Source: Pseudomonas sp. MM213
GTDB taxonomy: Bacteria; Pseudomonadota; Gammaproteobacteria; Pseudomonadales; Pseudomonadaceae
Assembly (NCBI RefSeq): GCF_020423045.1
Contig: NZ_CP081943.1
Location: 6,324,001 to 6,388,000 of the forward strand
Direction of reading: 5' to 3'
DNA: 64,000 bases
Shown: positions 1-64,000 of the stretch, piece after piece
Layout of the letters: every line of letters starts with the position of its first letter
Numbering within the stretch: the stretch's first letter is position 1
Translations under genes and position numbers: made by a program
The notes under the pieces: generated by a model
What the model was told of the DNA's origin: nothing
Databases searched by the model: none
The model's input: only the letters and a program-made list of their open reading frames with translations

Positions 1-663
1 CCAGCCGATGGTGGTGAAGCTGAAGCTCGCCTCCGGCAGTTTGGCCACCAACTGATCCCAGCCGCCGACGCGGTACAGGCAGATCGGCAGCAGGATGAAC
101 ATCAGGCCCACGGTCTTGATGACGAACTGGACGATGTCGGTCAGGGTCAGGGACCACATGCCGCCGATCGCCGAATAAATCACCACCACGCCACCGCCGA
201 CCAATACCGACAGCCAGAACGGCAGGTCGAACAGCACTTGCAGCACGGTGCCGATGGCCAGGATCGAAACCACGCCGATCATCAGTGCATACGCCAGCAT
301 GATCACCGCGCTCGCGGAGCGGGCCATCGGGTTGTAGCGTTTTTCCAGCACCTGGGTAACGGTGTAGATTTTCAGTTTCAGCAGCGGTTTGGCGAGGAAC
401 AGGTTCAGCGCCACGATCCCGCAACCGAGGGCCGCGCAGAGCCAGAAACCGGAAATGCCATGGACGTAGCCCAGGCGCACGGTGCCGACGGTAGATGCGC
501 CGCCCAGAACGGTAGCGGCCATGGTGCCCATGTACAGGCTTGGGCCGAGGTTACGACCGGCGACCAAAAAGTCTTCGTTGGTCTTGGCCTTGCGCATGCC
601 GTAGTAGCCGAGTATCAGCATCGCGGCGGCGTAGATGAGTACGACGAATAAATCCAATGCCAT
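1..663 (-). CDS. Sodium:solute symporter (SSS family), 3' part missing
   Basis: This is the N-terminal 221 codons of an inner-membrane transporter of the sodium:solute symporter family; the gene runs off the left edge. The ATG at 663 follows a GGAGA ribosome site. The protein opens with a hydrophobic helix (MALDLFVVLIYAAAMLILG), then the family-typical EDFLVAGRNLGP segment near residues 30-40 and further membrane helices. It is the last visible gene of a minus-strand set gbuA, SnoaL-like, NCS1 permease, symporter. I recall the same order around gbuA in P. aeruginosa (PA1418-PA1421), so uptake of a guanidino compound or its product is inferred. The substrate cannot be read from sequence. Confidence 0.88.
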   Translation of the reverse strand, partial: MALDLFVVLIYAAAMLILGYYGMRKAKTNEDFLVAGRNLGPSLYMGTMAATVLGGASTVGTVRLGYVHGISGFWLCAALGCGIVALNLFLAKPLLKLKIYTVTQVLEKRYNPMARSASAVIMLAYALMIGVVSILAIGTVLQVLFDLPFWLSVLVGGGVVVIYSAIGGMWSLTLTDIVQFVIKTVGLMFILLPICLYRVGGWDQLVAKLPEASFSFTTIGW

Positions 664-730
664 GATGGCGTGTCTCCGATTGTCTTTTTTATGGTGAGGC
701 GAAAATCAATCCCTGTGGAAAAACCATCTC

Positions 731-838
731 TGTAGGAGCGTGCGATGCGGCGTTCCGACTTGCCCGCGAAGGCGGTGTGTCAGTCAACATTGATGTTGAA
801 TGTGCCGCCGCCTTCGCGGGCAAGCCTCGCTCCTACAG
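731..838. repeat. REP doublet, one arm interrupted
   Basis: Two inverted copies of the TGTAGGAGCGAGGCTTGCCC type REP lie between the two transporter genes. The right copy (about 808-838) is intact. The left copy (731-775) has extra bases between TGTAGGAGCG and CTTGCCCGCGAAGG. Confidence 0.8.
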
Positions 839-868
839 GTCATCCCTAACCACAGGTAATGCGTTTAA

Positions 869-2380
869 TCAGGCGGCTTGTCGCAACGCCGGTTTACCGA
901 GCGAATCCGTGCTCTTGCTGCGTGGATCATTCGGGCCGAACACCGCAGCCGACTCCGGGAACAGGCTCAGCAGCGCCAGGTACACCAGCGAGGCCAGGCC
1001 GAGGGTTACCGGCAGGCTGATGTCGATGCCATCCGCCAGGTTCCCCAGTACACCCACGAATTGCCCCGGCAGGTTCACAAAGCACAAACCGACCAATGCA
1101 CTCGGGATCCAGGCACCCAGCCCACGCCAGTTCCAGCCGTGGGTGAACCAGTAACGACCGCCTTTCTCGCCGCGGGTGAACACTTGGAGGTCATCCGGGC
1201 AATAGAAGCCGCGGCGTACCAGCAGGCCGATGATCATGATCACCATCCACGGAGTGGTGCAGGTGATGATCAGCACGGCGAAGGTCGACACGCTCTGCAC
1301 CAGGTTCGCCGCAAAGCGTCCGATGAAGATAAAGGCAATCGACATCACACCGATCAACAGGGTGGCCTTGACCCGCGACAGCACACGCGGGAACACGCTG
1401 GACATGTCCAGCCCGGTGCCATACAGCGAGGTGGTGCCGGTGGACATGCCGCCGATCACCGCAATCAGGCACACCGGCAGGAAGAACCAGCTCGGCGAGA
1501 CGGCCAGCAGGCCGCCGACGTAGTTGTTGGCGGCGATGTAGTCCGGCGCCTTGATCGCTACGATAGTGGCGGTGGCGAGGCCGAACAGGAACGGGATGAA
1601 CGTTGCGATCTGCGAGATCACCACCGCGGCCATGATCCGGCGCTTGGAGGTTTCACGCGGGATGTAACGCGACCAGTCGCCGAGGAACGCGCCGAAGGAA
1701 ATCGGGTTGCTCATCGCCACCAGCGCAGCGCCGATGAAGGCAGCCCAGAAACCCGGTTGGCCCATGCTCACGGTGCCGGCGTAGTTCACATCGAAAGGAC
1801 CGGCAAAAGCGAAGATGCCCAGCAGGAACAGCAGGCTGGCGCTCCACACCGCGATCTTGTTGACCCACAGCAGGAAACGGAAGCCGTAGATGCAAACTGT
1901 CAGCACCAGGATCGCGAACAGACCGTAGGCCAGGCCCAGGGTCAGGTCGGTTTCCGGCAGGCCGATCAGGCGTTTTGCGCCACCGATCAGCGCATCACCC
2001 GAACTCCACACCGAGAGCGAGAAGAAGGCGATGGCGGTCAACAGCGACAGGAACGAACCGACGATCCGCCCGTGCACGCCGAAGTGCGCACCGGAAGACA
2101 CGGCGTTGTTGGTGCCATTGATCGGGCCGAACAGGCCCATCGGCGCGAGGATCAGCGAGCCCAGCAACACGCCCAGCACAATCGCCCAGACACCCGCCTG
2201 GAATGACAGGCCGAACAGCACCGGGAAACTGCCGAGCACGGCGGTGGCAAAGGTATTGGAACCGCCGAAGATCATCCGGAACAAATCCGTCGGGCCTGCG
2301 GTGCGTTCGTTGTCCGGGATCTGTTCGACCCCGTAGGTTTCAATGTGCGTAAGGCTTTGGTCGTTGTTGTTGTTATTCAT
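869..2380 (-). CDS. NCS1-family cytosine/purine/allantoin-type permease
   Basis: A 503-aa inner-membrane permease of the nucleobase:cation symporter-1 family. About twelve hydrophobic helices start near residue 45, after an Asn-rich N-terminus (MNNNNNDQSL) and the conserved start of the domain, DLFRMIFGGSN. The ATG at 2380 follows GGAG. It lies 54 bp downstream of the SnoaL-like gene and upstream of the symporter on the same strand, so it is probably in the gbu transcription unit. Genes of this type beside gbuA suggest import of guanidinobutyrate, guanidine-like or nucleobase substrates; this is inference from context. Length is normal for the family. Confidence 0.87.
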   Translation of the reverse strand: MNNNNNDQSLTHIETYGVEQIPDNERTAGPTDLFRMIFGGSNTFATAVLGSFPVLFGLSFQAGVWAIVLGVLLGSLILAPMGLFGPINGTNNAVSSGAHFGVHGRIVGSFLSLLTAIAFFSLSVWSSGDALIGGAKRLIGLPETDLTLGLAYGLFAILVLTVCIYGFRFLLWVNKIAVWSASLLFLLGIFAFAGPFDVNYAGTVSMGQPGFWAAFIGAALVAMSNPISFGAFLGDWSRYIPRETSKRRIMAAVVISQIATFIPFLFGLATATIVAIKAPDYIAANNYVGGLLAVSPSWFFLPVCLIAVIGGMSTGTTSLYGTGLDMSSVFPRVLSRVKATLLIGVMSIAFIFIGRFAANLVQSVSTFAVLIITCTTPWMVIMIIGLLVRRGFYCPDDLQVFTRGEKGGRYWFTHGWNWRGLGAWIPSALVGLCFVNLPGQFVGVLGNLADGIDISLPVTLGLASLVYLALLSLFPESAAVFGPNDPRSKSTDSLGKPALRQAA

Positions 2381-2434
2381 GATCTGCTCCGATCATAAAG
2401 GCGCGCTCATCGTGTGTGAGCGTCACCTGTTTGG

Positions 2435-2857
2435 CTAAGGGGTTGGCAGCCCTTCCGGCATTGCGGACAAATGTTCGTGGCAGGCCAGCCATAGGCCTTG
2501 TTGTTCTTGGCCAGACGCTTGTTTCTTGAAAACAATCGTCTCGCGCTCCTGGCTGAAGTGTTGCTCCCCTTGCATGCGCAGCTCGGTGGCCACGTCATGG
2601 ATGAAAATCGCGACGTCACCCTGCAGGCTGACGAAAGCGTTGCTCGAGGTGCACGACAGCACCTCGAAGCCATCCTCGGCACGCCAGGTGTCCCACAACG
2701 CCTGATAGGCATCGCGCGACAGCAGAGGCTGCTCGAGGGTGTAGAAGACGAAGCTGGCATCGGCGCTGAAGGCGCCGAAGTAGGCTTCGCGATCGTTACG
2801 GGCAAAGGCTGCCACCAGATCGGCGGCAGCGTGCAGAACCTGATCACGTTCGTTCAT
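2435..2857 (-). CDS. SnoaL-like / DUF4440 protein of the gbu operon
   Basis: A 140-aa cytosolic protein with the NTF2-like/SnoaL pattern: an N-terminal helix (AAADLVAAFARNDREAYFGAF), then a beta sheet ending in EQHFSQERETIVFKK. I place the start at the ATG at 2857; the longer frame would need TTG at 2863 and loses spacing. It begins 9 bp after gbuA, so the two are almost surely cotranscribed. Its biochemical role is unknown; I recall a small protein of this kind beside gbuA in P. aeruginosa (PA1420). It may be a small-molecule-binding partner of guanidino catabolism. Confidence 0.8.
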   Translation of the reverse strand: MNERDQVLHAAADLVAAFARNDREAYFGAFSADASFVFYTLEQPLLSRDAYQALWDTWRAEDGFEVLSCTSSNAFVSLQGDVAIFIHDVATELRMQGEQHFSQERETIVFKKQASGQEQQGLWLACHEHLSAMPEGLPTP

Positions 2858-2866
2858 GACCAATCC

Positions 2867-3817
2867 TCAGCGGTGGGCCACGCCAGGCAGTACGCAGAGC
2901 ATTTCGTACAGCAGGTTGGCGCCCAGCAGCGAGGTGTTGCCGGTGGTGTCATAAGCGGGCGAGACTTCTACCAGGTCGCAACCGACCAGGTCGAGACCTT
3001 GGCAGCCACGAACGATCTCGATTGCCTGAATGGTGGTCAGGCCGCCGATTTCCGGAGTGCCGGTGCCAGGTGCCCAGGCCGGGTCGATACCGTCGATATC
3101 GAAGCTCAGGTACACCGGACCGCCGCCGACTTTCTCGCGAACTTCGGCCATCAGGGGGGCCAGGGATTTGTGCCAGCATTCTTCGGCCTGAACCACACGG
3201 AAGCCCTGATTGCGGCTCCAGTTGAAGTCATCGGCGGTGTAGCCCTGAGCGCGCAGGCCAATTTGCACTACACGGTCGCAATCCAGAAGACCTTCTTCGA
3301 CGGCGCGACGGAAGGTGGTGCCGTGGGCGATTTTCTCGCCGAACATGTGATCGTTCACATCGGCGTGAGCGTCGATGTGCACCAGGCCGACCTTGCCGTG
3401 CTTTTTGTGGATGGCACGCAGGATCGGCAGGGTGATGGTGTGGTCGCCGCCGAGGGTCAGGGGGATCACATCGTGTTCAAGGATGTTGTCGTAGGACTCT
3501 TCGATGATCCGCACGGCGTCGAGCAGGTTGAAGGTGTTGATCGCGATGTCGCCGATGTCGGCAACCGACAGCGAGTCGAACGGTGCCGCGCCGGTGGCCA
3601 TGTTGTACGGGCGGATCATGACCGATTCAGCGCGGATTTCACGCGGCCCGAAACGGGTGCCAGGGCGCAGGGAAGTACCGATGTCCAGTGGGATGCCGAT
3701 AAAGGCAGCGTCCAGGCCGGCAGCGGTAGGTACATGGGGGAGTCGGAGCATGGTGGCGATGCCGCCGAAGCGCGGCATTTCGTTGCCGCCCAGTGGTTGG
3801 TGAAGAATCTTGTCCAC
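2867..3817 (-). CDS. gbuA: Guanidinobutyrase / agmatinase-family ureohydrolase
   Basis: A 316-aa manganese ureohydrolase of the arginase/agmatinase family. It hydrolyses a guanidino substrate, probably 4-guanidinobutyrate, to urea and 4-aminobutyrate. The metal ligands are visible: H126 in GGDHT, D149/H151/D153 in DAHAD, and D240/D242 in SFDIDGID. The protein matches my memory of P. aeruginosa GbuA over most of its length. The start is GTG at 3817 after a GAGG site. It is the first gene of the minus-strand gbu set and is divergent from the LysR gene gbuR; a dyad at 3941-3964 in the gap is a candidate operator. Agmatine or guanidinopropionate as substrate cannot be excluded from sequence. Confidence 0.92.
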   Translation of the reverse strand: MDKILHQPLGGNEMPRFGGIATMLRLPHVPTAAGLDAAFIGIPLDIGTSLRPGTRFGPREIRAESVMIRPYNMATGAAPFDSLSVADIGDIAINTFNLLDAVRIIEESYDNILEHDVIPLTLGGDHTITLPILRAIHKKHGKVGLVHIDAHADVNDHMFGEKIAHGTTFRRAVEEGLLDCDRVVQIGLRAQGYTADDFNWSRNQGFRVVQAEECWHKSLAPLMAEVREKVGGGPVYLSFDIDGIDPAWAPGTGTPEIGGLTTIQAIEIVRGCQGLDLVGCDLVEVSPAYDTTGNTSLLGANLLYEMLCVLPGVAHR

Positions 3818-3940
3818 GGGTAAGGCCTCATCGTCGTTGTTTTATTTATGTCGGTTGCACCGCACCGGGGAGGCTCGGGCACCGTTAGGGGCCGATTCTG
3901 CGAAATGTAGTGGCCGGGAAGAATCGCTACGGACAAATAC

Positions 3941-3964
3941 TTAGTTCAGATTTTTCTAAACTAA
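3941..3964. promoter_or_regulatory. Candidate GbuR operator (LysR-type dyad)
   Basis: A near-perfect inverted repeat in the gbuA-gbuR gap: TTAGTTCAGA, a TTTT centre, then TCTAAACTAA, with one mismatch in ten. It lies 124 bp upstream of gbuA and 188 bp upstream of gbuR, the usual layout for a divergent LysR regulator. Assignment to GbuR is inference. Confidence 0.5.
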
Positions 3965-4003
3965 TGGCGGGAGGGGGGATAGACTTCTCGTCTGCCCGGA
4001 GGT

Positions 4004-4093
4004 CCTCTTCGCGGGCAAGCCTCGCTCCTACAGGATTTGTGTGTGTCTCGAAATCGGCGCCGACCTGTAGGAGCCGGCTTGCTGGCGATTCGG
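4004..4093. repeat. REP doublet of two different types
   Basis: The left copy is the CGCGGGCAAGCCTCGCTCCT form and the right copy the GAGCCGGCTTGCTGGCGAT form, so the two arms belong to different REP subtypes. It sits between gbuA and gbuR; the rest of this 334-bp gap holds the dyad at 3941-3964 and no gene. Confidence 0.75.
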
Positions 4094-4151
4094 TTGCGCA
4101 GCAACCGCCGTCAAACAACGCGGACTCACCGATACACGCTACGGAGCCCCC

Positions 4152-5045
4152 ATGGCCAACGCTTTACCCGACCTGAAACTATTACGCATCTTCGTCAGCG
4201 TGGTCCGCCATCAGGGGTTTGCCAACGCCCAGCAAGAGCTCAACCTCTCGACCTCGGCGATCAGCACCTACATGAGCCAGCTCGAAGCGGCCCTCGGCCT
4301 GGTGCTGTGCCATCGCGGGCGCGGCGGTTTCAGCCTGACCAGCAAAGGCGAGCTGTTCCATCAGGAAACCCTGCGCCTGCTCGGCGAACTCGAAGGCTTC
4401 GAGCAATACGCGGCGGCGCTGAAGGGCGAATTGCGCGGTACGCTGAACCTCGGCGTCATCGACTCCACCGTCAGCGACAAGGCCTTGCCGTTCGCCGAAG
4501 CCATCGGCGCCTACAGCCAGGAACACCCGGCCGTGCATTTGCACCTGTCGGTGATGAGCCCGTACGAGCTGCAACTCGGCGTACAGGACAACCGCCTCGA
4601 CCTGGCCATCGGTGCGTTTTCCACGCGCATGAGCGGGCTGGTCTACATGCCGTTGTACCGCGAGCAACACTGGCTGTATTGCAGCAGCCGTCATCCGCTG
4701 TTCACCGAGCGGCGCATTCCCGAACAGGTCATCACCCAGCAGCGCATGGTCGGTCGCGGCTATTGGAGCCAGGCCGAACTGGCGCGCCACGGCTTCAAGC
4801 ACAGTGCCGCGACCGTGGAAAGTATGGAGGCGCAGTTGATTCTGGTGCTGTCCGGCGCCTACATCGGTTACCTGCCGGAGCATTACGCCCAGGCCTGGGC
4901 CGACAAGGGTGATTTACGCGTGTTGCTGCCGGCGACCTTCGGTTACCAGGCACCGTTCTCGATGATCATGCGCCGGGGCCGCAGCCGCGAACCGTTGATC
5001 CAGACCTTCCGCGACCTGCTCAAGGCGCAGCTCAATCAGGCTTGA
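4152..5045 (+). CDS. gbuR: LysR-family regulator of guanidinobutyrate use
   Basis: A 297-aa LysR-type regulator. Residues 1-60 form the winged helix-turn-helix (LKLLRIFVSVVRHQGFANAQ and STSAISTYMSQLEAALG), and the remainder is the effector-binding domain. It is divergent from gbuA, which is the normal arrangement for GbuR (PA1422 in P. aeruginosa), so activation of the gbu genes in response to 4-guanidinobutyrate is inferred from synteny. The ATG at 4152 follows ACGGAGCCCCC. Only 4 bp separate its stop from the next gene, so the DTW-domain gene may be cotranscribed. Confidence 0.86.
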   Translation: MANALPDLKLLRIFVSVVRHQGFANAQQELNLSTSAISTYMSQLEAALGLVLCHRGRGGFSLTSKGELFHQETLRLLGELEGFEQYAAALKGELRGTLNLGVIDSTVSDKALPFAEAIGAYSQEHPAVHLHLSVMSPYELQLGVQDNRLDLAIGAFSTRMSGLVYMPLYREQHWLYCSSRHPLFTERRIPEQVITQQRMVGRGYWSQAELARHGFKHSAATVESMEAQLILVLSGAYIGYLPEHYAQAWADKGDLRVLLPATFGYQAPFSMIMRRGRSREPLIQTFRDLLKAQLNQA

Positions 5046-5049
5046 AACC

Positions 5050-5646
5050 ATGTCCAGAATCCAATGCCCGCGCTGCCTGCGCCCGCAAACCCACTGCCTG
5101 TGCCCATTGATCCCGAGCCTCGACAGCCGCACTCGGGTGTTGCTGTTGCAGCATCCGAGCGAAGTGAACCATGCGCTGAACACCGCAAGGCTGGCGGCGT
5201 TGGGGTTGAAGAATGCCGAGTTGATTGTGGGTGAGGTGTTCGAGGATTTGCCGGCGCTGTTGAATCAGCCGGGCTATCAGGCGCGATTATTGTTTCCGGC
5301 CGATGATGCGCAACCGATGCAGGCGTATGCCGCAAACGATGAGCCACTCTTGTTGGTCGTCCCGGATGGCACCTGGCGCAAGGCGCGCAAAATGCTGCAC
5401 CTCAATCCGCTGCTGGCGGCATTGCCCCGAGTGACATTGGCGGATGGCGGTGTGTCGCGTTATCGGTTGCGCAAGGCGCCGGCGCCGGGGGCGTTGTCGA
5501 CGGTGGAGGCGATTGTGCAGGCGTTGCAGACGCTGGAAGCGCCTGTCAGTTTCGAGCCGTTGTTGAAACCGTTCGAGGCGTTGATCGAGGGGCAGATTGC
5601 GGCGATGGGGGAGGCCGTTTTCCAGCGCAACCACGGTCCGAAATAA
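5050..5646 (+). CDS. DTW-domain tRNA-uridine aminocarboxypropyltransferase (TapT-like)
   Basis: A 198-aa DTW-domain protein (YfiP/TapT family). Members transfer the 3-amino-3-carboxypropyl group of S-adenosylmethionine to a uridine of tRNA (acp3U). The zinc-type cysteines C6, C9, C16 and C18 (CPRCLRPQTHCLC) and the signature PDGTW (105-109) followed by RKARKM are clear. The usual DTW triad appears as DGTW, common in this family. It follows gbuR by 4 bp, with no evident functional link to guanidino catabolism. Confidence 0.85.
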   Translation: MSRIQCPRCLRPQTHCLCPLIPSLDSRTRVLLLQHPSEVNHALNTARLAALGLKNAELIVGEVFEDLPALLNQPGYQARLLFPADDAQPMQAYAANDEPLLLVVPDGTWRKARKMLHLNPLLAALPRVTLADGGVSRYRLRKAPAPGALSTVEAIVQALQTLEAPVSFEPLLKPFEALIEGQIAAMGEAVFQRNHGPK

Positions 5647-5660
5647 TCGGTGTCAGTGAG

Positions 5661-5754
5661 GGCCTCTTCGCGGGCAAGCCTCGCTCCTACAGGTATGCGT
5701 AATGTCGAAATCAACGCATAACCTGTAGGAGCGAGGCTTGCCCGCGAAGAGGCC
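5661..5754. repeat. REP doublet (inverted pair)
   Basis: Near-perfect inverted copies of GGCCTCTTCGCGGGCAAGCC with TCGCTCCTACAG lie in the 138-bp gap between convergent genes. The transcript could fold into one long hairpin. Confidence 0.85.
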
Positions 5755-5784
5755 GGGTCAATCACCAAATTTTTCGGAAAGTGA

Positions 5785-7140
5785 TTACCGCTCCCGCATC
5801 GCCTCCGTCCGCGCTTTCAACACCGGTTTCAGCAGATAATCCAGCACACTTTTCTCCCCGGTAATGATATCCACCGTCGCCACCATCCCCGGAATGATCA
5901 GCAGTGGTTTCACATCCCCGCCCAAGTGGTTTTTATCGGTCCGCACCTGAATCAGATAGAAGCTGTTGCCCTTGTCGTCAGTAATCGTGTCCGCACCAAT
6001 CAGTTCAAGCCTGGCACTCAACCCACCATAAATCGTGTAGTCGTACGCACTGAACTTGACCATCGCTTTCTGCCCCGGATGCAGGAACGCCACGTCTTGC
6101 GGGCGCACCTTGGCTTCGATCAGCAGGTTGTCTTCGATGGGCACGATTTCCACCATATCGCTGCCCGGCTGGACCACGCCGCCGATGGTGTTGACCTTCA
6201 GCACTTTGATAATCCCGTGCACCGGCGATACCACCGTGGTGCGGCTGACGCGGTCGTCGATGGCGATGCTCGACGCGGTGATTTTCGACAGCTCGGTGCG
6301 TTTCTCATTCAGCTCTTTCGCCGCGTCCGAACGGAAGGTTTGTTCCGACTCGTCGATCTTGCTTTTGATCTCGTTGATCGCCGACTCGGCGCGAGGAATC
6401 GCCAGCGTCGTGGCATTCAGTGAACCGCGGATCTCCACTGCGCTGCGTTTGAGCCGCAGGATTTCCACCGGCGACACCGCCCCGGTGCCCACCAGTGGCG
6501 CAGACATGTTCATTTCCTGTTGCAGCAACGCCAGGCTTGAACTGTATTGACCCTGTTTGGAGCGGAACTCCGCCAGTTCCTGGGTTTTCTGCCGCAGTTG
6601 CTCGGTCAGCGTGCGTTGCTCGCTGGCCAACCGGCGTTGCCGTTGTTCGTACAGCGAGCGCTCGTCCTCGGCCACTTGCGGGGCTTTGGCGATCACCTCC
6701 GGCGACAAACTGAACGGCCGTCCCTCGGCCTCGGCAGACAGGCGTTCGACCTGCGCGGTCAAGGCATAACGATCCGCTTCACTCTCGCCCTTGTTCGACA
6801 GAAACCGCGTGTCATCCAGGCGCAGCAGCGTGTCGCCCTTGTTCACCATTTGTCCTTCGCGCACGAAAATCTCGGTGACGATGCCGCCCTCCAGGTTCTG
6901 GATCACTTGAACCTTGCTCGACGGAATCGCCTTGCCTTCGCCCATGGTGACTTCCTGCAACACGGCGTATTTGGCCCAGACCACGGCGCTGATGATCAAC
7001 GCAGCGGCGAGCCACACGGTGATCCGCGACCAGCGCGGTGAATCCTGCAACGAAGCGCCGGCCGTTTCCGGCATGAACTCGCTTTCGGCGCTTTTGCTGA
7101 AGCTGTCGAAGTAGCCGCGTGAGCTTTGTGACGATGACAT
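5785..7140 (-). CDS. mapC: Type I secretion membrane-fusion protein (LapC/MapC-like)
   Basis: A 451-aa HlyD-family periplasmic adaptor. It has a cytosolic N-terminus, one membrane helix near residues 40-60 (ITVWLAAALIISAVVWAKY), a biotinyl-lipoyl motif (VIQNLEGGIVTEIFVREGQM), long coiled coils in the middle and a C-terminal barrel. I start at the ATG at 7140 (MSSSQSS), since an upstream start would run into mapB. It follows mapB by 10 bp. With the ABC exporter and the TolC-type protein it forms the export channel for the RTX adhesin encoded divergently. The symbol follows the Map system described in P. fluorescens Pf0-1; assignment to Map rather than Lap is by position and lack of lapD/lapG. 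Confidence 0.82.
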   Translation of the reverse strand: MSSSQSSRGYFDSFSKSAESEFMPETAGASLQDSPRWSRITVWLAAALIISAVVWAKYAVLQEVTMGEGKAIPSSKVQVIQNLEGGIVTEIFVREGQMVNKGDTLLRLDDTRFLSNKGESEADRYALTAQVERLSAEAEGRPFSLSPEVIAKAPQVAEDERSLYEQRQRRLASEQRTLTEQLRQKTQELAEFRSKQGQYSSSLALLQQEMNMSAPLVGTGAVSPVEILRLKRSAVEIRGSLNATTLAIPRAESAINEIKSKIDESEQTFRSDAAKELNEKRTELSKITASSIAIDDRVSRTTVVSPVHGIIKVLKVNTIGGVVQPGSDMVEIVPIEDNLLIEAKVRPQDVAFLHPGQKAMVKFSAYDYTIYGGLSARLELIGADTITDDKGNSFYLIQVRTDKNHLGGDVKPLLIIPGMVATVDIITGEKSVLDYLLKPVLKARTEAMRER

Positions 7141-7150
7141 GAGCGGACTC

Positions 7151-9301
7151 CTAGACGGCCGCAGAGCCGACACGGCCCTTGCGCAGTGCATCGATGACCG
7201 CTTCTTTCGGACCGTCGGCGACGATCCGCCCGTTGTCGAGCACCACCAGCCGATCCACCAGGCTCAGCATCGAGGTGCGGTGGGTCACCAGCAGCAAGGT
7301 TTTGCCCTGGACCCAACCGTGAAGTTTTTGCCGCAGGACATCTTCGCTGCTGTTGTCCATGGCGCTGGTGGGTTCGTCGAGCAGCATGATTGGCGGGTCG
7401 AGCAACAAGGCGCGGGCCAGCAATACGGCTTGGCGTTGCCCCCCCGACAACAACTGCCCGCGTTCGCCGACGGGGCGGTCAAACCCTTGTGGGTGTTGGC
7501 GCGCGAGCTCGGTGACGCCGGTCAGTTCGGCCACCTCCAGCATCCTCGCATCGCTGATGTAGCGTGCGCCGAGTGTCAGGTTGTCGCGCAGGCTGCCGGC
7601 CAGCAACGGCAGGTCATGGGCGACGTAACCGATCTGCTGGCGCAGGTCGGCGACGTCCAGTTGCCGCAGGTCCAGGCCATCGAGCAGCAACTGGCCTTCT
7701 TCCGGTTCGTAGAACCCCATGACCAGTCGCCCCAGGGTGCTTTTGCCCGAACCGCTGCGACCGATGATGCCGACCCGCTCACCAGGTTTGAGGCTGAAAC
7801 TGATGTTGGCCAGCGCTGGTGCATTCTGGCCGTTGTAGCGAAAGGTCACGCCGCTGACGTCGAGGGCGCCTTGCAGTTGCGTGCGCTCCAATGGCCGCTG
7901 TTTCGCATCGCGCTCCTGCGGCAGGCCCATCAGCGCATCGGTACTTTTCATGGTCAGTTGCGCTTGCTGATAGCGCGTGATCAGCCCGGCGATCTGCCCC
8001 AGCGGTGCGAGTACGCGGCTGCCAAGCATGTAGGTCGCCACCAGCGCGCCGACGCTGAGGTTGCCGGCGATGATGCTGTAGACCCCGGCGACGATGGTCG
8101 CCATGCCGGAGAACTGCTGGATGAACAGCGTGCCGTTGGTGGCCAGCGCCGAGAGGTTGCGCGCGTGGCTGTCGAGGCGGGTGAGGGCGCCGTGGGTGCT
8201 TTCCCATTTGTGCTGGCGCTCGCTTTCGGCGCTGCAGGCCTTGAGGGTTTCCAGGCCGCCGAGGGTTTCGATCAGCAGCGCCTGGCGTTCGGCGCCGAGG
8301 GTCAGGCTTTTTTGCACGGTGTCGCGCAGCCGTACCTGAATCACCATCGCGAACAGGATCGTGATCGGAAACGCCAGCAACGGAATGACTACCAGCCAGC
8401 CACCGAGCAGGCCGATCACCACCAGCATCAGTGCGGCGAAGGGCAGGTCGATCAGGCTGGTCAGGGTGACGGCGGTGAGGAATTCGCGCAGGCCCTGGAA
8501 GTCATGGATGCTCTGGGCAAAACCGCCGATGGTCGCTGGCCGCGCTTTCATCGACATGCCGGTGATGCGTTCGAACAAGGTCGCGGACAGGATCACGTCG
8601 GTCTTCTTGCCGGCGGTGTCCAGCAAGTGCGCGCGGACCACCCGCAATGCCAGCTCGAAACCGGTGCCGATCAGCAAGCCGATGGAAAGCACCCACAGGG
8701 TCGAAGTGGCCTGGTTCGGCACCACTCGGTCGTAGGTCTGCATCACGAACAACGGCACCATCAGCCCCAGCAGGTTGATCAGGAAACTCGCCAGGATCGC
8801 ATCGCTGTACAGCCACTTCGACAGCTTCAAGGTGTCGCGAAACCACGCCTCCACACGCGGCACCAGAGGCGAGCGCAGGTCTTCGAGTTCATGCCGTGGC
8901 CGGGCGAACAAGGCCTGGCCGCTGTAGCTTTCGGCCAGCTCTTCACGGCTGACCCATTGCTCGCCGCCGTCGGCTTCGCTTGGCAGAATCAGCAGGCGAC
9001 CATCATCGCCAAAGCGACGCAGCACGGCGGTGCGACCGTTGTCGAGGATCAGCAGCACGGGCAGGTTGAGCGCAGAAATGTCGTCCAGTTCACGGCGCAA
9101 CAAACGCGCCTGCAAACTGGCCCGGGCCGCTGCGCGCGGCAGCAGGTCCAGGCTCAGGCGTTGGTGTGCCATTGGCAGCCCGGCACTCAGGCTGGCGCGA
9201 CTGACCGTCGCGCCATGAAGTTTGCAGAGAATCAACAGACCGTCCAGAAGCGGGTCATCGAAGCTCAGCCGCGGATCGACACCAGTGTTGCCGGATTCCA
9301 T
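7151..9301 (-). CDS. mapB: Type I secretion ABC transporter (LapB/MapB-like)
   Basis: A 716-aa inner-membrane exporter ATPase. The order is an N-terminal C39-like domain (about 1-140) without a recognisable catalytic Cys, a six-helix membrane domain (about 160-440) and the nucleotide-binding domain. Walker A is GRSGSGKST near residue 511, the signature LLSGGQRQ near 615, and Walker B MLLDEP near 638. Such degenerate C39 domains (CLD) are typical of RTX adhesin exporters, which do not cut their substrate. I chose the ATG at 9301 over the GTG at 9310. It lies between mapE and mapC and powers adhesin export. Confidence 0.85.
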   Translation of the reverse strand: MESGNTGVDPRLSFDDPLLDGLLILCKLHGATVSRASLSAGLPMAHQRLSLDLLPRAAARASLQARLLRRELDDISALNLPVLLILDNGRTAVLRRFGDDGRLLILPSEADGGEQWVSREELAESYSGQALFARPRHELEDLRSPLVPRVEAWFRDTLKLSKWLYSDAILASFLINLLGLMVPLFVMQTYDRVVPNQATSTLWVLSIGLLIGTGFELALRVVRAHLLDTAGKKTDVILSATLFERITGMSMKARPATIGGFAQSIHDFQGLREFLTAVTLTSLIDLPFAALMLVVIGLLGGWLVVIPLLAFPITILFAMVIQVRLRDTVQKSLTLGAERQALLIETLGGLETLKACSAESERQHKWESTHGALTRLDSHARNLSALATNGTLFIQQFSGMATIVAGVYSIIAGNLSVGALVATYMLGSRVLAPLGQIAGLITRYQQAQLTMKSTDALMGLPQERDAKQRPLERTQLQGALDVSGVTFRYNGQNAPALANISFSLKPGERVGIIGRSGSGKSTLGRLVMGFYEPEEGQLLLDGLDLRQLDVADLRQQIGYVAHDLPLLAGSLRDNLTLGARYISDARMLEVAELTGVTELARQHPQGFDRPVGERGQLLSGGQRQAVLLARALLLDPPIMLLDEPTSAMDNSSEDVLRQKLHGWVQGKTLLLVTHRTSMLSLVDRLVVLDNGRIVADGPKEAVIDALRKGRVGSAAV

Positions 9302-9328
9302 GCTGGTCACATTGCTCGCTCCAGTACG

Positions 9329-10687
9329 CTACTTCAGTTCAGGCAAACGGGCTTCGTTTTTCACTTCGGTCCGGGCAATCGCATCGGCGGGCAGCACCAC
9401 GCGTTGTTTGCTCAGCAACTGGCCCATGTTTGCCAGCACGCGGTACATCGAGAATTCCTCGGTGTAGCGCACTTCGGTATAGCGACGGTTGGCGTTGTAG
9501 AGTTCGTTTTCACTGTCGAGCACGTCAAGCAGGGTCCGTTGGCCGAGGCCGAACTGGTCTTGATACGCCGCCCGTACGCGGGTAGTGGTTTCGGCGTATT
9601 CGCGGGCCGTCGGGGTTTGTTTTTTCGCGTTGACCATGGCGTTCCAGGCCAGGTGAATGTTCTCGTTGAGCTGGCGCAGGGCGTTGTTGCGGATGTCCAT
9701 GGCCTGGTTGATCTTGTGCGCGTCGGAGGCCAGTCGTGCCTTGTCGCTGCCACCGCGGAACAGGTTGTAGTTCATCACGACGCCGACGCGCCATTCGTTG
9801 TCGTGACCTTCTTCACCGGCGATGTTGTTATTCGCCCCCACCGCGGCTTCAGCGTCGAAGCGTGGGTAGAGCGGCGACTTGGCGACTTCGTACTGGCTCT
9901 CGGCCGATTGCACATCTGCCTGGGCCGATTTCAGGTACGGGTTGTTGTCGACCATGCTCTGTTGGGCATCCCGGATCGTGGCCGGCAATTCGCCGCGAAT
10001 CGATGGCAGCGTTTCCAGTTCATCGGGCATGCGCCCCGTGACGGCGTAGAAATTCGCTTCGGCATCGGCCAGATCGACTTCCGCGGTGTCGAGGTTGTTT
10101 TCCGCGAGGGCCCGACGCGCCACGGACTGGTCGGCGTCAGCGGTGCTGCCGATCCCGCGCTGGGTGCGCAGGCCGATCTGGTCGTTGACCCGCAGGTGGG
10201 CTTGCAGGTTGTTCTTGGCCAGCGTCACCAGTTCGCGGCGCTTGAGCACTTCGAGGTAGACCTCGATGGTGCGCAGGGCCAGATCCTGTGCGGTGCCCTG
10301 CGCGTAATAGGCCCGGGAGTTGACCACGCCTTTGGTGCGCTCGACTTCGTTGGCCGTGTTGAAGCCATCGAACAGCATCTGCCGCAGACGCAGTTCCGAT
10401 TGGGTGTAGTTCAGGATTTCCGTGTGGTGATTGCCGAAGGCCCGGGTGTTGGTGTTATCGCTGTACCCGCGCCCGTACGAGGCGTTCAGATCCACGGAAG
10501 GATAAAAGCCCCCCTTGGCGACTTTCACGTCTTCATCGGCCGACAGACGGCTGTCCACCCGCGACGCCAGTTCCGGGTGGGTCGCAATGGTGCTCTGGAT
10601 CGCCTCGGTCAGTGACATGGCGTGAGCCTGAGAAGTACAGGCCATCGCCAATAGAATCGCACTGCAGATGGGGTTCAATCGGCGCAT
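9329..10687 (-). CDS. mapE: TolC-family outer-membrane secretion protein (LapE/MapE-like)
   Basis: A 452-aa outer-membrane efflux protein with a Sec signal peptide (MRRLNPICSAILLAMACTSQ, then AHA) and the two-fold repeated helical TolC pattern (GRGYSDNTNTR and YQDQFGLGQRTLLDVLDSEN). The ATG at 10687 is preferred because it begins the signal peptide; the frame stays open upstream. It is the first gene of the mapE-mapB-mapC unit, divergent from the adhesin gene. It supplies the outer-membrane pore of the type I system and probably holds the adhesin through its N-terminal retention module. Confidence 0.84.
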   Translation of the reverse strand: MRRLNPICSAILLAMACTSQAHAMSLTEAIQSTIATHPELASRVDSRLSADEDVKVAKGGFYPSVDLNASYGRGYSDNTNTRAFGNHHTEILNYTQSELRLRQMLFDGFNTANEVERTKGVVNSRAYYAQGTAQDLALRTIEVYLEVLKRRELVTLAKNNLQAHLRVNDQIGLRTQRGIGSTADADQSVARRALAENNLDTAEVDLADAEANFYAVTGRMPDELETLPSIRGELPATIRDAQQSMVDNNPYLKSAQADVQSAESQYEVAKSPLYPRFDAEAAVGANNNIAGEEGHDNEWRVGVVMNYNLFRGGSDKARLASDAHKINQAMDIRNNALRQLNENIHLAWNAMVNAKKQTPTAREYAETTTRVRAAYQDQFGLGQRTLLDVLDSENELYNANRRYTEVRYTEEFSMYRVLANMGQLLSKQRVVLPADAIARTEVKNEARLPELK

Positions 10688-11277
10688 GGGTACATCTCCC
10701 TGAGTCCTAATGGTGCTTATTAGTCGCCAATTATTTGACGACATTTATAGGTGCAACCGTTTCATGCTCTTTACAACAGAGCTAAGAACATTCTGGGAGG
10801 AATCTAAGAAGGATTTCTCATAAGGGTTATGCCAAAAAAAACTTATGCGCTCTGCAAAATCCAGCACATTGTTCACGTCGAAAGCCCTTGATTTATGAGC
10901 GTTAGGGCGCTCGAAAGGGCAAAAGGAAAGTTCCACCCACATATCGACTAGGGCGTAGAAGTGCTGGAGGGGAGGGACGCGAAACGGTTTTCTTGGTGAC
11001 GGTTTTTTGTCACTTGGTTGGTTCAGAACCGTTACGCATCGCTCACTGGACGAGGTGTTACCGAACAGGATCCCGATGCCTTTGATTGCAGAGGGTTTTA
11101 TTCCGTAGCGGACACGTCGCCCGTGAGCGACACGCTTGGCGAGATAGTCGCCAGGGCAGTGGCTTGGTGTTGACGAGCTGCTCCCCGGAAGAGGCTCGCC
11201 GGCCACCGCTTGACCCATGAGCACGCTCTTCGCAAACAACAGGATGCCGGCGGCAGTCGGCAGCGGAGGAAGTGCAC
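10688..11277. other. 590-bp divergent intergenic region, mapE to mapA
   Basis: No convincing gene. A minus-strand frame at 10745-11239 has no family resemblance and directly abuts mapE; I treat it as chance. The region must hold the promoters of both divergent units. A GGAGGA ribosome site at 11265-11270 serves mapA. I could not assign promoters or c-di-GMP-responsive sites. Confidence 0.5.
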
Positions 11278-16458
<5,181 letters not shown>

Positions 16459-16476
16459 CCTGAAACCTTAAACAAC

Positions 16477-16516
16477 AAAACCCGCCATCCCTGTGTAAGG
16501 GATGGCGGGTTTTTTG
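16477..16516 (+). terminator. Rho-independent terminator of mapA
   Basis: A stem of AACCCGCCATCCC paired with GGGATGGCGGGTT, followed by a T run, begins 20 bp after the mapA stop. Confidence 0.92.
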
Positions 16517-16745
16517 TTGTGTGCAGTTTGGGGAAGTGTCCGACCGGCGGTAGCAAAACCTGTGATTTCTGACAGTAGCCAGCGCTAGCGGCCTGTCTTT
16601 AAATCCAACCATGAGGTTGCAGGTTTTTAGTTGTAGCGAATGTTTGCAAAGCAGGTTGTTTATCGGCGCCTTGCAGTCGTTGGTCAGGCGCTGGGTCGTT
16701 ATACCTAAGGGCAGGTAAAGCCCAGGCACTGAAAGGAACGATAAT

Positions 16746-18638
16746 ATGTCGAACTACATCAAGCTGACTCGACTGACGAAGGAACAGGAAAACGCACTGG
16801 CTTATCGAAAGTTGCGATTTTCAGCAGACCCAGTACCGGCTGCTCCGCCAAGACTACACTCGGATAACCCCTTCATGAACCATGAAGTCGATGACGATGT
16901 GAACCAGCTTCATTTCCAGTTTCAGGGTTTGCCACTTAAGGTCCAGATCGACCAGTTTGAACAGTCGCAGCAAACTACTCCTTCCATCGACGGGATCATT
17001 CAGTTTTTATGGAACGGGACTCCGCTGAATGAGCCAAGATATCGTTATAAAACCCCCGTTAACCCTGCTGATTTCCCTTTTAATTTGACGCTGCCTGCTG
17101 GATTGACAGATAAAGCCGGTAAGCACGAGTTAAGTTATCGTATAAATCATGGGGGGAATACCGGGGCTAAAGTCACTCCATTGACTGTCAATGTCGACAG
17201 GGAAGCACCTCCGCCCATTAAGCCGACGGCCCCGGTTACTGAAATTACCAAGGAGTACCTAGATCTTCACGGATATATAGAAGTGACAGCGCCGCTGACC
17301 CAAGCCAACAAAATTGGTGATGTCATCCGCTGTTGGTTTGGTTCACGCATAAACGATACCGTATTGGTCGGGACAGAGACTCTCAAAAACCCGATTACTG
17401 CGCCGGTGTTCCGTTTAACCAAAGAGATGGTAGGCACGGAGGAAATCCCTAAAGCGCTTTGGACTGATCATACTGACCGTAAAGGCAATCGAACGGCGCA
17501 ATCGGATCGTCTGCATCTTGACTTGGTTCTGACTGATCCTCCGGTGTTGGTACCACCCTCTGTTCCACTGTACGAGGACGACGGGGTCATCAGCTTGATT
17601 GACGCGCAGACCGTTACCGGCGTGGGAGTTTGCATCAAAGAACAGTATGTGGGTTTTGTGTCCGGTCGTGACTATATGCAAATTATCTGGGATAGCAAGG
17701 TACAACAGGAAAAGTTGATCACTGGTTTTCCAGTCTTTACTGACGTGCATTTTAGAGACGTCTACAACGGTGTTGCCTTTAAGGATGACGTCCCGGTAGG
17801 ACTGCGGGTTCGGCGTGGTAACAAACACCACCCTGCTGCAGGCCCCATCGTTACATTTGTCAAAAAAGATTTGAGAAGGCCCGGCACCATAGACCCCGAA
17901 AGACCAGGGCCGCCGGACGAAAGTTTGCCTTTGGTGACGGCTAAAGGCGCCGTTACACCTGAGAACAATGTGATACGCAAAGTTGACTCAACGGGGCCTG
18001 TGACAGTCACTGTACCTTTGTACGATGGGTCTAAAGCAGGCGAAGAAGTGCAGCTTTACTGGAACGGCGTAGAAGTTCCGGTATCTGCCACGCCGAATGA
18101 AGGTGGGCGTTATGTCGTTCTCGGCACCGAACCCACCGGCTTTGAAATTACTTTTACGGTCCCGTGGACGTTGGTTGATGCATCAGGCAATGATATCGAT
18201 ACGCTGGTTCACTACATCGCCTTTGATGCAGTTGCGGATGGCTATGCTGTTTCTCTGCCGACAGAAGTTGACGTTCAAATTCATGATGTTGATGTGTCTG
18301 ATCCGGTATTCCAGCATCTTGATGAGGACTTTGGTTATCTTAACTGTAATTCCGTTCGCAGAGTTTCGGGTGGCGGATTGGCAATTATTGTCTTGATTCC
18401 GCCGGATGCTCAGCTGGCGGATAAAGATATCGAGCTTGTTTATCAGGCGTATTCAGATGCCGCTGGTATTACTCCAATCGTTGGTGTAACCGACAAGGTT
18501 AATTACAAAATCAGTGAGCGGGAGTCCATCGATGGCGCCTATATCAATTTCCCATTCGCTGTCTTCGATCAGACTGGCAGTGCCTACGGTGCTGTTGAAT
18601 ACACTGTGACGCTAGGGGGGTTCAACAACATCCGGTAG
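16746..18638 (+). CDS. Unrecognised 630-aa protein with probable Ig-like modules
   Basis: I do not recognise a family. The 630 residues are rich in beta-strand patterns with recurring segments such as GPVTVTVPLYDGSKAGEEVQ and APVTEITKEYLDLHGYIEVT, suggesting several Ig-like modules of about 100-130 residues. No Sec signal, lipobox or membrane helix is visible, so it is cytosolic or exported by another route. The ATG at 16746 follows AAGGAACG. It stands alone between two terminators, downstream of mapA and upstream of an autotransporter. Its codon use is clearly more AT-rich than mapA or mapB, a sign of transfer. A link to the surface is inferred only from neighbours and fold type. Confidence 0.75.
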   Translation: MSNYIKLTRLTKEQENALAYRKLRFSADPVPAAPPRLHSDNPFMNHEVDDDVNQLHFQFQGLPLKVQIDQFEQSQQTTPSIDGIIQFLWNGTPLNEPRYRYKTPVNPADFPFNLTLPAGLTDKAGKHELSYRINHGGNTGAKVTPLTVNVDREAPPPIKPTAPVTEITKEYLDLHGYIEVTAPLTQANKIGDVIRCWFGSRINDTVLVGTETLKNPITAPVFRLTKEMVGTEEIPKALWTDHTDRKGNRTAQSDRLHLDLVLTDPPVLVPPSVPLYEDDGVISLIDAQTVTGVGVCIKEQYVGFVSGRDYMQIIWDSKVQQEKLITGFPVFTDVHFRDVYNGVAFKDDVPVGLRVRRGNKHHPAAGPIVTFVKKDLRRPGTIDPERPGPPDESLPLVTAKGAVTPENNVIRKVDSTGPVTVTVPLYDGSKAGEEVQLYWNGVEVPVSATPNEGGRYVVLGTEPTGFEITFTVPWTLVDASGNDIDTLVHYIAFDAVADGYAVSLPTEVDVQIHDVDVSDPVFQHLDEDFGYLNCNSVRRVSGGGLAIIVLIPPDAQLADKDIELVYQAYSDAAGITPIVGVTDKVNYKISERESIDGAYINFPFAVFDQTGSAYGAVEYTVTLGGFNNIR

Positions 18639-18712
18639 GCATTTGGTTCAGGTGCATATGAGGGAGGGTGAAGGCGGGTCATGTGTTGTCCCTCCGTTGG
18701 AGTAACTGAAGT

Positions 18713-18740
18713 GGAGGCGCTTTATGCGCCTCCTTTTTTT
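18713..18740 (+). terminator. Rho-independent terminator after the 630-aa gene
   Basis: GGAGGCGC, a short TTTAT loop, GCGCCTCC and a seven-T tail, 75 bp past the stop. Confidence 0.92.
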
Positions 18741-18916
18741 ACGGCGTGTTTTTAGTTTTATTTTATTGAGCTCTCTGGTTTGACGCGGGGTGATTTCCTC
18801 ATGCTCAGAGAGATTAATCCTACATTTTTCTGTAAGACGAGCCGGTATCGTGCGCACCTCTCGACGTCACCCGCAATTCGATGAGGTTGACGAACTGACG
18901 AACAGGACGCACGAAC

Positions 18917-21196
18917 ATGACTTTTAAAAATATCAGGCCGCGTACAGCCGCAGGCACAGGCTCATTCAAGAAACTGGCAATGCTGCCAGCATTTTTTTTC
19001 GTAAATTCGTCGCTATTTGCTGCTGATATTATCGATAACGGCACCATTAAGGATATCGATACGGCAACCCCCGTTACTGATTATCTGGTCCGCAATAACA
19101 GCACTTTGAATGTGGCAGGTAGTACCACCAAGAGTATCTTTGTCGAAACCGGATCTACGCTAAACATCAACGGCGGGACCATTAATGCCGACACTGGTAT
19201 TGAAGGTATATCGATTACCAACAGTACTGCCACCATTAACTCGACCAAGGTTTTCAGCGATACAGTCGGCCTGGTGGTCAATCGGGTCAACAACTCGTTA
19301 CAAGGCTCGGTTGTCTCTGCCACAAACAGTGAGTTCCATGGCGGTGAACTCGGCGCCAGGGTGACTGGCTTCAGCACCCTTACCCTGTTCAATACGAGCT
19401 TGACGGGAACCGACGTCGGCAGCGTTGGCTTGAACGTGCGCGGTGGTGAAGTGCTCGCATCGGCCGGTTCTCGTATTAGCGGTGACAGGGCTGGCGTGAT
19501 AATGGACAGGGACCCTGCCGGCGTCGGCGCTAATACATTGGTGCTGGATAACTCGACAGCTGAAGGGCGCAATGGAGCGGCCATTGTTGTGGAGCAGGGC
19601 ATCAACGCCACCATCGAGGTGTTGAACAACTCCACGCTGATTGGCGGAAACGGCAATGTACTTGAAGTAGAAGGCGCCTCGACGGCGAACATGCGAGTTG
19701 CGAACAGCGCCTTGCAAGGCAATGTGCAAGTGACTGGCAATAGCACCGCCAATCTCACCTTCAATAGCGCTTCGATGGTAGGCGATATCCTGCGCGAGAA
19801 CGGCTCGACGGCCAATGTCACCTTGAACAATCGCTCATCGTTCACCGGACGCCTGAACAACAGCAACCTCAGCCTTAACAGCGGTTCGAGGCTGACCATG
19901 GTTGGCGATGACCGCATCGGCACCCTGACGCTGAACAACAGCACGGTTTATTTCGGTGCGCCTGGCGTGCCACGCGCGAATCGTCAACTTGAGGTGAGTA
20001 CGCTCAATGGCAGCGGCATCATTGCCATGCAGGGCAACTTCCAGACCGGTGAAAGTGACTTGCTGAAAGCCGGCACGGCCACTGGCAGCTATGAATTGGC
20101 CGTCAACGCTTCGGGCAAGGACGCGACGGCTCCTCAACAATTGACGCTGGTGCAGATCGGCAACAACCAGGCAGATTTCAAGCTGTTGGGTGGCCGGGTC
20201 GATGTGGGGACATGGCAATACGATTTAGCCGAAAGAACCAATGCCTCCGGCGAAGCGGAGTATTACCTGAACCCTACCACCCGGCTCAGTGCCGGTGCTC
20301 AATCGGTAGTGGCATTGTTTCAAACAGCCCTTACCGTGTCCTATGGCGAGTTGAAGTCGCTGGAAAACCGCATGGGCGAGTTGCAGGCGGACGACAAGCG
20401 CCATGGCTTGTGGGTACGAGCTTATGGCAACAAGTGGAACGTTGACGACGGTTCGACGGGTGTGGGTTATCGTCAAGAACAGCAGGGCTTCACCCTGGGC
20501 GCCGATACCCGACTGGGTGACAGTCCGTGGACTGTCGGCATGCTGGCGGGTTACAGCAAGTCCGATCTGAATCTCAGCGGCGGCACCTCGGCCACGGTTG
20601 ACAGCTACTACTTCGGTCCTTATTTCGGCTGGCGGAATCAGGACAATGGCTACTTCGTTGATGGCGCCCTGAAGTTCAACCATTTCCGTAACGAGTCCAA
20701 AGTCGGTATGAGCGATGGCAAACGTGCCGAAGGCGATTACAACAACTCGGCTGTGAGTGCGATGGTAGAAGGGGGTCGCCAAATTGATCTGGGGGATGGC
20801 TGGTTTGCCAAACCTTCTGTTCAGGTATCCGCTGCAATCATCCAGGGAGAAAGCTATTACTTGGACAATGGCATGAGCGCTGAAGGTGACGACACGCATT
20901 CATTGCGCACAAAGCTCGGCGTAATGGCGGGTCGAAGCATCAACCTGGGCGACACTCAGGTGCGTCCATACGGGCGAGTGGCGGTGGTCCATGAGTTTGC
21001 ATCGAACGATAACAACGTGCGGGTCAATGGAAACTCGATCAATAACAACCTGTCGGGCAGCGGTTTCGAAGTCGGTGCCGGGGTGATGGTTTCAGTGTCC
21101 GAGAGGCTGCACCTTGGTGTCGGTGTCGATTATGCCAAGGGTAAAAATATCGAACAGCCCGTGGCTGCCACCTTCAGTGCGAACTATCAGTTTTAA
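18917..21196 (+). CDS. Autotransporter with pertactin-like passenger and beta barrel
   Basis: A 759-aa type Va autotransporter. An extended N-terminal signal (about residues 1-36, ending SSLFAA) is followed by a passenger of short beta-helix turns full of NNSTL/GSTLN-like motifs (about 40-460). The outer-membrane barrel begins near residue 490 (HGLWVRAYGNKWNVDDG) and ends with the terminal aromatic FSANYQF. The passenger is short and Asn/Ser/Thr-rich, without visible protease or lipase motifs, so adhesion or aggregation is the likely role. It has its own leader region and terminator. The start at 18917 follows an AGGA site. The P.69/pertactin-type barrel call is firm; passenger function is inference. 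Confidence 0.87.
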   Translation: MTFKNIRPRTAAGTGSFKKLAMLPAFFFVNSSLFAADIIDNGTIKDIDTATPVTDYLVRNNSTLNVAGSTTKSIFVETGSTLNINGGTINADTGIEGISITNSTATINSTKVFSDTVGLVVNRVNNSLQGSVVSATNSEFHGGELGARVTGFSTLTLFNTSLTGTDVGSVGLNVRGGEVLASAGSRISGDRAGVIMDRDPAGVGANTLVLDNSTAEGRNGAAIVVEQGINATIEVLNNSTLIGGNGNVLEVEGASTANMRVANSALQGNVQVTGNSTANLTFNSASMVGDILRENGSTANVTLNNRSSFTGRLNNSNLSLNSGSRLTMVGDDRIGTLTLNNSTVYFGAPGVPRANRQLEVSTLNGSGIIAMQGNFQTGESDLLKAGTATGSYELAVNASGKDATAPQQLTLVQIGNNQADFKLLGGRVDVGTWQYDLAERTNASGEAEYYLNPTTRLSAGAQSVVALFQTALTVSYGELKSLENRMGELQADDKRHGLWVRAYGNKWNVDDGSTGVGYRQEQQGFTLGADTRLGDSPWTVGMLAGYSKSDLNLSGGTSATVDSYYFGPYFGWRNQDNGYFVDGALKFNHFRNESKVGMSDGKRAEGDYNNSAVSAMVEGGRQIDLGDGWFAKPSVQVSAAIIQGESYYLDNGMSAEGDDTHSLRTKLGVMAGRSINLGDTQVRPYGRVAVVHEFASNDNNVRVNGNSINNNLSGSGFEVGAGVMVSVSERLHLGVGVDYAKGKNIEQPVAATFSANYQF

Positions 21197-21207
21197 ATGT
21201 GTGAGAC

Positions 21208-21238
21208 AAAAAAAACCGCTAAAAGCGGTTTTTTTTGC
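21208..21238. terminator. Bidirectional terminator between convergent genes
   Basis: AAAACCGCT, a short A loop and AGCGGTTTT, flanked by an A run on the left and a T run on the right, so it can serve both the autotransporter and the opposing Ig-like gene. Confidence 0.9.
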
Positions 21239-21257
21239 ACTGCCACAATGGACTTTG

Positions 21258-22765
21258 TTAACTGTCGGTAGAGCCGTTCGCCGAAACCCGCGTGAACCTT
21301 ACTTTATTCGATTCGGCGTTATGATCTTCGGAAGCAACGGCACTGACCTCATAGGCTCTGCCTACTGCCAATCCGGTGAGGAGTGTCGCCCAATTACCAT
21401 CCTCGTTGGCCGACTCTGATTTCGGGTCGACGGTCCCGTTGACCTTGAGGTTGACCGACGCTAGCGGTTCGGTTTTGCCGCCGACTCTTACATAACTGGA
21501 GGTGGTGTTACCGTTATCGATAATTTCCTCTTTGGCATCATGCACTTGGGTTTCGCGTGGTGCGATGGATTTTCTGACCTCAAACGAGTACGGGCCAGAC
21601 TCACCGCCATCGGGGTATTTTGCCTTGGCAACAAGGCGATAATTATCGAGTGGCAGCGGGCCGATGGGGACTTCGTAGCCATCAGCTCCGATTTGCCCCT
21701 CACCTAAAGAGTCGTCGCCGTTGAATATCTCGACGTACTCGCCTGCTTCGCCTTCGCCTTTGGCAATCAGGTTGCTCTCATAGGTGAAACCACCGTCATC
21801 GACGGTTGTTCCATGGGTGTCAGTCACGGTGTCCAGCGTTACAAGATCCGCCCCTTTAACGGTAAAGGTTCTGGGCGTAGGGGTTACTTCCCCGTCACCG
21901 TACAGTTTTTTGGCTTTCAGGCTGTGCTCGCCAGGGGCCAGGCTGATTTTGATTTCCCACTCTCCGTTACCCTTGGCGGTCGCCGGCGGAAATCCTTCTG
22001 GGTCGTCGTGGTCGAGGAGTTGAACATCCTTGCCTGGCCTGCACTTGCCCGTGACGGTGAGGTTTTGGTCGGAGGTAGTGTCGCCTTCGTTGACAGGATT
22101 GCCGTCCGAGTCTTCGACAGCATCGAGAGACAGGCCGATGTCCGCTGCAACGTTGAAGTTTCGTGGTTCGGATGATTTACCTTCGCCGTAGAGTGCCTTG
22201 ACGGTGATGGTGTAGGAGGTGCCTGACAGCAGATTCTTGAGTTCAAGTGTGTAAACGCCATTTTGGTTAACCGGCGCCTCTTCAAGTGGTGTGCTGCCAT
22301 TGAACGCCTGAACCTTCTGGCTCGGGAGGGCTTTACCTGTGACGCTCACCGATGAGGAGTAGGTCGTTTCGCCTTCATCAATCGTTCCCTCGTCATCTTC
22401 TATGTACTCGATGATGGGGGCGTCGGCGACCACGGTGAAGACTCGAGGGGGGTAGAAGTGTTGTTAGGGGGGGCTTCATTCCTGGCTATCAGGCTGTAAC
22501 GTTTGACCTGCGTGACCCCGAATAAATCGGTCTTCCATACGCCTTGCGCATTGCTTCGCGCGTATGCCAATGGAGTAAAGCCGTCCCGTACTGCAATCTG
22601 CGTGTCCGGGTCAGCGGTTCCACTGACCGTGAAGAAGGTGTCGGAGGTCTCGCGGTTTTGACCTACAAGGACCCCTTCGGAGTCCCAGACGGCTGTGATA
22701 CTCAATATCAAATCTGTTTCCTCGGGCGCAGTGCCCGACGGGACGTTCGGTTGTCTGGCTGTCAT
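21258..22765 (-). pseudogene. Ig-like repeat protein gene split by a frameshift at a G tract
   Basis: Two overlapping minus-strand frames (22400-22765 and 21258-22433) together give a protein of about 500 aa made of five Ig-like modules of about 95 residues, each with a (V/L)xGxA/C core and most ending PRxFxV or similar. The first frame ends its module at NNTSTP and then goes out of register; the second supplies PRVFTVVAD just upstream of its first usable start. The switch lies in a six-C run on the coding strand (plus-strand G run at 22446-22451); one extra C restores the frame. A seven-G run lies 20 bp away. No Sec signal is seen. This is a real frameshift, a phase-variable state, or a sequencing error. 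Confidence 0.75.
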
Positions 22766-22914
22766 GGTGATGGACTCCGGTCCTGGTGTGAGTGCCGGAT
22801 TGATTTAATGCGTGAAGCATCAGCATTGACTACTGTCAGAAATAACAGTTGTGGGAGGGTTTCCGATAAGCGGTTGGAGTGACAGCCAGCATCACATCGC
22901 AATGGCCCGGATTT

Positions 22915-23301
22915 TCAGAGAGTTTTTTGCCGAAGAATATATACCGTCACCAGCACCGCACTGGTCAGCATGAACCCGCGCGCCCACGGCAGGGGCACCA
23001 GGTAGCAGGACAACAGAATGCTTACCCACATCAGGCCGATGGCGTAGACCTTGCCCTTGAGCGGGATGCCGTTGCCGTCGAGGTAGTCGCGAATCCACGG
23101 ACCCAGCCGTGGATGCTCCACCAGCCAGTTGTAAAAACGCGGCGAACTGCGGGCGAAGCAGGCGGCCGCCAGCAGCAGGAAAGGCGTGGTGGGCAATACC
23201 GGGAGGAAAATCCCGATCACCCCCAGCGCTACGCTCAGCCAGCCGATGGCCAGCAGCCCGTAACGCAACATCAGGGAGCGGTTGCCTATGGGGTTGTCCA
23301 T
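22915..23301 (-). CDS. YbaN-like DUF454 inner-membrane protein
   Basis: A 128-aa membrane protein of the YbaN/DUF454 family. Signature features are GLLAIGWLSVALGVIGIFLP followed by LPTTPFLLLAAACFARSSPR, then HPRLGPWIRDY, and two closing helices. I start at the ATG at 23301 (MDNPIGNR) rather than two codons upstream. It follows the UPF0149 gene by 10 bp on the same strand, so they may be cotranscribed. Function is not established for the family. Confidence 0.88.
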   Translation of the reverse strand: MDNPIGNRSLMLRYGLLAIGWLSVALGVIGIFLPVLPTTPFLLLAAACFARSSPRFYNWLVEHPRLGPWIRDYLDGNGIPLKGKVYAIGLMWVSILLSCYLVPLPWARGFMLTSAVLVTVYILRQKTL

Positions 23302-23311
23302 AGGCAAAACC

Positions 23312-23899
23312 TTAGTGGTGACGTGGCTTGAGGATCGCCGGTTTTTCGTCTGGCGCGTTGCACAGCAGGTACAGCGCGGTCAGGGCTTCCGGGATCTGCA
23401 CGATCATGTCGTCCATCAGGTTGGCGTCGGCCGCGATGTCGGAGAACTCGGGCTGCTCGTCGAACAGACCCGAACCGACCATGATCGGCAGCAGCATTTC
23501 GCTGACTTCGTCTTCGGCGGTTTCGAACCAGGCCGCTTCGCGCAGGAACACGCCTTCCATGAAGCCGATGCACCAGCCACGCAGGTCGGAATCGTCCGGG
23601 TCGTCGCCCAGGTCCAGTTCGCACGGCAGCTCGAACTCTTCATCGGACGCCAGTTGACGGGCGATGTGAGCCTTGAGGGCCAGCAGGGTGGATTCGATGG
23701 CTTCACGCTCGGTGTCGTCGGCGTAATGCGGCTCTTCGGCGAAGAGGGCGTCGATCCATTCACGGTCGGGAACGCTTTCGGAACAGATCGACAGCGCGGT
23801 GAGGTAGCCGTGGGCGGCCACGTAGTCCAGCGCCTCGTCATGCAGTTCATCGGCGTCGAGGAAGACTTGCAGGCGGGTTAGTTGCTCAGCGAAGGACAT
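23312..23899 (-). CDS. UPF0149 / YecA-family protein
   Basis: A 195-aa acidic, helical cytosolic protein of the UPF0149 (YgfB/YecA) family. The conserved core is LRGWCIGFMEGVFLREAAW, followed by an acidic second half. The start at 23899 (MSFAEQLTRL) follows an AAGG site; the longer open frame upstream lacks family similarity. The C-terminus KPRHH lacks the SEC-type metal-binding tail seen in some relatives. YgfB in Pseudomonas has been tied to regulation of AmpDh3 and beta-lactam resistance, but this copy is not shown to be that ortholog. Confidence 0.82.
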   Translation of the reverse strand: MSFAEQLTRLQVFLDADELHDEALDYVAAHGYLTALSICSESVPDREWIDALFAEEPHYADDTEREAIESTLLALKAHIARQLASDEEFELPCELDLGDDPDDSDLRGWCIGFMEGVFLREAAWFETAEDEVSEMLLPIMVGSGLFDEQPEFSDIAADANLMDDMIVQIPEALTALYLLCNAPDEKPAILKPRHH

Positions 23900-24068
23900 T
23901 AAAGGGCTACCTTGGGAATTAACAGATGCGGGAATTCTAGGCCTTCTTGAGCACTCAGGCCAGCCGCGCGGCATATTTGCCCCCAGCGATTTTCCAGAAC
24001 AGCGCATTCCTTGCTGGAGCGAGCCTGCTTGCGAATGCTGTGTGTCAGTCGGCGAGGATTTTGATGGT

Positions 24069-24319
24069 GTACATATCCGTTTCTGTGGTTACGGCTGCTA
24101 TCGGTTTCGCCCTTACGGCGAGTCACTTGGAAGAGCCCCAAGTAACCAAGGGCTCTTGCCCCTTTCGTTCGGTGCCTCGCTGTGGCTCGGCATACCCTCG
24201 CTCCGGTCCTGCTCCGTGGGCCCGCCGCCATCGGCCATCCCTGGCCGGGGGCGGCTAACCCGGCATCCATGCCGGGTTGCCCACTGCGCAGAACCTGCGC
24301 TCGGCCTCTCGAGGGGGCG
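24069..24319 (+). repeat. Left arm of a 251-bp inverted repeat
   Basis: Begins GTACATATCCGTTTCTG and ends CTCGAGGGGGCG. It matches the reverse complement of 24848-25098 at about 91% (roughly 22 mismatches counted by eye) with equal length. Sequences of this kind recur between genes in many Pseudomonas genomes from memory. Confidence 0.9.
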
Positions 24320-24391
24320 CTCAGATCAAAAGCGGAAGGCGAGCTAACGCTCGGCCTGATGAGTGGTGGAAATCAAAAGCACACACGATTC

Positions 24392-24739
24392 CCTGTAGGA
24401 GCGAGGCTTGCCCGCGAAAAACGACCGGACAACGCGTTCATTCCGACAGTCCGCATTATCGTTGACGTCCATCGCCAGCAAGCCGGCTCCTACAATTTTG
24501 AATCGTGTGAACCCAATCCATTGTAGGAGCCGGCTTGCCGGCGAAAAGCGTCGGGGCAACGCGTTCATTCAGACAGCCCGCGTTATCGTTGACCTCCATC
24601 GCTGGCAAGCCAGCTCCTACAATTTTGAATCGTGTGAACCCAATCACCGTGTAGGAGCCGGCTTGCTGGCGATAGCGGTGGGTCAGGCAATGAGTGCGTG
24701 ACTGAACGGACGCCATCGCCAGCAAGCCAGCTCCTACAG
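24392..24739. repeat. Cluster of six REP elements with a 127-bp tandem unit
   Basis: Alternating-orientation REPs start near 24393, 24468, 24522, 24597, 24649 and 24713. The stretch from about 24436 recurs at about 24563, including the REP spacer TTTTGAATCGTGTGAACCCA, so part of the array has been tandemly duplicated. It lies between the inverted-repeat arms. Confidence 0.85.
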
Positions 24740-24847
24740 GGGGGCGGTGTACATATCCGGAATGAGTGAACGCAGCAGAGAAGGACAACGCGGACATCCA
24801 AAGAGCCAGGTCGGCTTTCAGGCCGCCTCGGCGGCTGTGGCGGTAGT

Positions 24848-25098
24848 CGCCCCCTCGAGAGGCCGAGTGGAGGTTCTGCGCAGTGGGCAACCCGGCATGG
24901 AGGCCGGGTTAGCCGCCCCCGGCCATGGATGGCCGATGGCGGCGGGCCCACGGAGCAGGACCGGAGCGAGGGAACCCTGAGCCTTGGCGAAGGGCCGAAC
25001 GAAAGGGGCAAGAGCGCTTGGTTACTTGGCGCTTTTCCAAGTAACTCGCCGTAAGGGCGAAACCAATAGCAGCCATTACCGCAGAAACGGATATGTAC
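24848..25098 (-). repeat. Right arm of the 251-bp inverted repeat
   Basis: Reverse complement of the left arm at 24069-24319; the 528-bp spacer contains the REP cluster. Its outer end, GGATATGTAC, runs straight into the AACCCC tract. Confidence 0.9.
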
Positions 25099-25160
25099 CC
25101 AACCCCAACCCCAACCCCAACCCCAACCCCAACCCCAACCCCAACCCCAACCCCAACCCC
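25098..25160 (+). repeat. Telomere-like (AACCCC)10 tract
   Basis: CCC followed by exactly ten AACCCC units. The minus strand reads (GGGGTT)10, the Tetrahymena-type telomere repeat and a strong potential G-quadruplex. It ends 232 bp before the recQ start. Confidence 0.95.
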
Positions 25161-25392
25161 ACCTGATCGCGGTGCAACATGAAATATCCCACGGACGTTA
25201 CATCGTGATCCTCTTCTAAGCGGCGCCCTTTGCAAGGAAGCCCTCGGGTATACTCCCGCGCTTTGTGATGCCCTGCTGGCGTCGCGGCTGAAATGTGAAG
25301 CGTCATGCAATGCGCACTTACGATTTGTCAGTGCAGCCTGCGTGGTTCTGAACCAGCCTTGCAGGGATGTTTCGGTGATTTTTGGAGTTTTT

Positions 25393-27519
25393 ATGCTCGA
25401 ACAGGCTCAACGCGTCCTCAAGGACATCTTCGGCTACGACAGTTTCCGTGGCCGTCAGGGTGCAATCATTGAGCGCGTGGCCAGTGGCGGCGACGCCCTG
25501 GTGCTGATGCCTACCGGTGGCGGTAAATCCCTGTGCTTCCAGGTGCCGGCGCTGCTGCGCGAAGGGCTGGCGGTGGTGGTGTCGCCGCTGATCGCGCTGA
25601 TGGACGACCAGGTCGCGACCCTCGAAGAATTGGGCGTCGCTGCCGCTGCGTTGAACTCCACGCTGAGCGCCGAGCAGCAGCGCGATCTCGCTGCGCGGAT
25701 CAAGCGCGGTGAAGTGAAGATGCTCTACCTCGCGCCGGAACGTCTGGTCCAGCCACGCATGCTGGCCTTCCTGCAAAGCCTTGAAATTGCCCTGTTCGCC
25801 ATCGACGAAGCCCACTGCGTGTCCCAATGGGGCCACGACTTCCGCCGCGAGTATCTGCAACTGGGCCAGTTGGCGGAACTGTTTCCCAATGTTCCACGCA
25901 TCGCCCTGACCGCGACGGCGGACAAGCGTACTCGCGAAGAAATCGTCGATCGTTTGCACTTGCAGGATGCCGAGCGCTTCCTCTCCAGTTTCGACCGCCC
26001 GAACATTTTTTACCGCATCGTGCCCAAGGAGCAGCCGCGCAAACAGTTGTTGGCGTTCCTCGCGGAGCGGCGCAGCGATGCCGGCATTGTCTACTGCCTG
26101 TCGCGCAAGAAAGTCGATGAAGTGGCGGTGTTCCTCAGCGAGCAGGGTTTCCCGGCGCTGCCGTACCACGCCGGCCTGCCCAACGAAACACGAGCGCTGC
26201 ACCAGAAGCGCTTCCTCAACGAGGAAGGCCTGATCATGGTTGCCACCGTGGCGTTCGGCATGGGCATCGACAAACCCAACGTACGTTTTGTTGCTCACCT
26301 CGATTTGCCGAAATCCCTTGAGGCTTACTATCAGGAAACCGGTCGCGGCGGCCGTGACGGTCTGCCGGCGGATGCCTGGATGGCTTACGGCCTGCAAGAC
26401 GTGGTGATGCTCAAGCAGATGTTGCAGAACTCCGAAGGTGACGAGCGCCACAAGCGTCTGGAGCATCACAAGCTTGATGCCATGCTCTCGCTCTGCGAAG
26501 AAACCCGCTGCCGTCGTCAAACCTTGCTGGCCTACTTCGACGAAGACATGCCCGAGCCGTGCGGTCACTGCGACAACTGCGTTGACGGCGTGCAGACCTG
26601 GGACGCTACCGAACCGGCCCGTCAGGCGCTCTCGGCGATTTATCGCACCGGCCAGCGTTATGGCGTCGGGCATCTGGTGGATGTGTTGCTGGGCAAGGAC
26701 AACGAAAAGGTCCGCAGCTTCGGCCATCAACACCTGTCGGTATACGGTGTCGGCAAGTCGATGGGCGAGAGTGAGTGGCGCTCCCTGTTTCGCCAATTGG
26801 TGGCGCGCGGTCTGGCCGACATCGATCTCGAAGGTTATGGCGGCCTGCGCCTGAGTGACACCTGCCGACCGCTGCTAAAGGGTGAAGTGACCCTGGAACT
26901 GCGTCGCGACCTCAAGCCGCAAACCACGGCGAAAAGCAGCAAGAGCCAGGCAAGCCAGCTGGTTCGCGGCGAAGAACGCGAACAGTGGGAAGCCTTGCGC
27001 GCCTTGCGCCGCAAGCTCGCCGAGGAGCATGGGGTGCCGCCGTACGTCATCTTCCCCGACTCGACCTTGCTGGAAATGCTCCGCAGCCAGCCGACCTCTC
27101 TATCGGAAATGGCCACGGTCAGCGGTGTCGGTGCGCGCAAACTGGAGCGTTACGGCGAGGCCTTCCTCGAAGTCCTCGGCGGTCAGGTCGAGGCACCAAA
27201 AGTGGTGGCCGACGTGCGCCACGAATTGATAACGCTCGCGCGGGCCGGCATGACGCCGCTGCAAATCGCCGGTCAGCTGCAATGTTCGGAAAAGAATGTC
27301 TACACCATGCTCGCCGAGGCCATTGGCAAGCAGCAGTTGTCGCTGGAACAGGCGCTGGATCTGCCCGAAGACTTGATGGGGGAAGTGCAGGACGCGTTCC
27401 TCGACGGCGAGGGTGAGTTGCCGCCGGTGGCGGAGATTGCTGCGCTGTTCGCCGGTCGTGTGCCGGAAGGTGTTTTGTACTGCGTACGTGCCGCACTGCA
27501 ATCGGAATTCGAGATCTGA
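25393..27519 (+). CDS. recQ: ATP-dependent DNA helicase RecQ
   Basis: A 708-aa 3'-5' helicase for recombination and repair. Walker A MPTGGGKS lies at about 39-46, the DEAH box ([14 protein letters not shown]) near 137, and the superfamily-2 arginine-finger motif [10 protein letters not shown] near 320. The zinc-binding cysteines are in [20 protein letters not shown] plus CDNC, followed by the winged helix and HRDC domain (about 530-610). A C-terminal helical region of about 100 residues follows. The ATG at 25393 has GGAG 6 bp upstream; an upstream in-frame start at 25342 lacks a ribosome site. Upstream lies the G-quadruplex-prone repeat, a known class of RecQ substrate. Confidence 0.96.
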
Positions 27520-27603
27520 CGCTCAAATCCTGAAACGGTTGTATTGATGTAACGATTCAGTACAGAGCAAACCTTGCCTCAAGCCAAGGGTCATGCTTAG
27601 CTG

Positions 27604-27616
27604 ACTAATAATTAGT
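27604..27616. promoter_or_regulatory. Candidate MarR operator
   Basis: A perfect palindrome, ACTAAT-A-ATTAGT, 33 bp before the MarR gene start. Its size and place suit autorepression; binding is inferred. Confidence 0.5.
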
Positions 27617-27649
27617 TTTTCTCTATTTCAGTCTAACCATGAGTGTTTT

Positions 27650-28084
27650 ATGCCGTTAACCGATCAACACCGCTTTGGCATGCAACTGGCCCAGATGTCG
27701 CGCGGCTGGCGTGCCGAACTGGACCGCCGTCTGGCCGGCCTGGGTTTGTCTCAGGCGCGCTGGCTGGTGCTGCTGCACCTCGCGCGTTTTGACGACGCCC
27801 CGACCCAACGTGAATTGGCGCAAAGCGTCGGCGTCGAAGGGCCCACCCTGGCACGACTGCTCGACAGCCTGGAAAGCCAGGGCCTGGTTCAGCGCCAGGC
27901 AGTGCTCGAAGATCGCCGGGCAAAAAAAATCGTCCTCTGTGCACCGGCCCTTCCCCTGATCGAACAAATTGAAACCATTGCCACTCAACTGCGCCACGAG
28001 CTGTTCGACGGCGTCGATGAGGCGGATTTGAAGGTCTGCATGCGAGTCCACGGGCACATACTGGCCAACCTGGAAAAATCTTGA
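27650..28084 (+). CDS. MarR-family transcriptional regulator
   Basis: A 144-aa MarR regulator with the winged helix at about 45-100: PTQRELAQSVGVEGPTLARL followed by the wing VLEDRRAKKIVL. It probably binds DNA as a dimer and answers a small ligand that cannot be identified here. It lies downstream of recQ and upstream of a FimV-like gene; a similar order near PA3341 is recalled for P. aeruginosa. A palindrome at 27604-27616 overlaps its likely promoter and suggests self-control. The ATG at 27650 has only a weak ribosome site (GAG). Confidence 0.88.
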   Translation: MPLTDQHRFGMQLAQMSRGWRAELDRRLAGLGLSQARWLVLLHLARFDDAPTQRELAQSVGVEGPTLARLLDSLESQGLVQRQAVLEDRRAKKIVLCAPALPLIEQIETIATQLRHELFDGVDEADLKVCMRVHGHILANLEKS

Positions 28085-28212
28085 GGCATAAGCAAGCGCC
28101 GGCTTTTTGAGATACCCCGTTGGGCAGACTATAAAGAACTACCAGGCAATATCGTGTTCGTAACGGATGTGCGAACACGCACTGGTTGGTTCTGGTTATC
28201 TAAGGGATGCTC

Positions 28213-29901
28213 ATGCTTGAGAGTTGGCACGTTGTATTGCGGTGTTGCGCCAGGCTGCTGCTGGCCGGTGGGTTTGTCAGCTACTCGGCATTGGCGCCTG
28301 CACTGGGCCTGGGTGAGATCACCCTGCATTCGGCGCTCAATCAACCGTTGCGTGCCGACATCGCCCTGGTGGATGCCGTCGGTCTGGAGGAGGGCGAGCT
28401 GTCGGTCAGCCTGGCGACGGCAGACGAGTTCAGCCGTGCCGGTGTCGAACGGCTTTTCTTTCTCAATGACCTGAAGTTCACACCGATCCTGCGGGGCAAT
28501 CGCAGCCTGATCCGGGTGAGCTCCAACAAAGCGGTCAACGAACCCTTCCTGAATTTTCTCGTGCAACTGAACCAGCCGAACGGCCGTGTGCTGCGCGAGT
28601 ACACCGTGCTGATCGATCCTCCGGGAACGCCGGGCATTACTCCGGTCACTGACGAACCCGCCGCCAGTTCACCGAACTCTCCATTTCCGAGCGTTACACC
28701 CGCCGTTGCGCCTCCACCCGTAGCGAAGAAAACCGCCCAGGCGAAGGTTGAGCCGCCGGCCGCTGTACCGGTGATTGATCCTGTCGCAGAACAGCTGACT
28801 GCCAGCGTGCTGCAAAATCAGCAACTGCAAAAAACCGTCGATGAGTTGAATGCGAAGCTGCAGGCTCAAGACGAACAGATCGCCGGCCAAAAAAAACAGA
28901 TCACCGAATTGCAAACCCGCCTGGCGGAGGTCCAGCAAGCACCGCCGGTCACGCCGCAAGCCGTGGTGCCTGCCCCGGTCGTGGGACAAGAGCCGGAGGC
29001 GTTCAACTGGCCGCTGATTATCGGGTTGCTGGCGCTGCTGGGGCTGGTGCTGGGGCTGATTGTTCGTCGGCAACGACAGCAGATTCAGGCATTGCCCGAA
29101 GATCTCCCGGTTTTACCGTCACGGCATGAACCGGTGCTTGATCGAACCGTAGCGCCGGTTGTGAAGGCCGCCCCTGTGCATCACGAAGAAACGCCGTCCG
29201 GCGATGTGCTGGAGGGTGTGGGCATCTATCTGACGTATGGGCGTTTTTCCGAAGCGGCGGCATTGTTGCGAGATGCCCTGGTCAAGGAACCACAGCGCAC
29301 GGATCTGGCGGTGCAACTGCTGGAAGTCCTCGGTAAACAAGGGGATGTGCCAGCCTATGATGCGCAGGAGAGCAGCTTGCGAGACGCCGGGTTCGATTCC
29401 CGGCAACTTCAGGAAATCCGTGCCCGCTACCCGAAGCTGAACAGCGCGGTGCCCGAGGCTGCGACCAGCGTTATCACGACTCCGGTAAAAACCGAAGCAG
29501 CGCCGAGCGATGAGTTCCAGTTGAACCTGGAGGACCTGTCGATGGATTCGAGTTGGGACCTGGTCAGTCCATTCGAAAACCCTAAACCCTCGGACGAACC
29601 GCCCAAACCCGAAGAACCGACCCTGGGCGAGCCCGAGCTGGAATGGATCGCCGAACCGGACTCACAGTCTCTGGACGACGATTTTCTCAATGAATTCGCC
29701 GATGCAGGTCAGTCGCTTGAGCTTGTACCGCTGAAACAGGAACCGGTGGAACCGACCAACGCAGGCAAACTGGAACAGGCTCAGACCTGCATCGATGACG
29801 GCGATCTGGACAGCGCCATCGAGCTGCTGAACGAGTTGCTCAAGGACGGTGATGAGCCACTCAAACAGACTGCGCGGACCTTGTTGGCCGGCATCCGCTG
29901 A
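28213..29901 (+). CDS. FimV-like inner-membrane protein
   Basis: A 562-aa protein with FimV architecture: a signal-like N-terminus, a FimV N-terminal domain (LGEITLHSALNQPLRADIAL, then VSSNKAVNEPFLNFLVQL), a Pro-rich stretch, a coiled coil (about 195-245), one membrane helix near 265-285 (WPLIIGLLALLGLVLGLIV) and an acidic cytosolic tail. The tail ends with the FimV C-terminal helical motif (QAQTCIDDGDLDSAIELLNE). FimV proteins act in polar organisation and type IV pilus function. It is shorter than true FimV and lacks an obvious LysM motif, so it is a paralog. I prefer ATG 28213 (AAGGGA spaced 6-7 bp) to ATG 28207. Confidence 0.82.
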   Translation: MLESWHVVLRCCARLLLAGGFVSYSALAPALGLGEITLHSALNQPLRADIALVDAVGLEEGELSVSLATADEFSRAGVERLFFLNDLKFTPILRGNRSLIRVSSNKAVNEPFLNFLVQLNQPNGRVLREYTVLIDPPGTPGITPVTDEPAASSPNSPFPSVTPAVAPPPVAKKTAQAKVEPPAAVPVIDPVAEQLTASVLQNQQLQKTVDELNAKLQAQDEQIAGQKKQITELQTRLAEVQQAPPVTPQAVVPAPVVGQEPEAFNWPLIIGLLALLGLVLGLIVRRQRQQIQALPEDLPVLPSRHEPVLDRTVAPVVKAAPVHHEETPSGDVLEGVGIYLTYGRFSEAAALLRDALVKEPQRTDLAVQLLEVLGKQGDVPAYDAQESSLRDAGFDSRQLQEIRARYPKLNSAVPEAATSVITTPVKTEAAPSDEFQLNLEDLSMDSSWDLVSPFENPKPSDEPPKPEEPTLGEPELEWIAEPDSQSLDDDFLNEFADAGQSLELVPLKQEPVEPTNAGKLEQAQTCIDDGDLDSAIELLNELLKDGDEPLKQTARTLLAGIR

Positions 29902-29946
29902 CGCTCTATCATGGCGGTGCCCCTTGGCTCAGGAGTTTCGCCCGTC

Positions 29947-30234
29947 ATGACCGCGCATAAACCGGAAATCGTCATCACTTACTGCACGCAATGCCAATGG
30001 CTGTTGCGTGCGGCGTGGTTGGCGCAAGAACTGCTCAGTACCTTTGGCGACGATTTGGGCAAGGTGTCGCTGGTGCCTGGCACCGGTGGCGTGTTTCACA
30101 TTTTCTGTAACGATGTGCAGATCTGGGAGCGCAAGGCTGACGGCGGTTTTCCGGAGGCCAAGGTACTCAAGCAGCGGGTCCGCGATCAGATTGATCCGGA
30201 CCGCGACCTGGGCCACAACGACCGCACTCAGTGA
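29947..30234 (+). CDS. SelT/SelW/SelH (Rdx) family protein, Cys form
   Basis: A 95-aa thioredoxin-like protein of the Rdx/SelW family. The redox motif is CTQC near residues 15-18, where selenoprotein relatives carry CxxU; here both positions are Cys, so no selenocysteine insertion is needed. The family motif GTGGVFHIFCND follows, with WERKADGGFPEAKVLKQRVRD near the end. The start at 29947 has AGGAG about 11 bp upstream. Its stop overlaps the end of the convergent EamA gene by 7 bp. Confidence 0.87.
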   Translation: MTAHKPEIVITYCTQCQWLLRAAWLAQELLSTFGDDLGKVSLVPGTGGVFHIFCNDVQIWERKADGGFPEAKVLKQRVRDQIDPDRDLGHNDRTQ

Positions 30235-31121
30235 GACGCGGCTTCGGCAGCGACCACTTTCTTGCTTGAACCGCCGGAGAGCCTGCTGGACACGACAATC
30301 GCGACGATGATCAACGCGCCGCCGATCAGCATGCGCAGCGTCGGATTTTCATTGAACAACAACCACGCCATGGTGATGCCGTACACCGGCTCCAGCGCAA
30401 ATACCACGGCGGCGGTTCGTGCCTTGATCACCGCGAGGCTGGCGACGAACAGACTGTGGGCGACGCCGGTACAGAATACTCCCAGCAGGCCGATCCACAG
30501 CCAGTCAATGGTGCGCACTTCGCTCAGTTGCGGTGCCGCTACCGGCAGCAAACACAACGCGACCACTACGTTCTGACACAGCGCAGCCTGTACCGGCGGA
30601 ATTCGGCCGGAACTGGCGCGGTTGGTCAGCGACAGCAACGCGAACAGCAGGCCAGAACCTACCGCCCATAACAGGCCGGTGGTGGCGCCGCTGGCCAGAT
30701 CGAAGTCTGGCGTGACCAGCACCAGCCCAACACTCACCAGTACCACCAGCAGGATCTCGTTGGCGCGAATTCGCTCGCGGAAGATCAACCCTTCCAGGAT
30801 CACGGTGAACGCCGGGAAACTGGCGAAACCGAGGGTCGCGATCGCCACGCCCGCCACCTTTACCGCAATGAAGAAACTCACCCAGTGTCCGGCCAGCAAC
30901 AAACCGCTGAGCAGCAATCGGCGCCAGTCCACGGCGTCGAGTTTTTGCCAGCGGGTGTGGCTGGCGAACCGTGCGAAAAGGGCCAGGGCGAGCACGGCAA
31001 AGGCCGCACGACCGAAGACGATAACGGCGGGGGAGGCGGCGGCGAGTTTGCCGAACACGCCGGTCAGGCCAAACATCAATGCGCCGATATGCAGTGCGCC
31101 CAGGGCGGTACGGGGAGTCAT
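30228..31121 (-). CDS. EamA-family (DMT) transporter
   Basis: A 297-aa inner-membrane protein with ten helices arranged as two EamA repeats (first ALHIGALMFGLTGVFGKLAA, second GLLWAVGSGLLFALLSLTNR). Such proteins export metabolites or drugs; the substrate is unknown. It follows the AraC-type regulator gene on the same strand after a 78-bp gap and may be its target. The start is ATG 31121 after a GGATCG-like site. The gene overlaps the SelW-like gene tail to tail. Confidence 0.88.
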   Translation of the reverse strand: MTPRTALGALHIGALMFGLTGVFGKLAAASPAVIVFGRAAFAVLALALFARFASHTRWQKLDAVDWRRLLLSGLLLAGHWVSFFIAVKVAGVAIATLGFASFPAFTVILEGLIFRERIRANEILLVVLVSVGLVLVTPDFDLASGATTGLLWAVGSGLLFALLSLTNRASSGRIPPVQAALCQNVVVALCLLPVAAPQLSEVRTIDWLWIGLLGVFCTGVAHSLFVASLAVIKARTAAVVFALEPVYGITMAWLLFNENPTLRMLIGGALIIVAIVVSSRLSGGSSKKVVAAEAASH

Positions 31122-31199
31122 TGCGATCCTTGATAAACATAACCAACAGAGGTGCAGTCTAGAGGGCTGTCGGTATGCCTGTCTGTCGTCAGGCTCGCA

Positions 31200-31958
31200 T
31201 CATTTGTCGCCAGCCTCGCGCCGCAATTTGCCGGGTGAGACACCAAACTCCCGCAGCACCGCCGCTGAAAATGCACTTTGAGAGCTGTAGCCGACCCGAC
31301 TCGCAATCTCGCCAACGGGCAATGCTGAATCGCGCAACATACTCACGGCCATGTGCAAACGACGGCTGCGGATGTAGTCCATCGGCGTCTGCCCGCATTC
31401 AGCGACAAATCGCGCATGCAGCCGAGCGCTGGACAGCCCGGCAATGCGCGCCAGATCGGCCACTTGCAACGGATAGGCCGCGTATTGATCGATGTGCGCA
31501 TTCAATGCGGCGTACGGCAGGCGCCGACCGCCCACCCCTTCGCTTTTGGCGTTGTTGAGGCTGGCCAGCAACAGTACCGCGCCTTGTTGCGCGATCAGCG
31601 GGTCGCTGACCTGACTGCCCGCCAGCCAACTGACCAATTGGCTTTGCCCGGCATCCAGCGGCAGGCGCCCTGCGTTGTCGAGCAAGCGGCGGCTGGCATC
31701 GGCGTGCTCGCCAAGGGACTGAACCACCCATTGATCGCTCGGCACATCCAGCACCAGGCAGCGGCTGCCATTGGCGCTGCCGCACGCATGATGGAAGCCG
31801 GACGGGACGACCACGAAACTCTGCTGAACCACCTGGCTGCCATGCCCGTCGACTTCGAAATCCAGCGCACCCGACAACCCGAACACCAGTTGCGCGTGGT
31901 CGTGGCTGTGGACGATCAGGTCGTGAGTGTATTGGCGCAGCGTGAGGATCGGTCTCAT
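31200..31958 (-). CDS. AraC-family regulator (cupin sensor)
   Basis: A 252-aa AraC-type activator: an N-terminal cupin-like sensor (HDHAQLVFGLSGALDFEVDG) and a C-terminal double helix-turn-helix (LQVADLARIAGLSSARLHAR and LPVGEIASRVGYSSQSAFSA). The ATG at 31958 (MRPILTLRQY) follows GGGAG. The adjacent downstream EamA transporter gene on the same strand is the natural candidate target. The inducer is unknown. Confidence 0.88.
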   Translation of the reverse strand: MRPILTLRQYTHDLIVHSHDHAQLVFGLSGALDFEVDGHGSQVVQQSFVVVPSGFHHACGSANGSRCLVLDVPSDQWVVQSLGEHADASRRLLDNAGRLPLDAGQSQLVSWLAGSQVSDPLIAQQGAVLLLASLNNAKSEGVGGRRLPYAALNAHIDQYAAYPLQVADLARIAGLSSARLHARFVAECGQTPMDYIRSRRLHMAVSMLRDSALPVGEIASRVGYSSQSAFSAAVLREFGVSPGKLRREAGDK

Positions 31959-32093
31959 CGCAGGTCTCCCGATTAAGGCTGCCAGTCTACACCGAGGGCG
32001 TTCATGTGCGTTGTCACAGGACTGACTTGTCCCTGTCATGGGCAATTAACCCGACCGGCGCAAGCTTGCGCAAACAATCGCAGAGGGTTGCCC

Positions 32094-32909
32094 ATGACCA
32101 GCGCCGAGCTCGCCAAACCCAGTCGTAAGCAACGTGTGCGGACCTTGTGGATTTCCGATGTGCATCTGGGCACCCGGGATTGCCAGGCCGAGCACTTGTC
32201 GCAGTTTCTCAAGGGCTACCACGCGGACAAGATCTACCTGGTCGGCGACATCATCGATGGCTGGAAGCTGCGCGGCGGCATGTACTGGCCCCAGGCGCAC
32301 ACCAACGTGATCCGTCGTCTGTTGACCATGAGCAAGCGCGGCACCGAGGTGATTTATGTCACTGGCAACCACGACGAATTCCTGCGCCGTTACTCGAAGC
32401 TGATTCTGGGCAACATCCAGTTGGTGGATGAGGCCGTGCACGTGACCGCCGACGGCCGTCATTTGCTGGTGATCCACGGCGACCAGTTTGACGTGATTAC
32501 CCGCTATCACCGCTGGCTGGCGTTCCTCGGCGACTCGGCCTACGAATTCACCCTGACCCTCAACCGCTGGCTCAACCATTGGCGTGCCCGGTATGGCTAC
32601 GGTTACTGGTCACTGTCGGCGTACCTCAAGCACAAAGTGAAAACCGCGGTCAGCTTCATCAGCGACTTCGAAGAAGCCATCGCCCACGAATGCGTCAAAC
32701 GCGAGTTGCACGGCGTGGTGTGCGGGCACATTCACCATGCCGAGATTCGCAAGGTGGGCGAGGTGGATTACCTCAATTGCGGGGATTGGGTGGAGTCGTG
32801 TACGGCGCTGATCGAACATTGGGATGGTTCGATCGAGTTGTACCGGTTGGCGGATGCCCAGGCGCGGGAGGCGGAGTTGAAGGCCATCAAAATCGCGGAG
32901 CCCGCGTAG
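32094..32909 (+). CDS. Calcineurin-like phosphoesterase (LpxH-like)
   Basis: A 271-aa metallophosphoesterase related to UDP-2,3-diacylglucosamine hydrolases. All metal motifs are present: SDVHLGT (D22, H24), VGDIIDGW, GNHDE, HGDQFD and GHIHHAE. The sequence YWPQAHTNVIRRLLTMSKRG is typical of the LpxH2-like group common as extra copies in Pseudomonas, so it need not be the essential lipid A enzyme. The ATG at 32094 follows GAGGG. It is divergent from the AraC gene with a 135-bp gap. Confidence 0.84.
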   Translation: MTSAELAKPSRKQRVRTLWISDVHLGTRDCQAEHLSQFLKGYHADKIYLVGDIIDGWKLRGGMYWPQAHTNVIRRLLTMSKRGTEVIYVTGNHDEFLRRYSKLILGNIQLVDEAVHVTADGRHLLVIHGDQFDVITRYHRWLAFLGDSAYEFTLTLNRWLNHWRARYGYGYWSLSAYLKHKVKTAVSFISDFEEAIAHECVKRELHGVVCGHIHHAEIRKVGEVDYLNCGDWVESCTALIEHWDGSIELYRLADAQAREAELKAIKIAEPA

Positions 32910-32919
32910 GCCGGTCAGA

Positions 32920-32996
32920 CGCCTTCGCGGGCAAGCCTCGCTCCTACAGGGCCAGCGCCGCATTTGTAGGAGCGAGGCTTGCCCGCGAAGAGGCCA
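32920..32996. repeat. REP doublet (inverted pair)
   Basis: CTTCGCGGGCAAGCCTCGCT and its inverse AGCGAGGCTTGCCCGCGAAG, starting 11 bp after the phosphoesterase stop in the gap between convergent genes. Confidence 0.88.
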
Positions 32997-33016
32997 GGCC
33001 TGACACCGCAGATCTG

Positions 33017-33607
33017 TCAGGCCGGCGCGTGTTCTTCCATCGCCGCCCTGTAAATCGAGTTCTTCGGATGAGCAAACAACCGCTCCATCATCGGCTCGAA
33101 GAAGCTCAGCGGTAACGTTTCATACTCGGGATCAAACGCCGCCGCATCATACTTCGCGCAAAACTCGATGGTCGCCTGATACTGCGGATGCCCGCTGAAT
33201 TGCTCGCGTAAATGCCGGTCCATCCCCAAGTGATGGAAAAAGTAGTAACCCTGGAAAATCCCGTGTTTCTCCACCATCCACACATTCTCGGCGCTGACAA
33301 ATGGCTTGAGGATCGCCGCCGCGATGTCCGGGTGGTTGTAGGAGCCCAACGTGTCACCGATGTCGTGAAGCAGGGCGCACACCACGTACTCTTCGTCGCG
33401 GCCATCGCGCCAGGCGCGGCTGGCGGTTTGCAGGGAGTGGGTCAGGCGATCCACCGGGAACCCGCCAAAATCACCCTCCAGCAGTTTCAGGTGCGCCATG
33501 ATCCGTTGTGGTAATTGCCTCGCGTAGGCACTGAAGTCGGCGGCGATGATCGCCCAGTCTTCCTGCGTGCCGTCCTGCATGTGGGTGAAGCGGGCATTGG
33601 CATTCAT
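33017..33607 (-). CDS. HD-domain protein, phosphohydrolase or diiron-oxygenase like
   Basis: A 196-aa HD-fold protein. Visible metal-type residues are H57 (THSLQTA), H81-D82 (LLHDIGD), H92 (NHPD) and H115 (MVEKHG), with D154 possible. The spacing of H57 to HD (24 residues) and the paired later histidines recall PhnZ-type diiron oxygenases as much as nucleotide phosphohydrolases; I cannot decide between them. The C-terminal half (MERLFAHPKNSIYRAA) is not familiar. The start at 33607 is ATG. Neighbours give no pathway. Confidence 0.75.
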   Translation of the reverse strand: MNANARFTHMQDGTQEDWAIIAADFSAYARQLPQRIMAHLKLLEGDFGGFPVDRLTHSLQTASRAWRDGRDEEYVVCALLHDIGDTLGSYNHPDIAAAILKPFVSAENVWMVEKHGIFQGYYFFHHLGMDRHLREQFSGHPQYQATIEFCAKYDAAAFDPEYETLPLSFFEPMMERLFAHPKNSIYRAAMEEHAPA

Positions 33608-33644
33608 CGGCTAGTCTCTCTTTGCTTTTCTATAGCGGCTGCGC

Positions 33645-33956
33645 CTAGAACGGTACGCGGCCCAGAATCATGTCGCGAAACATCACAAAATCGCCGAGCA
33701 GGCTGTAAAACGGATGTTGAAAGGTTGCAGGACGATTCTTTTCAAAGAAGAAATGCCCGACCCAGGCGAAGCTGTATCCCGCCAGTGGAACGGCCAGCAG
33801 CATCGACCAGGCACCTTTGCCGATGGTCAGCGCCAGAATGCAAATAACCAGCGTCGTGCCAATGAAGTGCAATCGTCGGCAGGTACTGTTGCTGTGTTCG
33901 CTGAGGTAATACGGGTAAAACTCAGCGAAGCTGTTGAAACGTCTGATGTTTTCCAC
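33645..33956 (-). CDS. Mpo1-like / DUF962 membrane protein
   Basis: A 103-aa protein with the DUF962 pattern: FNSFAEFYPYYLSEHSNSTC, RRLHFIGT, two or three helices, then VGHFFFEKNRPATFQHPFYS. The yeast relative Mpo1 is a dioxygenase of 2-hydroxy fatty acids; the conserved histidines are present here. I choose GTG 33956, which gives the family's usual N-terminus; ATG 34031 would add 25 residues without similarity. It lies 37 bp upstream of the HD-domain gene on the same strand. Confidence 0.8.
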   Translation of the reverse strand: MENIRRFNSFAEFYPYYLSEHSNSTCRRLHFIGTTLVICILALTIGKGAWSMLLAVPLAGYSFAWVGHFFFEKNRPATFQHPFYSLLGDFVMFRDMILGRVPF

Positions 33957-34116
33957 GACTGCGATCTCTGTGGTTATTGTTCTGACTGCAAGTTGTTCTG
34001 CGGGTAGCTTATTTGAGTCTAGAGTGATCATTGGCATCAGCCAGTGACAATGGGCGCCACTTTAGTATCCTTCGGAAATTGGCCGTAGCATGCGGCTCAT
34101 CATGTAAGTAGACGCC

Positions 34117-35178
34117 ATGAGCGAACGAACGACTTCTGCAAGCTGGGCGATGGGGATTGTCAAAGCACTGGAGATGGACGGCCTGGATTGCCGGGTTCTG
34201 TTCAAGCAGCTGGGGCTCGACTATGCGTCACTGGACGATCCGGATGCGCGCTTCCCGCAAGATTCCATGACACGCCTGTGGCAGCGCGCGGTCGAGCTGT
34301 CCGGTAACCCGGCGATTGGCCTGAACATGGGCAAGGTCGTGCGACCGGCGTCATTCCACGTGGCTGGGTACGCCTTGATGTCCAGTCAGACCCTGGCCGA
34401 AGGCTTCCAGCGTTTGGTGCGTTATCAGCGGATCATCGCCGAAAGTGCCGACCTGAGTTTCCGTCTGCTGGATGAAGGGTATGCCCTGATTCTGACGGTC
34501 CACGGCGACCATCTGCCGCCGACCCGACAAAGTGCCGAAGCCTCGCTGGCCTGCGCGCTGGCGCTGTGCGGCTGGCTGACCGGGCGCACCCTGCAACCGC
34601 GCAAGGTGTTGGTGCAGGGCGAACAGCCCGTCGATCTCGAACCGTATAAACAAGCCTTCCATGCGCCGCTGGTGTTCAACGCGCCTTATGACGCGCTGAT
34701 TTTCGAGCGCGCCGACATGGAAGCTCCGCTGCCAACCGCCAATGAGGCCATGGCGCTGCTGCATGACCGCTTTGCCGGGGAATACCTGGCGCGCTTTTCC
34801 GAAAGCCGCGTGACCCACAAGGCCCGTCAGGTGTTGTGCCGTTTACTGCCCCAGGGCGAACCCAAGCGCGATACCGTGGCGCAGACGCTGCACTTGTCGC
34901 AACGGACGTTGCAGCGACGCTTGCAGGAAGAGGGCACGAGTTTTCAGACGCTGCTCGATGACACCCGGCGCGAACTGGCCGAGCAGTATCTGGCGCAACC
35001 GAGCATGACCCTGCTGGAAATTGCCTACCTGTTGGGGTTCGCCGATCCGAGCAATTTCTTCCGCGCCTTCCGACGCTGGTTCGATGCCACCCCCGGCGAG
35101 TACCGGGTGCGGCTGATGGATGCGCCGAACCAGGTCAGTGACGCCAGAACGCCGGAATACACAGAACAAACACCGTAA
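34117..35178 (+). CDS. AraC-family regulator with arabinose-binding-like N domain
   Basis: A 353-aa regulator. The N-terminal two thirds match the Arabinose_bd-like domain found in OruR/ArgR-type and related Pseudomonas regulators (LSGNPAIGLNMGKVVRPASF). The C-terminal AraC DNA-binding domain has VAQTLHLSQRTLQRRLQEEG and MTLLEIAYLLGFADPSNFFR. The target is unknown; no metabolic operon is adjacent. Its last 44 bp overlap the end of the convergent trkH gene. Confidence 0.87.
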   Translation: MSERTTSASWAMGIVKALEMDGLDCRVLFKQLGLDYASLDDPDARFPQDSMTRLWQRAVELSGNPAIGLNMGKVVRPASFHVAGYALMSSQTLAEGFQRLVRYQRIIAESADLSFRLLDEGYALILTVHGDHLPPTRQSAEASLACALALCGWLTGRTLQPRKVLVQGEQPVDLEPYKQAFHAPLVFNAPYDALIFERADMEAPLPTANEAMALLHDRFAGEYLARFSESRVTHKARQVLCRLLPQGEPKRDTVAQTLHLSQRTLQRRLQEEGTSFQTLLDDTRRELAEQYLAQPSMTLLEIAYLLGFADPSNFFRAFRRWFDATPGEYRVRLMDAPNQVSDARTPEYTEQTP

Positions 35179-36589
35179 TGATCTCCAGTCGGCCGAGCAG
35201 CATGCCGAACGACAGAATCCACTTGGCGGCATCCGGAAGGGTGGCGAAGTTGCCCGCCGGGCCAATGGTTTCGCCCAGCCCCGGGCCGACCCCGGAAACG
35301 GTACTGGCGGCGCCGGTCAGCGCGGTCATCCAGTCGACGCCGAGCAGCGACAACAGCAGGGCGATCACACAGATGGTAATGGTGAAGAAGAACGAAAAGG
35401 TCAGGATCGAACGCACGATCTCTTCGTCGAGGCGATGGCCGTTGTACTTCTGCTTGATCACCGCGCGCGGGTGAATCAACTGGTTAAGGTTGGCCTTGAG
35501 CAGAATGTAGGCGACCTGGAAACGGAAAATCTTGATCCCGCCTGCAGTCGATCCCGAGCAACCGCCGACAAAGCCCAGATAAAAGAACAGCATCAGCGAG
35601 AAATTGCCCCACAGGCTGTAGTCCCCGAGTGCGAAACCGGTGGTGGTCACTACCGACGTCACGTTCAGCGCCACATGCCGTAGCGCGTCCAGCCAATGCA
35701 ACTGAGTGGTCCACCAGTACCAGGTGGTGAGCACCAGCCACGTCACCAACAACATGCCGAGCAAACCTTGAACCTGTTCATCCTTGATCAGCGCCTTGCG
35801 GTTGCCACGCAACGTTGCCACATACAGGGTGAACGGCAAGCTGCCGAGAATCATGATGACAATCGCCACCCAGTGCACCGCCGGTTGCGTCCATTTGGCC
35901 AGTGACTGGTCGGAGGTGGAGAAACCGCCGGTGGAAATGGCCGACATCGCGTGGTTGATCGCATCGAACGGGCTCATCCCGGCCCACCAGAACGCCAGGC
36001 TGCCGAAAATGGTGATGCCGACGTAGGCTGCTACGATCAAACGCGCCACCATGTGCGAACGGGGCATGACTTTTTCGGAACGGTCCGACGACTCGGTCTG
36101 AAACAGCCGCATGCCACCGATACGCAGCAACGGCAGAATCGCGACGGCCATGCCGATAAAGCCGATGCCACCGATCCAGTGCAGCAACGAGCGCCACATC
36201 AGGATGCCGGGGGACATGTCATCCAGGTGATTGAGCACCGTTGAACCGGTGGCCGTAATCCCGGACATGCTTTCGAAGAATGAGTCGGTGTAGCTGATGT
36301 GCTGGGTCAACAGGAATGGCAGCGCCGCGAAGATGCACACCACCAGCCAACTGCTGACGGTCAGCAGGTACATGTCCCGCGGGCGCAAGTGCACGTGCTC
36401 GGGGCGGCCGGGGATCACCAGCGCCAGGCCGGCGACAAAGGTGATCATGCTGGCCCAGAGGAACGACGGCAGATCGCCGGTGCGATCGAAAATCAACAGG
36501 GTGGCCATGGGCACGACCATGGCGATCGCCAGCGTGATCAGGAAGAGGCCGATGATGAAACCAATGAGACGTAAGGTCGGCAACGCCAT
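35135..36589 (-). CDS. trkH: Trk potassium uptake channel subunit TrkH
   Basis: A 484-aa inner-membrane potassium channel subunit that works with the cytosolic NAD-binding TrkA. It shows the four pore-loop repeats with filter-like segments: SGITATGSTV, AMSAISTGGFST, TSVVTTTGFALGDY and SGVGPGLGE. The start at 36589 (MALPTLRLIG) is the conserved N-terminus; the frame is open further upstream without similarity. No trkA lies beside it. It ends inside the convergent AraC gene (44-bp overlap). Confidence 0.93.
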   Translation of the reverse strand: MALPTLRLIGFIIGLFLITLAIAMVVPMATLLIFDRTGDLPSFLWASMITFVAGLALVIPGRPEHVHLRPRDMYLLTVSSWLVVCIFAALPFLLTQHISYTDSFFESMSGITATGSTVLNHLDDMSPGILMWRSLLHWIGGIGFIGMAVAILPLLRIGGMRLFQTESSDRSEKVMPRSHMVARLIVAAYVGITIFGSLAFWWAGMSPFDAINHAMSAISTGGFSTSDQSLAKWTQPAVHWVAIVIMILGSLPFTLYVATLRGNRKALIKDEQVQGLLGMLLVTWLVLTTWYWWTTQLHWLDALRHVALNVTSVVTTTGFALGDYSLWGNFSLMLFFYLGFVGGCSGSTAGGIKIFRFQVAYILLKANLNQLIHPRAVIKQKYNGHRLDEEIVRSILTFSFFFTITICVIALLLSLLGVDWMTALTGAASTVSGVGPGLGETIGPAGNFATLPDAAKWILSFGMLLGRLEIITVFVLCIPAFWRH

Positions 36590-36710
36590 GAAGTCCGCTC
36601 GGGCTGAAAGTAGGAAGGGCGCCATTCTACCCGTGGGGCAGGGCATGTAAACCGGCATCCCGTGGCACTTGCAGCTAGAATAGCCGGACATTTTTTTCAG
36701 GAGGTGGCCG

Positions 36711-37277
36711 ATGCAGGCTCTCGACGCTTTGCTCAACCGTGTTTCCGTTCCACGACTGATCGACCCGGCCCCTACCGCCGAGCAGCGCGAAGTGCTGTTT
36801 AACGCCGCGATGCGTGCGCCGGACCACGGCCATTTGCAGCCTTGGCGCTTCCTGACAGTCGAAGGTGCAGCGCGCGAGCAGATGGGCGAGTTGCTGGCCG
36901 AAGCCGCGAAACTGCAGGACAGCGAAGCGTCCGAAGCGGTGCTGGACAAGGCCCGCAATGGTCCGCTGCGCGCACCGTTGGTGGTCGTGGTGATCGCGCG
37001 GTTGCAGGATCACGTCAAGTATCCGAAGTCCGAGCAGTTGCTCGCGGCCGGCTGTGCGGCGCACGGGGTTCTGCTGGCAGCCTATGCGCAAGGTATTGGC
37101 GCGGTCTGGCGCACCGGTGAGCTGGCGTATTCGGCGCATGTGGCCAAAGGGTTGGGGTTGGCTGAAGGGGAAGAGGTGATTGCTTTCCTGTACCTGGGCA
37201 CGCCGCTGAAAGAACCGCGCGTTGCAGAGAAAGTCGATCTGGCTGAATTCGTCAGCGTCTGGCCTTCAAAACCCTAA
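36711..37277 (+). CDS. Nitroreductase family protein (YdjA-like)
   Basis: A 188-aa FMN-dependent NAD(P)H nitroreductase of the small YdjA type. Typical parts are the N-terminal RVSVPRLIDPAPT with RAPDHGHLQPWRF (FMN phosphate binding), then GCAAHGVLLAAYAQGIGAVW and FLYLGTP. The ATG at 36711 has CAGGAGG 7-8 bp upstream. It is divergent from trkH. The physiological substrate is unknown. Confidence 0.9.
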   Translation: MQALDALLNRVSVPRLIDPAPTAEQREVLFNAAMRAPDHGHLQPWRFLTVEGAAREQMGELLAEAAKLQDSEASEAVLDKARNGPLRAPLVVVVIARLQDHVKYPKSEQLLAAGCAAHGVLLAAYAQGIGAVWRTGELAYSAHVAKGLGLAEGEEVIAFLYLGTPLKEPRVAEKVDLAEFVSVWPSKP

Positions 37278-37285
37278 GATCAAAT

Positions 37286-37380
37286 GCTTCGCGGGCAAGC
37301 CTCGCTCCTACAGGGTTAGGTGTCGTGCCACAGCATTGTGACTGACATAAACCTGTAGGAGCGAGGCTTGCCCGCGAAGC
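37286..37380. repeat. REP doublet (inverted pair)
   Basis: GCTTCGCGGGCAAGCCTCGC and its inverse fill the gap between the convergent nitroreductase and sensor kinase genes. Confidence 0.88.
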
Positions 37381-37382
37381 TT

Positions 37383-38723
37383 TTAGGGTTGGACGACAGC
37401 CCCGGGTACTAAAGGTAATTCCAGACTGGCAATGAACCCGCCATCCGGATGATTGGCCAACACCAGACTCCCGCCATGCCGCTCCGCCGCCCGGCGTGCA
37501 ATGGCCAATCCCAAACCATGCCCCGCTGCCGTCTGCCCCGGCGCCCGATAAAACGGCTCACCCAACTGGCTCAAATGCTCGGCGTCGACCCCCGGCCCAT
37601 GGTCACGCACGCTCACCACAATCCGCTCACCCTGACGCACTGCCTGCATTTCAATCGATTGCCCCACCGGGTTGAAGCGCTGGGCGTTGCGCAGCAGGTT
37701 GTCCACGGCGCGCTCGATCATTGTCGGCCAGCCTTTGAGATTCAGTTGCGGTTCTGCGTCGAGACGAACGTTCTGCTCCGGCGAACCCAGTTGCGCATCC
37801 TTTTGCAGCGAGTTGAGCAGCGCATTCAGATCAACGTCTTCTGCGCTGGCGTTGTCGGCATCGACCCGTGCCAGTACCAGGATCTCGCTGATCAGCGCTT
37901 CGAGGCGGTCGCACTCGCGGGTCAGGCGCGGCCAGAGTTTTTCCCGTTCTTCGGGGTTGGCCCGTTCGGCCAGTGCCAGCGCTATGCGCAACCGGGCAAG
38001 CGGTGAGCGCAACTCGTGGGACACATCGCGCAGCAATTGGCGCTGACTGCCGATCAGGCTTTGCAGCCGTGAGCCCATGCGGTTGAAATCGTTGGCGAGC
38101 ACGCCGAACTCATCGCGACGGTTGGCCAGTTTCACCAGGCTGTTCTGTTGATAGGTGGTTTGCCCCAGATCATGCACCGCGCCGCGCAAGCGGCTTAGCG
38201 GTCGGGTGATGGACAGGGTCACGAACAGGCTGAACAGGGTCAGCACCACGAGCGCGATGCCCAGCGCACTCAGTGGCCAGAGCAGGCTTTCGCGGTGCCA
38301 TGAGTCCAGCTCCGGGTGCGGAATACGATAAATCAGCAGGTAGGTGTCGCCGGTTTTTTCACTGGTGTACTCGGCGGTCAGACGCCGCCACGGCAGGCGT
38401 CGGTCATCGTTGTTCTGCCGTGCTTCGAAGGCAGCCGCGCGGCGCGGAAAGGTGCCGCGAACGAGCGGGTCACCGCTTTCGTTGAGCACCTGAACGTCGA
38501 TGTGATACTGGCGTTTGCGCTGTTCGAGAATGTCCTGGGCGGCTTCTTCGCCCTGGGCTTCGTAGGTTTGCGTCCATTCTTCGGGCAGGGTATTGAGGCC
38601 CGGGTGGCGACTGAGAATCCACGCGTCCTGGTTGAGCATGTGCCCGAGCAGAATGGACAGCCCTGCCACCAGAGCGATGGCCAGCCAGAAGCTGGCCAGG
38701 ATACGCCAGAACAATGAGCGCAC
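37383..38723 (-). CDS. cpxA: Sensor histidine kinase, CpxA-like
   Basis: A 446-aa membrane sensor kinase. Helix 1 is at about 8-28, a periplasmic sensor follows to about 145, helix 2 is at about 150-172, then a HAMP domain (SITRPLSRLRGAVHDLGQ). The dimerisation box has the phosphorylated His in DVSHELRSPLARLR (about 240), and the ATPase domain has the N box (NLLRNAQRFNP) and G boxes (DHGPGV, GHGLGLAIARR). It is the third gene after a CpxR-like regulator and a Spy/CpxP-like protein on the same strand, the order I recall for PA3204-PA3206. Envelope-stress sensing is inferred from that set. Confidence 0.86.
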   Translation of the reverse strand: MRSLFWRILASFWLAIALVAGLSILLGHMLNQDAWILSRHPGLNTLPEEWTQTYEAQGEEAAQDILEQRKRQYHIDVQVLNESGDPLVRGTFPRRAAAFEARQNNDDRRLPWRRLTAEYTSEKTGDTYLLIYRIPHPELDSWHRESLLWPLSALGIALVVLTLFSLFVTLSITRPLSRLRGAVHDLGQTTYQQNSLVKLANRRDEFGVLANDFNRMGSRLQSLIGSQRQLLRDVSHELRSPLARLRIALALAERANPEEREKLWPRLTRECDRLEALISEILVLARVDADNASAEDVDLNALLNSLQKDAQLGSPEQNVRLDAEPQLNLKGWPTMIERAVDNLLRNAQRFNPVGQSIEMQAVRQGERIVVSVRDHGPGVDAEHLSQLGEPFYRAPGQTAAGHGLGLAIARRAAERHGGSLVLANHPDGGFIASLELPLVPGAVVQP

Positions 38724-38751
38724 AGAAAATCCTCAAGCTGACTGAATTCCA

Positions 38752-38852
38752 TGTGGGAGCGAGACCGGCTTGCCGGCGATGGCGGCGTCACATTCAACAG
38801 TTGTGTTGACTGACACATCGCTATCGCCGGCAAGCCGGTCTCGCTCCCACAT
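38752..38852. repeat. REP doublet of the CCGGCTTGCCGGCGA type
   Basis: TGTGGGAGCGAGACCGGCTT and its inverse lie between the cpxP-like and cpxA-like genes, inside the presumed operon. Confidence 0.85.
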
Positions 38853-38909
38853 TGAACAGGGTGGCATCAGACCCAACGGTGTACAGCCGTTGGGTCCGGG
38901 GTCAGCGCA

Positions 38910-39359
38910 TTATTGCGCTTTTTGCGGTTGTTGCGCTTTCCAGGCCTTGAACTCGGCCCATTCGGCGCGGCGCTCAGCCTGTTTTTTCTGGATCTCGTCG
39001 AATTGCTTCTGTTGATCCGGTTTCAGCAGGGCGCGCACATCGGCCTCGGCTTTCTTGTGGTTGGCGGCCATTTCATCTTTCATGGCTTTCTGGTCCGCCG
39101 GCGAGAGTTTTTCCAGGTACTTGTCGACCACTTGCTTACGCTCGTGCATCTGCTCGCCCATGATCTTGCGGATCTGCTCGCGCTGTTCGCGGCTCAGGTC
39201 CAGTTGGCTGTACGGGCCTTTGCCGTGCATGCCGTGCATCTGACCGCCGTGGCGCGAGCCGTCCATCGAACCCCCCATCGGGCCGGCGCCTTCAGGCATG
39301 GCCATGGCAACGGTTGGCAGGGCGGCAGCGAACATCAGAGCGATAAGAGTCTTGCGCAT
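38910..39359 (-). CDS. Spy/CpxP-family periplasmic protein
   Basis: A 149-aa periplasmic protein: signal peptide 1-20 (MRKTLIALMFAAALPTVAMA), a Gly/Met/His-rich stretch, then the helical LTxxQ-type core (LDLSREQREQIRKIMGEQ; DVRALLKPDQQKQFDEIQKK). Relatives are ATP-independent chaperones (Spy) or inhibitors of the sensor kinase (CpxP). Here it lies between the regulator and kinase genes, so a role as sensor modulator or regulon member is likely. The Met/His-rich part could bind metal. The start is ATG 39359 with a GGAGA site. Confidence 0.87.
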   Translation of the reverse strand: MRKTLIALMFAAALPTVAMAMPEGAGPMGGSMDGSRHGGQMHGMHGKGPYSQLDLSREQREQIRKIMGEQMHERKQVVDKYLEKLSPADQKAMKDEMAANHKKAEADVRALLKPDQQKQFDEIQKKQAERRAEWAEFKAWKAQQPQKAQ

Positions 39360-39516
39360 GGTGAATCTCCTTGTCTCGTTCCCGGTACGTTCCGGATGAG
39401 TACAGATTACGCAGATCAAGGTCAGCGGCGGTCAGGGGAGCGTAAAGCTTGGGTAAAGACGGTTTGGCATCCACCTGACAAACCCCGGCGCCGTATTGAC
39501 CTGACACCACACCGAC

Positions 39517-39610
39517 CCTGTAGGAGCCGGCTTGCTGGCGATGGCGGAGTGTCAGTCAGCAGAGTCTCCGCCTGATCCACCGCTATCGCCAGCAAGCCGG
39601 CTCCTACAGG
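39517..39610. repeat. REP doublet of the CCGGCTTGCTGGCGA type
   Basis: CTGTAGGAGCCGGCTTGCTG and its inverse, between the response regulator gene and the Spy-like gene. Confidence 0.87.
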
Positions 39611-39623
39611 GGAGTGCGAGGTT

Positions 39624-40301
39624 TCAGAGGCTGTAGTAATAGCCACGGCTGCGCAGGGCGACGATGCGCGGGCGGCCGTCGGGGTGGGGACCGATCTTTT
39701 TGCGCAGGTTGCTGACGTGCATGTCCAGGCTGCGGTCGTACAGGGTGAGCTTGCGACCGAGGGCGATCTGCGCCAGTTCCTGTTTGTCCAGCGGCTCGCC
39801 CGGCTGCTTGAGCAAGGCTTCGAGCAAGCGGCTTTCGGAGACAGTGAGGGTGAATTCCTGTTCATCGATGCTGACCACGCCGCGCACCGGGCTGAAACAC
39901 AGATCGCCCAGTTCAAGCTGGCTGGACACCGCCGCCGGATGGCTGCGGCGCAAGACGGCGCGCAGGCGGGCGGTCAGTTCCCGTGGATCGCACGGTTTGG
40001 CCAGGTAATCGTCGGCGCCGAGTTCCAGGCCCAGGATGCGGTCCAGAGGTTCGCCGCGGGCCGAGAGCATCAGCACCGGCAATTCCGGATGGTCGCTGCG
40101 CAATTGCTTGAGCAGTTCCAGGCCGCTGCCGTCCGGCAGCATCACATCCAGCACCACTGCCGCCGGGGACGTTTCAGCCAGCGCGCGACGAGCACTCTGG
40201 CCGTCGTGGCAAGCCCGGACATGAAAGCCTTCCTGGCTCAGCCAACTGACCAGAAGCTCACACAGCTCCTGATCGTCATCAATTAATAACAGCTCGCTCA
40301 T
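39624..40301 (-). CDS. cpxR: OmpR-family response regulator, CpxR-like
   Basis: A 225-aa response regulator. The receiver domain has the acidic pocket D8-D10, the phosphorylated D52 (VVLDVMLPDGSG) and K near 102 (LAKPCDP). The C-terminal OmpR winged helix covers about 130-225 (LTVSESRLLEALLKQPGEPL; YDRSLDMHVSNLRKKIG). It is the first gene of the Cpx-like set with the Spy-like protein and sensor kinase. REP doublets separate all three genes, so expression levels may be uncoupled. Confidence 0.88.
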   Translation of the reverse strand: MSELLLIDDDQELCELLVSWLSQEGFHVRACHDGQSARRALAETSPAAVVLDVMLPDGSGLELLKQLRSDHPELPVLMLSARGEPLDRILGLELGADDYLAKPCDPRELTARLRAVLRRSHPAAVSSQLELGDLCFSPVRGVVSIDEQEFTLTVSESRLLEALLKQPGEPLDKQELAQIALGRKLTLYDRSLDMHVSNLRKKIGPHPDGRPRIVALRSRGYYYSL

Positions 40302-40308
40302 GACTCAC

Positions 40309-40722
40309 TCAATTTAGCCATTGTCGACGTTTTCGACTTGCACCACTGGCGAAGATACCGCAGAGCAGGGCCAATAGCGCAACTCCTGCACCGATCACGA
40401 ACCATTGCTGCTGGTCTGTCAAAAAGCGCGGCAGCGGACTGCTGGCCTGGGCTTCCTTGAGTTGCAGCTTCAGACGCTGATTCTCCTGGCGCAACCGGCT
40501 CAGCTGAGGGCTTTCGCGTTCGGCATCTGCACTTTGCAGTTGTTTGCTCAATTCTTCTCGTTGCTGTTCGCTCACCTTCAAGCGTTGCTGCAACTCGCTG
40601 ATCTGGCTCCCGGCGCTCAAGGACAGAGGCGTCGAACTACCACCGGCGGCACTTTCTTCACCGTGGGCGGGCGCCACGATCGACAACGTGACCAACATCA
40701 GACACAACGGACCTTTGCGCAT
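40309..40722 (-). CDS. Secreted or membrane-anchored coiled-coil protein
   Basis: A 137-aa protein with a signal peptide (MRKGPLCLMLVTLSIVAPAH), a Ser-rich linker, a coiled coil (about 40-90, SQISELQQRLKVSEQQREEL) and one C-terminal helix (WFVIGAGVALLALLCGIFA) followed by a basic end. It is therefore a bitopic inner-membrane protein with a periplasmic coiled coil. It ends 7 bp upstream of the cpxR-like gene, so it is probably in the same transcription unit. I recall similar genes here in other pseudomonads but no function. The start is ATG 40722 (GGAGC upstream). Confidence 0.75.
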   Translation of the reverse strand: MRKGPLCLMLVTLSIVAPAHGEESAAGGSSTPLSLSAGSQISELQQRLKVSEQQREELSKQLQSADAERESPQLSRLRQENQRLKLQLKEAQASSPLPRFLTDQQQWFVIGAGVALLALLCGIFASGASRKRRQWLN

Positions 40723-40831
40723 CGGAGCTCCTGAATCCAATCGATTATTGGGCAGGTTGTCGGCAGGCAAACGAGAATAATGAGCGATTGAGAGCGCGAT
40801 GAACCGACAAGGTTCATCGCGAGGGAGAGAT

Positions 40832-41131
40832 TTACGGCAGGACTTGCTTGAACGGCTTGACCAAAACGTTGGCGTAGACGCCTGCAGCGATGTACGGGTC
40901 GGCGTCGGCCCAGGCCTGGGCGGCGCTCAGGGAATCGAATTCGGCGACGATCAGGCTGCCGGTGAAACCCGCAGCGCCCGGGTCATTGCTGTCGACCGCC
41001 GGGTGCGGGCCGGCCAATACGATACGACCTTCACCTTTGAGCACTTGCAGGCGCTCAAGGTGTGCAGGCCGTGCGGCCAGGCGGGCTTCCAGGGAATTGG
41101 CGACGTCTGTGGCAATGATTGCGTAAAGCAT
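40832..41131 (-). CDS. YciI-like protein
   Basis: A 99-aa YciI-family protein of ferredoxin-like fold. Family marks are MLYAIIATD at the start, [27 protein letters not shown] (with the conserved Asp/His region) and [16 protein letters not shown]. The role is not established; some relatives are small dehydrochlorinase- or muconolactone isomerase-like proteins. It follows yciB by 1 bp and is surely cotranscribed, the same pairing as in enterobacteria. Confidence 0.92.
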
Positions 41132-41132
41132 G

Positions 41133-41729
41133 TCAGTCCTCGGTTTTTGGCGTGGTGGTATCGGCGTCGTGCAGGTGGCGGGACAGGTAAATACCCTGAG
41201 CGACCAGGAACAACAGCGTCATGCCCAGGCTGCCGAAGACTTTGAAGTCGACCCAGTATTCCTGAAACGTGAACGCGACAAACAGGTTGGCGGCACCGCA
41301 GAACAGGAAAAATGCGATCCAGGCGATGTTCAGGCGAGTCCAGACCTGGTCCGGCAGGGTCAGTGCGTGGCCCATGATGCGCTTGATCAGCAGCTGGTCA
41401 CCGATGAAGTGGCTGCCGATGAACGCCAGGGCAAACAGCCAGTTGACCACCGGGGCTTTCCATTTCAGGAAGGTCTCGCTGTGGAACGCCAGTGTCAGGC
41501 TACCGAAGACCAGGCACGCGATGAGCGTCAGCCATTGGCTTTTTTCCAGCTTGCGCTGCTTGATGAAGAGCGTGCCATACACCACCAGGGAACTGATGAT
41601 CAGCATTGCCGTGGCGCTGTAAATACCGCCTACAGTCACTGGATGACCGGCGATGTCGACGACCCGTGGATCGATTTTGAATACGATGAAAAACAGCAGG
41701 AGCGGGATGAAATCGATGAATTGTTTCAC
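41133..41729 (-). CDS. yciB: Septation protein A homolog (YciB/IspZ)
   Basis: A 198-aa inner-membrane protein with about five helices, very similar to E. coli YciB from memory: the start [18 protein letters not shown], then DVAGH-like, [19 protein letters not shown] and [20 protein letters not shown]. YciB takes part in cell-envelope synthesis and division. I use the GTG at 41729, since homologs begin MKQF; the open frame extends 13 codons upstream. It is cotranscribed with yciI. Confidence 0.92.
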
Positions 41730-41816
41730 AGTGGCAGCCAGAAGCAGGATGTGGCGGCATAATAACAAACATATGGGCGCGCGATAGCGCCGGCTGATTT
41801 GAGGTTACACATCCCT

Positions 41817-42680
41817 GTGAATGTTGATTTGCACTGCCATAGCACGGCCTCCGATGGCGCCCTGGCGCCTGCGGTTCTGGTTGCGCGTGCGTTCGAGAAA
41901 GGCGTGCGAGTCCTGGCCTTGACCGATCACGACACCCTTGAGGGCCTCGACGAGGCCCGTAGCGCCGCAACGGCGCTGGGGATGCAACTGGTCAACGGCG
42001 TCGAGTTGTCCTGCACCTGGGGCGGCGCAACCATTCATGTGCTGGGCTACGGATTTGATGTCAATGCCGCGCCGTTGGTCGATGCCATCGCCAAGTTGCA
42101 CGATGGCCGTTGGCTACGTTCCGAAGAAATAAGCCGCAAACTGGCGTTGAAGGGCATGCCGGGTGCGCTGGAGGGCGCCCGGGCGATTCAACAGGAACTG
42201 GGCGACAGCGGCAACGCGCCGGCCCGCCCGCACTTCGCTGACTGGATGGTGCGTGAAGGTTTCGTCAAGGATCGCGCCGAAGCGTTCCGCAAATGGCTGG
42301 GCGCCGGCAAGCTGGGGGACGTCAAGCAACACTGGCCGACCCTGGAAGAAACCGTCGAAACCCTGCGCGCCGCAAAAGCCTGGGTGAGCCTGGCGCATCC
42401 CTGGCACTACGATTTCACTCGCAGCAAGCGTCGCCGCCTGATTTCTGACTATATTCAAGCTGGGGGCCACGCTATCGAAGTGGTCAATGGCCATCAGCCC
42501 GCCGAGCAAGTGGGCAGCCTGGCGATTCTCGCCCGTGAGTTCGGTCTGCTGGTCAGCGCTGGCAGTGATTTTCATGGCCCTGGAGGCTGGTCCGAGATCG
42601 GTGAATACCGCCCGCTCCCGGAGGATCTGCCACCACTGTGGTGTCGATTCAAACATGACCCAATTATTGCCGCCGTCTGA
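41817..42680 (+). CDS. PHP-domain nuclease/phosphatase (YciV, RNase AM type)
   Basis: A 287-aa PHP-domain hydrolase. Metal motifs are VDLHCHSTASDG near the start, LTDHDTLEG, ELSCTW, SLAHPWHYDF and SAGSDFHGPG. E. coli YciV (Rnm/TrpH) trims 5' ends of RNA and dephosphorylates 3',5'-bisphosphonucleotides. The start is GTG 41817 with GAGG 12 bp upstream; a TTG at 41799 is less likely. It begins yciV-yciO-scpA-scpB, all closely spaced, and is divergent from yciB. Confidence 0.88.
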   Translation: MNVDLHCHSTASDGALAPAVLVARAFEKGVRVLALTDHDTLEGLDEARSAATALGMQLVNGVELSCTWGGATIHVLGYGFDVNAAPLVDAIAKLHDGRWLRSEEISRKLALKGMPGALEGARAIQQELGDSGNAPARPHFADWMVREGFVKDRAEAFRKWLGAGKLGDVKQHWPTLEETVETLRAAKAWVSLAHPWHYDFTRSKRRRLISDYIQAGGHAIEVVNGHQPAEQVGSLAILAREFGLLVSAGSDFHGPGGWSEIGEYRPLPEDLPPLWCRFKHDPIIAAV

Positions 42681-42693
42681 ACAGGTAGAGAAT

Positions 42694-43323
42694 GTGAGTC
42701 AATTTTTCCAGATACATCCGGAAAACCCGCAAGCGCGCCTGATCAAACAGGCTGTCGAGATCATCCGCAACGGCGGGGTGGTGATTTATCCCACAGACTC
42801 TTCCTACGCCATTGGTTGCCAGATCGGCGACAAGAATGCCGTGGAGCGCGTGCGCCGGTTGCGTCAACTGGACGAGAAGCACAACTTCGCGCTGATTTGC
42901 TGCGACCTGTCGCAACTCGGGCTGTTCGCCAAGATCGACACCGGCACCTTCCGCGTGCTCAAGGCGCACCTGCCGGGGCCTTACACCTTCATTCTCAACG
43001 CCACCCGTGAAGTCCCGCGGCTGTTGTTGCACCCGAAAAAGCGCACCATCGGCCTGCGTGTGCCAAGCCATCCGATTGCCCTGGCGCTGCTGGAAGAACT
43101 CGGCGAACCGCTGATGAGCGTGACGCTGATCATGCCGGGCGACACCGACCCGCTGAGCGATCCTTACGAAATGCGCCAATTGCTCGAGCATCAAGTGGAC
43201 CTGATCATCGACGGCGGTTTCGGCGGCATCAAGGCATCCACGGTGATCAACCTCGCCGATGGCGAGCCGGAAGTGATCCGCGTCGGTTGCGGCGACCCGA
43301 CGCCGTTCATGGCCGAGGCGTAA
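42694..43323 (+). CDS. yciO: YciO/Sua5 family L-threonylcarbamoyladenylate synthase-like protein
   Basis: A 209-aa YrdC/Sua5-fold protein of the YciO branch. The start VSQFFQIHPENPQARLI matches E. coli YciO and fixes the GTG at 42694 (GGTAGAG upstream); a longer frame from ATG 42655 overlaps yciV. Conserved parts are GGVVIYPTDSSYAIGC, LKAHLPGPYTFIL and KKRTIGLRVPSHP. True TsaC makes threonylcarbamoyl-AMP for tRNA t6A; YciO is a weaker or divergent relative. Its stop touches the scpA start. Confidence 0.9.
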   Translation: MSQFFQIHPENPQARLIKQAVEIIRNGGVVIYPTDSSYAIGCQIGDKNAVERVRRLRQLDEKHNFALICCDLSQLGLFAKIDTGTFRVLKAHLPGPYTFILNATREVPRLLLHPKKRTIGLRVPSHPIALALLEELGEPLMSVTLIMPGDTDPLSDPYEMRQLLEHQVDLIIDGGFGGIKASTVINLADGEPEVIRVGCGDPTPFMAEA

Positions 43324-44145
43324 ATGTCTGCAGTAGAACCCGTTATCGACAGTCAGGCCGGCGCCCAGCAAGAACTGCCGTTCGCCATGGTCTATGGCCA
43401 GGCGGTGCTGGAAATGCCGCTGGACCTGTACATTCCGCCGGATGCGCTCGAGGTTTTTCTCGAAGCCTTCGAAGGCCCCCTCGACCTGCTGCTGTACCTG
43501 ATCCGCAAACAGAACATCAACATCCTCGACATCCCGGTGGCGGAAATCACCCGCCAGTACATGGGCTATGTCGAATTGATGCAGTCGGTGCGCCTGGAAC
43601 TGGCCGCCGAGTACCTGGTGATGGCCGCGATGCTGGCCGAAATCAAATCGCGGATGCTGTTGCCGCGCGCCGAAACCATCGAAGACGAAGAAGACGACCC
43701 GCGCGCCGAACTGATCCGTCGCTTGCAGGAATACGAGCGCTTCAAGGCAGCCGCCGAAGGCATCGACGGCCTGAGCCGCGTCGGTCGTGACGTGGTGGTG
43801 CCCAAGCTGGATGCCCCGGAAGCACGGGCGCGCAAGTTGTTGCCGGATGTGAGTCTGTCCGAGTTGTTGATGTCCATGGCCGAGGTGCTGCGTCGTGGCG
43901 ACATGTTCGAAAGCCACCAGGTCAGCCGCGAGGCGCTGTCCACGCGCGAGCGCATGAGCGACGTGCTGGAGCGGCTCAAGGGGGGCGGTTTCGTGCCCTT
44001 TGTCGAGCTGTTCACCGCTGAAGAAGGACGCCTGGGGGTGGTGGTGACCTTTATGGCGATCCTCGAACTGGTCAAGGAATCCTTGGTCGAGCTGGTGCAG
44101 AATGAGCCGTTCGCGGCGATCCACGTGCGAGCCCGAGCCGAATAA
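43324..44145 (+). CDS. scpA: Segregation and condensation protein A
   Basis: A 273-aa kleisin subunit that bridges the SMC dimer and binds ScpB for chromosome organisation. Recognisable parts are FLEAFEGPLDLLLYLIRKQN (N-terminal domain), YVELMQSVRLELAAEYLVMA and a C-terminal winged helix (GFVPFVELFTAEEGRLGVVV). The start codon directly follows the yciO stop. Together with scpB it forms the partner pair for an SMC encoded elsewhere. Confidence 0.93.
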   Translation: MSAVEPVIDSQAGAQQELPFAMVYGQAVLEMPLDLYIPPDALEVFLEAFEGPLDLLLYLIRKQNINILDIPVAEITRQYMGYVELMQSVRLELAAEYLVMAAMLAEIKSRMLLPRAETIEDEEDDPRAELIRRLQEYERFKAAAEGIDGLSRVGRDVVVPKLDAPEARARKLLPDVSLSELLMSMAEVLRRGDMFESHQVSREALSTRERMSDVLERLKGGGFVPFVELFTAEEGRLGVVVTFMAILELVKESLVELVQNEPFAAIHVRARAE

Positions 44146-44156
44146 CGAGTTGAATC

Positions 44157-45137
44157 ATGAACCTGACTGAACCCCGCGAGCTGGCGCCATTGCTTGAAGC
44201 CTTTCTGTTGGCCTCGGGAAAACCGCAATCGCTTGAACGCCTGTTCGAACTCTTTGAGGAGGGCGAGCGGCCGGAACCGCCGGTCTTCAAGAAAGCCTTG
44301 GCGATTCTGGCCAAGTCCTGCGATGGCCGAGCGTTCGAGCTGAAGGAAGTCGCCTCCGGCTATCGCCTGCAGATCCGCGAAAAATTCTCGCCATGGGTCG
44401 GGCGTTTGTGGGAAGAGCGCCCGCAGCGGTATTCCCGTGCCATGCTCGAAACCATGGCCCTGATTGCCTATCGCCAGCCGATCACCCGGGGCGAGATCGA
44501 AGACGTGCGGGGCGTGGCGGTCAACAGTCACATCGTCAAGACGTTGCTGGAACGGGAGTGGATTCGCATCGTCGGTTATCGCGACGTGCCCGGTAAACCG
44601 GCGATGTTTGCGACGACGAAGGCGTTTCTCGATCATTTCAACCTGAAGAATCTTGACGATCTGCCGCCGCTCGCGGAACTGCGCGAGCTGGAGCCTGACC
44701 CGGTGCTCGACTTCGACGATGCGCCCGTGCCAGCCGGTTTGCAGGAACTGGCGGACGCCAGCGCCGAGCCGGAAGAGCCGAAGGAAGAAACCAGCTTCCA
44801 TACGTTGTTGCTGGAGCTGGACACCATGGAGGAGGGGCTCAAGACCGACTTCGATGACATTTTGCGTGATGGCGAGATGAGCGTGACCGAAGAGGTTTTG
44901 GCGCAGCCGGAAGCGGTCATTGAGGCTGAACTTCAAGTCGAACCAGAAGCCACCGTCGAAGAAGAACGGGAAGATGATGTGCTCGGTGTGGCTGAGGCGC
45001 GCGAAAAGCTCCTGGCCGCCGTCGCCGCGCTCGAACAGCCGAAACCCGAGCCCGAACCCGAGTTGTCCGACGAAGAAGCCGAAGCCCGGGCCCTCGCCGA
45101 AGCCATCGAAGCCGAACGCCGCGAGTTCGAAGACTGA
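44157..45137 (+). CDS. scpB: Segregation and condensation protein B with long acidic tail
   Basis: A 326-aa ScpB. The two winged-helix domains fill residues 1-180 (LAPLLEAFLLASGKPQSLER; AMLETMALIAYRQPITRGEI; VKTLLEREWIRIVGYRDVPG). The rest, about 140 residues, is very rich in Glu/Asp/Pro (KPEPEPELSDEEAEARALAE) and probably disordered. The core alone is the length of typical ScpB, so the tail is an added feature. It follows scpA by 11 bp. Confidence 0.92.
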   Translation: MNLTEPRELAPLLEAFLLASGKPQSLERLFELFEEGERPEPPVFKKALAILAKSCDGRAFELKEVASGYRLQIREKFSPWVGRLWEERPQRYSRAMLETMALIAYRQPITRGEIEDVRGVAVNSHIVKTLLEREWIRIVGYRDVPGKPAMFATTKAFLDHFNLKNLDDLPPLAELRELEPDPVLDFDDAPVPAGLQELADASAEPEEPKEETSFHTLLLELDTMEEGLKTDFDDILRDGEMSVTEEVLAQPEAVIEAELQVEPEATVEEEREDDVLGVAEAREKLLAAVAALEQPKPEPEPELSDEEAEARALAEAIEAERREFED

Positions 45138-45163
45138 CCCAAATCTCGTAGACGATGAGCCCC

Positions 45164-45255
45164 TTGTAGGAGCCGGCTTGCTGGCGATGGCGGTGGTTCA
45201 GTCAATAAATGTATTGGCTGACCCACGGCCATCGCCAGCAAGCCGGCTCCTACAA
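45164..45255. repeat. REP doublet of the CCGGCTTGCTGGCGA type
   Basis: TTGTAGGAGCCGGCTTGCTG and its inverse, starting 27 bp after scpB. Confidence 0.88.
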
Positions 45256-45501
45256 GGTTGCGTTGGAAAGCCCCCTGCATCAGCGTCTGCCCAGTCCTCA
45301 CCGAAACAGCGCTGCGTCTGATCAAACTCGGTACCACCGGTCGGCGGAAATCCAGGTAACTGGCCATTCATCAGCTAGTCTCTGATGCGCAAACGCCGAC
45401 ATGAGCGTATGATTCGCGACCCTTCGGCGATCCCTTCGCCCAAGTACAAGCTTTCAACTCTTCAGGCAAAGCCTGAACAGACCACACCGGGAGGTGCCCA
45501 G

Positions 45502-46755
45502 ATGAGTATCAACGACCAGAAAGACGACCAGGAAATCGGCCCAGCAGGCGAGAAACTGCAGAAAGTCCTCGCCCGTATCGGCGTCGGCTCGCGCCGTGAC
45601 GTAGAAGCCTGGATCAGCCACGGCCGCATCAAGGTCAACGGCAAAGACGCCACCCTCGGGCAGCGCGTCGACATGCACGACGCCATCACCATCGATGGCA
45701 AGGTGATCAAGCGCGAAGAAGCCGCCGAGTCGGTACGCCGCGTGATCATGTACAACAAGCCCGACGGTGAAATCTGCACCCGCCTTGACCCGGAAGGCCG
45801 CCCAACCGTTTTCGACAAGATGCCACGGCCCAAAGAAGGTCGCTGGATCAACATCGGTCGTCTGGACATCAACACCACCGGCCTGCTGATGTTCACCACC
45901 GACGGTGAACTGGCCAACCGCCTGATGCACCCTTCCTACGAAATGGACCGTGAATACGCGGTACGTGTGCGTGGCGAAGTCGATGACGAGATGATCGAGC
46001 GTCTGAAGGCAGGCGTCGTCCTTGAAGACGGCCCGGCCAAGTTCACCGACATCAAGCAAGCGCCAGGTGGCGAAGGTTTCAACCACTGGTACCACTGCGT
46101 GGTGATGGAAGGTCGCAACCGCGAAGTTCGTCGTCTGTGGGAATCCCAGGGCCTGGTGGTCAGCCGTCTGAAGCGCGTGCGTTTCGGCCCGGTGTTCCTC
46201 AACTCCGACCTGCCGATGGGTCGCTGGCGCGAAATGAGCCAGTACGAAGTCGACATTCTGAGTGCGGAAGTGGGTCTGACGCCTGTGGCCATGCCGCAGA
46301 TGAATGCCAAGAGCAAAGACAAGCTCGACCGTATGCAGCGTAAATCGTCGCGTCCGATGGGCAAGACCGAGCGCGTGCGTTCGTTGCGTCCTGCCATCGG
46401 TAACCAGTCCGCTGCTACACCGCGCGATACCCGTGAACCGCATATCGAAGGCGAGCGTCCAGCCCGCAAGCCAGCAGCGCCACGCGCCGACGGCGAGCGT
46501 GGTCCACGCACGCCGCGTCCGGCCAACGGTCGCACTGAACGTGGCGAAGGCCGCGGTGCCCCTGCGGGTCGTGGTGAGTCTGGTCGCGGTACGCCAGTGG
46601 CGGATCGTCCTTCGGACACCAAGCGCCCGGCCAAGCCAGCGCCAAAACGTCCGGGGATCAAGCTGGTCGAGGGTGACAAACCATCGGGCAAGCGCCGCGG
46701 CGCTCCAGCCGGTTCGGGCCAGCGTCCGGGCTTCGGTCGTCGCAAGCCTGAGTAA
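45502..46755 (+). CDS. rluB: 23S rRNA pseudouridine synthase RluB with basic tail
   Basis: A 417-aa pseudouridine synthase for 23S rRNA (U2605 in E. coli). It has an N-terminal S4 RNA-binding domain (EKLQKVLARIGVGSRRDVEA) and a catalytic domain with GRLDINTTGLLMFTTDGELA, containing the catalytic Asp, and EGRNREVRRLWESQG. After about residue 265 comes a 150-residue Arg/Pro/Gly/Lys-rich tail, probably disordered and RNA-binding. The ATG at 45502 follows GGGAGG. A strong terminator follows at once. Confidence 0.94.
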   Translation: MSINDQKDDQEIGPAGEKLQKVLARIGVGSRRDVEAWISHGRIKVNGKDATLGQRVDMHDAITIDGKVIKREEAAESVRRVIMYNKPDGEICTRLDPEGRPTVFDKMPRPKEGRWINIGRLDINTTGLLMFTTDGELANRLMHPSYEMDREYAVRVRGEVDDEMIERLKAGVVLEDGPAKFTDIKQAPGGEGFNHWYHCVVMEGRNREVRRLWESQGLVVSRLKRVRFGPVFLNSDLPMGRWREMSQYEVDILSAEVGLTPVAMPQMNAKSKDKLDRMQRKSSRPMGKTERVRSLRPAIGNQSAATPRDTREPHIEGERPARKPAAPRADGERGPRTPRPANGRTERGEGRGAPAGRGESGRGTPVADRPSDTKRPAKPAPKRPGIKLVEGDKPSGKRRGAPAGSGQRPGFGRRKPE

Positions 46756-46772
46756 GGGCTGAGCGGCAGATG

Positions 46773-46805
46773 AAAAACGCCAACCTTCGGGTTGGCGTTT
46801 TTTTT
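46773..46805 (+). terminator. Rho-independent terminator of rluB
   Basis: AAAACGCCAACC, a TTCG tetraloop, GGTTGGCGTTTT and a T tail. Confidence 0.95.
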
Positions 46806-46834
46806 GCCCGGTTTTTGCCCGGTGTTGTTTTTGA

Positions 46835-46927
46835 GGGCCTCTTCGCGGGCAAGCCTCGCTCCTACAGGTATCGCGGCTCGCGGAAACGGCACCGAACCTG
46901 TAGGAGCGAGGCTTGCCCGCGAAGGCG
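46835..46927. repeat. REP doublet (inverted pair)
   Basis: CTCTTCGCGGGCAAGCCTCG and its inverse, just past the rluB terminator. Confidence 0.88.
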
Positions 46928-47168
46928 TCAGTGGGAGCACTGCCAAAGTCAGCGTGGAAAATAGGTGTTACGCCTCGTAAAGAAAACCTGACGATTTCTG
47001 CCGATTGGCCTCGCGAAACCACCCTCCGGCGATAACCGTAAGAAATTTCTTCCGCTCTATGAGCCTTTAGACCTTTTTCAGCTCTCTGGCCCGCTTGTTT
47101 CAGCGGCTCCAGAAGGGTGTCATGCGCCCCATGCCTGTCGTGCAGGTGCATAACAAAAAGGAGGCGCA

Positions 47169-47315
47169 ATGTACGCCGTGACTCATCTCTATCTCTCCCC
47201 GTGGGGCGGTTTTCCTATCGCTCACGCCGACGACCCGCAAAGGTCTGACTCTCTTTTTGCAGCCGCCCGAAACCCTCGGGGCGGACACAGGCAATCCCGG
47301 CAACCGACGCGCTGA
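47169..47315 (+). CDS. Possible 48-aa small ORF upstream of aroP
   Basis: ATG 47169 is preceded by AAAAGGAGG at ideal spacing, one of the best ribosome sites in the window. The peptide starts MYAVTHLYLSPWGGFPIAHA and becomes Arg/Gln-rich; no family is recognised. Codon third positions are not strongly GC-biased, so it may be a leader, a remnant or chance. Confidence 0.3.
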   Translation: MYAVTHLYLSPWGGFPIAHADDPQRSDSLFAAARNPRGGHRQSRQPTR

Positions 47316-47326
47316 TCCAGCGGTGT

Positions 47327-47355
47327 CTGGCAGCAGGGGGTTAGCGGTGTACAAT
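47327..47355 (+). promoter_or_regulatory. Candidate sigma-70 promoter for the aroP leader
   Basis: CTGGCA (47327-47332), 17 bp, TACAAT (47350-47355). The start point would lie near 47362, giving a leader RNA of about 245 nt before aroP that contains the 20-codon ORF. Confidence 0.5.
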
Positions 47356-47483
47356 GCGCCGCGTTTTACCTGTGACCTCCTGCGCACCTGCGCAAACCTC
47401 AAGGCTATCCGCCTTGTTCACTCCGCCGCGTCACGAGCGTGTCGGGTTCGATTTCGTCACAGATAAAAACAAACAGGTGACGC

Positions 47484-47546
47484 ATGACCGTTGTAAATAC
47501 GCTGAACTCCTGGTGCCTGCGCTGGGGTTTGATCGGCGCTGCTTAA
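47484..47546 (+). CDS. Candidate 20-aa leader peptide of aroP
   Basis: ATG 47484, with AGGTGA just upstream, opens a 20-codon ORF reading MTVVNTLNSWCLRWGLIGAA and stopping at TAA 47546. Two Trp codons (10 and 14) in so short a peptide, and its place 60 bp before an aromatic amino acid permease, suggest a regulatory leader. No terminator hairpin is seen after it; the spacer is C/A-rich and poor in structure, more like a Rho-dependent region. Function is inference. Confidence 0.5.
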   Translation: MTVVNTLNSWCLRWGLIGAA

Positions 47547-47606
47547 AGTCGCAACCGAGCAGCAACGTCTATTGAACATCATCAAACCTTGCGTGAGACC
47601 CTTTTC

Positions 47607-49019
47607 ATGAGTGGACAAAACTCGCATTCAGGCGAGCTGAAACGCGGCCTGAAGAATCGTCATATTCAACTGATCGCCCTCGGTGGCGCGATTGGTACCG
47701 GCCTGTTCCTCGGCTCGGCCGGTGTACTGAAATCCGCTGGCCCGTCGATGATCCTCGGCTACGCCATCTGCGGCTTCATTGCCTTCATGATCATGCGCCA
47801 GCTCGGCGAAATGATCGTCGAAGAGCCGGTGGCCGGTTCCTTCAGCCACTTCGCGCACAAATACTGGGGCGGTTTCGCCGGTTTTCTGTCGGGCTGGAAC
47901 TGCTGGATCCTGTACATTCTGGTGGGCATGTCGGAGCTGACCGCCGTCGGCAAATACATCCACTACTGGGCACCGGAGATCCCGACCTGGGTCTCGGCAG
48001 CCGGGTTCTTCGTGCTGATCAACCTCATTAACCTGGCCAACGTCAAAGTCTTCGGCGAGGCGGAGTTCTGGTTCGCGATCATCAAGGTTGTAGCGATCGT
48101 CGGCATGATTGCCCTGGGCAGCTACTTGCTGGTCAGCGGGCACGGCGGACCGGAAGCGTCGGTGACCAACCTGTGGTCCCACGGTGGTTTCTTCCCGAAT
48201 GGCGTCAGTGGTCTGGTGATGGCCATGGCGATCATCATGTTCAGCTTCGGTGGCCTGGAAATGCTCGGCTTCACCGCAGCAGAAGCGGACAAACCGAAAA
48301 CCGTGATCCCGAAAGCGATCAACCAGGTGATCTACCGGATCCTGATTTTCTACATCGGCGCACTGGTCATCCTGCTGTCGTTGACGCCATGGGACAGCCT
48401 GCTGGCGACCCTGAACGCCTCCGGCGATTCCTATAGCGGCAGCCCGTTCGTGCAAGTGTTCTCGATGCTCGGCAGCAACACCGCCGCGCACATCCTCAAC
48501 TTCGTGGTGCTGACCGCGGCGTTGTCGGTGTACAACAGCGGCACCTACTGCAACAGCCGCATGCTGCTGGGCATGGCCGAGCAGGGCGATGCGCCGAAAG
48601 CCCTGGCGAAGATCGACAAGCGCGGCGTGCCGGTGCGTTCGATCCTCGCTTCGGCGGCGGTGACGCTGATTGCGGTGCTGTTGAACTACCTGATCCCGCA
48701 AAACGCGCTGGAACTGTTGATGTCGCTGGTGGTGGCCACGTTGGTGATCAACTGGGCGATGATCAGCTATTCGCACTTCAAGTTCCGCCAGCACATGAAC
48801 AAGACCAAGCAGACGCCGCTGTTCAAGGCCCTGTGGTATCCGTACGGAAACTACATCTGCCTGGCGTTCGTGGTGTTCATCCTTGGCGTGATGCTGTTGA
48901 TCCCGGGCATTCAGGTTTCGGTGTACGCGATTCCGGTGTGGGTCGTGTTCATGTGGATTTGCTACGGCATCAAGAACAAGCGCAGTGCTCAACAAACGTT
49001 GCAGGCTGCAATGAAATAA
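47607..49019 (+). CDS. aroP: Aromatic amino acid permease (AroP-like APC transporter)
   Basis: A 470-aa, twelve-helix amino acid permease. It opens with LKRGLKNRHIQLIALGGAIG and TGLFLGSA, the motif of the AAT branch (AroP, PheP, GabP and others), and carries EMIVEEPVAGSFSHFAHKYW. The neighbouring arfB and phhABC-phhR genes match the setting of aroP2 (PA0866) in P. aeruginosa, so import of phenylalanine, tyrosine or tryptophan is likely. I start at ATG 47607 (MSGQNSHSG); the upstream start at 47589 is weaker. The ribosome site is poor, compatible with control through the leader. Confidence 0.88.
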   Translation: MSGQNSHSGELKRGLKNRHIQLIALGGAIGTGLFLGSAGVLKSAGPSMILGYAICGFIAFMIMRQLGEMIVEEPVAGSFSHFAHKYWGGFAGFLSGWNCWILYILVGMSELTAVGKYIHYWAPEIPTWVSAAGFFVLINLINLANVKVFGEAEFWFAIIKVVAIVGMIALGSYLLVSGHGGPEASVTNLWSHGGFFPNGVSGLVMAMAIIMFSFGGLEMLGFTAAEADKPKTVIPKAINQVIYRILIFYIGALVILLSLTPWDSLLATLNASGDSYSGSPFVQVFSMLGSNTAAHILNFVVLTAALSVYNSGTYCNSRMLLGMAEQGDAPKALAKIDKRGVPVRSILASAAVTLIAVLLNYLIPQNALELLMSLVVATLVINWAMISYSHFKFRQHMNKTKQTPLFKALWYPYGNYICLAFVVFILGVMLLIPGIQVSVYAIPVWVVFMWICYGIKNKRSAQQTLQAAMK

Positions 49020-49033
49020 CGCAGCGCGCAGAC

Positions 49034-49070
49034 ACAACAAACCCGGCCATGTGCCGGGTTTGTTGTTTCT
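49034..49070 (+). terminator. Rho-independent terminator of aroP
   Basis: ACAACAAACCCGGC paired with GCCGGGTTTGTTGT around a five-base loop, 14 bp after the stop; short T tail. Confidence 0.9.
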
Positions 49071-49089
49071 GGGGTACACACAAAACACC

Positions 49090-49180
49090 TGTGGGAGCGA
49101 GCCTGCTCGCGATAGCGGCAGGTCAGGCAATGATGATGTCGACTAACACGGCCTCATCGCCAGCAGGCTGGCTCCCACAG
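49090..49180. repeat. REP doublet of the GAGCCTGCTCGCGAT type
   Basis: TGTGGGAGCGAGCCTGCTCG on the left; the right arm reads CATCGCCAGCAGGCTGGCTC, so the arms are diverged. Confidence 0.85.
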
Positions 49181-49231
49181 GGACGGTGCTAATCAAGGTA
49201 TCCTGCGCACTCTGAATACGGACGCTTTTCC

Positions 49232-49645
49232 ATGCTGGTGATTTCCAACAACGTGCATCTGCCGGATGCCGAGATCGAATTGACGGCCATCCGCGCCCAG
49301 GGCGCCGGTGGGCAGAACGTCAACAAGGTCTCCAGTGCCGTGCACCTGCGCTTCGACATTCCGGCCTCGTCCTTGCCCGAGTTCTACAAGGAGCGGCTGC
49401 TGGCGCTGCGTGACAGCCGCATCACCAGCGACGGCGTGTTGATCATCAAGGCCCAGCAATACCGCACGCAGGAGGCCAATCGCGCCGATGCGCTGGAGCG
49501 GCTGACCGAGTTGATCCTCAGCGCCACCAAGGTCGAAAAGAAACGCCGTCCGACCAAGCCGACCCCCGGCTCGAAGAAGCGTCGGCTCGAATCCAAGACC
49601 AAGCGCGGCAGCATCAAGGCCGGGCGCGGCAAGGTCGATTTCTAG
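49232..49645 (+). CDS. arfB: Ribosome rescue factor ArfB (peptidyl-tRNA hydrolase)
   Basis: A 137-aa class I release-factor-like protein that frees stalled ribosomes without a stop codon. The GGQ catalytic motif is at residues 26-28 ([18 protein letters not shown]), and the C-terminal Lys/Arg-rich tail ([20 protein letters not shown]) enters the mRNA channel. Length is usual. Start is ATG 49232. Its end overlaps the convergent MFS gene by 4 bp. Confidence 0.94.
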
Positions 49646-50841
49646 CGGGCGTCTCGTTCTTCACGATACTTGGGCGCTTGCCTGTACAGGTAAACGCTCA
49701 GTGCCAAACCGCTCAAAGCGGCGATTGCGGCGAACAGGAAGATCGAAGCAAAACCGAATCCGGCGGCAATTGCGCCCGCCAACGGTCCGGTAATCCCCAG
49801 CGACAAATCGATGAACAGCGAATACGCGCCAACCGCAGCGCCACGGCTGGACGCTGGCACCAGATTGACCGCTTCCACGCCCAGCGCCGGGAACACCAGG
49901 GAAAAACCGAAACCGCTCAGCGCCGCGCCGGCCAAGGCCCAATGAGCATCCGGTGCCAGCCACAGCAGCAACAGCCCCAGGGTTTCCACCGACAGACAGG
50001 CAATCGCCACGCGAAAACCACCGAGACGGTTGATCAGGTTGCCGAACAACAGCCGTGCGCCGATGAAGCTCGCGCCAAACAGGCTCAGGCACAACACCGC
50101 GTTGTCCCAGTGTTGCGTGGCGTAATACAAGGTGATGAAGGTGGCGATGGTGCCGAAGCCGATCGAGCCCAGCGCCAGGCCGCAACCGTGCGGCAGCACT
50201 CGACCGAGCACATGCATGAACGGCAATCGTTCCCCGGCCACGATGGGCGCGGCGGTTTTCGGCCAGGCCAGCGCCAGGCCCAGCACGGCCAGCAACACGA
50301 TGCTCACGCCCATGCTCCACAAGCCCAACTGACTGACCAGCAACACGCCAAGCGGTGCGCCGACGGCCAGTGCGCCATAACTGGCGATGCCGTTCCACGA
50401 GATCACTTTGGCGGTGTTCGCCGCGCCGACCCGGCCGATGCCCCAGCCGATCGAACCCGAGCCCACCAGGCTTTCCGCGCTGCCGAGCACCAGACGGCCG
50501 ATCAACAGGCTGATCAGGCTCAGCATCGGCAGGCTTTGGGTCCAGGCCGAAATCAGCATGAATACGCCGCTCAGACCGCAACCGGCGAGGCCATACATGA
50601 CCGCCAGTTTGCTGCCCTTGTTATCAATGATTTTCCCGGCGTATGGACGGCTGAGCAGGGTGGCCAGGTATTGCACGCTGATCACCAGGCCGGCGACTAC
50701 GGCACCGAAACCCAGATCGCTGTGGACGTAGCCGGGCAATACGGCCAGGGGAATGCCGATGTTGAGGTAGCCGATAAAAGTAAACAGGACGATGGAAACG
50801 ACTTGCAGCGTGACCGCCAGGGGGCGCTGGTTTTCAGACAT
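49642..50841 (-). CDS. MFS transporter, YhhS/YfcJ type
   Basis: A 399-aa major facilitator protein with twelve helices. The YhhS-type opening [20 protein letters not shown] with VLPGYVH and the motif [15 protein letters not shown] between helices 2 and 3 are clear. Likely a drug or arabinose-type efflux pump; substrate unknown. It starts at ATG 50841 and ends inside arfB by 4 bp, tail to tail. Confidence 0.88.
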
Positions 50842-50945
50842 GGGTAAAGGTCCACGGGAAAGCAGGATAGATAGGCTGCTTATGATAGCGGCGAGAGAGG
50901 CCGCAGGGCGTGGAAAAGTAAAACTATTTGCCGGGTGGGGGCGAA

Positions 50946-51128
50946 TCAGGGTTTGGCGGGGGCGACCAGTTGCGTCGTGACCAGGGCGGCCAGAGCATTT
51001 TCTTCGCTGCCGAAACGGGCGAGCAATGCGGCTTGTTTCTCGGGGGAGAGGCGATTCCAGATCTCGATCATCTTCTCGGCGGTGCCGATCAGAACGCTGG
51101 CCTGGGTCTCGCTAAAGTCATCGGTCAT
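50946..51128 (-). CDS. Small conserved-looking protein, 60 aa
   Basis: A 60-aa acidic helical protein ([20 protein letters not shown], then [20 protein letters not shown]). No motif is recognised. Codon use matches the genome and the start at 51128 fits GAGTTG-like upstream sequence. It is next to another small gene on the same strand (51206-51337), with a 77-bp gap. Confidence 0.65.
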
Positions 51129-51205
51129 GGTGTGCAACTCAAGGGTTCAGGCGGTGTGGAAAGCGCATGTTAGCGCTTTCCACACGGTCTGGCATTGCGG
51201 GTGTT

Positions 51206-51337
51206 TCAGTCTTCGCTGTCGGCCTGGCGGCGTTCAGTGGCTTCTTTCGGCTCGGGCTGTTGGGCGCCGGCTTGCTGCGTGGGTGTCTGCTCAGTTTCGT
51301 GCAGGCTTGGGAAGGGGAGATTAGGGATCTCGTGCAT
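51206..51337 (-). CDS. Small Gln/Pro/Glu-rich protein, 43 aa
   Basis: A short gene reading MHEIPNLPFPSLHETEQTPT followed by QQAGAQQPEPKEATERRQAD and SED. A GAGGAG ribosome site sits about 9 bp before ATG 51337. The peptide is probably disordered, with no signal or membrane segment. GC-rich third positions support coding. No function is known to me. Confidence 0.6.
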   Translation of the reverse strand: MHEIPNLPFPSLHETEQTPTQQAGAQQPEPKEATERRQADSED

Positions 51338-51499
51338 GTTTCGCGCTCCTCGCAAAGTCTGTTGATAGATCTGGTAGATCCGCGCTTTTACAAAGCCTGG
51401 GCAGGATACAGCAGGAGAAATGACAATCAGACTTTTATATCCAATTGTTACGACGGATGGGCTTGTCTAGACAGGTTTGTATGGGTGGTGAAAAGCAAG

Positions 51500-51582
51500 T
51501 GTGGGAGCGAGCCTGCTCGCGATGGTGTGTCAGTCAAAACAGCTTCGTCTGATACACCATCGCGAGCAGGCTCGCTCCCACA
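51500..51582. repeat. REP doublet, near-perfect inverted repeat
   Basis: TGTGGGAGCGAGCCTGCTCG and its exact inverse; even the flanking GATGGTGT and ACACCATC pair. It lies 23 bp past the phhC stop. Confidence 0.9.
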
Positions 51583-51605
51583 AGGGAACTACAGAGTTCT
51601 TGAGA

Positions 51606-52799
51606 TTACTTGCAGACTTTGGCGATGGCTTCGGCCAGCAGATCAAGACGCGTCGCATCAATCCCCGCCACGTTCGCCCGGCCGGTACCGACCATGTAAA
51701 CGCTGTGATGATCACGCAACTGTTTAACCTGGTCAGGCGTCAATCCGGTGTAGGAAAACATCCCGCGTTGCACACCAATGTGCGCAAAGCGCTCGCGCAA
51801 ACCATGAGGCTCCAGTGCCTCGACCAGACCGCTGCGCAGTTGGGCGATACGCAAACGCATGGCTTCCACTTCGTCGGCCCAGAGGCTTTTCAGCTCTGGA
51901 TCGCCGAGGATCGTTGCCACGACGGCAGCACCGTGATCCGGTGGCGTCGACCACAAGTTACGGGCGATATTGGCCAGTTGGCTGCGGATATCCACCAGTT
52001 TGTCAGCCGTCTTCGCGCAGACAATCAGCGCACCCGTGCGGTCGCGGTACAGGCCGAAGTTCTTCGAGCAGGAGCTGGTGATCAACACTTCCGGCAGTTC
52101 GGCAGCGAACAACCGGGTCGACCACGCATCCTGCTCCAGTCCGTCGCCGAAACCCTGATAGGCGAAGTCGATCAGCGGCACCAGATTGCGACTGCGCACC
52201 ACTTCCAGTACCCGGCGCCAGTCGTCATGGGACAGATCGAAACCGGTCGGGTTGTGGCAGCAAGCGTGCAGCAAAACCACATCGCCCTCAGGGGCTTCGT
52301 TGAGTGCTGCCAGCATCGCTTCAACATCGAGGCGGTTGTCGCTGCCGACATAAGGGTAGTGATTAACCTTGACCCCGGCCGTGGCGAAAATGGTTTCGTG
52401 AATCGGCCAGGTCGGGTTGCTCAACCACACGCCACGGCCCGGCAGGCACTGGGCGATGAAGTCCGCGCTCAAGCGCAACGCACCGGTACCGCCCGGCGTC
52501 TGGGTGGCTCCGGCGCGTTGTTCGGCGATCAGCGCAGAATCGGCGCCGAGCACCAACTCGTTGATGGCTTTGCCGAACGCCGGTTCGCCGTGACCGCCGA
52601 TGTAGGTCTTGGTGGTCTGGCGATCCACCAGGCGCTGCTCCGCAAGCTTCACGGCCTGTGGAATCGGCGTCAGGCCAAAGGCGTCTTTATAGACGCCCAC
52701 GCCAAGGTCGAATTTGCGCGGGTTGGGGTCCTGCGCATAGGCCTCCATCAGGCCGAGAATCGGGTCGCCGGGTACTCGACCTATGGCGTCGAAATGCAT
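51606..52799 (-). CDS. phhC: Aromatic amino acid aminotransferase
   Basis: A 397-aa PLP-dependent class I aminotransferase (AspC/TyrB fold), which converts tyrosine or phenylalanine to the keto acid. Visible parts are the N-terminal DPILGLMEAYAQDPNPRKFD, the cofactor-binding HACCHNPTGFDLS and the Schiff-base lysine in SSCSKNFGLYRDRTG. The start overlaps the phhB stop as TAATG, so the two are translationally coupled. It is the last gene of the phhABC set, ahead of hydroxyphenylpyruvate breakdown. Confidence 0.93.
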   Translation of the reverse strand: MHFDAIGRVPGDPILGLMEAYAQDPNPRKFDLGVGVYKDAFGLTPIPQAVKLAEQRLVDRQTTKTYIGGHGEPAFGKAINELVLGADSALIAEQRAGATQTPGGTGALRLSADFIAQCLPGRGVWLSNPTWPIHETIFATAGVKVNHYPYVGSDNRLDVEAMLAALNEAPEGDVVLLHACCHNPTGFDLSHDDWRRVLEVVRSRNLVPLIDFAYQGFGDGLEQDAWSTRLFAAELPEVLITSSCSKNFGLYRDRTGALIVCAKTADKLVDIRSQLANIARNLWSTPPDHGAAVVATILGDPELKSLWADEVEAMRLRIAQLRSGLVEALEPHGLRERFAHIGVQRGMFSYTGLTPDQVKQLRDHHSVYMVGTGRANVAGIDATRLDLLAEAIAKVCK

Positions 52800-53155
52800 T
52801 ATTTGCGGCCCTCGGCGTCCTTGGCCACTTCGTCAGTGCGCGCGGCCATGATGAAATCGTTGCGGTGCAGGCCTTTGATGGAGTGGCTCCACCAGGTCAC
52901 GGTGACTTTGCCCCATTCGGTCAGCAGGCCCGGGTGGTGACCTTCAGCCTCGGAGATTTCACCGACGGCGTTGGTGAACGCCAGCGCGTGCTTGAAGTTC
53001 TTGAACAGGAAAACCTTTTCCAGCTGCATGACGCTGTCGCGGACTTCGATGTTCCAGTCCGGGATTTGCTTGATCAGTACCGGCAGCTCTTCGTCGCTGA
53101 CCTGAGGGGCGTCGGCGCGGCAGGCTTCGCAATGGGCTTGGTTCAATGTGGACAT
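52799..53155 (-). CDS. phhB: Pterin-4a-carbinolamine dehydratase
   Basis: A 118-aa enzyme that recycles the pterin cofactor of phenylalanine hydroxylase by dehydrating 4a-hydroxytetrahydrobiopterin. The catalytic histidines are in [17 protein letters not shown] and [14 protein letters not shown]. It lies between phhA (104 bp upstream) and phhC (overlapping). Start is ATG 53155. Confidence 0.95.
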
Positions 53156-53259
53156 GATGTGTTCCTGAATTCGAATGATTGGAAATCGGCCGTCAGTGCA
53201 ACCACGCTAAACCAAAGCGTCGATTCCTGACAGGCTCACTTGATTCTAAAAGCTGCGGA

Positions 53260-54045
53260 TCACGCGGCTTTTGGCGGAAATTTCGGTGCGTGCAAGCCCA
53301 GCTGCATGCCTTGCTTGACCATGCCCATGATGTCTTCGTGGGCGAGGTCGAACAGACGCTTGAGGTTCGGCAGGACGAAATACAGCGGTTGCAGGATGTC
53401 GATGCGGTAAGGCGTGCGCATGCATTCCAACGGGTCGAAGGCCTGATGCTCAGGTTCGTTCGACAGGCTGTAAACGGTTTCTTTCGGTGAGGAAAGAATG
53501 CCGCCGCCGTAAATGCGCTGGCCTTGAGGGGTATCGACCAGGCCGAACTCGATGGTCATCCAGTACAAGCGCGCCAGGTACACGCGTTCTTCCTTGGAAG
53601 CCTTCAGGCCGAGTTTGCCGTAGGTGTGGGTGAATTCGGCGAACCAAGGGTTGGTCAGCAGCGGGCAGTGACCAAAGATCTCGTGGAAAATGTCCGGCTC
53701 TTGCAGGTAATCCAGCTCTTCGCGGGTACGAATAAACGTCGCCACCGGAAACTGTTTGTTGGCCAGTAATTCAAAGAAGGTCTGGAAAGGAATCAGTGCG
53801 GGTACTCGGGCAACCTGCCAGCCGGTGGTTTCACCGAGGACTTTGTTGATTTCGCCGAGTTGCGGAATGCGGTCGTGGGGCAGACCGAGTTTTTCGATAC
53901 CGTCCAGGTATTCCTGGCACGCACGCCCTTCGATCACTTTCAGTTGGCGAGTGATCAGCGTGTTCCACACCGCGTGTTCTTCGGCGGGGTAGTCGATAAA
54001 ACCTTGCGCATCGGGCTCGCGAGCCACGTACTGCGTCTGCTTCAT
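53260..54045 (-). CDS. phhA: Phenylalanine-4-hydroxylase
   Basis: A 261-aa iron- and pterin-dependent monooxygenase turning phenylalanine into tyrosine. The iron ligands are H121 and H126 (PDIFHEIFGHCPLL) and E166 (YWMTIEFGLV). The bacterial length without a regulatory N-domain is normal. ATG 54045 follows AGGAG. It heads the phhABC set and is divergent from phhR; a TyrR-type box at 54167-54184 lies 121 bp upstream, fitting activation by PhhR. Confidence 0.96.
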   Translation of the reverse strand: MKQTQYVAREPDAQGFIDYPAEEHAVWNTLITRQLKVIEGRACQEYLDGIEKLGLPHDRIPQLGEINKVLGETTGWQVARVPALIPFQTFFELLANKQFPVATFIRTREELDYLQEPDIFHEIFGHCPLLTNPWFAEFTHTYGKLGLKASKEERVYLARLYWMTIEFGLVDTPQGQRIYGGGILSSPKETVYSLSNEPEHQAFDPLECMRTPYRIDILQPLYFVLPNLKRLFDLAHEDIMGMVKQGMQLGLHAPKFPPKAA

Positions 54046-54166
54046 GCTGCTCTCCTGCTAGGGGATTTCGTTCTTGTTATGTCCTGCTATGGACTTAGAA
54101 ATACCTCAGGAATTGCGATGTTGCAGCACGTGTAAGCCGTCGCATGTAGGAAAATTCGTTGGTTTT

Positions 54167-54184
54167 CGTAAACTTTTCGTTACG
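54167..54184. promoter_or_regulatory. Candidate PhhR (TyrR-type) box
   Basis: CGTAAACTTTTCGTTACG is an 18-bp dyad of the TyrR form TGTAAA-N6-TTTACA with three mismatches, keeping the key G and C 14 bp apart. It lies between phhA and phhR. Confidence 0.6.
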
Positions 54185-54239
54185 GATTGGCGACTGTGGC
54201 GCTGCGCATGAGTTTTTCGGGTTTGAAATGGCTCACAGG

Positions 54240-54257
54240 TGTCACATAATCTTGACG
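54240..54257. promoter_or_regulatory. Second, weaker PhhR-type box
   Basis: TGTCACATAATCTTGACG keeps the 18-bp layout and the key G and C but has several mismatches to TGTAAA-N6-TTTACA. Strong and weak boxes often occur together at TyrR-type sites. Confidence 0.35.
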
Positions 54258-54324
54258 ACTATCTGAGCGCACCCAGAGAAATATTTCCCTTGTGGGCCTC
54301 GATTGATTGGTAAGCCGCTGTAGG

Positions 54325-54389
54325 TAGGAGCCGGCTTGCCGGCGATAGCGTTCTCAAGGACGCCATCGCCGGCAAGCCAGCTCCTACAG
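54325..54389. repeat. REP doublet in the phhA-phhR gap
   Basis: GTAGGAGCCGGCTTGCCGGC and its near inverse, 40 bp before the phhR start, in what is probably its leader. The 383-bp gap otherwise holds the two PhhR-type boxes. Confidence 0.85.
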
Positions 54390-54428
54390 GGAGCGATCTC
54401 ATTGCCTTAATTTACCTTCGGGCCTTAT

Positions 54429-55988
54429 ATGCGTATCAAAGTCCACTGCCAGAACCGCATCGGCATCCTGCGCGACATTCTCAATTTGCTGGTCGAGTAC
54501 GGGATCAACGTTGCTCGCGGTGAAGTGGGTGGCGAGCATGGCAACGCGATCTACCTGCATTGCCCGAACCTGATCAATATTCAGTTCCAGGCATTGCGTC
54601 CGAAATTCGAGTCGATTGCCGGGGTCTTTGGCGTCAAGCGTGTAGGCCTCATGCCGAGCGAGCGTCGGCACATGGAACTCAATGCTTTGCTCGGTGCCCT
54701 GGAATTTCCGGTGTTGTCGATCGACATGGGCGGCTCGATTGTCGCGGCTAACCGCGCGGCGGCGCAGTTGCTCGGCGTGCGTGTCGATGAGGTGCCGGGG
54801 ATTCCCTTGTCGCGTTACGCCGAGGATTTCGATTTGCCGGAACTGGTGCGCGCCAACAAGTCGCGGATCAACGGGCTGCGAGTCAAGGTCAAGGGTGACG
54901 TGTTTCTGGCCGACATCGCGCCGCTGCAATCGGAGCATGACGACAGCGAGGCCATGGCCGGCGCGGTGCTGACGCTGCACCGTGCCGACCGGGTAGGGGA
55001 GCGCATTTACAACGTGCGCAAACAGGAGTTGCGCGGGTTCGACAGCATCTTCCAAAGCTCGAAAGTGATGGCGGCAGTGGTGCGTGAGGCCCGGCGCATG
55101 GCACCGCTGGATGCGCCGCTATTGATAGAAGGCGAAACCGGCACCGGCAAGGAACTGCTGGCACGCGCCTGCCACCTGGCGAGCCCTCGGGGGCAGTCGC
55201 CGCTGATGGCGCTCAATTGCGCCGGCCTGCCGGAGTCCATGGCCGAGACTGAACTGTTCGGCTACGGCCCCGGCGCGTTCGAAGGCGCCCGTGCCGAAGG
55301 CAAGCTCGGGCTGTTGGAGCTGACGGCGGGCGGTACGCTGTTTCTCGATGGCGTGGGGGAAATGAGCCCGCGCTTGCAGGTGAAATTACTCAGATTCCTG
55401 CAGGACGGTTGCTTCCGTCGTGTAGGCAGTGATGAAGAGGTTTACCTCGATGTGCGAGTGATCTGTGCAACGCAGGTCGACCTGTCGGAACTGTGCGCTC
55501 GTGGCGAGTTTCGCCAGGATTTGTATCACCGCTTGAACGTGCTTTCGCTGCATATCCCGCCACTGCGCGAATGCCTGGATGGTTTGACGCCGCTGGTGGA
55601 GCACTTCCTTGATCAGGCCAGTCGGCAGATCGGTTGTGCGCTGCCGAAGCTGGCGCCGGCGGCCATGGAGCGGCTCAGTCACTATCATTGGCCGGGCAAC
55701 GTTCGGCAGTTGGAGAACGTGCTGTTTCAGGCGGTTTCGTTATGCGAGGGCGGGACGGTCAAGGCAGAGCATATTCGCCTGCCGGATTATGGCGTGCGTC
55801 AGCCGCTTGGCGATTTTTCGCTTGAGGGTGGGTTGGATGAGATTGTCGGGCGTTTTGAAAAAGCGGTGCTGGAGCGTTTGTATTCGGAGCATCCGAGCAG
55901 TCGGCAACTGGGCAAGCGGTTGGGGGTTTCGCATACCACCATTGCCAATAAGTTGCGTGAGTATGAAGTCGGCAAGACTGAGTCCTAG
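54429..55988 (+). CDS. phhR: TyrR-like regulator of aromatic amino acid catabolism
   Basis: A 519-aa TyrR/PhhR activator. An ACT domain (1-70, MRIKVHCQNRIGILRDILNL), a PAS domain (about 80-150) and an AAA+ domain (about 205-430) with Walker A GETGTGKE are followed by a Fis-type helix-turn-helix (QLGKRLGVSHTTIANKLREY). The sigma-54 contact loop GAFTGA reads GAFEGA, as expected for TyrR-type proteins that work without the full sigma-54 contact. It is divergent from phhA and should activate phhABC in response to phenylalanine or tyrosine. Start at ATG 54429; the ribosome site is weak. Confidence 0.94.
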   Translation: MRIKVHCQNRIGILRDILNLLVEYGINVARGEVGGEHGNAIYLHCPNLINIQFQALRPKFESIAGVFGVKRVGLMPSERRHMELNALLGALEFPVLSIDMGGSIVAANRAAAQLLGVRVDEVPGIPLSRYAEDFDLPELVRANKSRINGLRVKVKGDVFLADIAPLQSEHDDSEAMAGAVLTLHRADRVGERIYNVRKQELRGFDSIFQSSKVMAAVVREARRMAPLDAPLLIEGETGTGKELLARACHLASPRGQSPLMALNCAGLPESMAETELFGYGPGAFEGARAEGKLGLLELTAGGTLFLDGVGEMSPRLQVKLLRFLQDGCFRRVGSDEEVYLDVRVICATQVDLSELCARGEFRQDLYHRLNVLSLHIPPLRECLDGLTPLVEHFLDQASRQIGCALPKLAPAAMERLSHYHWPGNVRQLENVLFQAVSLCEGGTVKAEHIRLPDYGVRQPLGDFSLEGGLDEIVGRFEKAVLERLYSEHPSSRQLGKRLGVSHTTIANKLREYEVGKTES

Positions 55989-56016
55989 CTGGCGTTTGCT
56001 GTGTTTGTTTTGGCCC

Positions 56017-56088
56017 CATCGCGAGCAGGGCTCGCTCCTACAGGGGATTGCATTCCAAATGTAGGAGCGAGCCCTGCTCGCGATAGCG
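56017..56088. repeat. REP doublet between phhR and the flagellar operon
   Basis: CATCGCGAGCAGGGCTCGCT and its inverse. The rest of the 314-bp gap carries the sigma-54-like promoter below. Confidence 0.87.
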
Positions 56089-56229
56089 GTATCCTGTTCA
56101 GCCTCAAGGTCAAGCCTTGCCACTTACCGGCATAACACCGCCGGTTTTTCGTCTTTGACACATTCCCCCATTTCCCCCCTGAACGCCCCAAGTCCTTTGT
56201 TTGCCGGGCTCCGCGCCGCCAGAAAAAAG

Positions 56230-56246
56230 TTGGTCTGCAAATTGCT
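56230..56246 (+). promoter_or_regulatory. Sigma-54-type promoter of the flgF operon
   Basis: TTGGTCTGCAAATTGCT has GG (56232-56233) and GC (56244-56245) separated by exactly 10 bp, with the -12 part TTGCT perfect. It sits 57 bp before flgF, whose class is RpoN/FleR-dependent in P. aeruginosa. Confidence 0.65.
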
Positions 56247-56302
56247 TATCGCTCAGCAGTACAGCGGTGGGCGGCAAACGTCCGGCATGCAGAGGAAAGA
56301 GT

Positions 56303-57043
56303 GTGGACAAGTACCTTTATGTGGCAATGACCGGCGCCAGCCAGAATGCACTGGCGCAGAAGGCTCATGCGAACAACCTGGCGAACATCTCCACCAACGG
56401 CTTCCAGAAAGACCTGGAGCAGGCGCGTTCGATGCCGGTGTTCGGTGACAGCTTTCCGGCGCGTGCGTTTGCGATGTCCGAACGTCCGGCCACCGACTTC
56501 TCCGCGGGCTCTCTGGTACAAACCGGTCGCGACCTCGACGTCGCGGTGCAGGGCAACGGCTGGCTCGCGGTGCAGAACCCCGACGGCGGTGAAAGCTACG
56601 TGCGCACCGGCAGCCTGAACGTTGACGCTCTGGGCGTGTTGCGGGCCGGCAACGGCATGCCGGTGATGGGCAATGGCGGGCCGATTTCCGTGCCGCCCGA
56701 GCAGCAAATCGAAGTGGGCGAAGACGGCACCGTCAGCATTCGTGCGATGGGCGAAGGCCCTCGCGTGATGGCTGAAGTCGACCGCATCAAGCTGGTCAAC
56801 CCGGATTTCAAGAACATGACCAAAGGCCTGGACGGTTCGATCCACACCAAGGATGGCAAGCCGGCGCAAGCCGATGCCAACGTCAAACTGGTGTCCGGGT
56901 TCCTGGAGTCGAGCAACGTCAATGCCGTGGAAGAGATGACTTCGGTGCTGGCGCTGGCCAAGCAGTTCGAGCTGCACATCAAGATGATGAACACCGCCAA
57001 AGACGATGACCAGGCCATGGCTCGGGTCTTGCAGATCAGCTAA
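56303..57043 (+). CDS. flgF: Flagellar proximal rod protein FlgF
   Basis: A 246-aa rod protein exported by the flagellar type III apparatus. The start is GTG 56303 (DKYLYVAMTGASQNALAQKA), behind GAGGAAAG; this is the family N-terminus. The N-terminal rod motif HANNLANISTNGFQKDL and the C-terminal helix NVNAVEEMTSVLALAKQFEL are complete. It heads flgF-G-H-I-J-K-L. Confidence 0.95.
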   Translation: MDKYLYVAMTGASQNALAQKAHANNLANISTNGFQKDLEQARSMPVFGDSFPARAFAMSERPATDFSAGSLVQTGRDLDVAVQGNGWLAVQNPDGGESYVRTGSLNVDALGVLRAGNGMPVMGNGGPISVPPEQQIEVGEDGTVSIRAMGEGPRVMAEVDRIKLVNPDFKNMTKGLDGSIHTKDGKPAQADANVKLVSGFLESSNVNAVEEMTSVLALAKQFELHIKMMNTAKDDDQAMARVLQIS

Positions 57044-57088
57044 TTATCAGAACGTCGCGCCGTAAAACAGGCGCACGAGGAGAATCGA

Positions 57089-57874
57089 ATGCTTCCGGCT
57101 CTATGGGTTGCCAAAACAGGTCTGTCCGCCCAGGACACCAACCTGACCACCATTTCCAACAACCTGGCGAACGTGTCGACCACGGGTTTCAAACGTGACC
57201 GCGCCGAGTTCCAGGACCTGCTGTACCAGATCAAACGCCAGCCAGGCGCCCAGTCGACCCAGGACAGCGAACTGCCGTCGGGTCTGCAATTGGGTACCGG
57301 TGTGCGCATTGTCGGCACCCAGAAAAACTTCAACGCCGGTAGCCTGCAAACCACCGAGCAGCCGTTGGACATGGCCATCGACGGTCGCGGTTTCTTCCAG
57401 ATCCTGCAACCGGACGGCACCACGTCCTACACCCGTGACGGTACCTTCCACCTCGACTCCAACGGTCAGATCGTGAACGCCAGCGGCTTCGCCCTCGAGC
57501 CGGCCATTGTCATTCCGAACGACGCCCAGACCTTCACGGTCGGTCGCGACGGCACCGTGTCCATCACCATTGCCGGCAACCCGGCATCCCAGGTGATCGG
57601 CAACCTGCAAACCGCCGACTTCATCAACCCGGCCGGCCTGCAAGCGGTGGGTAACAACCTGTTCCTGGAAACCGCCGCCAGCGGCGCGCCGCAAGTCGGC
57701 ACGCCAGGCCTGGCCGGTTTCGGTACCACGCTGCAGAACACCCTGGAAACTTCCAACGTCAGCACCGTTGAAGAGATGGTCAACATGATCACCACTCAGC
57801 GCGCCTACGAGATGAACTCCAAGGTGATCTCCACCGCCGACCAGATGCTCTCGTTCGTAACGCAGAATCTGTAA
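57089..57874 (+). CDS. flgG: Flagellar distal rod protein FlgG
   Basis: A 261-aa distal rod protein. The N-terminal LTTISNNLANVSTTGFKRDR and C-terminal NVSTVEEMVNMITTQRAYEM are standard. ATG 57089 follows GAGGAG. Length matches the family. Confidence 0.97.
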   Translation: MLPALWVAKTGLSAQDTNLTTISNNLANVSTTGFKRDRAEFQDLLYQIKRQPGAQSTQDSELPSGLQLGTGVRIVGTQKNFNAGSLQTTEQPLDMAIDGRGFFQILQPDGTTSYTRDGTFHLDSNGQIVNASGFALEPAIVIPNDAQTFTVGRDGTVSITIAGNPASQVIGNLQTADFINPAGLQAVGNNLFLETAASGAPQVGTPGLAGFGTTLQNTLETSNVSTVEEMVNMITTQRAYEMNSKVISTADQMLSFVTQNL

Positions 57875-57926
57875 TCAAGTCTATGAGGCGGTCATGAGGC
57901 CGCCTGCAACACCGTGAGGTAGGGTC

Positions 57927-58622
57927 ATGAATCGCTTTGTATCTGTCCTGGCACTGAGTGGCGTCGTCGCGCTGGCGGGTTGCGTCGGTCCGACGCCCAA
58001 GCCCAATGACCCTTACTACGCCCCGGTGTTGCCGCGTACGCCATTGCCGGCTGCCGCGAACAACGGCTCGATCTACCAGGCCGGTTTCGAACAGAACCTG
58101 TACAGCGACCGCAAGGCGTTCCGGGTCGGTGACATCATCACCATCACCCTGAACGAAAAAACCCAGGCCAGTAAAAACGCCAACTCGCAAGTGGCCAAGA
58201 ACAGCAAGGCCGGCATTGGCCTGACGTCGTTGTTCGGTGTGGTGCCCAACACTAACAACCCATTCAGTGACACTGATCTGACACTGAATGCGAGTTACAG
58301 CGGCGACCGCGCGACCAAGGGCGACAGCAAGGCCGGGCAGGGCAACAGCCTGACCGGTTCGATCACCGTGACCGTCGCCGACGTCTTGCCCAACGGCATC
58401 ATTGCCGTGCGCGGCGAGAAGTGGATGACCCTCAATACCGGTGATGAGCTGGTACGGATCGCCGGCCTGGTCCGGGCCGATGACATCGCGACCGACAACA
58501 CGGTTTCGTCAACGCGCATCGCCGATGCACGCATCACCTATTCGGGCACCGGTTCGTTTGCCGATGCGAGTCAGCCAGGCTGGTTCGACCGTTTCTTCCT
58601 CAGCCCGCTGTTCCCTTTCTAG
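57927..58622 (+). CDS. flgH: Flagellar L-ring lipoprotein FlgH
   Basis: A 231-aa outer-membrane lipoprotein forming the L ring around the rod. The lipobox LAGC follows the signal peptide ([19 protein letters not shown]), and [20 protein letters not shown] is the family core. It ends 9 bp before flgI. Confidence 0.96.
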
Positions 58623-58631
58623 GTGGTCACG

Positions 58632-59738
58632 TTGAATTTCAAACACCTGATGGTGGCTGCGTTCCTGATGTCCGCAGCCTTTGGTGCTCAGGCTGAGCGG
58701 CTGAAGGATATCGCCAGTATTTCCGGCGTACGTTCCAACCAATTGATCGGCTACGGCCTGGTGGTCGGGCTCAACGGTACCGGCGACCAGACGACGCAGA
58801 CGCCGTTCACCCTGCAAACCTTCAACAACATGCTCTCGCAGTTCGGCATCAAGGTGCCGCCCGGCTCGGGCAACGTGCAGTTGAAGAACGTCGCGGCGGT
58901 ATCGATCAGTGCCGACTTGCCGGCCTTCGCCAAACCGGGTCAGCAGGTGGACATTACCGTGTCTTCCATCGGTAACTCCAAGAGCCTGCGTGGCGGCACC
59001 TTGCTGCTGACGCCGCTCAAGGGTATCGACGGCAACGTTTACGCGGTCGCCCAGGGCAACCTGGTCGTCGGCGGTTTTGATGCTGAAGGTCGCGACGGTT
59101 CGAAGATCACCGTCAACGTTCCGTCGGCCGGTCGCATCCCTGGTGGTGCGTCGGTCGAGCGTTCGGTGCCGAGCGGTTTCAACCAGGGTAACAGCCTGAC
59201 GTTGAACCTCAACCGCTCCGACTTCACCACCGCCAAGCGCATCGTCGACAAGATCAACGACATGCTCGGCCCTGGCGTTGCCCAGGCCATCGACGGCGGT
59301 TCGATTCGCGTCAGTGCGCCGCTGGATCCGAGCCAGCGCGTCGACTATCTGTCGATCATCGAGAACCTTGAAGTCGATCCGGGTCAGGCGGTGGCGAAAG
59401 TCATCATCAACTCCCGCACCGGCACCATCGTGATCGGTCAGAACGTCAAGGTGTCCCCGGCCGCCGTGACTCACGGCAGCCTGACCGTGACCATCACCGA
59501 AGACCCGATCGTCAGCCAGCCCGGCCCTCTGTCCAATGGTCAGACCGCTGTTGTGCCGCGCTCGCGGGTCAACGCCCAGCAGGAAGCCAAGCCGATGTTC
59601 AAGTTCGGCCCGGGCACCACCCTCGACGAGATCGTGCGTGCGGTGAACCAGGTCGGCGCGGCGCCAGGCGACTTGATGGCAATCCTTGAAGCACTGAAAC
59701 AGGCCGGCGCGTTGCAAGCCGACCTGATCGTGATCTGA
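58632..59738 (+). CDS. flgI: Flagellar P-ring protein FlgI
   Basis: A 368-aa periplasmic P-ring protein with a signal peptide ending FGAQA, then [20 protein letters not shown]. The likely start is TTG 58632, because AGGTGG at 58621-58626 is well spaced for it; GTG 58623 overlaps that site. The C-terminus [20 protein letters not shown] is normal. Confidence 0.93.
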
Positions 59739-59749
59739 GGCCGGCGACC

Positions 59750-61036
59750 ATGGATATGCACAAGAGTGGTCTGGTCAGCAGCGCCGATTCGGGGTCCTAT
59801 TCGGACCTCAATCGTCTGAATCAGCTCAAGGTCGGCGACAAGAACAGTGACGAAAACCTGCGCAAGGTGGCGCAGGAATTCGAGTCGCTGTTCCTCGGTG
59901 AAATGCTCAAGTCCATGCGCAAGGCGACCGACACGCTGGCCGAGGGCAACCCGCTCAACACGCCGGCGGCCAAGCAGTACCAGGAAATGTACGACCAGCA
60001 GTTGGCCGTCTCCATGTCCCGCGAGGGCGGTGGTATTGGTCTGGCGGACGTGCTGATGCGCCAGATGTCGAAGAACAAACCATTGGCGCCGGGCGAAGCG
60101 GCAACGCTGTCGGCGGCCAAGCAGGAAGCGGCAAAAGCGGCGGTGCAGACGCCGGTGGCGGCGGGCACGGTCGGGACCAACGGGCCGCTGTCGCGAGTCA
60201 ATGGCCAGCGTCCGTTGTGGGCTTCGCGCTCGATCAGCGCTCCACAGGCGGCAGGCGAGGGCGCACATCGCAACGACATGGCGCTGATCAATCAGCGGCG
60301 CCTGGCGTTGCCACCGAAGCTGGCTGACCGCTTGCTGGCGGGCCTGGTGCCTTCGGCGACGACGGCCGCCGCGCCGCTCAATAACACTCGATTGGCAGAG
60401 CGCAACACGCCGACCGGTTCGGGGCCTTTGTTCAATGGTGACTGGCTGGCGACTGCGCAAGCATCAGCGAACGCCGGCTTGCAGATTCATGGTCGTGCCA
60501 TCGCTCAGATACCGTTGGCACCGGCGAAAAAAGCCTTCAGTTCTGCCGACCAGTTCGTCAACACCATGTTGCCGATGGCCAAGGAAGCCGCCGAGCGCAT
60601 CGGCGTCGATCCGCGTTACCTGGTGGCTCAAGCGGCGCTGGAAACCGGCTGGGGCAAATCGGTCATGCGCGCACAGGATGGCAGCAGCAGCCACAACCTG
60701 TTCGGCATCAAGGCCAGCAGCAGCTGGAAGGGCGATTCGGCGCGGGCGATCACCAGCGAATTCAGAAATGGCGCGATGGTCAAGGAGACGGCCGAGTTCC
60801 GTTCCTATGGCTCTTACAAGGACAGCTTCCATGACCTTGTGACTTTGTTGCAAACCAACAATCGCTATCAAGATGTCGTGAAGTCGGCCGATAACCCAGA
60901 ACAGTTTGTACGCGAGTTGCAAAAGGCCGGTTACGCAACCGACCCGGACTACGCGAGCAAGATTTCGCAGATAGCCAAGCAGATGACGAGTTACCAGAAC
61001 TACGCTGCGGCGGGCGTTTCCACCACGCCTTTATAG
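59750..61036 (+). CDS. flgJ: Flagellar rod-cap/peptidoglycan hydrolase FlgJ
   Basis: A 428-aa two-domain protein. The N-terminal rod-scaffold domain (about 1-110, KVAQEFESLFLGEMLKSMRK) is joined by a long Ala-rich linker to a C-terminal glucosaminidase domain (about 270-415, VAQAALETGWGKSVMRAQDG), with the catalytic Glu in ALETGWG. It cuts peptidoglycan to let the rod through. The linker makes it longer than E. coli FlgJ (about 310 aa). Confidence 0.95.
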   Translation: MDMHKSGLVSSADSGSYSDLNRLNQLKVGDKNSDENLRKVAQEFESLFLGEMLKSMRKATDTLAEGNPLNTPAAKQYQEMYDQQLAVSMSREGGGIGLADVLMRQMSKNKPLAPGEAATLSAAKQEAAKAAVQTPVAAGTVGTNGPLSRVNGQRPLWASRSISAPQAAGEGAHRNDMALINQRRLALPPKLADRLLAGLVPSATTAAAPLNNTRLAERNTPTGSGPLFNGDWLATAQASANAGLQIHGRAIAQIPLAPAKKAFSSADQFVNTMLPMAKEAAERIGVDPRYLVAQAALETGWGKSVMRAQDGSSSHNLFGIKASSSWKGDSARAITSEFRNGAMVKETAEFRSYGSYKDSFHDLVTLLQTNNRYQDVVKSADNPEQFVRELQKAGYATDPDYASKISQIAKQMTSYQNYAAAGVSTTPL

Positions 61037-61058
61037 GCACAAGGATTAAGGTCGAACC

Positions 61059-63125
61059 ATGAGTTTGCTCAATATCGGGATGTCGGGTCTGGCCGCTGGC
61101 CAATCCTCGTTGATGACCACCGGCAACAACATTGCCAACGTCGACACCGCCGGGTACTCGCGCCAGCAAACAGTGCAGGGCACCAAGGCCTCGCAGCAGT
61201 TCGGCAATGTCTACATCGGCACCGGCACGACCCTGGCCGATGTGCGTCGCGTGTACAACAGCTACCTCGATGCGCAGTTGCAGACCACCACCTCGCTCAA
61301 CAGCGATTCGGCCGCCTACCTGAATCAGGTCACGCCGCTGGACAAATTGCTCTCCGACACCAGCACCGGCCTGAACGGCGCACTGACCAAGTTTTTTGCC
61401 TCGGTGCAGAACGTCAACGCCAAACCCGGTGACGACGCGTCCCGCCAGTTGCTGCTCAGCGATGCCCAGGCCTTGAGCAACCGTTTCAACTCGGTCTCCG
61501 CGCAGTTGACCCAGCAGAATGCCAATATCAACGGCAACCTGACGAACATGGCGGATCAGGTCAACAAGCTGGCCGCTACCGTGGCGCAGTTGAACCAGAA
61601 GATCTCCGAGGTTTCCAGTTCCGGCGGCATGCCGAACGAGCTGCTCGACGCCCGTAACGAAACCGTGCGCCAGCTGGCGACCTTCACCGGTGCGCAGGTG
61701 GTGGAGCGTGAAGGCAATCTCGACATTTACCTGGGCAGCGGTCAGCCGCTGGTCATGGGTAATACGGTCAACAAACTTGAAGTGGTACCGGGCAAAGACG
61801 ATCCGGGCCGCTTGTCGCTGCAACTCAATCGCGGTTCGAGCACCATTGATATCACCGCGATCATGACCGGCGGCGAAATCGGCGGGTTGCTGCGTTATCG
61901 CAGCACCGTGCTGGACCCGGCCATGAACGAATTGGGTCGTGTGGCCCTGGTCGTCGCCGACCAGATGAACAGCCTTCAGGCCCAGGGCATCGACAAGAAC
62001 GGCGCCTTCGGTTCGAACCTGTTCAATAACATCAACTCGGCCAAGCTGGTCTCTGAACGCAGCGTCGCCAGCCTGAACAACGTGGGCACCGGTAACTTTG
62101 ATGTGAGCATCAAGGACACTGGCAAGCTGACCATCAACGATTACAAGGTCACGTTCACCACCGCGACCGATTACACCGTGCAGCGCCTGCCGGACAACAC
62201 GCCGATGGGCTCCTTCAGCACGGTAGCGCCGGCAACGGCACCGGTCATCGACGGCGTCGAGATGAAGTTCAACGCGGCTTCTGCCACGGCGGGCGACACC
62301 TTCAGGATCACCCCGACCCGCGATGCTGCGGCGAACATCAAGACCGAGATGACCGACTCCAAGCGTCTGGCCATCGCGGCACCGCTGGGCGCGGCGATTG
62401 CAGCGAGCGGCAGTGGCAGCGGCACCCTGACGATCCCGGCCAGCGGTCAACCGACCCTGACCACCAAGTTCGACATCTACGACGCGGCGACCACCACCGC
62501 GATGCAGAACGGCCTGAAAAACTCCACGCCGACCAAGGTGGTATTTGGTGCGGTGTCCGCCGATGGCACCAGCCAGACCTACCAGTTCCTGGATGCCAAG
62601 GGCGCGCTGATCAGCGGCGGTACCATCAAGCCAGGTGAGACCAATACCCTGAACCTGAGCATTCCGCTCACGGATGCCGCGGGTGCACCGATCCCGGCTC
62701 CGCCCGCGACTCAGTACGCCGCGGCCTTCAGCATGACCATCGCCGGTGCCCCAAGCAGCGGCGCGGCGATCAACGTCTCGCTCACTCAGCCGGGCAGCCT
62801 GGACAACCGAAACGGCACCGCACTGGCTGGCTTGCAGACCGCGAAGACCGTGGACACCGGTTCGGCCAGCAAAGGCATTTCCCTGAACGACGCTTACGGC
62901 AAACTGGTCGAGGGCGTGGGTTCCAAGGCTGCACAGGGCAAGCTCGACAGCGCGGCGACCGAGGCCATTCTGGCGAATGCCAAGGGCGCGCGCGACTCGC
63001 TCTCGGGTGTCGACCTCGATGAGGAAACCGGCAACCTGGTCAAATATCAGCAGTACTACACCGCGTCTTCGCAGATCATCAAGGCTGCGCAGGAAATCTT
63101 CAGCACACTGATCAACAGTCTTTAA
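61059..63125 (+). CDS. flgK: Hook-filament junction protein FlgK
   Basis: A 688-aa hook-associated protein 1. The N-terminal MSLLNIGMSGLAAGQSSLMT and TGNNIANVDTAGYSRQ and the C-terminal NLVKYQQYYTASSQIIKAAQ are diagnostic; the middle region varies among strains. It joins hook to filament with FlgL. It follows flgJ by 22 bp. Confidence 0.96.
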   Translation: MSLLNIGMSGLAAGQSSLMTTGNNIANVDTAGYSRQQTVQGTKASQQFGNVYIGTGTTLADVRRVYNSYLDAQLQTTTSLNSDSAAYLNQVTPLDKLLSDTSTGLNGALTKFFASVQNVNAKPGDDASRQLLLSDAQALSNRFNSVSAQLTQQNANINGNLTNMADQVNKLAATVAQLNQKISEVSSSGGMPNELLDARNETVRQLATFTGAQVVEREGNLDIYLGSGQPLVMGNTVNKLEVVPGKDDPGRLSLQLNRGSSTIDITAIMTGGEIGGLLRYRSTVLDPAMNELGRVALVVADQMNSLQAQGIDKNGAFGSNLFNNINSAKLVSERSVASLNNVGTGNFDVSIKDTGKLTINDYKVTFTTATDYTVQRLPDNTPMGSFSTVAPATAPVIDGVEMKFNAASATAGDTFRITPTRDAAANIKTEMTDSKRLAIAAPLGAAIAASGSGSGTLTIPASGQPTLTTKFDIYDAATTTAMQNGLKNSTPTKVVFGAVSADGTSQTYQFLDAKGALISGGTIKPGETNTLNLSIPLTDAAGAPIPAPPATQYAAAFSMTIAGAPSSGAAINVSLTQPGSLDNRNGTALAGLQTAKTVDTGSASKGISLNDAYGKLVEGVGSKAAQGKLDSAATEAILANAKGARDSLSGVDLDEETGNLVKYQQYYTASSQIIKAAQEIFSTLINSL

Positions 63126-63138
63126 GGAGTCGTAGCCC

Positions 63139-64000
63139 ATGCGCATTTCTACCGCCCAGTTTTACGAGTCCTCGGCTGCCAACTATTCGAAGAACTTCGC
63201 CAACGTGGTCAAGAGCAGCGAAGAGGCGAGCAGCCTGGTTCGCGTCAACACCGCCGCCGATGATCCGGTCGGCGCCTCGCGCCTGCTGCAACTAGGCCAG
63301 CAGGCTTCGATGCTCGATCAGTTCAACAACAACATGACGACGATCAAAGCCACGCTTGGCCAGACTGAAGCCGTCATGACCAGTATCGGCAACGTGCTGC
63401 AACGCGCCAAGGAACTGGCCCTGGGTGCCGGCAACGCCGGTTATACCGATTCCGACCGCCAGGCCAACGCTTCGGAACTCAGCCAGATCGAAGAACAGCT
63501 GTTGAGCCTGATGAACACCAAGGACGAAAACGGCAAATACATTTTCTCCGGCTCCAAGGGCGATACCGTTCCGTTCTCGCGTAATACCGACGGCACCTAC
63601 AGCTATAACGGTGATCAGGTCACGCTGGACCTGCCGATTGGCGACACTCAGTCGATGGCCACCAACAGCACCGGTTGGGCTGTGTTCCAGCAAGCCATCA
63701 ACACCAGTCGCACACAGTCCACCATGACCACGCCGACGCCGGCCGTCGATGGCGGTCGTGTGGTGCTGTCCAATGGTCAGGTGAATTCGGACGTGACCTA
63801 CAACGCCAAATTCCGTGGCGGCGAACCCTACACCGTGAATTTCCTCAGCCCTACGCAGCTGGAAATCCGCGATTCGCTGGGTAATGACGTCACGGCCGAA
63901 GCTTCTGGCAATGGCGTGTTCAGCTCCTCCGGTGGTGCCGCCACACAGACAATCAACTTCCGTGGCGTTGACCTGAAGTTGAACATCAACATGAAGACTG
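63139..64000 (+). CDS. flgL: Hook-filament junction protein FlgL, 3' part missing
   Basis: The first 287 codons of hook-associated protein 3, cut by the window end. The flagellin-like N-terminus MRISTAQFYESSAANYSKNF with RVNTAADDPVGASRLLQLGQ is clear. ATG 63139 follows AAGGAG, 13 bp after flgK. It closes the flgFGHIJKL run, with flagellin genes expected beyond. Confidence 0.95.
   Translation, partial: MRISTAQFYESSAANYSKNFANVVKSSEEASSLVRVNTAADDPVGASRLLQLGQQASMLDQFNNNMTTIKATLGQTEAVMTSIGNVLQRAKELALGAGNAGYTDSDRQANASELSQIEEQLLSLMNTKDENGKYIFSGSKGDTVPFSRNTDGTYSYNGDQVTLDLPIGDTQSMATNSTGWAVFQQAINTSRTQSTMTTPTPAVDGGRVVLSNGQVNSDVTYNAKFRGGEPYTVNFLSPTQLEIRDSLGNDVTAEASGNGVFSSSGGAATQTINFRGVDLKLNINMKT

Follow-up and report, generated by a model that had tools for sequence, protein, structure and literature searches.

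A leader ORF upstream of aroP in Pseudomonas and its probable descent from a different transporter gene

In Pseudomonas sp. MM213 the gene of an aromatic amino acid permease (aroP) is preceded by a short open reading frame (ORF) with two tryptophan codons. This arrangement raises the question where such a leader comes from and whether its translation takes part in the control of the permease gene. In an earlier note on this DNA, sensing of tryptophan or a TnaC-like stalling of ribosomes was suggested. The locus was analysed within a window of 64,000 nucleotides, the whole stretch of DNA under study, to which all positions refer (Table 1).

Layout of the aroP control region

The leader ORF, which ends with a TAA codon at 47544–47546 and encodes the peptide MTVVNTLNSWCLRWGLIGAA, was confirmed by reading the sequence, and so were its good ribosome site and the gap of 60 bp to the ATG of aroP. 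The promoter-like pair proposed upstream of it was also found in a scan of positions 47200–47800, but shuffled sequences contain 0.3 such pairs on average (sd 0.6), so that the single pair says little by itself. As had been noted, the same scan revealed no terminator-like site 3′ of the leader; the only one in this region is located upstream of it (47344–47362), and an intrinsic terminator between leader and aroP, as in a classical transcription attenuator, is absent from the scanned region. Just one element of the earlier description of the layout did not hold, namely a featureless spacer, since positions 47582–47598 are almost invariant among relatives and complementary to leader codons 12–17.

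Table 1 Features of the aroP control region in the window
Feature	Position	Strand	Basis
Promoter-like pair CTGGCA-17-TACAAT; its −10 half (47350–47355) from maiA Tyr-Asn codons	47327..47355	+	Scan, alignment
Relic of the 3′ end of the maiA coding sequence (VYNARRFNCDL codons), holds the −10 element	47345..47384	+	blastn, alignment
5′ untranslated region (UTR), from the maiA-SNF intergenic region	47406..47483	+	84–90 % identity in 12 of 12 SNF regions
CA motif AAAAACAA (AAnAAnAA), candidate Hfq/Crc site	47465..47472	+	Sequence; consensus from the accessible part of PMC3480352
Leader ribosome site AGGTGA	47475..47480	+	Sequence; columns unchanged over 104 loci, the named ones of which were chosen by a pattern that includes this site
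Leader ORF, 20 codons, probable relic of SNF codons 1–20	47484..47546	+	DNA similarity to the starts of SNF genes
Almost invariant block TGCGCTGGGGTTTGA, putative 5′ stem arm	47518..47532	+	Change counts, consensus fold
Almost invariant block TCAAACCTTGCGTGAGA, putative 3′ stem arm and aroP ribosome-site region	47582..47598	+	Change counts, consensus fold
aroP, aromatic amino acid permease	47607..49019	+	NCBIfam, Pfam

The best NCBIfam fit of the permease is AroP (PRK10238) with 704 bits, which is under the equivalog cut-off of 848, and the product also matches the Pfam family AA_permease. A second AroP-like permease, 73 % identical to that of the window, is encoded in the same genome (G000:C1:5440952-5442313). 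The leader peptide of 20 amino acids has no match in NCBIfam, and a scan of the whole window against Rfam at the gathering threshold gave no family at the leader locus. Elsewhere in the window two matches to the TwoAYGGAY RNA (RF01731) exceed the gathering score, at 24218–24282 on the minus and 24885–24949 on the plus strand, about 600 bp apart.

Origin from maiA and a sodium symporter gene

Positions 47340–47700 were used as a query in 149 genomes of the genus, the own one included, and 144 of them gave a match. By similarity, aroP-type loci were fetched from 78 genomes and loci with a sodium:neurotransmitter symporter gene (SNF; Pfam PF00209) from 12, the other 59 genomes (5 without match) being left out. 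In addition, the pattern of CA motif and ribosome site was found in at least 118 loci of named public genomes; among the matches listed (118), it is followed by aroP in 98 cases and by SNF in 18, while two sequences are too short to judge. After removal of identical copies and of loci with too short upstream sequence, the aroP set comprised 156 distinct loci, 78 found by similarity and 78 by the pattern among the matches listed, so that for half of the set the ribosome site was part of the search motif.

The leader and its 5′ region match the starts of SNF genes at 79–81 % in all 12 SNF loci. These genes typically begin with MTREKPKNLWLSRWGFILAATGSAVGLGN.. where the window has MTVVNTLNSWCLRWGLIGAA, and both tryptophan codons of the leader come from SNF (NLWLSRWG). 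Further upstream, the matches to the gap between maiA and SNF span at most 47406–47484, and this gap holds an A-rich motif of the Crc/Hfq type and a ribosome site. The next stretch, 47345–47384, was again matched in 12 of 12 SNF regions (blastn); it is located inside maiA in 11 of them and between hpd and SNF in the remaining one (L246). The gene order of the relatives is hpd-..-maiA-SNF: within regions of 20 kb, SNF adjoins maiA with hpd nearby in 11 cases and hpd alone in the twelfth. Leader and flank are thus homologous to an intact gene and to its upstream neighbour in relatives. What was matched belongs to the coding sequences of maiA and SNF, which makes it clear in which direction inheritance went. 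The leader is therefore almost certainly the preserved first 20 codons of a different transporter gene, SNF, whose control region was taken over by aroP. For the spacer between leader and aroP no match was found in the 17 compared loci at E ≤ 0.01.

The promoter seems to have been acquired together with this region. Among 14 aligned SNF loci the −10 site reads TATAAT in nine and TACAAT in two, three being uncovered; an exact search with GT[GC]TACAA[TC]G had found only 3 of 26 SNF loci, a pattern too narrow in view of the TATAAT in 9 of the 11 covered loci. Two loci (L246 and L094) have no intact maiA between hpd and SNF and still retain the maiA tail fragment with TATAAT. Taken together, the aligned −10 sites and this retained fragment indicate that SNF is probably transcribed from a promoter within the 3′ end of maiA, which was then inherited by aroP. 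On the aroP side the −10 region reads exactly GTACAATG in 132 of 156 loci and nearly so in one more; 17 of the 23 loci off this pattern are P. putida types with GTATACA[AG]TGCG.

The best solved relative of SNF is a bacterial sodium-dependent transporter (4us3), which we take to be MhsT, a carrier of hydrophobic amino acids. The neighbourhood of maiA and hpd makes an aromatic substrate of SNF likely. SNF itself was detected in 76 of 248 genomes of the family, belonging to 5 of 19 genera (E ≤ 1e-180), and the genome of the window contains only a 48 % relative. Among 14 SNF-bearing handles, AroP (E ≤ 1e-120) is present in G008 and G150, with 66 and 73 % identity, and absent in 12, two of which (G060 and G152) are apparently the same genome. 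Conserved synteny with arfB was considered as a further link and rejected: arfB occurs 4.1 and 4.7 kb beyond SNF in just 2 of 12 SNF regions of about 19–20 kb, which lends little support where the maiA relic is a strong link. The left neighbour differs in genomes with SNF, since in the five regions inspected rluB is followed by a gene on the opposite strand of about 308–316 amino acids which is neither aroP nor SNF.

Leader types, selection and conserved blocks

A standard leader is present in 108 of the 156 aroP loci, with exactly 20 codons in 105, 29 in two and 19 in one. The other loci comprise eight of a P. fragi type, three with a longer relic, one frameshifted and one other, six with a deletion of 84 nt, nine with aroP fused to the leader start, and 18 in which aroP directly follows the UTR (17 of the P. 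putida type and L092); the UTR motif was lost in two of the 156. Motif retention was scored solely in the 78 loci found by similarity, a set which is itself biased to retention: 76 of them keep both the CA motif and AGGTGA, and the CA motif is lost in L061 and L070. The 27 direct or fused loci all have the start of aroP 3–8 nt 3′ of the same motif and ribosome site; this start coincides with the aligned aroP start in 17, precedes it by one codon in nine and follows it by two codons in one. Types without a leader are dispersed over the aroP tree, for which the P. putida group served as root, and this is compatible with loss of the leader or with its never having been there.

All six loci with the 84-nt deletion (L059, L060, L062, L118, L125 and L172) have a short ORF of 13 codons (12 in L125) whose stop codon overlaps the ATG of aroP. 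The junction, read in L059, L060 and L062, is CTGAAC|GTGAGA or near it. Their scattered positions on the aroP tree suggest either recombination between lineages or a recurrent event.

Selection was examined in 104 of the 108 standard leaders, four having too little aroP sequence, on a tree built from aroP codons; the parsimony counts take this aroP tree as the tree of the leader. In codons 2–11 there are 64 amino acid changes and 23 silent ones (dN/dS about 1.1), and this first half of the peptide looks unselected. The values for codons 2–20 are 0.66 (P = 0.014) overall and 0.82 (P = 0.17) without codons 12–16, and for codons 17–20 about 0.36 (P = 0.004). With fewer amino acid changes than expected in codons 12–20, and in view of the ratios of 0.66 for the whole leader and 0.36 at its end, some selection at the amino acid level may act on the second half. 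The frame, on the other hand, is well kept: changes that create a stop in codons 2–16 number zero against 4.56 expected (P about 0.01), and the only indels are one of 3 nt in a single locus and one of 2 nt in the last codon of two loci, the sole one to change the frame. The alignment of aroP upstream regions proposed in the earlier note has a divided outcome, with a leader in 108 of 156 loci and a maintained frame but neutral change in codons 2–11 and loss of the first tryptophan (Trp10) in 8 of 104. Judged from these patterns, the leader ORF is more than a chance reading frame, and sequence evolution backs the idea that the leader is conserved, probably translated and likely to have a role in regulation.

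Two blocks hardly change at all. The parsimony count is 7 for 47518–47532 against about 143 at the spacer rate, and 1 for 47582–47598 against about 162; for comparison, third positions of aroP show a mean of 9.07 changes per site and the first 14 sites of the spacer between 3 and 14, mostly at least 8. Codons 12–16 carry 12 silent and three other changes. All 12 silent ones are in codon 12, either at its first base, where a C-G pair becomes U-G, or at its third, for which the consensus fold shows no partner. Codons 13, 15 and 16, three in a row with Trp14 between them, show no change at all at the third base, whereas 450 nt of aroP contain only 6 unchanged among 139 degenerate third positions and never two in a row.

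In a consensus fold, based on an alignment without the long relics, L065 and L070, the two blocks pair with each other by 14 pairs, each kept in 93–96 of 96 unique sequences. Variation in these sequences is one-sided, without compensatory changes that would prove the pairing, because the blocks are nearly invariant. Exact cores of both arms occur in 106 of 108 standard leaders and in all eight P. fragi types. Among the 123 leader-type loci the 5′ core is missing in five (three long relics, L065 and L043), the 3′ core in five (L116, L061, L070, L065 and L157), and a core on at least one side in eight (L043, L061, L065, L070, L071, L072, L116 and L157). The fold of the leader-aroP RNA is not more stable than that of shuffled sequences (z 0.32 and −0.65), and 8–11 % of shuffled leaders or spacers pair equally well. 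Little beyond this stem is shared, as the consensus energy of −10.9 kcal/mol compares with a mean of −36.3 kcal/mol for single sequences. In L025, L027 and L028 the leaders, which end in LIKVG, carry CAAGGTTG, exactly complementary to CAACCTTG of the spacer of the same locus, while sister sequences have GGCTGC and GCAGC instead; this is possibly a templated change in an inverted repeat.

Three other explanations have to be weighed against a regulatory stem opened by translation. The leader could be a pure fossil, inert together with its upstream region and kept only for promoter and ribosome site, with aroP translated independently. Such a reading accommodates the neutral first half, the many loci without a leader or with a rearranged one, and the non-significant folds, but we consider it unlikely in view of the near-invariant silent sites of codons 13–16, the complementary block at the aroP ribosome site and the 104 leaders without a stop before codon 20, whose frame is changed by nothing but the 2-nt loss in the last codon of two. 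A frameshifted locus outside this set (L058) likewise argues against a fossil, as both arms are retained there and the ORF stops at the start of aroP.

Still less probable is a tryptophan sensor, in which ribosomes that stall at Trp10 or Trp14 for want of Trp-tRNA, or in the manner of TnaC at high tryptophan, would alter the expression of aroP. Two tryptophan codons among 20 beside an aromatic permease do call for this idea; both are kept in 95 of 104 leaders and one in the other nine, a ribosome that halts at Trp14 would mask the stem's 5′ arm, and the reduced number of amino acid changes in codons 12–20 would fit as well. However, both codons are a heritage of the SNF N-terminus, Trp10 is replaced by Phe, Arg or Gly in eight leaders, and it is surrounded by codons which change at the neutral rate, so that sensing was discarded as the main reading. 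Trp14 is kept in 103 of 104 leaders, but its block hardly changes at silent sites either, and a constraint at the RNA level can thus explain it. Selection at the amino acid level on the tryptophan codons, a trait of TnaC and trpL, was not found in the 104 leaders, and the absence of a terminator-like site after the leader (47200–47800) also speaks against such a sensor. The last alternative, invariant blocks that serve a small RNA or a protein on a DNA inverted repeat instead of a leader-aroP stem, gains from the lack of compensatory changes but is improbable as well, since the blocks are complementary and situated as expected, and the frame stays open too; that no Rfam family matches the locus at the gathering threshold says little about a novel small RNA.

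Proposed coupling and known systems

The evidence suggests that translation of the leader still helps to switch on aroP and does not serve to sense tryptophan. Translation would start at the strong ribosome site inherited from SNF, and moving ribosomes would open the stem between leader codons 12–17 and the block at the ribosome site of aroP, which would permit translation of aroP. Hfq/Crc bound to the candidate CA motif would leave the leader untranslated, the stem closed and aroP off. The open frame should matter for such a device and at least the first half of the peptide should not. This role of leader translation is proposed because the open frame, the weak peptide conservation in the first half, the CA motif and the two-arm stem all fit it. 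In a simple ribosome-block model the aroP ribosome-site region opens (0.26 to 0.41; 94 of 104 leaders), but the accessibility of the aroP AUG falls from 0.36 to 0.19, which speaks against the scheme. The leader-less loci fit as well, because there aroP itself directly follows the same ribosome site, and the 84-nt deletion has removed both arms where it occurs.

A takeover of the control region from SNF, combined with a stem that is opened by leader translation and relays Crc/Hfq control, is on the whole somewhat favoured by these data. For the coupling of leader translation to aroP as such the chances appear about evenly balanced. The complete scenario is more tentative and falls somewhat short of even odds: the tail of maiA became a promoter and the head of SNF a leader ORF that, largely regardless of the encoded peptide, unlocks the RNA stem by being translated and relays catabolite repression by Crc/Hfq 140 nt downstream, while in leader-less lineages aroP is directly under the same motif or an overlapping ORF is.

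The locus offers a traceable example of the source of a bacterial leader ORF. A transporter of apparently similar role took over the control region of another, and the initial codons of the old gene seem to have survived as a control element. For the prediction of leader peptides this calls for caution, as conserved tryptophan codons can be due to heritage and RNA constraint and not to sensing. In the searched part of the open-licence literature, neither a leader before this aroP nor a leader ORF left by a displaced gene is described.

The tnaC and trp leader peptides are encoded by short tryptophan-containing ORFs upstream of genes connected to aromatic amino acids, and the peptide or its tryptophan codons act as the sensor. 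The aroP leader shares this arrangement, but the first half of its peptide is neutral and no terminator follows it. In the translational attenuators of ermC and cat the 5′ arm of a stem is situated in the leader ORF and the 3′ arm at the next ribosome site, which is also the geometry of the predicted aroP stem; those systems respond to drug-stalled ribosomes, whereas for the aroP leader no inducer is known.

Control of an aromatic amino acid permease by Crc has been demonstrated for P. aeruginosa aroP2 (PA0866), where mutation of the CA motif abolished it (PMC3480352, accessible part). This gene, which may not be an orthologue of the window aroP, likewise has a CA motif near a start codon; the motif is located at the permease's own start, and the available text describes no leader ORF. 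P. putida AroP2 is listed in a table of predicted Crc targets compared with data of a crc mutant (PMC3003667, as far as available). The closest parallel in mechanism is cbrX-cbrA of P. putida, where, according to the accessible text, cbrA depends on the upstream ORF being translated but not on the sequence of its peptide, and where the authors proposed Hfq/Crc control via coupling from a predicted Hfq/Crc site in the cbrX mRNA leader (PMC6591292). Unlike the aroP leader with its gap of 60 nt and conserved complementary block, cbrX overlaps cbrA by 17 nt, and it is not described there as a relic of another gene. Both systems have in common a small upstream ORF with a candidate Hfq/Crc site in the mRNA leader, which in the window lies as a CA motif beside the ribosome site of the leader.
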